Origin: Polyangiaceae bacterium
GTDB taxonomy: Bacteria; Myxococcota_A; Polyangia; Polyangiales; Polyangiaceae
Reading direction: 5' to 3'
Length of the DNA stretch: 42,972 nt
NCBI GenBank assembly: GCA_025937835.1
Contig: JAICQO010000058.1
Span: 1 to 42,972 of the forward strand
The notes under the pieces were generated by a model. That model made no database searches, had not been told where the DNA came from, and saw only the letters and a program-made list of their open reading frames with translations. Position numbers and translations under genes: made by a program. Positions 1-42,972 of this stretch are shown one piece after another (the stretch's first letter is position 1; each line of letters starts with the position of its first letter).

Positions 1-561
1 CCCTTCGCGCGCTGCGGAGTGTACGAGCGTCCCGCGCGCTGCAAGTCCGCCTCGCGTGAGCCGATGGCGTTCTGCATGGATCGCACCGAGTACACCCGTC
101 CGGGTGAAACGCTGCCGCAGAACCAGGCGAGCCTCCAGATCGGAGCCCGCGTGTGTAAGAGCCTCGGTAAGCGCTTATGTACGGAGCGCGAGTGGAACTT
201 CGCGTGCGAGGGTGAAGAGATGCGACCTTATCCGTACGGCTTCGAGCGCGTCCGCGTCTGCAACCACGACCGCGAAGACCTTTACCTCGAGGATCCGAAG
301 AAGCAGGTGCTCGCCGACCGCCGCTGGCCGTCGGGCAGCCGCCCCGACTGCAAAAGCCCGTTCGGGATCTTCGACATGGTCGGCAACGTGGACGAGCCCG
401 TCCTCAAAGATCCGCCCGGCCAGGTCCCGTTTCGCACCGCGCTCAAGGGCGGCTGGTGGATGCCCGCGCGCAATCGCTGCCGCCCGGCGACCACGGCGCA
501 CAATGACTATTTTACGGGGATGCAGATCGGGATCCGGTGTTGTGCGGATTTGGACCAGTGA
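1..561 (+). CDS. SUMF1/FGE-like domain protein, 5' end outside the window
   Basis: The frame is open from base 1, so the start lies to the left; 186 residues are visible. They form the C-terminal part of a formylglycine-generating-enzyme (SUMF1/EgtB/PvdO) type fold: a CKSLGKRLCTEREWNFACEGE block, the FGIFDMVGNVDE turn and a C-terminal KGGWWMPARNRCRPA...GIRCC. Such domains act as oxidases in true FGE and as catalytic or binding modules elsewhere; here the role is unknown. The canonical GNVWEW is GNVDEP, so I would not call it an FGE. It is clearly paralogous to the next gene, and conserved cysteines are shared by both. The domain call is firm; function is open. Confidence 0.8.
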   Translation, partial: PFARCGVYERPARCKSASREPMAFCMDRTEYTRPGETLPQNQASLQIGARVCKSLGKRLCTEREWNFACEGEEMRPYPYGFERVRVCNHDREDLYLEDPKKQVLADRRWPSGSRPDCKSPFGIFDMVGNVDEPVLKDPPGQVPFRTALKGGWWMPARNRCRPATTAHNDYFTGMQIGIRCCADLDQ

Positions 562-773
562 GCGGAGCGGGCTGACGGCCGACAGCTGATAGCCGCCGCG
601 CGAGGCGCAATTCGCGCCCGGACGGAACTAGAAACCACATCACACTCCACGTCGAACATTACCGAGATCACGGAACTATTTTTTAACTGGCACAGAGACC
701 TACTCTGACGCTGTCCGGCCCGCCGGTGAAGGCGCTTGACTGGCCCACGAGCTCCAGTGACATTCGGTGACCC

Positions 774-1583
774 TTGCGTCGCCCCTCCCGGCTCCTCGTC
801 CTGCTCGCGTTCGTTCCCGCCTGTGATCGCTCGGAGCCAATAAAGGCCACCGTGTCCGGCGCGCAAGCCGACTCGGCGCCAATCGCGCCGACGGCTACCG
901 AGGTTGCTGCGGCCACCCGCCCGCGCCCGCTGCCGCCCGCGGCGACGGCGTGCCCGAAGGGCATGCTGCTGGTCGAAGGTGACTACTGCCCGGACGTGCA
1001 ACTGAACTGCAAGCGCTACTTGGACGCCCCGGGGCGCTACGAGAAGTTTCGCTGCTCGGAGTACGGACCGTCCACGTGCTTATCGAAGCAGAAGAAGCAC
1101 CTGAAGTTCTGCATCGACCCGCACGAATACGTGCCGAGCGGTTCCTCCCTGCCCGAGAACTTCAAGAGCTTCACCCACGCCGAGAAGACCTGCAAGAGCC
1201 TCGGCAAGCGCGTCTGCAAGGAGAGCGAGTGGAACTTCGCCTGCGAGGGTGAAGACATGCGCCCCTATCCCTACGGCTTCAAGCGGGACTCCGAAGCCTG
1301 CAACGCCGATCGCATGGACCTGTTCGGCTCATCCGGCAAGCTGCGCGATCTGCGCGCGCCGCCCGGCGCTTACCCGCGCTGCGCGAGCCCCTTCGGCGTG
1401 CTCGACATGGCCGGCAACCTCGAAGAGTTCGTGGCCATCGACGGCAAGGGACCGGCACGCCCCGCGATGAAGGGCGCTTACTGGCAGCCCGGCCGCAACC
1501 ACTGCCGCGCCGCGCAGACCGCCCACGATCGCTACTACAACGGCACCGAGACCGGCTTCCGCTGCTGCGCCGACTCACGTTAG
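774..1583 (+). CDS. SUMF1/FGE-like lipoprotein, paralogue of the preceding gene
   Basis: 269 residues from a TTG start. That start is preferred because it gives a lipoprotein signal (RRPSRLLVLLAFVPAC, lipobox VPAC). A short Pro/Ala-rich linker follows, then a SUMF1-like domain with the same landmarks as the upstream gene: CKSLGKRVCKESEWNFACEGE, FGVLDMAGNLEEF and GFRCC at the C-terminus. Predicted site: outer membrane or periplasm. The pair is separated by about 210 bases in which I see no gene. The GNLEEF variant and the extra Cys-rich N-terminal part (CPDVQLNCKRYL...FRCSEYGPSTCL) suggest a disulfide-stabilised binding or structural protein rather than an active FGE; that is inference. Confidence 0.8.
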   Translation: MRRPSRLLVLLAFVPACDRSEPIKATVSGAQADSAPIAPTATEVAAATRPRPLPPAATACPKGMLLVEGDYCPDVQLNCKRYLDAPGRYEKFRCSEYGPSTCLSKQKKHLKFCIDPHEYVPSGSSLPENFKSFTHAEKTCKSLGKRVCKESEWNFACEGEDMRPYPYGFKRDSEACNADRMDLFGSSGKLRDLRAPPGAYPRCASPFGVLDMAGNLEEFVAIDGKGPARPAMKGAYWQPGRNHCRAAQTAHDRYYNGTETGFRCCADSR

Positions 1584-1599
1584 CGGTCGCACGACCCGC

Positions 1600-2652
1600 T
1601 TACGGGTACGGTCCGATGTCCTCCAACGAGGTCGTCTCCGGCAGCCCCAGCATCAGGTTCAGGTTCTGCACGGCTTGGCCCGCGCCGCCCTTCATCAGAT
1701 TGTCGAGGCACGACACGACAGTGACCAGCCGCTCCGAGCCGAGCTCCGGGCCATAGACGACGCCGAGCTCGGCGTAGTTCGAGCCCGCGACGGCGACCAC
1801 TTCCGGCAAGCGCTTCTCGGGCACCCGCAGGAACGGCTCGTCCTTCACGAACTCCGCGAACGCCGCCCAGAGCTCGGCCTCCGAGACCGAAGCCGGCACG
1901 CGTACGAACGAGCTCACGAAGATCCCGCGCGACAGCGGCGCAGACACCGGCACGAACGAGAGCACCGGCTCGCGCGCACCCGCCGCCGCCAGGAGCTCTT
2001 CGATTTCCGGCGTGTGCTGGTGAAATAAGGGCTTATAAGTCCTCAAATTCTGAGCGCGCGTCGGGTGGTGCGTGGTCGGCGAAGGCGTCACGCCGCTCCC
2101 GCTCGAGCCGGTGACCCCGACCGCTTCGATCGGCCCGGAGAGCCAACCCTTGCGGGCCAGCGGCAGCAGGCCGAGCTCGATCGTGGTCGCAAAGCAGCCG
2201 GGCGATGCGACCCAGCGCGCACCGCGGAGCCGCTCGCGGTTCTGCTCGGGTAGGCCGTACACGAACTCGGAGAGCAAATCCGGTCGCGGGTGCGCCGAGC
2301 CGTAGAACGTCTGAAAGGCCTGCGCGTCGCGGAGCCGGAAGGTGCCGGACATGTCGATGACCCGCGTCCCGCTCGCCATCGCCGCTTCCACCACCGCGAT
2401 GCTCGCGCCCTGCGGGATCCCCATCAACACCACGTCCACGCCGCTCACCGCCTGTTCCGGCGAAGGGTTCTCGAACTTGAGTGACGTCCGCCCCTCGAGG
2501 TGTGGAAGAGCCGCTGACAGCGGCTCACCCAGGTGATCGGCCGCTCCGACCCGCACCACTTCCACGTCGGGGTGCAAGAGCAGCCGTCGCAATAGCTCCG
2601 CCCCGGCGAAACCGGATCCACCGAGCACTGCCACTTTGAAGCGCTTGGCCAT
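1600..2652 (-). CDS. argC: N-acetyl-gamma-glutamyl-phosphate reductase
   Basis: 350 residues. It reduces N-acetylglutamyl-5-phosphate to the semialdehyde with NADPH, the third step of arginine synthesis, in the cytosol. The Rossmann motif GGSGFAG is at residues 11-17, and the catalytic cysteine is C153 in ASPGCFATT. The family's VGVTGSSGSG segment follows. The open frame runs further upstream, but the ATG giving MAKRFKVAVLGGSG is where family homology begins, so the extension is discarded. No other arginine gene is nearby. An 8-bp inverted repeat lies about 70 bases upstream of the start. Confidence 0.95.
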   Translation of the reverse strand: MAKRFKVAVLGGSGFAGAELLRRLLLHPDVEVVRVGAADHLGEPLSAALPHLEGRTSLKFENPSPEQAVSGVDVVLMGIPQGASIAVVEAAMASGTRVIDMSGTFRLRDAQAFQTFYGSAHPRPDLLSEFVYGLPEQNRERLRGARWVASPGCFATTIELGLLPLARKGWLSGPIEAVGVTGSSGSGVTPSPTTHHPTRAQNLRTYKPLFHQHTPEIEELLAAAGAREPVLSFVPVSAPLSRGIFVSSFVRVPASVSEAELWAAFAEFVKDEPFLRVPEKRLPEVVAVAGSNYAELGVVYGPELGSERLVTVVSCLDNLMKGGAGQAVQNLNLMLGLPETTSLEDIGPYP

Positions 2653-2722
2653 GCCGCAAAGCGTAGCGCACCGCGAGAACCCCACGACTTTGGCCATCCC
2701 ACGCGGGGAGTCGACAAGCCCT

Positions 2723-2749
2723 GAGGTCCGTGCGAAAATTTCGGACCTC
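2723..2749. repeat. 8-bp inverted repeat upstream of argC
   Basis: GAGGTCCG at 2723-2730 and CGGACCTC at 2742-2749 form a perfect stem around an A/T-rich loop. The repeat lies between the argC start and the end of the PH-domain gene. It could be an operator for argC or a transcription end for the leftward PH gene. There is no T run on either strand, so it is not a classic intrinsic terminator. Confidence 0.45.
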
Positions 2750-2751
2750 GG

Positions 2752-2859
2752 ATGGCGAGGCGATTTGGGTGGTTCGGGGCGAGAAGTCTGTGGCTCGGCG
2801 CAGCGATCGCGCTGTTCGGAGTCAGCGCCTGTGGTGAGCTCCCGCCAACGAAGCGGTGA
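2752..2859 (+). CDS. possible 35-residue lipoprotein
   Basis: A short frame from ATG encodes basic residues (MARRFGWFGARS), a hydrophobic run (LWLGAAIALFGV), a lipobox SAC followed by G, and a short polar tail GELPPTKR before TGA. This is the layout of very small entericidin/LptM-like bacterial lipoproteins. It lies on the strand opposite argC and the PH gene and overlaps the last 38 bases of the PH gene tail to tail. The Shine-Dalgarno is weak (GGACCTCGG just before ATG) and chance is not excluded. Function unknown. Confidence 0.4.
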   Translation: MARRFGWFGARSLWLGAAIALFGVSACGELPPTKR

Positions 2860-3298
2860 AGCCCGCGTGGTCCTCGACGCTGAGCAAGAGCGCGTACCCC
2901 TGGCGTGTCGGCAAGTACACGACCCGGTCGCGTTGGGTGACGAAGGCCAGGGCCTTCTCGCCGTTCTCCAGCCTGAACCAACCGACCGAGTAGTGCGGCA
3001 GGCCGATCCCGTTCGTGCGGCGTGCCAGCGCAAACGGGGAATCGCCTCGGACGTCCACGACACGCAGGCGCTCCACGATCAGCTCCGAGCGGGGGATAAC
3101 CCGTCCGTAGAGCGACCCGCGCAAATTGAGGGCGCTCGGACTGACCTCCACCTTCAAAGCCCGCGGCCACGCGAGCCACAGCACCCCCAGCAAAATCACG
3201 ACCGGCACGAGCAGCACCAAGATCGAGACCCCGCCATTGCCCTTGGCAATCTCGAACACCCGAATCGAGTCGTCCGACAGTCCCATTCGACCGGTCAC
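2822..3298 (-). CDS. membrane-anchored bacterial PH-domain-like protein
   Basis: 158 residues. A hydrophobic segment (ILVLLVPVVILLGVLWLAW, about residues 26-44) is followed by a beta-rich stretch with short hydrophobic strands (LKVEVSPSALNLRGSLYGRVIP, LIVERLRVVD, RVVYLPTRQGYALLLS). This fits the small bacterial PH (bPH) proteins in which one membrane helix leads into a PH fold. GTG at 3298 has GAAGG at good spacing; an in-frame ATG at 3286 is the alternative. The ligand or partner is unknown. It lies downstream of the FPF-repeat gene in the same direction, separated by a 3'-end repeat. Confidence 0.6.
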   Translation of the reverse strand: MTGRMGLSDDSIRVFEIAKGNGGVSILVLLVPVVILLGVLWLAWPRALKVEVSPSALNLRGSLYGRVIPRSELIVERLRVVDVRGDSPFALARRTNGIGLPHYSVGWFRLENGEKALAFVTQRDRVVYLPTRQGYALLLSVEDHAGFTASLAGAHHRR

Positions 3299-3345
3299 AT
3301 TAGCAGCCTTCGCGACATCACCGCCCGCCCCCGACGCCCAAAGCT

Positions 3346-3412
3346 CCCCCCAAAAAACCTGGCGACTCTTGGCGTCTCTTGGCGCCTTGGCGACAAAAGC
3401 CGTTCTGTGACG
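3346..3412 (-). repeat. type A 3'-end element after the FPF-repeat gene
   Basis: Read on the minus strand directly after the TAA at 3413: a CGGCTTTTGT lead, then CGCCAAG-type heptamers in register (spacing 8-10) and a CAGGTTTTTTGG tail. It is the same orientation relative to its gene as the copies at 28.1-29.2 kb and 32.1-32.3 kb. Unlike those, only a very weak hairpin precedes the T run. Confidence 0.8.
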
Positions 3413-5149
3413 TTACCGGCGAGGTTCGTCCCCGCCGCTCACCGTGATCGGGATCCAGAGCGTGCGGACCTGAGCCATCTTGCCGCGGCGCGTGTAGCCC
3501 GCGAGGCCGTACAAGACGTTCCACCAGTGGCCGTCTGGCGTCTCGCCGTACGAGAAGGCCGGGAAGATGTGCACTTCCCAGTCGAGGCCGCCGTAGACCT
3601 TGGCCTCGTGGTAATAGACGTTGCCGATCAGCTGTGAGACTTCGCGATCGTCGCTGAAGCGCCAGTAGGCGGGGAAGGCCACGGTCGAGCGCGATTTCGG
3701 GCCGGCGAAGTCCCAGAAGAACGGCGCGATCACCGTGTGTGTGCTCGCGGCGTCGCGGCCCAGGTACACGAACGGGTGGATGTTGGTGGACCAGCCGCGC
3801 AGATCGGTCGTGTGCTGGAAGAACGGTGTGATCCAGGTAGACTCGCTGATGCCGTAGCGCTCGAAGTGCCCGTAGAACGGGAACAGCGCGAGGCTGTTTT
3901 CACGCGGGCTCGTGCGCTGGTAGTAGAACGGGAACAAGAGCTTCTGGTCGAGGCCGATGTCGGGGTCTCGGTAGTGCCAGAAGAGCGGCGTGATCATGTC
4001 GAGCTGGGTGCGGCCGCGGTGCCGCGCGTAGCCCCAGGTGACGAACGTGCTCTCGCCCTTGTCGCCGTTCTCCAGCCAAAACAGGGGGTTGACGAAGAGC
4101 GAGGACTTCTCGTCGTAGCCGTAGTGGAAGAACGGGAACAGCGTCGTGTGCCGCTCGTTCTTGCCCCACAAGCTGTAATAGAAGGGGAAGACGTGGAGCG
4201 CGTCGCGCTTCTCGGTGTGGTTGCGGTAGTACGGGCCCCAGATGTTGGTCCACGACAGATCGCGATCGGTGTAGCGATAGTAGTGGAGCAGGGGCGGGAT
4301 GATCTCGTACTTGGTCTCGAGGTTCTGGCCGTAGAAGTAGAAGGGCGCGATGCCGAAATCGAGATCTTGGGCCGTGCGCGCGTCGCAGCTCGAGCCGCCC
4401 TTCCACGAGCAAAACAGCGGTCCCACCAGGTTGAAGCCGCCGTGCTTGTCGGTGCTCGTGTAAGTGAGCAGCGGCGGGATCAGCGTGTAACCGCCGTCCT
4501 TGCGCTTGCCGGTGAAGAAGAACGGCGCGAGCCAGTTGTCGTGCTCGCCCGGCGCCTCGCGGTGCACGAGCGGGCCGGCCACCGTGGTGCGCTCGCCGGT
4601 GATCTTGTTCTTCATGTCCCAGAACAGCGGGAACAAGACGTCGTCGGCGCGCTCGTTGCTGCGGCGGTTGTAATAGAGGCCGAAGACCGAGGCCCGGTCC
4701 GGGACCTTGGGGTCGAGACGCGAGGGCTGCGTGCGCTCTCCCCAGACCGGGAAAGCCAGGCGGAAGCGATAATTCCCGCTGCGCTCTTCGTAGTACGGGC
4801 CGTAGAAGCGGTGCTCGGTGCGCGCGTCGCGGCCGAGCTCTTCGGAGTCGGGATCGACGTCGCTGCCGATCTTGTCCTTCACCGACTTCTTGAGCTCGAG
4901 CGGCTGCTTCGGAAGCGTGGGCTCGCTGCCGGGCGCGACCATCTGATCGCTCGCGCCGGACGCGGCGTGGAGCTCGGGGGTGCCGGGCGGCGGTTTTTTG
5001 GCTGGCGCGCTGCCCTGAGGGGCGGGCCCGCCAGCGCCACCGCCGAACATGGTTCCGCCGCCAAACGGATCTTGCGCGAACGCGCGCGGCGCGACGGCGA
5101 GCGCCGCGAGGACACCGAGCAGCGCGAGCGCGCGCGATGCCGTTTTCAA
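3413..5149 (-). CDS. secreted FPF-repeat beta-rich protein
   Basis: 578 residues. An N-terminal signal peptide (MKTASRALALLGVLAALAVAPRAFA, cleavage near AFA-QD) and a Gly/Pro-rich linker are followed from about residue 120 by some 18 irregular repeats of 20-28 residues centred on [LIV]-[FI]-P-[FL]-[FYL] (LFPLFW, LAPFFF, LIPPLL, IAPFYF, VFPFYY, LFPFFH, ITPLFW, LFPFYY, LFPFYG, ITPFFQ, IHPFVY, IAPFFW). Aromatic strands alternating with charged turns suggest an outer-membrane or extracellular beta structure. I recognise the repeat style but no function. The TTG start overlaps the hisS TGA (TTGA), with GAGG about 9 bases upstream; the next in-frame Met lies after the signal peptide, so TTG is the likely start. 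Confidence 0.75.
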   Translation of the reverse strand: MKTASRALALLGVLAALAVAPRAFAQDPFGGGTMFGGGAGGPAPQGSAPAKKPPPGTPELHAASGASDQMVAPGSEPTLPKQPLELKKSVKDKIGSDVDPDSEELGRDARTEHRFYGPYYEERSGNYRFRLAFPVWGERTQPSRLDPKVPDRASVFGLYYNRRSNERADDVLFPLFWDMKNKITGERTTVAGPLVHREAPGEHDNWLAPFFFTGKRKDGGYTLIPPLLTYTSTDKHGGFNLVGPLFCSWKGGSSCDARTAQDLDFGIAPFYFYGQNLETKYEIIPPLLHYYRYTDRDLSWTNIWGPYYRNHTEKRDALHVFPFYYSLWGKNERHTTLFPFFHYGYDEKSSLFVNPLFWLENGDKGESTFVTWGYARHRGRTQLDMITPLFWHYRDPDIGLDQKLLFPFYYQRTSPRENSLALFPFYGHFERYGISESTWITPFFQHTTDLRGWSTNIHPFVYLGRDAASTHTVIAPFFWDFAGPKSRSTVAFPAYWRFSDDREVSQLIGNVYYHEAKVYGGLDWEVHIFPAFSYGETPDGHWWNVLYGLAGYTRRGKMAQVRTLWIPITVSGGDEPRR

Positions 5150-6417
5150 CGGCCCGCCTCGCGGGTGAGCCCGGCGCGGAGGCGCGCCGCGACTTCGGCA
5201 CGCGGCAGCTCTTCTTGAGAGTGCGCGGCGAGGTTCTTCACTTGGACGATCCCGCGATCGAGCTCGTTGTCGCCGAGCACGACGCAGTACCTGGCTTCGA
5301 GGCCGCTGGCGCGGCGCAGCAAGCTCTTCAAGGAGCCGCCGCGGCCGTCCACCTCGGCGCGGACGCCCAGGGCGCGCAGCTCGTTCGCAAGCTTCAGGCC
5401 CTCGAGCGCAGCGCGGTCCCCGAGCGGCGCGATGAAGCAGTGGCCCTCTTTGACGGGCGCCGCTGCGTCGCCCAGCGCCAGGAGCAGCCGCTCCATCCCG
5501 AGCGCGAAGCCGATTGCCGGCAGGTCCGGGCCGCCCATGCCTTTGAGCATGCCGTCGTAGCGCCCGCCGCCGCCGAGCGTGTTCTGCGCGCCGAGCTCGC
5601 CTGCGTTCGACTGCACCTCGAACAGCGTGCGCGTGTAGTAGTCGAGGCCGCGAACCAGGCCGGGTACCACGCGGTACTGCACGCCGAGCGCGTCGAGGGC
5701 GCGGCGCAGGCCGTCCCAGTGTTCGCGGTCGGCGTCGTCGAGCACGTCGAGGATCGAGGGCGCGCCGGCCACCACTTCGCGATCTTTGGTGCTCTTCGAG
5801 TCCAGGATGCGCAGCGGGTTGTCGAGCAAGCGGCGTTGCGCGTGCTCGCTGAGCGCATCTTTATGCGGCGTGAGGTAGGCGACCAGGGTCTCGCGGTAGC
5901 GAGCGCGCGTGCCGGGGCCGCCGATCGAGTTGATGAGGACGTCGAGATCCCGCAGGCCGAGCTCCTGAAAGAAGCCAGCGAGCAGGCCGATCAGCTCCGC
6001 GTCGCAGAGCGGGCCCGGATCGCCGTAGAGCTCGCACCCGGCCTGGTTGAACTGGCGGTAGCGGCCGCGCTGCGGCTGCTCGGCGCGGAACATCTGACCC
6101 AGGTAGTACCAGCGGGTTACCGGCTCGCGGGCGTGCCGGCTCGCGTTCAGGAACGCGCGCGCGCTACCCGGCGTGCCCTCGGGACGGAGCGCCAGCCTTT
6201 CGCCGCTGCGTTCCATCTCGAACATCTGCTTCTCGACGACCTCGCTGGTCTCGCCCGTGGCGTGCACGAACAGCTCCAGGGCCTCGACGATGGGCGTCCG
6301 CACCTCCGAGTAACCGTACAGTCCGGCGTGCCGGCGAAACGCGCTCTCGACGCGCTGCCAGCGCTCGGTCTCTTCGGGGAGAAGGTCGTTCATCCCCTTG
6401 ACGGCTCGAAACTGCAT
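5146..6417 (-). CDS. hisS: histidyl-tRNA synthetase
   Basis: 423 residues, normal length for the bacterial enzyme. It charges tRNA-His using ATP in the cytosol. Motif 2 is FRAEQPQRGRYRQFNQAG; the histidine-specific GLDYYTRTLFE and motif 3 GFALGMERLLLAL are present, followed by the C-terminal anticodon-binding domain. The start at MQFRAVKGMNDLLP matches the family N-terminus; the open frame continues upstream but without homology. The stop overlaps the start of the secreted FPF-repeat gene, so the two are probably co-transcribed. It is divergent from ruvX across about 130 bases. Confidence 0.96.
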   Translation of the reverse strand: MQFRAVKGMNDLLPEETERWQRVESAFRRHAGLYGYSEVRTPIVEALELFVHATGETSEVVEKQMFEMERSGERLALRPEGTPGSARAFLNASRHAREPVTRWYYLGQMFRAEQPQRGRYRQFNQAGCELYGDPGPLCDAELIGLLAGFFQELGLRDLDVLINSIGGPGTRARYRETLVAYLTPHKDALSEHAQRRLLDNPLRILDSKSTKDREVVAGAPSILDVLDDADREHWDGLRRALDALGVQYRVVPGLVRGLDYYTRTLFEVQSNAGELGAQNTLGGGGRYDGMLKGMGGPDLPAIGFALGMERLLLALGDAAAPVKEGHCFIAPLGDRAALEGLKLANELRALGVRAEVDGRGGSLKSLLRRASGLEARYCVVLGDNELDRGIVQVKNLAAHSQEELPRAEVAARLRAGLTREAGR

Positions 6418-6549
6418 GGTTTTGGAGGGGCGGGTGGCGCGGCCCACGAATTGGGCCCCGCGCTTATGCTCGGAGGTGGTTGTCGGGTCAAGCCGGGGAC
6501 GCCCGAGGTGTGCAAAAAGCGATCGCGGGCGTGCTACACCGGCCGAGGA
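6418..6549. promoter_or_regulatory. divergent hisS / ruvX promoter region
   Basis: About 130 non-coding bases between two divergent starts must hold promoters for both operons. I do not see a convincing -35/-10 pair or operator. GAGGA directly abuts the ruvX ATG, closer than a normal ribosome-binding site. Confidence 0.4.
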
Positions 6550-6972
6550 ATGCGCGCTGCGGCGGTCGATTTGGGATCCGTCCGCGTCGGGCTCGCCGTG
6601 GGTGACGAGCTCGGCCTGATGGCCCATCCCCGGCCGTTCCTGCCCGCGGCGGATGCCAAGGCGTTGTTCGACGCGCTCGCCCGCTTGGTGTCGGAGGAGG
6701 GCATCGAGCTATTCGTGGTGGGGCTGCCGCGGATGCTCGACGGGCGCGAGAGCCCGGGGTCGCGTCGAGCCCGGCGCTTTGCCGAGCGGCTGCGCGCGCG
6801 CACGGGTGTACGCGTCGAGCTCGTGGACGAGCGGCTCAGCACCGTGGAGGCTCAGGGGCGGCTGCGAGCGCAAGGGCTCGACGCGCGCGCTCAGCGCTCG
6901 CGCATCGACAGCGCATCCGCCGCGATTTTGCTTCAGAGCTGGCTCGACGCGCAGCGAGGTCCGACCGAATGA
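6550..6972 (+). CDS. ruvX: putative pre-16S rRNA nuclease / Holliday junction resolvase YqgF
   Basis: 140 residues, typical size. The RNase H-like fold of YqgF/RuvX processes the 5' end of 16S rRNA in E. coli and has been proposed to act on Holliday junctions. Visible motifs: DLGSVRVGLAVGDELG with the first catalytic Asp at residue 7, the FVVGLPRMLDG block, and VDERLSTVEA with the second acidic cluster. The start is the ATG right at the beginning of the conserved first strand. Its TGA overlaps the mltG start as ATGA, so translation of the two is probably coupled. The ruvX-mltG pairing is common in bacteria. Confidence 0.93.
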   Translation: MRAAAVDLGSVRVGLAVGDELGLMAHPRPFLPAADAKALFDALARLVSEEGIELFVVGLPRMLDGRESPGSRRARRFAERLRARTGVRVELVDERLSTVEAQGRLRAQGLDARAQRSRIDSASAAILLQSWLDAQRGPTE

Positions 6973-8153
6973 GCGGGCAGAAGGCGCGCGCGCGAAGGCG
7001 TTCGTCGGGCGCTCCGAAGCGCGGTTCGGGGAGCGGAGCCTCGACGCCGCCGCGGCGCGCCGCCAAGCGCTCGAGCGCGGCCGCGCGCTGGCTGTGGCGC
7101 TTGCTCGCGCTGCTGGGCCTCGGCGCGGCGCTGCCGATCGGGCTCTTGCTGTACTGGGCGACGCGGCCGGGGCCCGGGGACGGGCGACGCGTCGCCACGC
7201 GGATCCGGCCCAACGTTTCGAGCGCGGAGCTGGCCGACGAGCTCGCCGCGCTCGGGCTGGTCGATAGCGCGCTGCTGTTTCGGATCTACGCCGGCTATCT
7301 GGCGCCGAGCGTGGCCCCGAAGCCCGGGCCCCACCTGTTCGAGACCGGGGCGTCGCCGCGAAAGCTGTTGCAGCGGCTCGCCCGCTTGCCGACGCGACCT
7401 CGGGTGCGCGTCAACATCCCCGAGGGTTACACGTACCTGCAGATCGCCGAGCGTCTCGAGAAACAGGGGGTGTGTCTGGCGCAGGACTTTCGCGACAGCG
7501 CGCGCGACGCGGCGTTGCTCGAGCGTCTCGGGATCCGTGGCGGGAGCGCCGAGGGCTACCTTTTCCCGGCGACCTACGAGCTGTTCGTCGACGCCGATCC
7601 CGTACAGCTCGTGACCCAGCTCGCGACCGAGACCAAGAAGCGGCTCGATCGCCTGGACGCGGCGACGGGCGGCGCACTTTCGCGGCTCGGCACCGCGCGC
7701 GGCTGGACCGAGCGCGAGGTGCTGACGCTGGCCTCGATCGTCGAGCGCGAGAGCGCCTCGCCCGACGAACGCCCGCGGATCGCCAGCGTGTTCTTCAATC
7801 GCCTCGACGATCCGAGCTTTCGGCCCGCGCGCCGGCTGCAGTCGGACCCGACCGCGGCCTATGGCTGCCTGGTGATGCCGGAGCGGATCGCGACTTGCGC
7901 CGGGTTTCGCGGCCGCGCCACGCCCGAAATGCTCCGCGATCCCGGCAACCCCTACAACACCTACCGAAATCCGGGCCTGCCGCCGGGCCCCATCGCCAAC
8001 CCCGGGGAAGGAGCCGTGAGGGCCGTTCTTCAGCCTGCGGCGACCGACTTCCTCTATTTCGTGCTCGGGCCCGATGGCAAGCATCGCTTCGGAAGGTCCT
8101 TCGAGGAGCACCGCCGGGCCATCGAAGGCGGCGGGGCCGCAGAAAAACGCTAG
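6969..8153 (+). CDS. mltG: endolytic murein transglycosylase
   Basis: 394 residues. It cleaves nascent glycan strands within the chain and so sets their length. A basic, Ser/Ala-rich cytoplasmic tail (1-40), one membrane helix (about 41-63) and a periplasmic YceG-like domain are present. The catalytic Glu is E259 in LASIVERES. Other family marks are IPEGYTYLQIAERL, EGYLFPATYE, SDPTAAYG and YNTYRNPGLPPGPIANPG. The insert MPERIATCAGFRG between SDPTAAYG and YNTYRNPGL carries a second cysteine, perhaps paired with C169. The ATG overlaps the ruvX stop. Confidence 0.95.
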   Translation: MSGQKARARRRSSGAPKRGSGSGASTPPRRAAKRSSAAARWLWRLLALLGLGAALPIGLLLYWATRPGPGDGRRVATRIRPNVSSAELADELAALGLVDSALLFRIYAGYLAPSVAPKPGPHLFETGASPRKLLQRLARLPTRPRVRVNIPEGYTYLQIAERLEKQGVCLAQDFRDSARDAALLERLGIRGGSAEGYLFPATYELFVDADPVQLVTQLATETKKRLDRLDAATGGALSRLGTARGWTEREVLTLASIVERESASPDERPRIASVFFNRLDDPSFRPARRLQSDPTAAYGCLVMPERIATCAGFRGRATPEMLRDPGNPYNTYRNPGLPPGPIANPGEGAVRAVLQPAATDFLYFVLGPDGKHRFGRSFEEHRRAIEGGGAAEKR

Positions 8154-8236
8154 CTGGCCGCGTTTCTGCCCGGGTTGGTTCGGGAGGTTGCCTTTGGGTG
8201 ACCAAGCGTTCGGAGCTTGGTGCTAAAAGGCCCCCC

Positions 8237-10198
8237 ATGAGCGCGTTCGACCAGGCAATCCGCACCATCCAATTTCTGTCCGCCGACGGCGTCGAGAAGG
8301 CGAACTCCGGCCACCCCGGGACGCCGATGGCCCTGGCCGGGATCACCACCGAGATCTTCACGCAGCACCTGCGCTACGTGCCCGAAGATCCGACCTGGCC
8401 GAACCGCGATCGCTTCGTGCTGTCGTGCGGGCACGCGTCGATGCTCCTTTATTCGACGCTGTTCCTCGCGGGCTACGATCTTTCTCTCGAGGATCTGAAG
8501 CAATTCCGGCAATGGAACTCGAAGACCGCGGGTCACCCGGAATACGGCTTCGCGCCCGGCATCGAGACGACCACGGGCCCGCTCGGGCAGGGCGTGGGCA
8601 ACGCGGTGGGCATGGCGCTCGCTTCCAAGCTGATGTCGGCGCGCGTCGGGCCCGAGATCATCGACTACACCGTGTATTGCCTGGCCTCCGACGGCGACCT
8701 GATGGAAGGCGTCGCCAGCGAAGCCGCGAGCATCGCCGGCCACCTCGGCCTCGACAACCTGATCCTGATCTACGACGACAACAAGATCACGATCGACGGC
8801 ACGACCGAGCTCTCCTTCAGTGAAGACGTCGCCAAGCGCTTCGAAGCCTACGGCTTTGCCACCGAGCGCGTGGACGGCCATGCCCCCGAGCAGGTTCGCT
8901 CGGCGATCGAGCGCGCCAAGGCCCGCAAGGGGCAGCCCTCGTTGATCCTCGCGCGCACCACGATCGGTATCGGCGCGCCGACCAAGGCCGGCACTTCCAA
9001 AGCGCACGGCGCCCCGCTCGGCGCCGAAGAAATCAAGGCCGCGAAGATCGCCGCCGGCTGGCCCGGAGACGTGGCGTTCAACGTCCCGGAGGACGCCAGG
9101 GCTCCCTTCAAGGACCGCGCCGCCCAGAACCGCATCCTGCGCGACGCCTGGAAGAAGGCGGTCGCGGGCCTCGACGCCGACAAGAAGCGCACGCTCGACG
9201 GCTTCCTGAACCGCACGGTGCCGGCGGATCTCTACGAGCAGCTCCAGAAGTCGCTCGACGGCAAGGCCGACGCCACCCGCAACACGGCCGGTAAGGTGCA
9301 GCAGAAGGTGGCGGCGCTCGTGCCGTCGCTGCTCGGCGGCGCTGCCGACCTCGCCGAGTCGACCAAGACGACGATCAAGGGCTCGCCCGACGTACATCGC
9401 GGCGAGTTCGCGGGCCGCAACCTGAACTTCGGCATTCGCGAGCACGGCATGGCCGCGGTGTTGAACGGCATGGCGCTGAGCGGGTTCTTCATCCCGTTCG
9501 GCTCGACGTTCCTGATCTTCAGCGACTACTGCCGGCCGTCGATCCGCCTGGCGGCGATCATGCACCAGCGCTCGCTGTTCGTGTTCACGCACGACTCGGT
9601 CTTCCTCGGCGAAGACGGCCCGACGCACCAGCCGATCGAGCACCTGTGGTCGCTGCGGCTGATCCCGAACCTGGACGTGGTGCGGCCCGCGGACGGGCTC
9701 GAGTGTGCGGCGGCCTGGACGCACGCCGTGACGCGCACGAACGGCCCGACCGCGTTCGCTCTCAGCCGCCAGAAGCTGCCGGAGCTCGAGCGCCCGGCCA
9801 ATTTCGATCCGGCGCGCGTGCTCGACGGCGCCTACGTGCTCGCGGATGCGCCGAACGCCGAGCTCACCTTGATCGCGACCGGCAGCGAGGTGCACGTGGC
9901 CCTGGCCGCCAAGAAGATCTTGGACGAGAAGGGGCACCCGGCGCGCGTGGTGTCGGCGCCGTGCTGGGATGCGTTCCAGCGCTTGCCAACGGAGACGATC
10001 GAGAGCGTGCTCGGGTCGGGCACGCGACGCGTTTCGATCGAGGCCGGCAGCTCCCTGCCGTGGCGCACCGTCACGGGTGAGCGCGGGATCAACGTCGGCA
10101 TCGACCGGTTCGGAGCCTCGGCACCCGCCGAGCGCCTGGCCGAAGAGTTCGGGCTGACCGGCGCGAAAGTTGCGGAGCGCGTGCTCTCCGCGCTTTGA
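8237..10198 (+). CDS. tkt: transketolase
   Basis: 653 residues, full length. The TPP-dependent enzyme moves two-carbon ketol units between sugar phosphates in the non-oxidative pentose phosphate pathway. Marks: SGHPGTPMALAG near the N-terminus, the TPP/Mg motif SDGDLMEGVASEAASIAGHLGLDN-type block ending in IYDDNKITIDG, SKAHGAPLG, then the pyrimidine domain FGIREHGMAAVLNGMAL and THDSVFLGEDGPTHQPIEHL, and a C-terminal domain with LIATGSEV. The open frame continues upstream through the mltG antiframe, but MSAFDQAIRTIQFLSADG is the family start. DUF433 follows 42 bases later. Confidence 0.96.
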   Translation: MSAFDQAIRTIQFLSADGVEKANSGHPGTPMALAGITTEIFTQHLRYVPEDPTWPNRDRFVLSCGHASMLLYSTLFLAGYDLSLEDLKQFRQWNSKTAGHPEYGFAPGIETTTGPLGQGVGNAVGMALASKLMSARVGPEIIDYTVYCLASDGDLMEGVASEAASIAGHLGLDNLILIYDDNKITIDGTTELSFSEDVAKRFEAYGFATERVDGHAPEQVRSAIERAKARKGQPSLILARTTIGIGAPTKAGTSKAHGAPLGAEEIKAAKIAAGWPGDVAFNVPEDARAPFKDRAAQNRILRDAWKKAVAGLDADKKRTLDGFLNRTVPADLYEQLQKSLDGKADATRNTAGKVQQKVAALVPSLLGGAADLAESTKTTIKGSPDVHRGEFAGRNLNFGIREHGMAAVLNGMALSGFFIPFGSTFLIFSDYCRPSIRLAAIMHQRSLFVFTHDSVFLGEDGPTHQPIEHLWSLRLIPNLDVVRPADGLECAAAWTHAVTRTNGPTAFALSRQKLPELERPANFDPARVLDGAYVLADAPNAELTLIATGSEVHVALAAKKILDEKGHPARVVSAPCWDAFQRLPTETIESVLGSGTRRVSIEAGSSLPWRTVTGERGINVGIDRFGASAPAERLAEEFGLTGAKVAERVLSAL

Positions 10199-10240
10199 TG
10201 CGCCGCCGTCCCGCCGCACGCGGGAACCACCGAGACCGTC

Positions 10241-10618
10241 ATGAAGCTACCGATCGTGCTCGTCCCGCATCCCCACGTCCGCGTGGACGGGAACGTGCTC
10301 GGGGGCAGTCCCTACGTGCTCGGCTCGCGGGTTCCCGTGCGGCGGCTCTGGGCGTTCTTCAAGAACGGAACCAGCGTGGAGCGTATCCTCAGGCGCTACC
10401 CGCAGCTCGGTGCAGCGAAGGTCTTCGACGCGCTGGCGTTCGCGCTGGACAATCCGGAAGTGATGACCGCCGACATGCAACGCGAGGATGAAATCCTGAA
10501 GAAAGCGGGCATGGGGCCGGCCAATAAGCCGGGAAACACCGAGCAAATGGAGCTGCCGTTCGCGGCCGAATCCGCGGCTCCCGCTCGGCCCGCGGCTCGC
10601 TCCAGATCCAAGCGCTGA
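10241..10618 (+). CDS. DUF433 domain protein
   Basis: 125 residues. GSRVPVRRLWAFFKNGTSVERILRRYPQLGAAKVFDALAFALDNPEVM is the short helical DUF433 motif; the tail is charged and disordered (ending SRSKR). DUF433 proteins often sit beside a PIN-like DUF5615 protein and are suspected antitoxins, but no such partner is present here. It follows tkt by 42 bases with no visible terminator, so it may be read from the tkt transcript. Function unknown. Confidence 0.75.
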   Translation: MKLPIVLVPHPHVRVDGNVLGGSPYVLGSRVPVRRLWAFFKNGTSVERILRRYPQLGAAKVFDALAFALDNPEVMTADMQREDEILKKAGMGPANKPGNTEQMELPFAAESAAPARPAARSRSKR

Positions 10619-10714
10619 GACCGCCGCCGGGGATGTGGGCGGGAGACATCCAAGGTGGGCCGTTTAGCAGGGGACTTTATTTGCGGACCGAGTCGGGTGT
10701 AGCGTGTCACGCGC

Positions 10715-10737
10715 TGCAGCCAGGGGCTGCAAGGAGG
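10715..10737 (+). promoter_or_regulatory. tight hairpin abutting a strong ribosome-binding site
   Basis: TGCAGCC (10715-10721) and GGCTGCA (10725-10731) form a perfect 7-bp stem with a 3-base loop ending one base before AGGAGG (10732-10737). The ATG of the Cys-rich lipoprotein follows at 10746. The ribosome-binding site decides the start of that gene against a longer frame from 10704. The stem could stabilise the 5' end or affect ribosome access; no ligand site is apparent. Confidence 0.5.
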
Positions 10738-10745
10738 TTGAATTC

Positions 10746-12038
10746 ATGACCGTTACACGTGGTCGCACGAAGGCCGGTTACTTTCTTACGCCGCTCATCG
10801 TGCTGTCGGCGCCGCTGCTGCTCACCGATTGCGGAAAGATGCCCGGCAAGGGCTTGGGTGGAATCCCCGGTGCTGGCGGAGCCTGTCCCGCGGACATCGC
10901 GGACGCTTCCGCGCTGATGGAAGCCAACTTCGGTCTCGAAGGCGAGCTCGAAGGCAAGGTCAAGGGCGCGCTGGCTGCCGGCGCGAACCTCCAGAAGATC
11001 TCCGCGAACGTCGAAGGAGAGGTCGCGACTGCGTGTGGCAACCTCGCGAAGGATCTCGGCGTGCCGGACGATCAGATCGCGCCGAAGGAAGACGGACCGG
11101 GCAAGAAGGCGGAAGCCGCTTGCGACGCCGCCGTCAAAGCCATCGGCGAGCTGAAGGCCAAGGCCGGCGGCAAGATCGTCGTCGAGACCAAGCCGCCGAA
11201 GTGTGCTGCGTCGGTGTCGGCGATGGCCGACTGCGCCGCCAAGTGCGACGCGACGGTCAAGCCGGGCGAGGTCAAGGTGGAGTGCGAGGGCGGCAAGCTC
11301 TCCGGCAAGTGCGACGCCCAGTGTCAGGGCTCCTGCACGGTGGAAGCCGGCGCGAAGTGCGAAGGCACCTGCTCTGCCAGCTGCGAAGGCACCTGCAAGG
11401 GTGAGATTTCCGGCACCTGCGAGGGCACCTGCAACGGCAAGTGCGACGGCAAGGACTCGAAGGGCAAGTGCGCGGGCGTCTGCGAAGGCAAGTGCGACGG
11501 CAAGGCCAACGCGAGCTGCAACGGCCAGTGCGAAGGCAGCTGCAGCGCGAGCTGCGAGATGTCCGGCAAGGCCGAGTGCTCGGGCACCTGCAGCGGTGGC
11601 TGCAGCGCCGAGTTCAAGGAGCCGAAGTGCGAGGGCGAGGTCAAGCCGCCGGAGATGTCGGCGGAGTGCAAGGCCAACTGCGACGCAGAGGTCAAGGCGA
11701 ACCTCGAGTGCACCCCGGGCCAGGTGTTCGTGAAGGCCTCGGGCGCAGCGGACTACCAGGCGGGCCTGAAGCTCAAGTCGGCGTTCGAGAAGAACCTGCC
11801 GGCCTTGATCAAGGTCAGCGTGGGCATGAAGGATCAGCTGGCGAGCGCCGCGGGCAACGTGCAGGCGTCGCTCGAAGGCGTGCAGGCGGCGGTCCAGGGC
11901 GGCGGCGCGGCGGCGCTCAAGGTCGCGGGTTGCTTCGCGGCGTCGATCGAAGCTTCGGCCAAGGCGGCCGTGTCGATCGACGTGTCGGTGAAGGCCAGCG
12001 CCTCGGCGAGCGCGTCGGCGACCGGCTCGGCCGGCTGA
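10746..12038 (+). CDS. Cys-rich repeat lipoprotein-like secreted protein
   Basis: 430 residues. The signal segment GYFLTPLIVLSAPLLLTDC has a Cys at 29, although Asp at -1 is unusual for a lipobox. Residues 30-155 form an Ala/Lys-rich helical part. From about residue 155 to 325 runs a Cys-rich block of about 25 cysteines, mostly in C-x-G-x-C steps of four (CEGTCSASCEGTCKG, CNGKCDGKD, CEGKCDGKA). A helical Ala-rich domain and a low-complexity SASASA tail follow. I do not recognise a named family. Four-residue Cys spacing with Gly and Lys/Glu/Asp between could be disulfide-laddered or metal-binding. AGGAGG at good spacing supports the start; a long hairpin ends the gene. Confidence 0.7.
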   Translation: MTVTRGRTKAGYFLTPLIVLSAPLLLTDCGKMPGKGLGGIPGAGGACPADIADASALMEANFGLEGELEGKVKGALAAGANLQKISANVEGEVATACGNLAKDLGVPDDQIAPKEDGPGKKAEAACDAAVKAIGELKAKAGGKIVVETKPPKCAASVSAMADCAAKCDATVKPGEVKVECEGGKLSGKCDAQCQGSCTVEAGAKCEGTCSASCEGTCKGEISGTCEGTCNGKCDGKDSKGKCAGVCEGKCDGKANASCNGQCEGSCSASCEMSGKAECSGTCSGGCSAEFKEPKCEGEVKPPEMSAECKANCDAEVKANLECTPGQVFVKASGAADYQAGLKLKSAFEKNLPALIKVSVGMKDQLASAAGNVQASLEGVQAAVQGGGAAALKVAGCFAASIEASAKAAVSIDVSVKASASASASATGSAG

Positions 12039-12059
12039 TCGCGTCAGCCTGACAGAAAA

Positions 12060-12107
12060 CGACGGCGATCCGGGCTCTCCCACGAGGAGCGGCCGGGGTC
12101 GCCGTCG
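12060..12107. terminator. long hairpin between convergent genes
   Basis: CGACGGCGA (12060-12068) pairs perfectly with TCGCCGTCG (12099-12107). Inside, CCGG/CCGG and CTCC/GGAG can pair to continue the stem, giving a nearly closed 48-base hairpin followed by TGTTT on the plus strand. It lies between the stops of two convergent genes, so it probably ends transcription from both sides. Confidence 0.7.
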
Positions 12108-12119
12108 GTGTTTCGTGGG

Positions 12120-13385
12120 TCAGCGGATGGCGCGGATCACGAAGTCGGCGCGGGCCTGGACCGCCGCGTGGCTCGAGCTCGCGATAAGGCCGAAGCTGAA
12201 GCGCTTCGGGAGCGCCGAGAGCAGCCCATCCCCGAACGAGATCAACGCCGAGTCGTTGTCTTTGACTTGATAGCGATCGGTTAGCTCGTCGTCGCCGTGG
12301 TGGATCGCGAACAGCGAGCGGCCGAGCACGGGATCACTCACGTAGGCCCATTCGGCTGCTCCCGGCCAGTCCGTCACCGACGACGTCATGGCCGATTGCT
12401 CGGCACCGCTCGCCGACACGAAGCGATCCGTCGTGTCGAGCAGGCCGCCTGGTACCCCGCGGTACGCAACGCCGAACGGCGAAGGCGCCGCGTTCACGGT
12501 CAGGGTGACGTGCGTCGGGAAGAAGTCCCAGACCAGCCGCCAGCTCTTCGACTTGGTGGCGCAATCGATGCGGAGGTGAGTGGGGGTTTGACTCTCTTCG
12601 TCCTCCACGCAGCTCATCGTCCCGGCGCTGTCGAAGCTGCCGAAGCTCGGCAATCCGCGCAGTGGCCGAAAGGCGCTGCTGAAGTCGATCCACTGCCGCG
12701 CGTCGTTCGCATCCTTGTCGACCATCGAGACGATCACGCCCAGCGACTTCACGAGCCAGTAGCTCGCCGTCGGCGTGTGGATCTCGAACGTCGGCACGAA
12801 CACACCGTCGACCTCCCAGCTCGCCTCGGTAGAGACCGTGAACGTCCCGGTCACCGGCGTGTTCGGCAGGTCGAGCGGCAGGCTGGGTGCGTCTCCCCCG
12901 CCATGCCCCGCAGCGCCGCCGCCGGAGCTCGCGCCGGACCCACCGACGCCGCCGAATCCGCCCGCGCCACCGCCGGAGCTCGCGCCGCCGGACGCCGATG
13001 CCACGCCACCCGCTGGAGGAGGACCCGGGTCGGAGCCTGCGACGGGCTCTCCGCCCGAGCCGGCAGCGTTCGAGACGCCGCCGTTGCCGAGAGGGACGGA
13101 GCCTCCGGACGTCGCCGCAGCTCCGCCGCTGCCGGTACCGCCCATCTGCGTGACGCCCGCCGCGCCCGTGAAGCGGCCGCCGCTTGCCGCGCCGCCGGTC
13201 GCGCCGCCCGTCTCCTTGCCGCTGCTCGCCAGAGCGCCAGCCGTGGTCGCGGCGTGGCTCCCGCCGGTCGCCCCTCGTCCACCGTCGCCGGAGGGCGGCT
13301 CGCCCGCCGCGGCGTCATCGAGATCACCGCGGGGCACACACGCAGCCACGAGAGCAGCGAAGGGCAGCGTCCAGCGCAGGCGCAT
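12120..13385 (-). CDS. lipoprotein with Gly/Ala-rich linker
   Basis: 421 residues. Lipoprotein signal RLRWTLPFAALVAAC (lipobox VAAC), then about 150 residues almost wholly Gly, Ala, Ser and Thr with GG and SGG steps, then a globular beta-rich C-terminal domain of about 240 residues (from TPVTGTFTVSTEASWEVDGVFVPTFEIHT). Such linkers are common in myxobacterial surface lipoproteins and hold a domain away from the membrane. The domain is not one I can name. Start ATG at 13385 is 2 bases after the PEGA-like gene's stop, so it is the third gene of the kinase operon. Confidence 0.75.
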   Translation of the reverse strand: MRLRWTLPFAALVAACVPRGDLDDAAAGEPPSGDGGRGATGGSHAATTAGALASSGKETGGATGGAASGGRFTGAAGVTQMGGTGSGGAAATSGGSVPLGNGGVSNAAGSGGEPVAGSDPGPPPAGGVASASGGASSGGGAGGFGGVGGSGASSGGGAAGHGGGDAPSLPLDLPNTPVTGTFTVSTEASWEVDGVFVPTFEIHTPTASYWLVKSLGVIVSMVDKDANDARQWIDFSSAFRPLRGLPSFGSFDSAGTMSCVEDEESQTPTHLRIDCATKSKSWRLVWDFFPTHVTLTVNAAPSPFGVAYRGVPGGLLDTTDRFVSASGAEQSAMTSSVTDWPGAAEWAYVSDPVLGRSLFAIHHGDDELTDRYQVKDNDSALISFGDGLLSALPKRFSFGLIASSSHAAVQARADFVIRAIR

Positions 13386-13387
13386 CC

Positions 13388-14245
13388 TCAGAATCGACCG
13401 TTCAAGGTGGTGACGGGACCGATTTTCAGCGAGAGCCGCGCGTGCTCCTGGTCGGCTGCTCGAGGTCGGAACAAGAGCCACGCCGCCGCAGTCAAGAACC
13501 CGGCAGCGCCCACGCCGAGCGAGACATTGGCGAGCAGGTATTCGCGCCGGACCTCCGCGACTCGCTCTTTCGAGCAGCTCGGAGAGCAAGCATCGAGCGC
13601 ACTCTCGTCTTTTCGCGCGTTGGCGCCGAAGTAGACGAGCCCTGCGATCCCGAGCGTGCCCACCCCGGCGCCGAGCCAGGTGGGAACCAGGGTCGAGCTC
13701 GACGCCGGCTCTGGGATGGTTGCCGAGCCCGGGGCCTTCGCGGCGGTGTCGCTCGTGCTCGTGCTCGGCATAAGCTCGACCCGCCGCTGCACGAGCTTGT
13801 CGCCGACGGAGAAGCGGAAGCTTTGCTCGAGCGTCTGATAACCCTCATGGGTGAAGACGAGCGAATGCTCGCCCGGGTCGAGCTCCACCGCTCGTCCGTC
13901 GAGCTCGCGCGGAGGGCCGCCGTCGATGGCGATACTGGCGCCGTCGAGCTCGACTCCAGCGCTCGCGACGCGGAACACCGCGGTCGGGATCTCGACCTCG
14001 ACCTCGGCCAGCCAGCGCCCGCAATCGGCGTGCATCACGCGCGGGCAGGCGGTGCTGCCGCAGAAGCCGAAGGACGCTTTGGCTGCTTGGAGCTGCCCGG
14101 CCTTGCGCGCGCGCTGCCCGGATTCGTACGCCGAGAGGCACTGCGCCTTGCCGCTCTCCCCCTCGGCGGCGGGCTCGGCGGCGAGGGAGGTGCGACCGCT
14201 GGCCAGGGTGAGCAGCGCGAACGCGAGCTGCGTGCGTCTCGTCAT
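13388..14245 (-). CDS. PEGA-like domain membrane protein, kinase partner
   Basis: 285 residues. Signal peptide (LAFALLTLASGRTSLA), then a Cys-containing helical repeat (CLSAYESGQRARKAGQLQAAKASFGFCGSTACPRVMHADCGRWLAEVE), a PEGA-like beta domain (VELDGASIAIDG...ELDGRAVELDPGEHSLVFTHEGY), a linker, and two membrane helices near WLGAGVGTLGIAGLVYF and SLGVGAAGFLTAAAWLLF. Proteins of this layout recur next to Ser/Thr kinases in Polyangia and have no assigned function. ATG at 14245 overlaps the kinase TGA as ATGA; another ATG at 14251 adds two residues. It is probably an envelope sensor or partner for the kinase (inference). Confidence 0.8.
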   Translation of the reverse strand: MTRRTQLAFALLTLASGRTSLAAEPAAEGESGKAQCLSAYESGQRARKAGQLQAAKASFGFCGSTACPRVMHADCGRWLAEVEVEIPTAVFRVASAGVELDGASIAIDGGPPRELDGRAVELDPGEHSLVFTHEGYQTLEQSFRFSVGDKLVQRRVELMPSTSTSDTAAKAPGSATIPEPASSSTLVPTWLGAGVGTLGIAGLVYFGANARKDESALDACSPSCSKERVAEVRREYLLANVSLGVGAAGFLTAAAWLLFRPRAADQEHARLSLKIGPVTTLNGRF

Positions 14246-15834
14246 AGACATTCCGGCTTGAAGTGACGAATTCCTTCCGCGTCGGTGTACGTGGGTGGCG
14301 AGCAGCGATCGGTGACCTGCGTTCTTGCCGGAGCCGAGCTCGAGCGCCGGCGTTCGCCGTTGCGCCGCGGCGGGCTCGAACGCGTGTCGCGACGCTCGGG
14401 CGAGGCCTCGCGCACGGCGTTCGGCGGCGGCTCGGGGTTCTTTCCCTCGGCGGTCGCGCGCGTGACGACCGTCTCGGGAACCGCCTTCGCAACGGCGGGT
14501 GGCGAGAGCGAGGCCGAGGCGCTCGCCGTGATCTGGCTGGAAGCTGCGGGCGGCGCCGAGGACGGAGCTTTTCGAACGACGACCCAGGCGGCGACGGCGG
14601 CGGCCACGAGCCAGACGAGCGCGCGAAGCCGCCGCGGCGGCGCGCTCGGTGCGGCCCCCTCGTCCACGAGCACGCCCTGAACCTCTGCGGTGTTGGCTTC
14701 CGCGGGGGTAGGGGTGCGGCCCCCACTCGGCTCCGACGAGAGCGACGCTTGGGTGACGAGCGCGGGCTCGGGCGCGCCGACGACCGTGACGTCTCGCAGT
14801 AGTTTGTCGCGGAACTGCTGGAGTCTTCGTGCCTGGCGCGCGAGCCGCGCACGGCACACGTCGGCCACGGCGTCCGAGATCTCCGAGTTCGAAGCGACAG
14901 GAAGAACGCCCTCCAGCGCCAGAGCGAAGTCGCGGGCGGTGCCGAAACGGCGCGACGGCTGGCGATCGAGCGCGCGCAGCACCAGCCGATCGAGCTCAGC
15001 CGAGAGCCCCGGCCGGAGCTCGCTCGGCGCCCGCACGCGGAGCTCCAGGATGTTGACCAGGGCAGCGCTCTCCGAGGTGCCCGGCGCGCGGAACAACCGC
15101 TCGCCCGTGAGCACCTCCCACAGCACGACGCCTGCGGCGAAGACGTCCGTGCGGCGATCCAGCGGTCGCATCGTGACCTGCTCCGGGGCCATGTATGCCG
15201 CCTTGCCCGTGAGCTGCCCGGCCCGGGTCACGTGGAGCTCGCTCGCCGCCTTGGCTACACCGAAGTCGAGCGTCTTCACGAGCCCGTCCTTGCCGATCAT
15301 GATGTTCTGCGGCGAGACGTCGCGGTGCACGAGCTCGAGCGGCTCGCCCGTGTCGTCGACGGCCTCGTGCGCCGCGTGCAGACCGTGGAGCGCCTGACTC
15401 ACGACGCCGGCCGCGACCGGCACGGGTAAAGCGATCCCGGCTTCACGCGCGTCCGCGAGCAGATCGTGCAGCGTGACGCCCTCGACGAACTCCAAGATCA
15501 GCGCGAGCCCGCCGTCGCTTTCGACGACGTCGAAAGTTTGAACGATGTTCGGGTGTGTGAGCGGCGAAACCAGCCGGATCTCGTCCTTGAACCGCGCCAC
15601 GAAGTCGGCGTCGCGAGCGAGGTGCGGGTGCAGACGCTTGATCGCGACGAGGCGCTGAAAGCCGAGGGCACCGACCTTCAGACCGACGTGGACGCTGCCC
15701 ATGCCGCCGGAAGCAAGGTGCTGCCCGAGGTAGTAGCCGCCGAGCAGCTCGATGGAATGCGGATCGCTCGAGTTGCGAGCGGACGCGCTCGCTCTCGCGA
15801 GAGGTTCGGCCTCGGGTTCACCGCTCGCAGTCAT
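14242..15834 (-). CDS. membrane Ser/Thr protein kinase
   Basis: 530 residues. A Hanks-type kinase domain covers about residues 34-310: glycine loop LASGGMGSVHVG, catalytic Lys K66 in VAIKR, HRDVSPQN with H170-D172, DFG at 190-192 and APE in AAYMAPEQV. HRDVSPQN in place of HRDLKPEN is typical of myxobacterial kinases. A linker, one membrane helix (405-420) and a Pro/Ala/Arg-rich extracytoplasmic tail follow, ending in CSPPTYTDAEGIRHFKPECL, a tail I associate with Polyangia kinases. The ATG at 15834 is preferred; the frame stays open to 15930 without homology. First gene of an operon with the PEGA-like gene (ATGA overlap) and a lipoprotein. Confidence 0.92.
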   Translation of the reverse strand: MTASGEPEAEPLARASASARNSSDPHSIELLGGYYLGQHLASGGMGSVHVGLKVGALGFQRLVAIKRLHPHLARDADFVARFKDEIRLVSPLTHPNIVQTFDVVESDGGLALILEFVEGVTLHDLLADAREAGIALPVPVAAGVVSQALHGLHAAHEAVDDTGEPLELVHRDVSPQNIMIGKDGLVKTLDFGVAKAASELHVTRAGQLTGKAAYMAPEQVTMRPLDRRTDVFAAGVVLWEVLTGERLFRAPGTSESAALVNILELRVRAPSELRPGLSAELDRLVLRALDRQPSRRFGTARDFALALEGVLPVASNSEISDAVADVCRARLARQARRLQQFRDKLLRDVTVVGAPEPALVTQASLSSEPSGGRTPTPAEANTAEVQGVLVDEGAAPSAPPRRLRALVWLVAAAVAAWVVVRKAPSSAPPAASSQITASASASLSPPAVAKAVPETVVTRATAEGKNPEPPPNAVREASPERRDTRSSPPRRNGERRRSSSAPARTQVTDRCSPPTYTDAEGIRHFKPECL

Positions 15835-15990
15835 GATCGGGTCACCGAGACGGTGCGTCGAACGCTGCGTACCAAGCTTCGGGTAATGCGGGCCGTGCGT
15901 GTTCTGATCAGAGAGAGCGCGCAGATTCAAGAACTAGGTGGCAGTTTCACCTACAAGGAACCAGGCCCGAGCAAATTCCGGCTGCGGCCT

Positions 15991-17373
15991 TCAGCTGGTC
16001 GGTGCCAGGTCCCGTCGCGCCGCGTCCGCGAGCTCGCCGACCAGCGTCTTCAGGACCTTGAGCTCGGGGCCTTCGAGCATCAGCCGCAGCTTTGGCTCGG
16101 TGCCGCTCCAGCGCACGAGCACCCGGCCGTCTTTGCCGAGCTTCTTTTCGGCCTGGCCGATGCGCCGGGTGAGCTCGGGCATTTCGGCGAGGGGCTTGCG
16201 CATCGGCAAGAGCACGTTCTCGAGCAGCTGCGGCACGCGCGTGAGGACCTTGGCGAGCGCGCTGAGCGGCTGGGATTCGCGCAGCATGATCGCCAGGACT
16301 TGCAGCGCCGCCACCAGGCCGTCGCCCGTCGTGGCGTGCTCGGCGAAGACCAGGTGTCCGGATTGTTCACCCCCGAAGGTGTAGCCATGTTTGCGCATGG
16401 CTTCGACGACGTAGCGGTCGCCGACCGACGTGCGCACGAGCTTGCCGCCTTCGCGCTCGAGCGCGCGCTCGAGGCCCATGTTACTCATGACGGTGGTCAC
16501 GAGGGTCTGCTTCTTCAGGCGCTTCTCGCGGAGCAGCTGCCGGGCGCACAGGGCCATGATCGCGTCGCCGTCGACGACCTCGCCCTTCTCGTCCACGAAG
16601 ATCACGCGATCGGCGTCGCCGTCCAGCGCAACGCCGACGTGGGCCTTGCGGCGTGCCACCTCGTGCGCCACCCCCTCCGGGTGCAGGGCGCCGCAGCCGC
16701 GGTTGATGTTCTTGCCGTTCGGGCGGTTGCCGAGCACGCAGACCTCGGCGCCGAGCTCGGCGAACACGTCGGGGGCGACGCGGTAGGCGGCGCCGTGAGC
16801 GGCGTCGACCACGATCTTCACGCCGTCGAGCGTGAGCTCGCGCGGAAACGTGTTCTTCGCGTACACGACGTAGCGTCCGGCCGCGTCGTCGATGCGCTCG
16901 GCGCGACCGATCGTGCCCCCGGTGCGGCCGAGCTTGTCGAGCCGGCCGTCCTCGAGCAGGCGCTCGATCGCGAGCTCCTCGGAGTCCGGCAGCTTGTAGC
17001 CGTCGGGGCCGAAGATCTTGATGCCGTTGTCGGCGAAGGGGTTGTGGCTGGCGCTGATCACGACACCGGCGTCGGCGCGCATGCTCTGCGTCAGGTTCGC
17101 CACTGCGGGCGTCGGGATCGGCCCCGTGAGCATCACGCGGCCTCCCATCGCGCAAATTCCGGCTTCGAGCGCGGTCTCGAGCATGTAGCCCGAGAGTCGT
17201 GTGTCCTTACCGATCACGATCCGCGGCGGGCGATTTTTGCCCTGCCCTGCCACGTACGCGAGCGCTCGTCCCAGGCGCAACACGAGCTCCGGCGTCATGG
17301 GCGGCACGTTGGCGCGGCCGCGGATTCCATCTGTGCCGAACAGGTGTCTTTGGGTTTTGTCGGGGGGGGTCAT
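15991..17373 (-). CDS. glmM: phosphoglucosamine mutase
   Basis: 460 residues, normal length. It converts glucosamine-6-phosphate to glucosamine-1-phosphate on the path to UDP-GlcNAc for peptidoglycan and LPS. N-terminal [11 protein letters not shown], the phosphorylated serine S109 in SASHNPF, the metal loop DGDADR, the sugar loop GGEQSGH and the phosphate-binding [10 protein letters not shown] are all present. No strong Shine-Dalgarno precedes the ATG. It lies 75 bases downstream of yajQ in the same direction. Confidence 0.96.
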
Positions 17374-17448
17374 GAGGTCTGAGAAGTTTTTATTTGGGTT
17401 ATCCGAGAGACGCCGAAGCCTGCTGGCGATCTCTGAAGCTCCGCGCGC

Positions 17449-17937
17449 TCAATCCCGGAAGTTATTGAACTGCAGATCCAGCTCGAGGCTATCCGCACCT
17501 TTGAGAAGCTGAATCACGGCTTGTAGGTCGTCGCGCTTCTTGCCGCTGACGCGCACGCTATCTTCGTGGATCGCGGCCTGCGCTTTGATCTTCGAGTCTT
17601 TGACCAGCTTGACGATCTGGCGCGCCTTCTCCGTCTCGATGCCTTCTTTGATGAGCACCGGGATCTTGATCGAGCCTTTGGGGCCCTTCTCGGGCGGCTT
17701 CTTCTCGAGGTGCTTGAGGCTGATCTTGCGGCGGATGATCTTCTCTTCGAGCACCTGGTAGGCCGCCTTGGCCCGGTCCTCGGTGCTCGACTGGATCACC
17801 ACGGCCTTGTCCTTGTGTTCGAGGGTGGTTTCGGTGTCTTTGAAATCGAAGCGCTGGGCTATTTCGCGTTCCGCCTGGGTGAAGGCGTTGGCGAACTCGG
17901 CCCAGTCCACTTTCGAGACGACGTCGAAGGACGGCAT
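17449..17937 (-). CDS. yajQ: YajQ family nucleotide-binding protein
   Basis: 162 residues, full length for UPF0234. MPSFDVVSKVDWAEFANA and the C-terminal DLQAVIQLLKGADSLELDLQFNNFRD are the family ends; FDFKDTETTLEHKDKAVVIQ and IKVPVLIKEGI-like motifs lie between. Members bind cyclic di-GMP in Xanthomonas or act as RNA/nucleotide-binding proteins; the ligand here is not known. Probably first gene of a yajQ-glmM unit. Confidence 0.93.
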   Translation of the reverse strand: MPSFDVVSKVDWAEFANAFTQAEREIAQRFDFKDTETTLEHKDKAVVIQSSTEDRAKAAYQVLEEKIIRRKISLKHLEKKPPEKGPKGSIKIPVLIKEGIETEKARQIVKLVKDSKIKAQAAIHEDSVRVSGKKRDDLQAVIQLLKGADSLELDLQFNNFRD

Positions 17938-18152
17938 GGGGGCGGAGCATACGGCATGGAGCGGGCGAATTACGCGGATGCAACAGGAAGGCGGGAGGGG
18001 GAGCAGAAGGCCGGAAGCGTCGGATTTTATTGGGTTTACTGGCCTGGTGCGGGTCGACTTGGAGGAAAAATTGGGGGCCGCGACGGATCGGGCGGGGGCC
18101 TTCGTTGGAATGAGGGTGCCGGATGCAGTCCGGTCTCAGGAGACAATCAAAA

Positions 18153-18569
18153 ATGAAGCACCAATCCCTCATCGTCGGTTTCTCGGTTGCCACGCTGGTC
18201 AGCGGCTTTGCGCTGGCGCACGGGGGTGGGCCCCGCGGCGGCAAGCGCCACATGGACACCAATCAGGACGGCAAGATCACGCTCGAAGAGGCGCTGGCCG
18301 GTGCGAAAACGCGCTTTGCCAAGATCGACGCCAATAAGGACGGCGCGATCACCAAGGACGAGGCCAAGGGGCCGTTCGCGCGCAAGCTCGAGAAGAAGGA
18401 CACCAACAAGGACGGCAAGCTCAACCTGGCCGAGATGGAAGCCGGTGTCCGCAGCTGGTTCCAGAACGCCGACAAGAACAAGGACTCGGTCCTCTCCGGC
18501 GACGAGCTGCGCATGGGTCACGGTCGCGGCGGCCACTGCGGAGACAAGGGCAAGAAGGGCAAAGCCTGA
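18153..18569 (+). CDS. secreted EF-hand calcium-binding protein
   Basis: 138 residues. Signal peptide MKHQSLIVGFSVATLVSGFALA, then four 12-residue EF-hand loops: D35-E46 (DTNQDGKITLEE), D59-E70 (DANKDGAITKDE), D83-E94 (DTNKDGKLNLAE) and D107-E118 (DKNKDSVLSGDE, with Ser replacing the central Gly). The C-terminus is His/Gly/Lys rich. AGGAG at 18138-18142 picks the ATG at 18153 over an upstream in-frame Met. Predicted periplasmic Ca2+ buffer or sensor. It sits 55 bases ahead of a sigma/anti-sigma operon in the same direction, which suggests a functional link. Confidence 0.88.
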   Translation: MKHQSLIVGFSVATLVSGFALAHGGGPRGGKRHMDTNQDGKITLEEALAGAKTRFAKIDANKDGAITKDEAKGPFARKLEKKDTNKDGKLNLAEMEAGVRSWFQNADKNKDSVLSGDELRMGHGRGGHCGDKGKKGKA

Positions 18570-18624
18570 GCGGACGTCGTTCGTGAGACGGACCCGAACC
18601 AATGAGGGCTAGGCTCTGGAAGGC

Positions 18625-19209
18625 ATGCGTACGCCGCAAGGCGACCCGGCAGCGGATGACGCGGAGCTCGTCGGTCGAGTCAAGACCGGCGACCGCTCCG
18701 CGTACCGCGAGCTCTTGCGGCGGCACGGTCCGGGCATCCACCGCTATGCCGAGCGGTTGGTGCGCGATCCCGCCGAGGCGGAGGACGTCGTCCAGGAGAC
18801 GTTCCTCCGCCTGTGGCTCCGCGCCAAGGACTACGATCCCGTGGCGCGCGTCACGACCTGGTTGTTCCGCATCACCCACAACCTCGCGATCGACCGGCTG
18901 CGCAAGCGCGGCCGGAGCGCGTTCACCGAAGACCCCGACATGGAGCCAGGCCCGATTTCCGTGAACCCTCCCGCGTTGCTCGAAGGTAAGCAGCGCGCAG
19001 AAGCGCTGACCGCCGCGCTCGATAGGCTGCCGCCGCGCCAGGCCTCGGCGCTGTCGCTCGTGCACTTGCACGGCATGTCGGGTGCCGAAGCCGCAGCCGT
19101 GCTCGAGGTCAGCGAAGAGGCGCTCGAGTCGCTCTTGTCACGCGGGCGCCGCGCGCTGAAGGCGCAGCTCGCCGGAGCATTTGCCAACGAGGCCAAAGCA
19201 ACGCCATGA
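18625..19209 (+). CDS. ECF-type RNA polymerase sigma factor
   Basis: 194 residues. Sigma region 2 (YRELLRRHGPGIHRYAERLVRDPAEAEDVVQETFLRLWLRAKDY and TTWLFRITHNLAIDRLRKR) and region 4 (ALDRLPPRQASALSLVHLHGMSGAEAAAVLEVSEEALESLLSRGRRAL) are separated by a short linker, without regions 1.1 or 3: a group 4 sigma. Its TGA overlaps the next ATG (ATGA), and that gene overlaps the third the same way. No clear autoregulated promoter was identified. Confidence 0.93.
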   Translation: MRTPQGDPAADDAELVGRVKTGDRSAYRELLRRHGPGIHRYAERLVRDPAEAEDVVQETFLRLWLRAKDYDPVARVTTWLFRITHNLAIDRLRKRGRSAFTEDPDMEPGPISVNPPALLEGKQRAEALTAALDRLPPRQASALSLVHLHGMSGAEAAAVLEVSEEALESLLSRGRRALKAQLAGAFANEAKATP

Positions 19210-19655
19210 CCACGCTCTCCGAAGCTCGATTCCGAAAGCTCGCCGACGCCTACGGTGGCAAGCTCGAGCGCTGGCCCGCCGCCGAGCGTCAGGCGGCGCG
19301 CGAGCTGGTCCTGAAGCGCCCCGAGCTCCGTGCGTGCCTCACGGAAGAGGCCGAGCTCGACGCCTGGCTCGACAGCGGGCGCGCGGACGGCATGCCGGCT
19401 TCGCTTCTGGAACGGCTCGAGGCCCTGCCCGAGACCGCTCCGCAACCCTTCCCGTGGCACGCGCGTTCGCTCTTGAAGCCGGCGATCGGCTGGGCCTTCG
19501 CTGCGGCCTTCGGCCTGTGGCTGGGTGCGCGCAGCGACGCCTTCGAGCTCGATACCGGCAGCCAGGACACGATCGAGGCTCGCCAGAGCGCGGAGGAAGC
19601 AGAACTGCTCGCGCTGGCCGCGGGCGACTTGGGCGCCTTCGAGGAGACACCATGA
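19206..19655 (+). CDS. single-pass anti-sigma factor
   Basis: 149 residues. A charged N-terminal cytoplasmic part (FRKLADAYGGKLERWPAAERQAARELVLKRPELRACL...) leads to one membrane helix (about 89-107, LLKPAIGWAFAAAFGLWLGA) and a short acidic periplasmic tail. No zinc HxxxCxxC motif is visible, so it is not a standard ZAS anti-sigma; the role rests on position directly after the sigma gene with ATGA overlap and on topology. It would hold the sigma at the membrane until the periplasmic partner signals. Confidence 0.75.
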   Translation: MTTLSEARFRKLADAYGGKLERWPAAERQAARELVLKRPELRACLTEEAELDAWLDSGRADGMPASLLERLEALPETAPQPFPWHARSLLKPAIGWAFAAAFGLWLGARSDAFELDTGSQDTIEARQSAEEAELLALAAGDLGAFEETP

Positions 19656-20098
19656 GCTGGAACAATCGCTTCCTCGTGCTGCTCGCGATCTCGATCGGCT
19701 TGAACTTGGTGCTCGCGGGCGTGCTGCTCGGCTCGAGGTTCGCGCGCGGCCACGGGCATCATCCCGAGGCACCGCACTCGGGCATGCGTGCGGGGCGCGG
19801 CTTCGACCGCGCGCTCTTGCCGCATCGGGCCGAGCTCGGAGAGCGCCGCCGCGCCTCGGCTCGGGCGCGCAGCGAAGTGCAATCGATCCTGAGCCGCGAG
19901 CCACTCGACCGCGCCGCTCTCGACGCGGCGCTCGCCAAGCTTCGAGCAGAGACGCAGCAAAGCCAGGAAATTTTGCACCGCGCGCTCAGCGAGGCTGCCG
20001 TCAAGGCGCCGCCCGAGCAGCGGCGCGCGCTCGGCAAATGGCTGTCGGGCGGCCGCAGCCGCTTCAGAGATCGACGGCCGGATCCGTCGGCAGATTGA
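19652..20098 (+). CDS. periplasmic metal-resistor/CnrX-like sensor
   Basis: 148 residues. N-terminal membrane anchor (FLVLLAISIGLNLVLAGVLLG), a His-rich stretch HGHHPEAPHSG just outside it, then a helical hairpin-like domain (RAELGERRRASARARSEVQSILSREPLDRAALDAALAKLRAETQQSQEILHRALSEA) in the style of the heavy-metal resistor (CnrX/Spy-like) family. ATGA overlap with the anti-sigma gene. Sigma, one-helix anti-sigma and such a sensor recall the cnrYXH module of Cupriavidus. The last 35 bases overlap folC tail to tail. Confidence 0.7.
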   Translation: MSWNNRFLVLLAISIGLNLVLAGVLLGSRFARGHGHHPEAPHSGMRAGRGFDRALLPHRAELGERRRASARARSEVQSILSREPLDRAALDAALAKLRAETQQSQEILHRALSEAAVKAPPEQRRALGKWLSGGRSRFRDRRPDPSAD

Positions 20099-21293
20099 GC
20101 AAGACCGCACGCGCGGCGCCGACCAGGAAGGTCGAGCCCGTGACCACCACCAGGCCCTTCGAGCCGACGATCGAGCGTGCTCGCTCGAGCGCGACCTCGA
20201 CGCTCGGCGCGACCTCGCCGCTCGCCACTGCGAGCATCTCGTTCGGATCGACCGCGCGCTCGAGCGGCGGCGCGACGAACACGCGGTTGCCCGCGACGTG
20301 TTCGAGCCGCTTCAACATCGAGCGCCAGTTCTTGCTTCGGAGCGCGCCGAACACGAGCGCGATCTCGCGCCGCGACTCGATCTCTGCCAGCACGGTCGGG
20401 TCGAGCGAGTGGGAGAGGGCGACGGCGCCGTCGGGGTTGTGCGCGCAGTCGAGCAACGTCAGCTCCTGGCCGTTGCGGTGGAGCAGCTCGTTGCGACCGG
20501 GCCAGGTCGTGTTCTCGACGCCGCGCGCGAGGGCCTCCGGCGACCAGCCGAGCTCGCGGCCGACCGTGACGGCCACGGCCAGGTTGGTACCGACCAGCGC
20601 CACGCGCGGGTAGGCGAGGGGAGTACCCGGGATCGGCTCGGGTGAACCGAGCTGGACCACGCGGGCGCCCACGTCGTGCGCGCGCTGCTCGATTACGGCG
20701 CGCGCTTCGGGGTGGAGCTTGCCCATCACCACCGCCGAGCCCGGCTTGATGATGCCGGCCTTTTCCGTGGCGATCTTGGCGAGCGAGTCGCCGAGCTCCG
20801 CCATGTGATCGAAAGAGACGCGCGTGATCGCCGCCACCCGCGGGGGCGGGATCACGTTGGTGGCGTCCAGCCGGCCGCCGAGCCCCGTCTCGAGCACGGC
20901 GAGCTGCACGCCCGCGTCGCGGAAGGCCACGAACGCGGCGACCGTCGCCACCTCGAAGAAGGTGAGGTCGGGCGCGACGTCCATCACGCGGTTCAAGAGC
21001 GGCACCAGCACGGCCTCGTCGATCGGCTGGTTGTCGATCACGATGCGCTCGGCGAAGCGGTGCAGGTGCGGCGACGTGTAGAGGCCGATCTTGAGCCCTG
21101 CAGCGCGACCCATCGAGGAGACGAAGGCCGCGACCGTACCCTTGCCGTTCGTACCTGCGATGTGGACGGCGGTGAACGCGCGTTCCGGGTTTCCGAAGCG
21201 CTGGCACGCCGCCTGAACGCGGTCGAGGCCGAGCTTGCGGCCGTGTGCAGCCAGAGCGTACAGGCGTTGGAGGGTCGCCTTCAGATCACTCAC
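20064..21293 (-). CDS. folC: folylpolyglutamate synthase / dihydrofolate synthase
   Basis: 409 residues. It adds glutamate to dihydropteroate and to folates with ATP. P-loop HIAGTNGKGTVAAFVSSM, then GLYTSPHLHRFAERI, ETGLGGRLDATN and the C-terminal LLDCAHNPDGA block. The start is GTG at 21293, overlapping the accD stop (GTGA); accD-folC is a common bacterial pair. The 3' end overlaps the convergent metal-sensor gene by 35 bases. Confidence 0.95.
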   Translation of the reverse strand: MSDLKATLQRLYALAAHGRKLGLDRVQAACQRFGNPERAFTAVHIAGTNGKGTVAAFVSSMGRAAGLKIGLYTSPHLHRFAERIVIDNQPIDEAVLVPLLNRVMDVAPDLTFFEVATVAAFVAFRDAGVQLAVLETGLGGRLDATNVIPPPRVAAITRVSFDHMAELGDSLAKIATEKAGIIKPGSAVVMGKLHPEARAVIEQRAHDVGARVVQLGSPEPIPGTPLAYPRVALVGTNLAVAVTVGRELGWSPEALARGVENTTWPGRNELLHRNGQELTLLDCAHNPDGAVALSHSLDPTVLAEIESRREIALVFGALRSKNWRSMLKRLEHVAGNRVFVAPPLERAVDPNEMLAVASGEVAPSVEVALERARSIVGSKGLVVVTGSTFLVGAARAVLLNLPTDPAVDL

Positions 21294-22138
21294 GCGGAAT
21301 CCCCCCCGAGGTGCGTCAGCACCTTCGCGAGGGTGGATTTGAACTCAGCGCGGGGGACGACGCGATCGACCATGCCGTGTGCGAGCAAGAACTCCGCGCG
21401 CTGGAAACCCTCGGGAAGCCTGGTGCGCAGCGTGCTCTCGATCACGCGCGGCCCGGCAAAACCGACCAGTGCGTTCGGCTCGACGATGTTCACGTCGCCG
21501 AGAAACGCGGTGCCCGCGGCCACGCCACCCGTCGTCGGGTGCAAGAGCACGCTGATGAAGGGTTTGCGCACGTTTCGGAAGCGGCGCAGGGCCGACACGG
21601 TCTTGGCCATCTGCATCAGGCTCAAGATGCCCTCCTGCATGCGAGCGCCGCCCGAAGCGTGCAGCAGCACGACGGGCAAGCGCTCGGAGGTCGCGCGCTC
21701 GAACAGGCGCGTGATGCGCTCGCCGACCACGGAACCCATGCTGCCGCCCATGAAGCCGAAGATGAAGCAGCCGTAGGCGATGCGGAGATCGTCGAGCCGG
21801 GCCGAGCCGATCTCGATGGCCTCGCTGGCGTTGGTCGTGCCCTTGGCGCGCTTCACGCGATCCGGGTACGTCTTGCCGTCCTCGAACTTCAGCGGATCCG
21901 TAGGCGCGATGTGATCGTCCCAGACATCCAGCCGCCCCTCGTCGAGCAACAACGCGCGCCACTCGGCGGCGGTCATCGGATGGTGGTGGCCGCAGCTCGG
22001 ACAGACGTGCCAGTTGGCGTTGAGCTCGTCTGCTGTGGAGAGGGCGCCGCAGCCCCCGCATTTGCGGAAGATGCCTTTGCCTACCGAGCGCTTCTCTGCG
22101 CTCGTGGACTGTGCGGGGGTTCTTTCGGGGAGGGCCAC
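21290..22138 (-). CDS. accD: acetyl-CoA carboxylase carboxyltransferase beta subunit
   Basis: About 282 residues. It is part of the carboxyltransferase that makes malonyl-CoA for fatty acids. N-terminal Cys4 zinc finger FRKCGGCGALSTADELNANWHVCPSCG, then the crotonase-fold domain with FGFMGGSMGSVVGERITRLFE, LHASGGARMQEGILSLMQMAKT and SVLLHPTTGGVAAG. The start is uncertain: there is no ATG before the zinc finger. GTG at 22138 is given here; a TTG at 22159 has GAGG 12 bases upstream. First gene of accD-folC, divergent from the STAND protein gene. Confidence 0.93.
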   Translation of the reverse strand: MALPERTPAQSTSAEKRSVGKGIFRKCGGCGALSTADELNANWHVCPSCGHHHPMTAAEWRALLLDEGRLDVWDDHIAPTDPLKFEDGKTYPDRVKRAKGTTNASEAIEIGSARLDDLRIAYGCFIFGFMGGSMGSVVGERITRLFERATSERLPVVLLHASGGARMQEGILSLMQMAKTVSALRRFRNVRKPFISVLLHPTTGGVAAGTAFLGDVNIVEPNALVGFAGPRVIESTLRTRLPEGFQRAEFLLAHGMVDRVVPRAEFKSTLAKVLTHLGGDSA

Positions 22139-22160
22139 GGGGAACGCCGAGACTAGCAAA

Positions 22161-22294
22161 CGTGTGACGCTGCCTCTAATCCATCGGCAAGGAAGCCGCG
22201 GGGCTGGATTCCTGCAATTCCGGTTTCGGGACATGCCGCACCGCGGCAAGCGACCGTTCCGCCGGCCGGGCAGTCCCGCTGCCTGCGTCACACG
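22161..22294. promoter_or_regulatory. divergent promoter region with a split 10-bp inverted motif
   Basis: CGTGTGACGC at 22161-22170 recurs as its exact reverse complement at 22285-22294, 114 bases apart, one copy near each of two divergent starts. Each copy has the same orientation relative to its gene, as a shared promoter or operator motif would. No protein can be assigned. If accD starts at TTG 22159, the left copy would be in its leader. Confidence 0.4.
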
Positions 22295-22334
22295 CCTTGA
22301 GGTAGTGGAACGACTTCTCCATGATGCGTGGCTC

Positions 22335-24980
22335 ATGAGCGCCTCGGCGGACGTTGCCCAGGCACCCACGGCTCTCGTCGGTCGCGACGAGGAGCTCTCG
22401 GTGCTGCGCCGCAGCTACGGAGAGGCCGTCGAGCGACGCGAGACGCGCATCGTCGGACTGGTTGGACCGGGCGGCATGGGCAAGCACCGCTTGATCCGAG
22501 CGTTCGGCGACGAGCTCCAGTCGCGCCACGGCGCGCGGACCTACCACGGGGGCGCGGGCCACGAGTCGGCCACGTATGGGGCGTTTTCGCGCCTGCTGCG
22601 TTCCCGCTTCGGGATCACGGAAGCGAGCGAGCCGGAGCAGGCGCGGACGATCCTTCGCAACGAAGTGAGCGCGGTGCTCGGTGACCGTCGCGTCGGCGAC
22701 GTGTGTGTGTTCCTCGGCGACTTCATGGGTCTCGATTTTCCCGAGACGCCGCTGACGCGCGCCGCAACTCAGGATCCTGCCGAGGCGCGGCTGCTGCAAC
22801 GCGCGGTGCTGAAGAGCTTCATCGAGGCGGACGCTGCGAACCGCCCGGTGTGTTTGACGTTCGACGCGCTCCACGACACGGACGGGGACTCGCTCGAGCT
22901 CATCGAATACTTGTACGAGAGCCTCAAGGGTCCGATCCTGATCGTCAGCTCGGCGCGGCCGCACTTCTTGAGCAAGCACCCGGAGTGGACGAGCCTGGGC
23001 GGCGGGCGGCAGCGCACCGTCGAGCTCGGACCGCTCGGCGAAGAGGACTCGATCGAGCTGCTCTCCGAGCTGCTCGCGCGCTGTCGCGGTGGTCCGCCGG
23101 CGCGGCTGATCGAGGCCGCGGTGAGCATGGCCGGTGGCACGCCGGGCCTGCTCAAGCACAGCGTGCGCGTGTTCCTCGACGCGCGCGTGCTGGTCGAAGA
23201 CACGCCGGGCGGCCCCTGGCGCGTCGATCTCGAGCGGCTGACGAGCGCCCGCCTGCCGCTGACCGTCGAGGACGCGGTCTCGCTCCGGATCGCGGCGCTC
23301 GGTGCGCCCGAGCGGCGGCTGCTCGAGCACGCCGCGGCCATGGGCAGCGTGTTCTGGCGGAGCGCGCTGCTCGCGCTCGGCCGCATCGATCGCGACGCTC
23401 CGGAATACTGGAACGAGGAGGCGCAGGGCGACGCGCTGGTACTGAAGAAGCACCTCGCGTCGCTGGTCGAGCGCGATTACTTGCTGCGGCTGCCGGACAG
23501 CACGTTCTCGGACGAGGCCGAGTACGTGTTCAAGCACAACCTCGAGCGCGAGACCGTGTCGCGGCTCACGCCTTCCGCGTCGCTGCGGCGTTACCACCAG
23601 ACGATCGCCGACTGGCTCGCGCAGAAGGACGGCTCGCGCAACCCCGAGGAGCACTGCGCGATGCTGGCGCGGCACCTCGAGAAGGCGGGCGGGCTCGGCC
23701 GCGCCGCGTACGGTTACCTGGAAGCCGGCGACAAGGCGCGCGAGCACTTCGCCGCCAAGCGCGCCGACGAATATTATCGCCGCGGGCTCGAGCTGCTCGG
23801 CGCGGCCGACGCCCGGCGCCGGCTCGACGCGCTGCACGACCACGGCGGGGTCCTGGTGCTCCTCGGCCGCACCGACGACGCGCTCAACGCGTTCCGCGAG
23901 ATGCTCGCCATCGCCTACCGGCTCGGCTTGCCGTCCAAGGGCGGCGCCGCGCACAGCCGGATCGGCCGGCTCTACCGCGACACCGGCTCCTTCGGCCCGG
24001 CCGAGCAGCACTTCTTGACGGCGCTCGCGCTGTTTCAGAGCACGAACGACGTGCGCGGCGTGGCCAGCTGTCACGACGACATCGGGCGCTTGCTGTGGAT
24101 CCGCGGCGAATACAAATCCGCGCTCGAGGAGATGAAGAAATCGCTCGAGATGCGCAAGGAGCTCGGGGACGGGCGCTCGATCGCGCTCAGCCTGAACAAC
24201 ATCGGCCTGGTGTGGCGTGACCACGGCCGCGTGCTCAAGGCGCGCGACGCGCTCGAGTCCGCCCTGCAGATCCGGCGTGAAATCGGCGATCCGCTCGGCA
24301 TCGTCGAGAGCTTGAACGAGCTCGCCGAGCTCGCGCTGGACCAGGGCGAGCCACGGGCCGCGCTCGAGCTCCTCGAAGAGGCGCACGCGACGGCCGCCGA
24401 CATCGGCGAGCACAACCGCATCGCCGCGGTGTTGATCAACATCGGCGAAGCTTGCCAGCGCCTCGACCAGCTGCCGCGCGCGATCGAGGTGCTGCTCCGC
24501 GCCGAGGAGCTCTGTGAAGAGCTCGGGGACAAGCTGCACCTCGCCGAGGCGAAGCGCGCGCTCGCCAACGCCTACCTCGCGCGCGGCGAGCTCAAGAAGT
24601 CGCGCGACTCGATCAAGCGCAGCGTCGATCTGTTCGGGCAGGTTCGGAGCAAGCCGCACCTGGCGGTCGCGCTGCGCACGCTGGGAGAGATCACCGCGGC
24701 CGGCGCCTGGGGCGACGGGCACGAGTACCGCGCAGTGGACTATTTTCTGCGCTCGATCGCGATCTGCAAGGAGATCGGCAACGAGATGGAAGTCGCCAAG
24801 AGCTACCGCGCTTTTTCGACCTACGTCGAGGGCTCGCCGCACTACCAGAACAACGCCGAGATCATGCGCGAGGCGCAAAAGCTTTCGTTCATGGCGGACG
24901 AGATCTTCGCGCGCCACCGCATCGACAACCCGAGCCGTCCCGCGTCGTCGGCATACCCGCCGCCCAGGCTGCCGCGATGA
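22335..24980 (+). CDS. STAND-type NTPase-like protein with TPR repeats, degenerate Walker motifs
   Basis: 881 residues. [14 protein letters not shown] opens an AAA_16/STAND module. Walker A at 44-51 reads GPGGMGKH, with His where Ser/Thr is required; Walker B ([11 protein letters not shown]177) has Ala in place of the second acidic residue. A winged-helix-like middle region (about 300-450) follows, then TPR repeats to the C-terminus (repeated [25 protein letters not shown]-style units), with no DNA-binding domain. Homologous regions in MalT/LuxR regulators or Trypco-type signalling scaffolds bind ATP; here hydrolysis is doubtful. ATG 22335 is chosen at the start of homology. The stop overlaps dut (ATGA). 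Confidence 0.85.
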
Positions 24981-25444
24981 GCGGCGCACGAGATGGTGGA
25001 GAGCGCGTCGTGATGCGCGTGCTGCGCAGCGGGCCGGTCGAGGTCGGCCTACCCGAATACAAGACGCGCGGCTCCGCAGGGCTCGACCTCGAGGCCGCGA
25101 TCCCGGAGCGGATCGTGCTCGAGCCCGGCAAGCGCCGGCTGATCCCGACGGGCCTGATCCTCGAAATCCCCGAGGGCTACGAGGGCCAGGTCCGCCCGCG
25201 CTCGGGGCTGGCGCTGAAGCACGGGATCTCGATGGTGAACGCGCCCGGGACCATCGACTCCGATTACCGCGGCGAGGTCGGCGTGTTGCTGGTGAACCTC
25301 GGAGAAGAGCCGTTCGTGATCGAGCCGCGGGCGCGGATCGGCCAGCTCGTGATCGCTCAGGTCGAGCAGGTCGCGATCGAAGAGGTGCAGGCCCTGAGCA
25401 GCACCGAGCGCGGCGGCGGCGGCTTCGGCTCGACGGGCCGCTAG
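24977..25444 (+). CDS. dut: dUTP diphosphatase
   Basis: 155 residues. It hydrolyses dUTP to dUMP and PPi, as a trimer. All five family motifs are visible: [40 protein letters not shown] and [11 protein letters not shown]. The ATG overlaps the upstream TGA; an ATG at 25013 would trim 12 residues that are not part of the fold. Its TAG shares bases with the stop of the convergent lipoprotein gene (CTAG). Confidence 0.96.
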
Positions 25445-26526
25445 AGCTCGAGCTCGGTCAGCCGGTACAGGCCGCTCAGCGCGGCGAACCACACCTCGGC
25501 CTCGCTGCGTCCGAGGATCCGGCGCGTGCCCTTGGGCGCAGCGGGCACGGGGCGGAACGCTTTGCCGTCGAAGTACGCGACGCCCGCGTCACCCGCGATC
25601 CAATACGCTTCCGGTCGGATCCCCCAGATGCTCGAGACGACACCGACCGGCGACTCGTGGCTCTTCCAGGCGCCGTCCCCGAGCTCGTACACCCTCGGGG
25701 GTGATACTTCGGTCACGAACACGCGCTCTCCGACCGCAAACAGCGCGTTCGGCTCCTTCCACGGCCCCTTCGGCTCGAGCGGCATCCACTCCCGATCGGC
25801 GCGCAGCACGCGCTCGCCCGCGACCACCCAACCGGAGCCGTGCGAAACAGCAGCCAGGCTCAATTCGGCCGGCGCGTTCAAGGTCGTCCAGCCGTTCACG
25901 CGCTTGATCAGGCACACGTCACCGGGCCGACACACGACCTCCGGATCGGCGGTGCCGAGCACGGCGACCAGCGCGCCCCGGGTGGAGTTGCCGAGCCGCC
26001 CGAGCTCGCCCGGAGCGGGTTTGAGGCCCCCGGGAACCGAGCGCAAATACACGCTGCGCTCGCCCTCCGGCGAGGAGTACGCGCCGACGATCCGAACCCG
26101 GTAGTCCCGCCCATAAAAGAGCTCAATCTCCAGATCAGCCGCGGCTCTCACGGCCTTTGGCAGCGCCTGTTCGTGCCAGCCCTTCGCGTCGTGAATGAAC
26201 ACGCTCTTTTCTCCGAGGGCCGCGACGTGCGGCGGCTTGTCGAGCGCGAGGCGCGCCACGGGCTCCGGCCTTTCCTGGACGAACTGCGCGGGAACCGCTG
26301 CGGCCTTCGGCGCCGCAGCAGTTGCGGGCCACCGCGCAGAGGCAGCGGCAGCGGCAGGCGCCGGTGTGGGTGACGCGCCGCCAACCTCGCCAGCAGCAGT
26401 CGAAGGCGGCCCTGTTTCGGCGAGCGCGTCGGAAGCGCCTGAGTTGCCAGCGTGCTGCCGTAACCCGCCACAGCCCATCAACACGCCCAGCAAGAAGACG
26501 GCGCGCCGCTCGATCACTCGGGTCAT
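25441..26526 (-). CDS. lipoprotein with a beta-propeller-like domain
   Basis: 361 residues. ATG at 26526 gives [15 protein letters not shown] (lipobox LMGC); longer frames lack a signal. An Ala/Pro/Ser linker is followed by a beta-rich domain with short Trp/Gly motifs spaced 35-45 residues apart ([78 protein letters not shown]), as in irregular beta-propellers. The function is unknown. Divergent from the FAD oxidoreductase gene, with a palindrome between the two. Confidence 0.7.
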
Positions 26527-26533
26527 TTCGAGA

Positions 26534-26547
26534 CTGTCGCGTGACAG
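26534..26547. promoter_or_regulatory. palindrome in a divergent promoter region
   Basis: CTGTC at 26534-26538 and GACAG at 26543-26547 form a perfect inverted repeat around GCGT, 8 bases upstream of the lipoprotein ATG and about 100 from the FAD oxidoreductase ATG. It could be an operator for the divergent pair; short enough to be chance. Confidence 0.3.
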
Positions 26548-26643
26548 CGGATCATGCGTCAAGGGCGGGTCCGGATGCCCTTGAAATCGAGCGTGGAGTT
26601 CGGGCACTATCGAGATTCACCCTCAGGGGAGGAGACAAACTCC

Positions 26644-28110
26644 ATGCGTTCAGCATCTCGCCGCGACTTCGTGAAGGGCTTGTTGACCGGCGCCAGCGCG
26701 CTCGTGATCGGCTTCGACCCCGTCGAACGCAGCTGGGTCACCGAAGCCCACGCCAAGAGCGGCAAGCACGCCAAGCTCCAGGTCCCGAATTTCGACGGCC
26801 AGCTGATCACCGACTCGGCGGGAGTCGCCGAATACAGCGAAGACTTCGGCAAGTTCATCCACAAGACCCCGCGTGCGGTGCTGCTCCCGGCCTCCGTCAA
26901 TGACGTGGTGAAGGCCGTCAAATTCTGCCGCAAGCACTCGATCCCGATCGTGGGCCGTGGCGAGGGGCACAGCAGCGGCGGTCAGAGCCTGGTCGAGAAC
27001 GGCCTCGTCATCGACATGTCGGTGATGAACCAGATCGTCAGCATCAGCAGCACCAGTGCCACGGTGGAGGCGGGCGTCACCTTGAAAGAGCTGCTCGCCG
27101 CCAGCATCCCGCTCGGCGCGCGCCCGCCCGTGGTCACGGGTTACGTCGGCCTCACGGTCGGCGGCGTGCTCTCGATGGGTGGCGTCGGCCCGCAGAGTTA
27201 CCGCTTCGGCGCCATCGTCGACAACGTGCTCGAGCTCGAAGTCGTCACCGGTACCGGCGACCTGAAGAAGTGCTCGCTCACCAAGAATCCGCTGCTCTTT
27301 CAGGCCGTCGTCGGCGGCGTGGGCCAGTTCGGCATCATCGTCCGCGCCAAGCTCAAGATGACGAGCGCGAAGCCGCTCGCGCGAAACTACCTGATCGTCT
27401 ACTTCGACCTGCCCACGCTGTTCACGGACGCCAACATCTTGATGTCCGGCCGCGTCGACGCACTCTACCTGCGCATCCTGCCGGACGGCGCGGGAGGCTG
27501 GCTCTACGCCATCAACTGCGCGAAGTACTACACGCCGGACGCGCCGCCGGACGACAACGTCGTGCTCGCAGGGCTGCACTTCCCGCCGCCGGCGCTGACG
27601 GTCGTCGACATGCCCGCCTTCGCCTTCGACGCCTTCGCCGACGACGTCGTCTTCTCCGAGCTCGACGCAGCCGGTCTGTTCCGCCAGATCCCGCACGTCT
27701 GGGCCGACGTGTTCCTGCCGGCCTCGAAGATCCAATCCTTCGTCGAACAAACGCTGCCGTCGCTCACTCCGGAGGATCTCGGGCCCGACGGCGGCTTCAT
27801 CCTGCTCTATCCGGTCAAGAACCTGCCGTCCGCGCTGGCGTTCCGCTTGCCGCACGAGCAGCAGGTATATCTGTTCGACATCCTGACCTCGGTCGGCGCC
27901 TCCGCGGACATCCCAGGACGCCTCGCGAAGACCCGCGCCGTGTACGAAGCCGCGCGCGCCCAGGGCGGCACTCTCTACCCCATCGGCAGCACGCCCATGT
28001 CCCGCCAGGACTGGATCCGCCACTACGGCCCGCTCTACCCGGCCCTCGTCCTGGCCAAGCTGCTCTTCGACCCCGATCGCATTCTCACCCCGGGGGTAGA
28101 CATCTTCTAA
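26644..28110 (+). CDS. Tat-exported FAD-linked oxidoreductase, cytokinin-dehydrogenase-like
   Basis: 488 residues. The twin-arginine signal SRRDFVKGLLTGASAL (R6, R7) indicates export folded. A PCMH/FAD_binding_4 domain follows: PRAVLLPASVNDVVKAVKFC, then GRGEGHSSGGQSL with H109 where vanillyl-oxidase-family enzymes bind FAD covalently, and LTVGGVLSMGGVGPQSYRFG. The C-terminal part resembles the cytokinin dehydrogenase substrate domain, ending FDPDRILTPGVDIF. The real substrate is unknown. GGGGAGGAG at 26626-26634, 9 bases before the ATG, fixes the start against an upstream in-frame Met. The 3' end runs into the repeat block. Confidence 0.88.
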   Translation: MRSASRRDFVKGLLTGASALVIGFDPVERSWVTEAHAKSGKHAKLQVPNFDGQLITDSAGVAEYSEDFGKFIHKTPRAVLLPASVNDVVKAVKFCRKHSIPIVGRGEGHSSGGQSLVENGLVIDMSVMNQIVSISSTSATVEAGVTLKELLAASIPLGARPPVVTGYVGLTVGGVLSMGGVGPQSYRFGAIVDNVLELEVVTGTGDLKKCSLTKNPLLFQAVVGGVGQFGIIVRAKLKMTSAKPLARNYLIVYFDLPTLFTDANILMSGRVDALYLRILPDGAGGWLYAINCAKYYTPDAPPDDNVVLAGLHFPPPALTVVDMPAFAFDAFADDVVFSELDAAGLFRQIPHVWADVFLPASKIQSFVEQTLPSLTPEDLGPDGGFILLYPVKNLPSALAFRLPHEQQVYLFDILTSVGASADIPGRLAKTRAVYEAARAQGGTLYPIGSTPMSRQDWIRHYGPLYPALVLAKLLFDPDRILTPGVDIF

Positions 28111-28116
28111 CGGCTA

Positions 28117-28364
28117 CGGCCGAGAACGGCTTTTGTCGCCAAGGCGCCAAGAGCCGCCAAGAGTCGCCAGGGATTTGGGGGGTCGCACTGCGCGACTCTG
28201 GCGGCAATTGCACAGTCACTGGGCTCACTGGGAGTAGGGACGGCCGAGAACGGCTTTTGTCGCCAAGGCGCCAAGAGCCGCCAAGAGTCGCCAGGGATTT
28301 GGGGGGTCGCACTGCGCGACTCTGGCGGCAATTGCACAGTCATTGGGCTCACTGGAAGTAGGGA
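28117..28364 (+). repeat. 124-bp tandem duplication of a type A element
   Basis: 28117-28240 and 28241-28364 are direct copies differing at two bases. Each holds a hairpin GCCG-AGAA-CGGC plus TTTTG, heptamers CGCCAAG in register, GGGATTTGGGGGG, a GTCGCACTGCGCGAC hairpin and GCAATTGCACAGTC. They follow the FAD oxidoreductase stop by 6 bases. Confidence 0.92.
28119..28135 (+). terminator. short hairpin and T run after the FAD oxidoreductase
   Basis: GCCG (28119-28122), loop AGAA, CGGC (28127-28130), then TTTTG: a short intrinsic-terminator shape within 10 bases of the stop. It is repeated in the second 124-bp copy. Confidence 0.45.
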
Positions 28365-28383
28365 CGGTTGAGAGCGGGCTGGG

Positions 28384-28480
28384 GCCGCAAAGGCGCAAAG
28401 AGCGCAAAGAGTCGCAAGGGAATTTTGCGGGCCGCATTGCGCGACGGGCGGCGGCTATTGCTCAGTCGAAGGGCACGCAG
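28384..28480 (+). repeat. type B 3'-end element
   Basis: CGCAAAG heptamers in the same register as type A, ending GTCGCAAGGG, followed by the GCCGCATTGCGCGAC hairpin and GCTATTGCTCAGTCGAAGGGC. The module after the heptamers matches those after the type A elements next door and the type B element near 32.3 kb. Confidence 0.85.
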
Positions 28481-29167
28481 TGAGTTATTGCGGCCGAGGG
28501 CTGCGATGGTCTCGCCTGGCCTTGATTGAGCTCGCTCCGTGCGCAGCGTAACCAACCAAAAAAACCTTGGCGACTCTTGGCGCCCCTTGGCGCCTTGGCG
28601 ACAAAAGCTCGCAGAGCCGTTAAGCGGCGGCGACGGCGGGCGCGGGTGGGGGGATGGTTTGGCTGCAAGGGATTTTGTGGGTCGCATTGCGCGACGGGCG
28701 GCGGCTATTGCTCAGTCGAAGGGCACGCAGTGAGTTAATTGCGGCCGAGGGCTGCGATGGTCTCGCCTGGCCTTGATTGAGCTCGCTCCGTGCGCAGCGC
28801 AACCAACCCAAAAAAACTTGGCGACTCTTGGCGCCCCTTGGCGCCTTGGCGACAAAAGCTCGCTGAGCCGTTAGCGGCGGCGACGGCGGGCGCGGGTGGG
28901 GGGGGATGGTTTGGCTGCAGGGAATTTTGTGGGTCGCATTGCGCGACGGGCGGCGGCTATTGCTCAGTCGAAGGGCACGCAGTCAGTTAATTGCGGCCGA
29001 GGGCTGCGATGGTCTCGCCTGGCCTTGATTGAGCTCGCTCCGTGCGCAGCGCAACCAACCAAAAAACCTTGGCGACTCTTGGCGCCCCTTGGCGCCTTGG
29101 CGACAAAAGCTCGCAGAGCCGTTAGCGGCGGCGACGGCGGGCGCGGGTGGGGGTGATGGTTTGGCTG
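28415..29167 (-). repeat. three 250-252-bp tandem copies including a glycosyltransferase gene end
   Basis: Units 28415-28665, 28666-28917 and 28918-29167 are near-identical direct repeats. Each starts CAAGGG, runs through the CATTGCGCGAC and ATTGCTCAGTCGAAGGGC modules, a spacer, and a minus-oriented type A element, and ends in GGTTTGGCTG. The last 45 bp of the third unit (29122-29167) are the true 3' end of the glycosyltransferase gene; units 1 and 2 carry copies of it at 28620-28665 and 28870-28917, with indels in a G run. Confidence 0.92.
29104..29119 (-). terminator. short hairpin and T run after the glycosyltransferase
   Basis: On the minus strand GCTC-TGC-GAGC is followed by TTTTGT, 3 bases after the stop. 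The same stem is kept in the two upstream repeat copies, one with a changed loop. Confidence 0.45.
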
Positions 29168-30399
29168 GCCCAGAGGGCTCCGAGCAGGACCCAGATGGTG
29201 GCGATCGGGATCAGGTAGCGCGCGGTGGAGGAGACGAAGCTGTAGACGGCGAAGGAGAGGAGCGTGAACAGCGCGAGTGGCCAGGCGCCGGACGGGAAGG
29301 GGGTTCGCGTGCGGCGCGCTTTTTGGAAGAGGAGCGCCGCTGCGGGGAGAAGCCAGAGATGGGACTTCGTGTAGACGTTCCAGAACGGGGTGCCGCGCAC
29401 GGTGACGGGGACGTCGAAGAATAGGCGCGAGACGTTGGCGCACCAGTTGTAGGCGAATTTCAGAGGGTGCTCGCGGACGTTTTTGAGCCCCTGCGTCATG
29501 AAGTCGTCGCCGGATTCGGGCGACGAGATGTTGAACAGCTGATCGAGCAGCGGCAGCTTCGGGTTCGCCCCGAGCCCCGTCGTTCGGTCGTGGATCAGTT
29601 GGTGATGCGAGCGGAGCAGCTCGTTTTGGTAGACCCAACCCTGGTGGTACCAATCGCCGTATTCCTCGGGAAAGGGCGAGGTGAGCCAATAGAACATGTT
29701 GCCGCCCGCGCTCGACCAGTAAAACCAACGCCCCGTCAGCGAGTACGTGTACGCGAGGTAGGGAACACACAAGACGAGCGCGATGGCGGCTTGTAGGCCA
29801 TAGCTGCGTGCGAGCTCGTTCCGGCGCAGAAACCAGACCGCCCCCGCGACGAGCCCGAGCCCCACCGTGGCCGGCCCGAAGTTCACGCGCGTCAAACACA
29901 GGACCCCGAGCAGCACGCCCGCGACGCCGAGGTGACGGCGATCCTTCGTCGCATTCCAGGCGTGAAAGGTCCAAGCCGCGCACAGAAACGCGGTGAACAC
30001 CTCGGTGTAGAGCAGCGGCAGGTGCTCCCGCAATGCGGGGTACGCGATCAGAGCAGCCACCACGCCGAGCGCCCAGCGGATCGGCAAGGCCGGGTAGAGA
30101 AGCAGCCAGGCGTAGAGCACGACGCCAGCATGCAGAAAGGCGTTCAACAGTCGCGCGCCCTCCTGCCAGTCGTAGCTCACGAACGGCGCGAGCAGCAGCG
30201 GATATCCCGGGCCATTCAGCAGCACCACGTGCTCGCGCGGTGAATAGTGCCCCTCGAGCAGGTTCTGCGCATAGAGCAGGTAGCGCCATTCGTCGCCGAA
30301 CACCGAGCGCGGAAGCGCTCCGCCGATCTCCCAGAGCCCGAGCAGCGCCGTGATCACGAACAGCGCGAGCCCCCATTGCCAGCGCAGCGGCATGCGCAT
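29122..30399 (-). CDS. GT39/ArnT-like membrane glycosyltransferase
   Basis: 425 residues, with about ten membrane helices from LALFVITALLGLWEIGG to YLIPIATIWVLLGALWAS. FGDEWRYLLYAQNLLEGHYS after the first helix is the acidic DE motif typical of dolichyl-/polyprenyl-phosphate sugar transferases of the GT-C fold. Such enzymes move a sugar from a lipid carrier to protein, lipid or glycan on the periplasmic side. Start MRMPLRWQWG, 2 bases after the stop of the CehA-like gene, so one operon. The C-terminus TPTRARRRRR lies inside the amplified repeat. Confidence 0.8.
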   Translation of the reverse strand: MRMPLRWQWGLALFVITALLGLWEIGGALPRSVFGDEWRYLLYAQNLLEGHYSPREHVVLLNGPGYPLLLAPFVSYDWQEGARLLNAFLHAGVVLYAWLLLYPALPIRWALGVVAALIAYPALREHLPLLYTEVFTAFLCAAWTFHAWNATKDRRHLGVAGVLLGVLCLTRVNFGPATVGLGLVAGAVWFLRRNELARSYGLQAAIALVLCVPYLAYTYSLTGRWFYWSSAGGNMFYWLTSPFPEEYGDWYHQGWVYQNELLRSHHQLIHDRTTGLGANPKLPLLDQLFNISSPESGDDFMTQGLKNVREHPLKFAYNWCANVSRLFFDVPVTVRGTPFWNVYTKSHLWLLPAAALLFQKARRTRTPFPSGAWPLALFTLLSFAVYSFVSSTARYLIPIATIWVLLGALWASQTITPTRARRRRR

Positions 30400-30401
30400 G
30401 A

Positions 30402-32039
30402 TCAATCGACCGTCGCAGCTCGGAGGCGACGCTCCCAAAAGGTGCGTGCCGCGCGGTGGCGAGCGATGAGCTCGGCGAGCTCGGAGCTCGAATTGTCGGC
30501 CTTCTCGAGCTGAGCGACGCGCTCGTTGACCCAGGTCAAAAAGAATCTGGCTGCCTCGCGGCTGATCCGCGCTGGCGCGCCCTGCGCTTCGACGTAATAG
30601 GGGCCGGTCGAAGCGAAGCGAAACGTGTCGGTCTTGTCGGTGAGGGCACGGACCAGGAACCAGCCGCTCTGCTTGAAGGTCTGCGGCTCGAGCTCAGCGC
30701 GACCGGAAGCGGCATCGTAGCTCGCCGTGGCCACGACGCGGCCGTCTCGAACGAGCTCCACGCTTCGTATCGGCGTGCTGGACCTCACGCTCACGTCGAG
30801 CGCGACCTTGAGCGGCTTTGCCGCGGAGGCGGAGAATACATGTCCGGGGAGTTCGCCGTTGGCGCTGACGAGGAGCAGTGGTCCGTTCGTCACGAACGAG
30901 CGCCCGGCCTTCAGCCCATTCCACCAGTCGTCGTACTCGAGTGGCGCGGTGACGTGCACGTAGACGCGGTTGTATCCGACGGGATTCGGAAGCACGCCCG
31001 AAGCGCTGCCGGCCGAGGGGGCAAGGCGGATGCCCGACTCGAGGACGCGATAGTAGATGTCCTGCGTGCAGTAGCCGTTGGTCAGCGGGTCGCGCCCCGG
31101 CCCGCCCGGACAGCCGCGGCCCCAGGCCTCGTGATCGCGCGGGCCGACGCGGTTCATGTGGTTGTGCGCGATCCCGATCGAATCGGCGAGCTCCGAGGCC
31201 AGCCAGGTCGGCACGTCCCACCAGAATGGCTTTTCGATGTCGATGTGCGAGGCGGGACTCTTGCGCGCTGTTTCCGCGAAAGCGGCCGGAGGCGGCCACT
31301 CGTCGTTCGCGTCACCCGCCCGATGGATGATCCGATTCTTCTCGTCTCGCGCGTTCGGCGGCAGCGGCAGCGGTTTGTCGAGTCGAAAATAAAGGAGCGC
31401 ACCGCCGAATCGCTCGTCCTCGCCGGCGGTCGGATCCGCAAACCGACCGTTGTCGAACGTCACCACGTCGTGGGGAGCCTTCGAGGCGCCGTCGTTTCCC
31501 CAGGTGATCACGGGAGCAACCCGCAAATCTTCGGCCTGCGCCAGCAACTGGATGTCGTCGAAGCTGCGGTGAATGTGCAGATCGCCGGAGAACCAGCCCG
31601 CTCCGGCCATGTCGATCAGGCGTTTTAGCTGGACGCGGACGGTCTCGCGCTCGCGAGAGAGCGTCACCGTTCCGGACACCGGAGCAAACTCCGGACCCCG
31701 CTCGATCTCGTAGGTGTAACGCCCCGCGGGAACGTCGAGCGAACCACTTCCGGGGAACACGAAGTGATCGTGAAATCCGGGGAACCCAGCCGGAAATTGA
31801 GGCTCGCCAGCGCTGTTCCGCAAGTGGATCCGGCACGCGACCGGCGCCCCGTCCTCGCCCACGACCTCGAACCGGAGCGCAGGCGCTTCCGACGCCGTCG
31901 CGTTCGCGGACGCCGGCGCCGACGCGTTCGTGGCATTGCTCGGCTTCTCCCGGCAACCGCCCGACACGGCAACGAGCAACGCCGTGACGAGGCCAAACGC
32001 ATCGGCCTTCGCGACCAGTCTAGTTGCAGCGAGCCGCAT
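30402..32039 (-). CDS. CehA/McbA-like PHP-type metallohydrolase lipoprotein
   Basis: 545 residues. ATG 32039 gives a lipoprotein signal (GLVTALLVAVSGGC, lipobox SGGC). A beta domain (about 50-140, FEVVGEDGAPVACRIHLRNSAG...) precedes a PHP-like metal domain opening GWFSGDLHIHRS (H155, H157) and including VITWGNDG and SIGIAHNHMNR; the rest holds a C-terminal beta domain. The CehA/McbA family covers carbaryl hydrolase and related phosphoesterase-like enzymes; the substrate here is unknown. The open frame continues upstream through the repeats as an artefact. Followed closely by the glycosyltransferase. Confidence 0.8.
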   Translation of the reverse strand: MRLAATRLVAKADAFGLVTALLVAVSGGCREKPSNATNASAPASANATASEAPALRFEVVGEDGAPVACRIHLRNSAGEPQFPAGFPGFHDHFVFPGSGSLDVPAGRYTYEIERGPEFAPVSGTVTLSRERETVRVQLKRLIDMAGAGWFSGDLHIHRSFDDIQLLAQAEDLRVAPVITWGNDGASKAPHDVVTFDNGRFADPTAGEDERFGGALLYFRLDKPLPLPPNARDEKNRIIHRAGDANDEWPPPAAFAETARKSPASHIDIEKPFWWDVPTWLASELADSIGIAHNHMNRVGPRDHEAWGRGCPGGPGRDPLTNGYCTQDIYYRVLESGIRLAPSAGSASGVLPNPVGYNRVYVHVTAPLEYDDWWNGLKAGRSFVTNGPLLLVSANGELPGHVFSASAAKPLKVALDVSVRSSTPIRSVELVRDGRVVATASYDAASGRAELEPQTFKQSGWFLVRALTDKTDTFRFASTGPYYVEAQGAPARISREAARFFLTWVNERVAQLEKADNSSSELAELIARHRAARTFWERRLRAATVD

Positions 32040-32148
32040 CACAGGCGCGCACGATACAGGATTTGGCGCACGGGATTCGACGTTCGACGGAGTTCCCGGC
32101 AGATGGACTCGCTTGGCCTTCGCTACGAGCTCTCCGTGCGCAGAGTAA

Positions 32149-32306
32149 CCCCAAAAAATCCATGGGGACTCTTGGCGGTCCTCGGCGCCTTGGCGACAAA
32201 AGCTCGCTTCCAGCGAGCCCTCGACTGAGCAATCGCTGCGAAGAGTCGCACCACGCGGCCCCCCAAATCCCTTGCGACTCTTTGCGCTCTTTGCGCCTTT
32301 GCGGCG
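32149..32306 (-). repeat. type B then type A 3'-end elements after the response regulator
   Basis: Read from the NtrC-type gene (minus strand): type B core with CGCAAAG heptamers (about 32269-32305), GGGATTTGGGGGG, a GCCGCGTGGTGCGAC module and GCGATTGCTCAGTCGAGGGC, then type A core with CGCCAAG-like heptamers (about 32165-32203) and GGATTTTTTGGGG. Both are in the gene's orientation. This type A copy is the most diverged, with CGCCGAG and TCCCCATGG. Confidence 0.88.
32198..32218 (-). terminator. hairpin and T run at the head of the second element
   Basis: On the minus strand GCTCGCT-GGA-AGCGAGC (7-bp perfect stem) is followed by TTTTGT, the same layout as the element heads after the FAD oxidoreductase and glycosyltransferase genes, with a different stem sequence. 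Confidence 0.55.
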
Positions 32307-32329
32307 AAAAACTCCCCACGACTTCGTGG
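32307..32329 (-). terminator. intrinsic terminator of the NtrC-type gene
   Basis: Directly after the TGA, on the minus strand CCACGA-AG-TCGTGG is followed by GGAG and TTTTT. Type B heptamers start right after the T run. Confidence 0.65.
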
Positions 32330-33787
32330 TCAGCCGCCGCGTTTGATGCCGTAAGCGCGGATCTTCTTGTGGAGGTTGGTGCGCTCGACGCCGAGGATCA
32401 CGGCGGCGCGGGAGATGTTCCAGTCGAGCTCTTTGAGGGTCTCGATGATGTACGAGCGCTCGGTGGCTTCGCGGTATTCGCGGAGGGTGAGGCGGCCCGG
32501 AGCGGTGCCGGAGGGGAGAGTGTGCCCGGGGAGGAGCGGCGACGGGCCGTGGGCGGGGTCGGCGTCTTCTTCGAAGGGGCTGGTGTGCGGATCTTCGGGC
32601 AGGTCGGCGATGGTGATGGCGTCGTCGGAGAGGATCGCGGCGCGTTCGACGACGTTTTTGAGCTCGCGCACGTTGCCGGGCCATTTGCGTTGGATGAGCG
32701 CCTCGTACACGCCGCGGTCGATGGCCTTGGGTTTGAGGCCGTTGTCCTGACAGAACGCGGCGGTGAAGGCGTCGGCGAGCACGGGGATGTCCATCGGGCG
32801 TTCGCGGAGGGCGGGGACGCGGATCGGAAAGACGTCGAGCCGGAACAGCAGATCCTCGCGGAAGGTGCCGGCGGCCACGGCGCGGGCCAGATCCTTGTTG
32901 GTGGCGGCGAGCACGCGCACGTCGACGTGGATCACGTGCTCGGAGCCGACGCGCACGATTTCTCCGTTTTGGAGGGCGCGCAACACCTTGGCTTGCGCAG
33001 TGAGATCCATGTCGCCGATCTCGTCCAAGAACAGCGTGCCGCCGTGGGCTTGCTCGAAGAAGCCGCGCTTTCTGCCGTGCGCGCCGGTGAAGGAGCCGCG
33101 CTCGTGGCCGAACAGCTCGCTCTCGATCAGCTCGCGCGGGATGGCCGCGCAGTTGACCTTGACGAACGGCGCGTCTTTGCGCGGGCTCAGGCGGTGGATG
33201 GCGCGGCTGACGAGCTCCTTGCCCGTGCCGCTCTCGCCCGTGATGAGCACGCTGGCCTTGGTCGGCGCGACCTTGTCGATGTCTTGAAAGAGCCGCTGGA
33301 TCGGCGGGCTCGTGCCGATCATCTCGTAACGCGCCTGGAGCTCGGCGCGGAGCTGCTCGACCGTGCGCGATAGCCGCGCGGTGCGCACGGAGTTGTGGAC
33401 GCTGACCACGATGCGCTCGCGGTTCAGCGGCTTCTCGAAAAAGTCGGAGGCGCCGAGCTTGATGGCAGAGACGGCGTCGTGGACCGTGGCGTGGCCGCTG
33501 ACGACAATCACCGGCAGCTCGCGGGTGGCCTCGTCGGTCTTGATCCGCTCCAGCGCTTCCAGCCCGCTCATGCCCGGCAGCTTCAGGTCGAAGATCGCGA
33601 TGTCGACGGGCTGCTCGGGGTTCGAGATGATGTCGAGCGCCTGTTCCGCGCGCTCGGCCTCGAGCACGCGATAGCCCTCGCCGCTCAGCACCATCTCGAG
33701 CGTGCGGCGGATGTTCTTCTCGTCATCCACCACCAGCACGGTCGGCGACGTGAGCGTCAGCGGCCCCGGATCGGTTGCTTCCACCAT
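32330..33787 (-). CDS. NtrC/NtrX-family sigma-54-dependent response regulator
   Basis: 485 residues. Receiver domain 16-130 with DD at 21-22, phospho-acceptor D67 in IAIFDLKLPG, and conserved KP in FFEKPLNR. Sigma-54 AAA+ domain (about 150-390): GESGTGKE Walker A, ELFGHERGSFTGA (GSFTGA where GAFTGA is usual), GGTLFLDEIGDM Walker B, WPGNVRELKNVVERA. C-terminal Fis-type HTH: WNISRAAVILGVERTNLHKKIRAYGI. The HTH with ERTNLHKKI is the NtrX/myxobacterial style. It activates sigma-54 promoters. No histidine kinase is adjacent. Start MVEATDPGPLTLTSPTVLVVDDE, an ATG. Confidence 0.93.
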   Translation of the reverse strand: MVEATDPGPLTLTSPTVLVVDDEKNIRRTLEMVLSGEGYRVLEAERAEQALDIISNPEQPVDIAIFDLKLPGMSGLEALERIKTDEATRELPVIVVSGHATVHDAVSAIKLGASDFFEKPLNRERIVVSVHNSVRTARLSRTVEQLRAELQARYEMIGTSPPIQRLFQDIDKVAPTKASVLITGESGTGKELVSRAIHRLSPRKDAPFVKVNCAAIPRELIESELFGHERGSFTGAHGRKRGFFEQAHGGTLFLDEIGDMDLTAQAKVLRALQNGEIVRVGSEHVIHVDVRVLAATNKDLARAVAAGTFREDLLFRLDVFPIRVPALRERPMDIPVLADAFTAAFCQDNGLKPKAIDRGVYEALIQRKWPGNVRELKNVVERAAILSDDAITIADLPEDPHTSPFEEDADPAHGPSPLLPGHTLPSGTAPGRLTLREYREATERSYIIETLKELDWNISRAAVILGVERTNLHKKIRAYGIKRGG

Positions 33788-33959
33788 CGGAGAGCGATGT
33801 TACACGCCCCGCGCCAGCCGCAGAACCGAGATCCGCGGGCTTTTGCCGTGAACTCGTGGAGACGCAGTGTGCGCCTGGGGCTACACTCCGTGAATTCGAG
33901 GCCCACGGCCAAGCGTCCGGTTGGACGCGCTCGATCGGCACCCGTGGCGGCCGATCGAC

Positions 33960-33985
33960 GCCCGATCAGGTGCGACGGATCGGGC
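33960..33985. repeat. inverted repeat between the regulator and the VWA gene
   Basis: GCCCGATC (33960-33967) and GATCGGGC (33978-33985) are a perfect 8-bp stem with a 10-base loop, 70 bases past the VWA gene's stop. No T run follows on the minus strand. It may be part of the 3' end of the VWA transcript. The surrounding 267 bases show nothing else I can name. Confidence 0.35.
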
Positions 33986-34054
33986 TTGCATCGATCCTTT
34001 CGTCATCCTTTCACTGCCATGAGTTGGTTACTCCTGGGGCCCAGTAGGCGTCAG

Positions 34055-36154
34055 TCAGTCTTTGCCGTAATCACAGATGAGATCGACCGTGGTCCCAGCA
34101 AGCGGCGTCGAGCGCGGGATCAGACGAACGCGCCTACGATGGCCGGTCGTACATGCATCGACCAAGGACGGGTCACCGACCCCGCGATCAGCGTCGATGT
34201 AGCAGTACCCGGCCTCGGCGAGGTTCGGCTGCGCATCATGCGAGCACGCATACGACGCCGATCCAGGCACTCGAGGATCGCCTTCGAACGCAGGTATTTC
34301 ACATACGGTCGTCGCCCGTCGATCCGTCCACCCACGTTCGGTCAAGAATGCTTCGGCGTAGGGGCCGCTTGGTCGTCTGCGCCCCAGCGCCTCGCAGTCG
34401 ACTATGGCGTCGTGAAACTCGAGGAGCTGGCATTTCAAAGTTCCGTCGCTCCGCAATGGCAAAGAAGGATAAAAGCAGGAGAGATCCCAGTCACTCCCGT
34501 AAGTTCCTAGATGAAAATTTTCGAGAGCATCCGAATAGCCGAATCCTGGTACCTCTGGTCGATCGAGCTGCCGAGGGCAGATCGACCCCAAGTACCCAGC
34601 CGACCCGAGTGATCGCACGAACTCGAGGAGCCGAGGAGGCGGCTTGCCCTTCGCGAATCGCTGCAATGTGCCGTAGCCGCCATCGGGCTGTCGACACAAT
34701 GGGGACTTCACGTCGGGATCATCCGGGCAACTGCAGTCGCTGTCGCTATCACTGTCGCATTGCTTGGGCTGTGGCAGTTCAAAAATACAGGAGTTTTGAA
34801 GTTCTACGGGCATGTCAGTCACGGTCTCATGGCCGTGAACCGGATCGAGGGGGTCACCTGGCAGCGCAAGGCCAGGACGTGGCTCGGGAGATTCGAGCAG
34901 ATGAGCATCCTCAGGGGGCCTACCGGTTTCCGGATCACCTAAAATCCTCGCCCAGGCGCCTGTCGCAGCAAGTGCTTGCGGATCAAGAAAACTCATGACC
35001 TCATCATCGGCCTGCGACTCTGGGGTTGTGATCAGTTGCCAAGGCACCCCCGCCAGCGTCAACACCGAGATCATGTCTGGTGTGCGTCCGTTTTTGAACA
35101 GCGGATTATCGACGAGTGTCCCACTGCGACTAACGATGGTGGAACTGGTGAGCGCGTCGACGTAACGTTGCACTGGAAATAACCAGTCCTCGCCGAAGCG
35201 CCTGCGCTGATCCCAGCATCGAAGATTCAGCGGATCTTGCCAATCAGACCAATTAGCCTCGCTTGAGCAGACCGGATCTTGAGAAATTGAGAGACAGTTC
35301 GCCGGCGGGGTTACTTCATGACTATCGCAAGGGCGACAGCAAGCGCTCTGTGGATCGGTCTCGCAAGCGGAAGCACCTCGAGTCATGCCCGACGGTGATC
35401 CCACGCGCCAAGCGTCCCCACTGTCTTTCACAGAGCAATCGTCTTCGTCGGTCAAAATCACGATCGCGATTCGTGAATACGGATGAAGGAACGCCGCGCG
35501 TTGCGCGAGCAGTTCCTCGTCGATCCCTTCCGCGAAAGTCGTGAAGGTCGAACCCTCCGAGCGACTCGTGACGCGAAGGGGTGGCTCGGGATCTACTAGA
35601 AAACGGTACATGGCTTCGAGTGGCGCCTCGAAACCGCACCCGTCCTCACCCACTACGGATAGTTGCCCTGCGACTTGGGTGCCATGGACCTCGAGCACTT
35701 CTTGCTCGGGAACCTGTGGAACAGGATGCGCGCCCAGACTTTGTCCTGCGCAAGCGACTCCGCCAGCGTCGAGGCTCGTCGTAATGACGGCCTGATTCCC
35801 CAATGCGGGCAGGAGGCCCGTTCTGGCGTATCCAGGCGGGCATTGACCGTTGACGGCAGGGATTTCATGTCGAAGATCCCCGATGCAGCGAATGGCGTAA
35901 ACGGCCGCATGCTGGACCGAAGATCGCAACACGAGTTGCTTGTCCGCCATGGAGACGGAATCGTCGACCACGAACAATACGTCGACAAAGCCCGGCTCGG
36001 GCTGCGTCTCCGCTCGCATCGCGACTACTGACCGGACGCCAGCGGGTTCCCCACTATACACATCTCTTTCGACGCATCCGGAAACAAGCCCGAGGACCGC
36101 AAACAACCCCGCCAGCTTGCGGCCAGCCCGTCCAACGCTTTGATTTCGCAACAT
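34055..36154 (-). CDS. von Willebrand factor A-like lipoprotein
   Basis: 699 residues from ATG 36154; a TTG at 36190 would add 12. Lipoprotein signal RAGRKLAGLFAVLGLVSGC (lipobox VSGC). A VWA-like start VDVLFVVDDSVSM supplies the DxSxS metal site, with SRIAIVILTDEDDC further on; the rest is Cys-rich and Pro-rich, with a long C-terminal region (CPDDPDVKSPLCRQPDGG...). Probably a surface adhesion or binding protein. Base composition and codon use are less G/C-biased than in the core genes, with A and T at many third positions, which suggests recent acquisition. Confidence 0.75.
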   Translation of the reverse strand: MLRNQSVGRAGRKLAGLFAVLGLVSGCVERDVYSGEPAGVRSVVAMRAETQPEPGFVDVLFVVDDSVSMADKQLVLRSSVQHAAVYAIRCIGDLRHEIPAVNGQCPPGYARTGLLPALGNQAVITTSLDAGGVACAGQSLGAHPVPQVPEQEVLEVHGTQVAGQLSVVGEDGCGFEAPLEAMYRFLVDPEPPLRVTSRSEGSTFTTFAEGIDEELLAQRAAFLHPYSRIAIVILTDEDDCSVKDSGDAWRVGSPSGMTRGASACETDPQSACCRPCDSHEVTPPANCLSISQDPVCSSEANWSDWQDPLNLRCWDQRRRFGEDWLFPVQRYVDALTSSTIVSRSGTLVDNPLFKNGRTPDMISVLTLAGVPWQLITTPESQADDEVMSFLDPQALAATGAWARILGDPETGRPPEDAHLLESPEPRPGLALPGDPLDPVHGHETVTDMPVELQNSCIFELPQPKQCDSDSDSDCSCPDDPDVKSPLCRQPDGGYGTLQRFAKGKPPPRLLEFVRSLGSAGYLGSICPRQLDRPEVPGFGYSDALENFHLGTYGSDWDLSCFYPSLPLRSDGTLKCQLLEFHDAIVDCEALGRRRPSGPYAEAFLTERGWTDRRATTVCEIPAFEGDPRVPGSASYACSHDAQPNLAEAGYCYIDADRGVGDPSLVDACTTGHRRRVRLIPRSTPLAGTTVDLICDYGKD

Positions 36155-36362
36155 GAGGATAGCAATCAATAGCACGAGCACGACACTCAAGCCACGAGCT
36201 TAGCCACCGTCACGCGCGGCCTTTAGAACCAGAGCCAAGCCGCAGTGCAGTAGCAGATGGTTCGACTGAAGCGCAACGACTGCGCGCGCGGCGGAATAGC
36301 TAAAACCAGGGCGACTACCCAGGCCACATCGTGTCTGACATGGCTCAGCAACGGAGCTCGCT

Positions 36363-36391
36363 CCCACGACCCGAGCGCTGCGGGTCGTGGG
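36363..36391. repeat. 11-bp hairpin downstream of the small secreted protein
   Basis: CCCACGACCCG (36363-36373) pairs with CGGGTCGTGGG (36381-36391) around a 7-base loop. No T run follows on either side; a factor-dependent end or transcript-stabilising hairpin for the leftward gene at 36507 is possible. Confidence 0.5.
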
Positions 36392-36451
36392 GTATCGAGA
36401 CGTTATACTGACGCGCTGAACCCTGCCGACGCCTCAAGGAAACCGCGGTGT

Positions 36452-36496
36452 AAATTGCGAGACATCAAGCAGGCGCTTCGGCTCGTCTACGAAGGC
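36452..36496 (+). pseudogene. possible IS21 istA N-terminal relic
   Basis: The plus strand reads LRDIKQALRLVYEG, closely like the start of IS21-family IstA proteins (RDIKEVLRLKYE-type), then breaks off at the 3' end of the next gene. Only about 15 codons match, so this may be chance. Confidence 0.25.
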
Positions 36497-36506
36497 CCCA
36501 ATGCGC

Positions 36507-36866
36507 TCAATAATAATTGATCTGGACCCAAAACTTGACCGCGTTTAGACATTCGCCGCCGACGGCATAGACAGCCAGGCCATCGTTGCTGGTATCCACC
36601 GGAGAGCAGTGACTGAGCACTGCGCCACTTGAGTTGACCCCGGCAGCGCCTACCAAGTAGGCCCCGTTCCCACCCATGTAGGCCGCCAAGGTCTTCTGAC
36701 CGAGCTGGGTTGAACCCTCTCCGTAACCCCGAGCCTGCAGTGCGCAATATTGTCGGACATAGAATGAACTGGACTGCACCTGGCATACGCTCGCACTCGC
36801 CGTAGACGCCACGACGAGCGTGCTGAGAATCGTCCCCAAAATCATGCCAACATTTTTTCGGTTCAT
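36507..36866 (-). CDS. small secreted protein of unknown function
   Basis: 119 residues. Signal peptide MNRKNVGMILGTILSTLVVASTASA, then a mature part of about 93 residues with four cysteines (in SVCQVQ, QYCALQ, SHCSPV, GECLNA) likely to form two disulfides, rich in Gly, Ser and Tyr. AAGGAG on the minus strand (36876-36881) lies 9 bases before the ATG and supports the start. I recognise no family. It lies in the lower-G+C stretch, between the VWA gene and the repeat protein, all leftward. Confidence 0.7.
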   Translation of the reverse strand: MNRKNVGMILGTILSTLVVASTASASVCQVQSSSFYVRQYCALQARGYGEGSTQLGQKTLAAYMGGNGAYLVGAAGVNSSGAVLSHCSPVDTSNDGLAVYAVGGECLNAVKFWVQINYY

Positions 36867-36947
36867 CTCTTCTTGCTCCTTCTTTCTGCGTTCGCAAATC
36901 GGCCTAAGCCGTTAACGAGCCTGGATCCGCCCTTGTCCCGCACAGGG

Positions 36948-38912
36948 TCAATCGGGCGCGGAGAGGGGCCGTGACAGGCGGATAGTGCTGCTCTCACCCG
37001 TTCGGATCTCACTGGTGGTTGAGCCAAGCGCACTTTCCACTCGCACCTGGTACTGTCCACGCGGCATGTCCGGCACTTCAAATCGCCCTTCCGCGTCTGT
37101 CAGCGTTCGTACGACGTTTGCCACTAGGCTAATTCCGCGAGGCTGCGCAATGATCCAGGCGTCAGGAACCGGGGTGTCACCGGCCGCGAGCACGACTCCC
37201 TCGAGTGTGGCGGTCACCGGCGCCACCAGGTCGACGTCCACGACGTCACCATCCGCCTTAAGCGCCACAGTCACACCCGACGATTCAGTCAGGTATCGAA
37301 CCGTGTGCCGACCCAGTTCAACGTCCTTAAAAACAAATGTGTCGCGAGCCGAACGCTCGGGAAGAACCAATTCTGAACTCTGGAGAACGACGTCGGCCCG
37401 CGCCCTGGCCTCCGCGGGAACGTGAGCACGAATCGTACCCATAGCTGGGATGTTCCAGAGCACCTCTTTGTCTCCGCCTGCGGGAACCTCGGTCTGAAAG
37501 TGGGCGATTTCTCGATATCCCGAGCGAACAGAACAACGATAACGGCCAGGCGCGAGCCCCGAGCAGGCGAACCTCCCCGCGACGTCGGTCGAACACTCGG
37601 AATAGCGGCCGCTCTGCGGCATTCCCGTGCAACCCTGTTCCGTGGTTTCTTTGGCGCAGGTTGTTGCGGCGTCTTCCGTATATAACGTCTCAACGCGAAC
37701 CTGCAATCCCGGCTTGGCGCCGCTTGGTCCGTTAATAATTCCCCGAATGGTAAGTCCTCGGTCTAGTTTCCAGGTGCGAGTTACACGCTCTCCACGGGCG
37801 AGCTCAATCCGCTCTTGGATTGCCACCGCCCCCTGGCAGTGGGCGGTGACCTCATAATTGCCAGGCTTTAGCGAAGAGATCTCCAGCACGCCGTCAGGTG
37901 CCGTCGAAGCCCCGCGAACTATTGGTCCATGGACATCGACCTCGCCGCGAGAACATGGTTCGTTGCCGACGAGCACGCGCCCTTTCAATGTGGCAGCGGG
38001 AGACACCACGAGTGTGATGTCGGAAAGGGTCGCTCCAGAATCGAGACTGACCCGCGCAGGGGCACCCTCCCAGTTGTCGTCGGTGACACCCACGATGTAG
38101 GTTCCCGTGGAGAGACGCCGCAAGGTGAAGGTGCCATCTGCGCCCGATACTTCATGTTCCAGGTTGCCACTCCATCCTTCGCGGTGACCGTACACAACAA
38201 TTCCAGGTAGTCCCCGACCAGTTTCGTCTACTACGAGGCCTCGCACTCGCGAAGCTGGCGCCAGCGCAACGCGGACCTCGGGGCCTGGGGCAAACGCCGT
38301 GGCGTTGCCGATCCCATAGCCGTCGGCCGTGGCATGAACTTCAAATTGGCCTTCTGGTACACCGACCTTGAATTGACCGTCCTCCTGAGCAGCGGCGACG
38401 GCGATGGCGTGGTCTTGAGCGTTGCCATCTTCACCTGCAGCAACGACGGCAATTCGCGCGCCAGCGACGGGGCCGCCGTAAGCATCGACTATCCTGCCCT
38501 GCAGCAAGAGGCCGTTCCGTGCCACGATATCCACCCTGCGATCAAGGTCCCGAGAGCCAATCTGAACCAGGGCATTCTGATACCCGCGCGCGCGGACACT
38601 GATTGTTAGAAGCGGCGCCACGGGACTGGAGAAGGCAAACTCCCCGGATGTGCTTACCTGCATGCATGTTTCCGCATTCGCCAGGCTCGGAGTGCCGAGA
38701 TAGTCACCATCCAACCACCAGCAAACCTCGGCTTCTGAGATCCGCCCTCCTTGCTCAGTCAACACTCTCCCCGTAACCTCTCGTAGTTTCAATGTCTGGG
38801 TTGTGGTCATACGTGGTCGCGCCAACTTGGCCCCGGCGAATGCTGCGGTGCTGGCACTGGGCTGCTGCCGCTCCTGAATTGTAGATGCGCTATCAGAACG
38901 TAAGTGCCACAA
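36948..38912 (-). CDS. carboxypeptidase-regulatory-like (CarboxypepD_reg) repeat protein with probable 5' frameshift
   Basis: 654 residues if read from TTG 38912. A chain of about six Ig-like/CarboxypepD_reg units follows, each with G-R-V/I-V...G.PV.GA.I/V, ...DG.F.+..L..G.Y.V (GLLLQGRIVDAYGGPVAGARIAV, RVRGLVVDETGRGLPGIVVYG, ATLKGRVLVGNEPCSRG, ATLEGVVLAAGDTPVPDAWI). Upstream at 38976 an ATG with GAGAG at 8 bases encodes MNRHQNAIIGLFF, then an 8-base T run (38938-38945) shifts the frame; with 7 T it would continue FVAAAIWAVLWHLR into this frame, a clear membrane anchor. Either sequencing error, mutation or phase variation. Lower G+C than the core genes. Confidence 0.75.
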   Translation of the reverse strand: MWHLRSDSASTIQERQQPSASTAAFAGAKLARPRMTTTQTLKLREVTGRVLTEQGGRISEAEVCWWLDGDYLGTPSLANAETCMQVSTSGEFAFSSPVAPLLTISVRARGYQNALVQIGSRDLDRRVDIVARNGLLLQGRIVDAYGGPVAGARIAVVAAGEDGNAQDHAIAVAAAQEDGQFKVGVPEGQFEVHATADGYGIGNATAFAPGPEVRVALAPASRVRGLVVDETGRGLPGIVVYGHREGWSGNLEHEVSGADGTFTLRRLSTGTYIVGVTDDNWEGAPARVSLDSGATLSDITLVVSPAATLKGRVLVGNEPCSRGEVDVHGPIVRGASTAPDGVLEISSLKPGNYEVTAHCQGAVAIQERIELARGERVTRTWKLDRGLTIRGIINGPSGAKPGLQVRVETLYTEDAATTCAKETTEQGCTGMPQSGRYSECSTDVAGRFACSGLAPGRYRCSVRSGYREIAHFQTEVPAGGDKEVLWNIPAMGTIRAHVPAEARARADVVLQSSELVLPERSARDTFVFKDVELGRHTVRYLTESSGVTVALKADGDVVDVDLVAPVTATLEGVVLAAGDTPVPDAWIIAQPRGISLVANVVRTLTDAEGRFEVPDMPRGQYQVRVESALGSTTSEIRTGESSTIRLSRPLSAPD

Positions 38913-38937
38913 TACCGCCCAGATCGCCGCCGCAACG

Positions 38938-38945
38938 AAAAAAAA
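38938..38945 (-). other. 8-base homopolymer at a probable frameshift
   Basis: A run of eight T on the minus strand interrupts the join between the ATG at 38976 and the repeat-protein frame by one base. Removing one T restores a 31-residue membrane-anchor N-terminus. Confidence 0.6.
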
Positions 38946-39032
38946 GGCCGATAATTGCGTTCTGGTGACGGTTCATTTGCGATACTCTCGACGGTGTGCG
39001 GCCGTGAAGAGCCCTGGAGACGTTGCTTGCTT

Positions 39033-39198
39033 CTAAGGCAACCACTCTGAAGCTGGGATGCGCTCTGTCTCTGCTGGCGCCTCGGCTCTCTTGGCGATTA
39101 CGTAGGTGTAGTCAGACACCACCGGCTGGCGAGTTGTTTCGCCGAGCTTGAGGTTGATAACCATGTCCTCAATACCATCAAGACCACGGCCCAAACTC
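39033..39198 (-). pseudogene. 3' remnant of a gene cut by the IS, PPIase-like
   Basis: About 54 C-terminal residues up to TAG remain, ending IPASEWLP. The stretch LKLGETTRQPVVSDYTYVIAKRAEAP resembles the last part of a parvulin-type peptidyl-prolyl isomerase (LK.GE....PV.S.YGYH.IK). The upstream part is missing: the IS left end is at 39199, and the sequence beyond the IS does not continue it. Apparent extension into the IS is a shadow of orfA. Confidence 0.45.
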
Positions 39199-39240
39199 TG
39201 AATCGCCCCGGGTTTCCCGAAGGCTCCGAGAATTGGGAGA

Positions 39241-40481
<1,241 letters not shown>

Positions 40482-40511
40482 AACAGCCTCCGGGATTTCC
40501 GGGGCGATTCA

Positions 40512-40605
40512 GTTTCACCGGTCGCGTCCAGCTCGCGCTGGTAGAGACCGGGGACGAAGATGCGGGTCTTGTCGTGTTTCGGCGGCCCCAGCCCAGGGTG
40601 ACGGA
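40512..40605. other. short stretch between IS and RCC1 gene
   Basis: 94 bases. The minus strand could read PPKHDKTRIFVPGLYQRELD toward the IS, which looks protein-like but has no start of its own. It is perhaps a fragment left by the rearrangement that removed the IS flank; nothing else seen. Confidence 0.3.
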
Positions 40606-42204
40606 TCAGCGGATCGGCACGAACGGCAGCGTGTCCCCCATTTCTCCCGGCTCGTCGCCTTTCGCTAGCTCGGGGGTGCCGATGCCGAGCTGACCGAATT
40701 GGTTGTACCCCCAACACTTCACGCGGCCGTCGTCGAAGAGGGAGCACGCGTGCAGGCCGCCGGTGACGACCGAACGCACCGACAAGCCGCTTCCGAGATC
40801 GACGAACGGCAACGAGTCACCCAGTTCGCCTGGCTCGTCGCCGACGGCGTTCCCGGTCCCCGGGTCGCGGCCCCAGCATTTCACGCGTCCTCCTTCCAGA
40901 AGCGCGCAGCTGACGTTGGGACCGGAGCTGAGCGCGACCGCGCGCGCACCGAGCGCGATCGCGGGCCAGGGCGACGCCTCGGACAGATCACCGGGTCGGT
41001 CTTCGATGGTCCCAGAGAGAAGGACGCCGAACTCGCCTCGACCCCAGCAGCGAGCGGCGCCATTCTCGTAAACGGCGCAGCCGTGGCGGATACCGACCGT
41101 AACCTGCCGGACGGGCACGGTTTCACGATCCGCTAGCGCAATGACGAGCGGTTCAGGCGCGGCCGCAGAGAGCTCGGCCTGTCCGTGACAGGCGACCGTG
41201 CCGCCGCGATTGAGGCCGCACACTGCACCCGCGCCGCAGGCGATGGCGGTGACCTCTTCGCCGAGAGGTATCGGGTGAGCCCCGCTCTCCTCACTGGCGA
41301 GCGTCGCGCCCCAACCCCACACGGCTCCCGCTTCCGTCAGCGCGTAGCTTGCGACTTGCGACACGCAGATCTCTCGAACACGCTCGGGAAGCTCGACCGA
41401 GACCGGGTCGGGCGTGCTCGAGGAAACTTCCCAATTGCCGAGCTGTCCGTAGCCGTTGGAGCCCCAGCACCAGACCTGGCCGTCACGGAGCGCGCAGGTG
41501 TGATAGCCCGCGGCGGCAACCTGCGATGTGCCTCTCAAGATCGGCTCTAGGTCGGTCAGCTCCCCCGGTTCGTCTCCGACGATGAGCTCGGCTGTGGCCC
41601 CGACTTGGTCGTAGACGGTGTCTCCCCAACACTTCACGTCGCCATTCTCGAGCCGAGCGCAGGTGTGCAGAATCCCGAGAGCGAGCTCTTGCACGCCTGG
41701 TAGGGGCTCGACATCGGGACCGTGCGCGCCGCCGCCCGCTCCGGCATCCCACGCCTCTCCCCCGTTCCCACCTCCGCCCTCGGCTAACTCACCGCCGGCA
41801 CCACCTGAGTCACCCCACGGCTGCCCGCCGTGCCCGCCCTCCGCGGGTCCTGCAACCTCGCCGGCGCTCGAACCCGCGGCGCCCGCGCTGGACGCTCCCG
41901 CGCTCGGCGCGGCTCCGCCCGCGAGCTCGGGAGCGGCTCCGCCCGCGAGCGCTGGCGCGCCACTGTTGCCCGCGAGTTCCGGAGCGCCAATGCTGCCCGC
42001 GGCAAGCTCGGACGAGCCGCCGTTGCTCGCGCTCGTCGCAGGCTCGTCACGACCTCCCGTCGTGGCCGAGACGACGGCGCGACCGCCGCTGGCGGAAACC
42101 AGCGCGGGCTCCGGCGCACTACTCGCTGCGTCGCCGCAAGCCAAAGGTATCCAGGCCAAAGCTCCCGCCCAAAGCCAACCGCCGGACCACAAAACTCGAA
42201 ACAT
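40606..42204 (-). CDS. RCC1-repeat lipoprotein
   Basis: 532 residues. Lipoprotein signal MFRVLWSGGWLWAGALAWIPLAC, then about 140 residues rich in Gly, Ala and Ser (ELAGGAAPELAGGAAPSAGASS), then RCC1/ATS1 repeats forming a beta-propeller: LGILHTCARLENGDVKCWGD, AGYHTCALRDGQVWCWGSNGYGQLG, GIRHGCAVYENGAARCWGRGEFG, GGLHACSLFDDGRVKCWGYNQFGQLG. In bacteria such propellers are surface binding modules; no partner is evident. The overall plan (lipobox, G/A linker, beta domain) matches the lipoprotein of the kinase operon. Confidence 0.88.
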   Translation of the reverse strand: MFRVLWSGGWLWAGALAWIPLACGDAASSAPEPALVSASGGRAVVSATTGGRDEPATSASNGGSSELAAGSIGAPELAGNSGAPALAGGAAPELAGGAAPSAGASSAGAAGSSAGEVAGPAEGGHGGQPWGDSGGAGGELAEGGGGNGGEAWDAGAGGGAHGPDVEPLPGVQELALGILHTCARLENGDVKCWGDTVYDQVGATAELIVGDEPGELTDLEPILRGTSQVAAAGYHTCALRDGQVWCWGSNGYGQLGNWEVSSSTPDPVSVELPERVREICVSQVASYALTEAGAVWGWGATLASEESGAHPIPLGEEVTAIACGAGAVCGLNRGGTVACHGQAELSAAAPEPLVIALADRETVPVRQVTVGIRHGCAVYENGAARCWGRGEFGVLLSGTIEDRPGDLSEASPWPAIALGARAVALSSGPNVSCALLEGGRVKCWGRDPGTGNAVGDEPGELGDSLPFVDLGSGLSVRSVVTGGLHACSLFDDGRVKCWGYNQFGQLGIGTPELAKGDEPGEMGDTLPFVPIR

Positions 42205-42284
42205 GCGCTCCCATCGACCGCTCGCTTCCGGCAGTTGCTCGCTATTGTGAGCGCGGGGGCGGGCCTCCCCGGCCGGTCTGCGCT

Positions 42285-42972
42285 ATGAGCCCGGCGCCAA
42301 TGCCGACCCCCTCATCGAAGCCCGAGACCGATCCGCGCGTAGAAGCCTTTTTGGACGAGGTGGGCGAGCTCGCCGCCGAAGATCCGGAAGCCGCGCTCAC
42401 CAAGATCGAGGCCGCGCCGGCCGAGATCGCCGGACACCCCGACATTCGCCTGGTGACCGCAGACCTGGTGTTCGGCGTGCGCGGTCCGGAAGACGCCGCG
42501 CCGCTCCTGCGCAAGCTGGTCGCCGATCAGCCGAAGGATCCCGATGCCCGCCACATGCTCGCCTGCATCGAGGCCGAGCTCGAGAACGAAGAGGAGGCGG
42601 TGAAGCACTTCCTCGAGGTGCTCGAGCTCGATCGCGCCATCGAAGGCGACGCGCCCGTCGATCAGGCGACGGAAGAAAAGATCGTGGCGGCCGCCGAGGG
42701 CGCGTTCGCCAAGCTGCCGAAGCTGTTCCAGGACCGGCTGGAAGGCGTGCCGATCCTGATCGAGCCGCGACCGAGCCGCGAGCTGGTGGAAGAGGGCTTC
42801 GACCCGCGCTCGCTCGGCCTGTTCGACGGCCCGAACGACGGCGACCGGCAGAGCGTCGAGAGCGTGCCCGCCCCGACGCGGATCGTGCTCTACACCGCGA
42901 ATCTCCTGGCAGATTCGCTGGACGACGAGGAGCTCAAGATCGAGGTGGAGACCACCGTGCTGCACGAGGTCG
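42285..42972 (+). CDS. zinc metallopeptidase family protein, 3' end outside the window
   Basis: 229 residues visible from ATG 42285, running off the end. An N-terminal helical, TPR-like part (LDEVGELAAEDPEAALTKIEAAP...HMLACIEAELENEEEAVKHFLEVLELD) precedes a zincin-like region (FAKLPKLFQDRLEGVPILIEPRPSRELVEEG...RIVLYTANLLADS) in the style of DUF1025/Zincin_1 family proteins; the last bases begin a TTVLHEVG motif, i.e. the first half of an HExxH zinc site. Activity cannot be judged without the rest. Confidence 0.75.
   Translation, partial: MSPAPMPTPSSKPETDPRVEAFLDEVGELAAEDPEAALTKIEAAPAEIAGHPDIRLVTADLVFGVRGPEDAAPLLRKLVADQPKDPDARHMLACIEAELENEEEAVKHFLEVLELDRAIEGDAPVDQATEEKIVAAAEGAFAKLPKLFQDRLEGVPILIEPRPSRELVEEGFDPRSLGLFDGPNDGDRQSVESVPAPTRIVLYTANLLADSLDDEELKIEVETTVLHEV

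Follow-up and report, generated by a model that had tools for sequence, protein, structure and literature searches.

What are the short heptamer arrays that stand behind several genes of a 42,972-nt contig from a Polyangiaceae bacterium (JAICQO010000058.1, assembly GCA_025937835.1, Myxococcota_A; the whole contig, as analyzed here, is called the window), and why do they seem to read in the direction of the gene that they follow? A first-pass annotation made from the sequence alone had described them as a repeat family in fixed orientation at the 3' ends of four unrelated genes, with a role in the 3' untranslated region or as a mobile element with gene ends as its target. Here, we describe these repeats in the window, in its genome, in relatives and in loci from many phyla, and conclude that they are probably the ends, and the gene-less MITE-like derivatives, of a minimal mobile element with a single gene of the GxxExxY family.

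Arrays were called in the window from heptamers with at most one mismatch (Table 1); a tenth match, at 26751, sits within a gene and was left out. The pattern CGCMAAGNCGCMAAG, also with up to one mismatch, produced 9 matches compared with 0.13 expected, a number reached in 0 of 100 shuffles, and the whole source genome contains 49 sites compared with 0 for the reversed pattern. The heptamers are short, but these counts refute chance or low-complexity similarity, which we regard as practically negligible. The anatomy described earlier held up, namely CGCCAAG or CGCAAAG heptamers at spacings of 8, 9-10 and 10 (start to start, 8, 10, 10 in the CGCCAAG array at 28137 and 8, 9, 10 in the CGCAAAG array at 28386), the T-rich or G-rich tail, the TCGCA-N-TGCGCGAC hairpin and the ATTGCWCAGTC module. 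A scan of Rfam at gathering scores yielded no match to the repeats, and no rRNA match anywhere in the window.

Table 1. Heptamer arrays and repeat units in the window. Fractions are identical over aligned positions in comparison with the left end of the gene-bearing element L032 of the same genome.
Feature	Position	Strand	Remarks
Heptamer arrays	3358-3392, 28566-28600, 28817-28851, 29068-29102, 32171-32195, 32270-32303	-	
Heptamer arrays	28137-28171, 28261-28295, 28386-28419	+	
Lone element end	3348-3404	-	4 heptamers at 3358-3392, behind gene ending at 3413; 52/56
124-bp unit, copy 1	28116-28239	+	array 28137-28171, hairpin 28183-28196, ATTGCACAGTC (ATTGCWCAGTC module) 28207-28217; 57/65
124-bp unit, copy 2	28240-28363	+	array 28261-28295; 98% identity to copy 1; 58/66
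Short non-autonomous element	28364-28640		inward pair 28386-28419 (+, CGCAAAG; 37/44) and 28566-28600 (-, CGCCAAG; 65/74)
251-bp tandem unit, 3 copies	28417-29167		copies 2 and 3 with right-hand arrays 28817-28851 (-; 59/65) and 29068-29102 (-; 66/74), left array truncated
End array, CGCCAAG type	32151-32207	-	3 heptamers at 32171-32195; 52/56
End array, CGCAAAG type	32260-32316	-	array 32270-32303, behind NtrC-type regulator ending at 32330; 37/44

The seven CGCCAAG-type copies in the window are 88-93% identical to the left end of L032. An array is present at each of the four genes named in the first-pass annotation, but the copies assigned to the FAD oxidoreductase and the "glycosyltransferase" are not independent, both belonging to one composite of ~1 kb (28116-29167) that lies between these two convergent genes and consists of a 124-bp unit repeated 2.8 times followed by a 251-bp unit repeated 3.0 times, with arrays in both directions. 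As to the gene names, Pfam backs the FAD protein and the NtrC-type regulator, whereas the products of 3413-5149 (-) and of the "glycosyltransferase" gene, 29122-30438 (-), have no Pfam match. Within the composite, the stretch 28364-28640 folds into a single long hairpin (z -3.83 compared with shuffles); like copies in the relatives G408 and G387, it has the inverted ends and several copies per genome of a short gene-less MITE.

At each of the four genes, 19-26 nt separate the stop codon from the first heptamer of the adjoining copy, and similarity among CGCCAAG-type copies begins 11-21 nt farther out than that heptamer, so that the original estimate of about 10 bases was fair. The claim that the element always reads in the direction of the gene stands on less firm ground here. 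Between convergent genes, any strand reads with one of the two, making the gap at 28116-29167 uninformative and leaving only the array at 3358 and the pair at 32171/32270 as informative in the window; we therefore rejected gene-end orientation in the window as proof of targeting. Genome-wide, with home-made gene calls standing in for annotation, 39 of the 45 arrays with a called upstream gene read with that gene, but convergent gaps, in which agreement is automatic, account for 24 of the 39, and 8 have no gene call on the other side. Co-directional gaps contain 7 arrays reading with the genes and 2 against (p 0.18); a divergent gap holds 1 array. Fixed orientation in the window genome thus follows largely from convergent gaps.

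The same genome encodes three GxxExxY genes. Two of them (L032 and L031) are each flanked by a pair of inverted arrays, and the third (L033) has an upstream array, detected by eye, with the contig ending on its downstream side. A full element is ~0.45 kb long and comprises an inward array of 3 or 4 heptamers at each end and a single gene for a GxxExxY protein of ~125 residues. Gene-bearing elements sharing their ends with gene-less copies of the same genome were found in the window genome (L032) and in G408 (L303). The GxxExxY family, named solely by its sequence motif, corresponds to TIGR04256 and PF13366 (PDDEXK_3), within the PD-(D/E)XK nuclease superfamily. The L032, L031 and L060 proteins exceed the curated cut-offs (136.6-140.1 bits compared with 35 for TIGR04256, and 130.8-136.1 compared with 22 for PF13366), and the GxxExxY profile cut-off is also passed by L281, L285 (80 aa, 47.4 bits), L287, L214 and L215. 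Across two alignments, of 29 and of 45 proteins, the GxxExxY, D, ExK and QxxxY residues either never vary or reach at least 90% conservation, and we read them as a RecB/Cas4-type motif. The AlphaFold2 model has a pLDDT of 92.3, with the restriction-endonuclease-like 3ijm and SSO0001 (4ic1) as its best, albeit weak, structure matches in the PDB (E 2e-3); a PDB sequence search with the protein found no match. By family membership, the product would be a nuclease-like protein.

Do such genes generally come with paired ends? The many-phyla set consisted of 80 GxxExxY loci, the best 80 of 574 and hence a top-scoring, mutually similar, non-random sample, of which six were left out of the pairing test for contig edges. 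End-pairing scores, which were obtained without any motif, were at least 35 at 51 of the remaining 74 loci, compared with 1 of 126 shifted controls; 23 loci missed this threshold. CRCNRAG-type arrays, counted with a motif derived from these loci's own pairings, point inward on both sides of 54 of the 80 loci, are present on one side of 23 and on neither side of 3, with the archaeal loci L132 and L151 among those that have them, and 55 further CRCNRAG arrays occur within the 421,006 bases of the set. In the same-phylum set (one locus left out for a contig edge), 19 of 31 testable loci scored above every cross-genome pairing and 12 did not. An element's own two ends match each other better than they match those of other elements (0 of 10,000 shuffles, also within GC blocks), the heptamer column counts in this comparison being partly imposed by the motif used in array finding. 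Variable heptamer positions agree between the ends in 408 of 486 cases and spacers are equally long in 94 of 108, whereas spacer letters agree in 73 of 141 (52%, compared with 40% for spacers of different elements; 59 of 2000 shuffles reached this level). Agreement of heptamers and spacing, together with poorer agreement of spacer letters, fits a protein that reads heptamers at set spacing. A host-specific heptamer was rejected, given that most GxxExxY copies in G413 and G042 have their own end motif, matched at both ends (by eye).

Unlike the arrays of the window genome, the gene-bearing elements of other genomes have a clear orientation, again with home-made gene calls: in 70 of the 74 cases called, element and left neighbor share a strand, and in co-directional gaps 62 read with the genes and 2 against (p 2e-16). 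Copies unrelated to gene orientation, the outcome that the first-pass annotation named as counting against its claim, are thus not what the family exhibits, the window genome contributing only its 7 to 2. From the stop codon to the first heptamer, the median distance is 11 nt (1-48 nt in 55 of 61), and, within operons, the median from the last heptamer to the next gene is 23.5 nt.

Sister species provide both empty and filled sites. The flank of one such site, the trpE-trpG junction of Undibacterium (genes identified by TIGR00564 and TIGR00566 over cut-off), is present in 38 of 39 genomes, and among the 20 loci read, 12 are empty, 5 filled and 3 scarred or with a remnant. Two filled loci, L214 and L215, have near-identical flanks and genes only 68% identical, and in L196 and L200 the elements are identical at 428 of 460 positions (93%), compared with 84% for the trpE stretch. 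The right end supplies, immediately ahead of the trpG start, a GAGAGG motif that resembles a ribosome-binding site. In Gelidibacter, all 9 of the 9 genomes searched are occupied and no empty site was found. Separate elements appear to have reached the same stop codon independently, both in Undibacterium (L214/L215) and in Gelidibacter (L281 compared with L285/L287); under the tentative broader proposal given below, this would speak for active targeting and not just for selection. Inspection by eye of the Undibacterium site and of the genome's own copies showed no evident target-site duplication, and neither an exact end nor such a duplication emerged for GxxExxY elements. Paired ends, position at stop codons, and empty and filled trpE-trpG sites together support, beyond the window, the earlier suggestion that a mobile element targets the ends of genes.

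How such an element could move can be outlined only conditionally. The GxxExxY nuclease, alone or with host factors, would recognize the heptamers, cut at the ends and move the element, and the short gene-less copies would be moved by it in trans; sense copies behind stop codons would persist because, placed there, the gene shares the transcript of the host operon and does no harm. Taken further, this outline suggests a new class of minimal transposable elements, in which a RecB/Cas4-like nuclease of ~125 residues reads both arrays, inserts the element behind stop codons, in sense within operons, rides on host transcription and gives the next gene a ribosome-binding site, such that the CRCNRAG arrays of many phyla would be footprints of the class and the four-helix-bundle genes of PF05635 a second family built on the same plan. 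We put this broader proposal forward tentatively and would not be surprised to see it fail.

A possible, although somewhat doubtful, alternative is that another transposase, RAYT-like or of the DDE type, moves the arrays, and that GxxExxY is a frequent passenger that benefits from them or was captured. In G387, the array pair lies in the middle of a 142-bp repeat with ends GGGTGCCTA/TAGGCACCC and perfect 9-bp duplications in 4 of the 6 copies read; being nested in an outer repeat with its own ends, these copies were probably moved by another enzyme, and a second copy set in that genome has REP-like outer hairpins (by eye). Three relatives with many pattern sites, G397 (129), G407 (47) and G393 (37), have no PF13366 match, and of the five GxxExxY loci inspected in relatives with high copy numbers (G384, G387, G399 and G408), only L303 of G408 has CGCMAAG heptamers within 400 bp, there being none at L294, L296, L299 and L300; the genes of G384 and G387 look fragmentary. 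Co-evolution of protein and heptamer type gave no significant signal in a Mantel test (r 0.11, 163 of 2000; 0.08 after GC, 275 of 2000), and matched ends, of a different sequence, also occur at PF05635 genes. Against a passenger role, it is GxxExxY that the arrays enclose in loci from many phyla, it is present in 5 of 8 genomes with at least 20 sites compared with 10 of 52 others (Fisher p 0.019, with the threshold chosen after the counts were seen), and dN/dS is low (0.06-0.21) in four of ten gene pairs, the other six being not computable.

Two further readings place the function in RNA. The complementary ends and the sense orientation within operons would suit an element acting on mRNA, similar to the 23S rRNA intervening sequence, with the arrays pairing in the transcript and RNase III cutting the stem to free the message of the gene, DNA mobility being secondary; the intervening sequence with its S23 gene indeed has complementary ends cut by RNase III (PMC4990558). 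The genes of PF05635 (23S_rRNA_IVP) bear on this reading through their matched inverted flanks: 18 of 24 tested in a phylum sample (6 of 30 left out for contig edges) beat all cross pairings, and many, not all, of these flanks look like short-motif arrays by eye, so that PF05635 is no clean negative control. An initial idea, that four-helix-bundle genes carry such arrays as GxxExxY genes do, was dropped. The window genome has four PF05635 genes, and CGCMAAG-type arrays were sought at them by eye and none was seen; a scripted search there found only another repeat, in L037, which proves little because the same script missed L032. Selection for pairing alone, however, predicts complementary spacers, and a pure RNA stem is disfavored by the spacer letters given above; we consider this reading unlikely. 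Slightly less probable still is that the host retains the arrays at gene ends for a function in the 3' UTR, either as bidirectional terminators or as hairpins affecting mRNA stability. Their position behind stop codons, the strong fold of the inverted pair and a terminator-like site between the NtrC-type gene and its array (32316-32329, -) would agree with this. That site, however, is one of six in a scan of 28000-32400 for a G+C hairpin followed by a T run, compared with 4.0 (sd 2.2) in shuffles and thus not above chance, and the 3'-UTR role suggested earlier was not borne out. The pattern is also absent from the same-genus genome G337 (where the best match to the window FAD protein has 36% identity over part of the protein), presence of the element varies between sister species at one site, and a terminator so close to the next gene of an operon would be harmful.

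Placed among known systems, the minimal GxxExxY element has only partial counterparts. Bacterial MITEs, which usually derive from insertion sequences, are similarly short and gene-less, with inverted ends and many copies; here, the gene-bearing partner with the same ends is the GxxExxY element. REPINs and their RAYTs (PMC3116915) are likewise short inverted doublets between genes, whose non-autonomous copies depend on a small enzyme gene of the genome, but REPIN ends are REP hairpins instead of direct heptamer arrays and the enzyme is a tyrosine transposase instead of a member of a PD-(D/E)XK nuclease family. The strong preference of gene-bearing GxxExxY copies for stop codons and sense orientation is a further difference. 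The 23S rRNA intervening sequence (~0.4 kb, with the S23 protein gene), called selfish in PMC4990558, shares complementary ends around one small gene, but resides in rRNA helices, encodes another protein family and is excised from RNA by RNase III, whereas the window copies lie between protein genes. The TAACTGA heptamers of Beggiatoaceae also form short intergenic direct arrays with a patchy distribution across phyla; the heptamer differs, and no transfer mechanism is evident for them according to the abstract of that report (PMC4679880). A literature search for CTTGGCGTCTTGGCG found no match, and among the matches listed for the array sequences, heptamer or small dispersed repeats, and PDDEXK with inverted repeats, none links the arrays to GxxExxY. 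If the reading is true, a class of intergenic repeats and a protein family of unknown function, both widespread, would explain each other, a very small element whose sole gene belongs to a nuclease family would become testable, and trpE-trpG would show how an element enters a tight operon without breaking it.

Among mobile replicons, phages yielded no match, and 23 pattern stretches in viral contigs included no confirmed relative. Seven plasmid records have a match, two of which lack annotation at that place, and arrays were inspected in four of the seven; instead of simple ends, that of Gemmatirosa has a pair of short copies, fully palindromic and some distance away; in all five annotated records, the gene before GxxExxY is on the same strand.

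Nine intergenic arrays, each composed of direct heptamers at set spacing (CGCCAAG or CGCAAAG, jointly CGCMAAG), were identified in the window, and a two-heptamer pattern matched 9 times against 0.13 matches expected. A related pattern occurs at 49 sites across the 227 contigs (6.92 Mb) of the window genome; 24 of the sites are forward and 25 reverse, whereas the same pattern read backwards has no site in these contigs. Given that array copies lie at most ~300 bases from the ends of seven contigs (C25, C45, C83, C160, C182, C201, and C202), the genome probably holds more copies than the 49 counted. The first-pass annotation placed these repeats behind genes in a fixed orientation and proposed either a role in the 3' UTR or a mobile element that targets gene ends. 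Arrays read with the upstream gene in 39 of 45 cases in the window genome, but in the informative co-directional gaps just 7 read with it and 2 against it.

Array structures in the window
Feature	Coordinates	Setting	Composition or score
Composite block	28116-29167	Between two convergent genes	124-bp unit x2.8 + 251-bp unit x3.0
Inward-facing array pair	28364-28640	One long hairpin when folded	z -3.83

Arrays of the window kind, in inverted orientation, flank a GxxExxY gene (L032, contig C5) of the same genome. The seven CGCCAAG-type window copies are identical to the left end of this locus at 52-66 of 56-74 aligned positions (88-93%), with the match extending 11-21 nt beyond the heptamers, and the two CGCAAAG-type copies at 37 of 44. 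A second GxxExxY gene, L031, has inverted CAGGGAG arrays on either side, and a third, L033, has an array (identified by eye) on its upstream side and meets the contig end on the other; thus, all three GxxExxY genes of the window genome carry such an array, and both testable ones are two-sided. The identification of the window arrays as ends of GxxExxY elements is well supported; the proposed complete element, of ~0.45 kb, consists of inverted arrays enclosing a single GxxExxY gene, and we infer that the encoded enzyme moves it.

The GxxExxY family is present in 46 of 377 genomes of a same-phylum sample. Among 32 same-phylum loci (30 from the sample, plus L032 and L033), between which the end motif varies, the upstream and downstream flanks scored higher as inverted repeats than every other-genome pairing in 19 of the 31 testable cases. 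A wider set, the best 80 of 574 GxxExxY loci from a GTDB genome scan, spans Planctomycetota, Chloroflexota, Acidobacteriota, proteobacteria, Bacteroidota, a cyanobacterium, archaea, and others. In these 80 loci, 300-bp flanks reached an end-pairing score of at least 35 in 51 of 74 testable cases versus 1 of 126 control positions placed 1500 bp away within the same loci; because similar heptamers are common to many loci, only 24 of the 74 scored above every cross-locus pairing. Inward-facing CRCNRAG arrays were found on both sides of 54 loci, on one side of 23, and on neither side of 3, with 55 further arrays in the rest of the 421,006 bases that these loci cover. In the 54 two-sided loci, 199 of 244 heptamer spacings are 8 or 9, there is a tendency for TT(C/A)AC to stand before the first heptamer, and the composition of the heptamer columns is in part imposed by the search motif.

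Genes neighboring the best 80 loci were predicted with a purpose-built caller rather than taken from annotation. The left neighbor shares the strand of the element in 70 of 74 cases, and where both neighbors were called (n = 69), both lie on the element's strand in 62 and against it in 2 (p = 2e-16), the remainder being convergent (4) or divergent (1); other neighboring gene pairs in the same loci are co-directional in 89 of 118 cases. The first heptamer follows the stop codon at a median of 11 nt (1-48 nt in 55 of 61), and the next start codon follows the last heptamer at a median of 23.5 nt (n = 62). In plasmid records, the preceding gene is on the GxxExxY strand in 5/5 annotated cases, for example, fabD (Sphingomonas), radA (Bacteroides), and ade (Bernardetia); in the Treponema and Prevotella plasmids this gene lies farther off, and these two cases concern gene strand only.

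Filled and empty versions of one site were compared in Undibacterium, where 38 of 39 genomes matched the trpE flank of locus L152. In the best 20 flank loci, with trpE and trpG named by NCBIfam profiles, the junction is empty in 12, with the trpE stop touching the trpG start, holds a GxxExxY element in 5, and holds other insertions, read as remnants, in 3. The flank tree requires 6 changes of state versus a shuffled mean of 7.4. Two loci with tip lengths of 0.016 and 0.017 on this tree (L214 and L215) nevertheless carry genes merely 68% identical, and the elements of L196 and L200 are 93% identical versus 84% for trpE. Among the GxxExxY gene pairs, dN/dS was 0.06-0.21 in the four computable of ten. 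In Gelidibacter, the genus of locus L155, an element lies behind the same gene in 9/9 genomes searched, one type seven times and another twice (L285 and L287); L281, L285, and L287 score as GxxExxY, L285 across half of the profile only. In both genera, the comparison suggests that elements reached the same stop codon more than once. At the shared site in a Gelidibacter relative (L282), the GxxExxY gene is a decaying copy, frameshifted compared with its sisters and spanning 91 residues only.

Within an element, the two ends are more alike than ends taken from different elements (0 of 10,000 shuffles, also within GC blocks), which could reflect either selection for pairing alone or a protein that reads heptamers at set spacing. 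An element's own ends agree at 408 of 486 variable heptamer positions (versus 60% between elements) and in 94 of 108 spacer lengths (versus 47%), whereas spacer letters agree in 73 of 141 (versus 40%; 59 of 2000 shuffles were equally high). Because heptamers and spacer length agree far more than spacer letters, the pattern favors a heptamer reader over pairing alone. Heptamer type and protein type were not significantly associated (163 of 2000 shuffles as high, Mantel r = 0.11), and copies inside one genome differ in motif by eye. In genomes G413 and G042 (L216-L230), most GxxExxY copies have an end motif of their own, with the ends matched by eye.

The distribution of short copies in the family is patchy: at least 20 pattern sites occur in 8 of 60 genomes, and none in G337, of the same genus as the window genome. 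GxxExxY was found in 5 of those 8 genomes versus 10 of the other 52 (p = 0.019, with the threshold set after the counts). In G408, the ends of a GxxExxY element (L303) equal the scattered copies of that genome, and all 15 loci read there have AAC directly before the first heptamer, as part of the five letters CGAAC in 10 of them. Counting against a link between GxxExxY and these sites, profile searches yielded no GxxExxY match in G397 (129 sites), G407, or G393 despite their pattern sites, and CGCMAAG is absent within 400 bp of L294 (G399), L296 (G408), L299 (G387), and L300 (G384). At six loci of G387 (L236, L238, L239, L241, L243, and L250), a heptamer pair stands midway in a 142-bp repeat with the ends GGGTGCCTA/TAGGCACCC, and perfect 9-bp target duplications border 4 of the 6 copies; given these other ends and duplications, part of the short copies were probably moved by other machinery. 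A second copy set in G387 has REP-like outer hairpins by eye.

GxxExxY proteins score far above the cut-offs of TIGR04256 and PF13366 and conserve GxxExxY, D, ExK, and QxxxY, a motif that we take to be of the RecB/Cas4 type; the NCBIfam Cas4 profile matched L032 at an E-value of only 0.092. For an AlphaFold2 model (pLDDT 92.3), no match to solved structures passed E 0.001, the closest folds being the restriction-endonuclease-like 3ijm (E 2.1e-3) and SSO0001 (4ic1), a Cas4 protein, followed by alkaline and lambda exonucleases. The best matches in a viral library were G8DDC4 and the PD-(D/E)XK nuclease R4TGU4.

Among known systems, the element most resembles REPIN/RAYT (PMC3116915) in its working but differs in that its ends are not REP hairpins and its gene belongs to another enzyme family. 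The 23S intervening sequence (PMC4990558) is similar in size and complementary ends but unlike it in place and protein. A literature search, largely without subscription journals, retrieved no paper tying such arrays to GxxExxY genes. Flanks of the four-helix-bundle genes (PF05635, 23S_rRNA_IVP; L251-L280) also match as inverted repeats, with 18 of 24 testable loci exceeding all cross pairings, and many are short-motif arrays by eye, for example, GTTAGGTGGTTGTGTGG, TGTAGACTG, and GTCAGAGG.

The window additionally contains a 95-nt direct repeat (154-248 and 1191-1285, 86% identity), perhaps representing two related neighboring genes. The Rfam ALIL pseudoknot (RF01497), a frameshift signal of IS3-type transposases, was detected at 39528-39644 (+) with 111.7 bits, surrounded by ORFs at 39233-39730 and 39567-40481.
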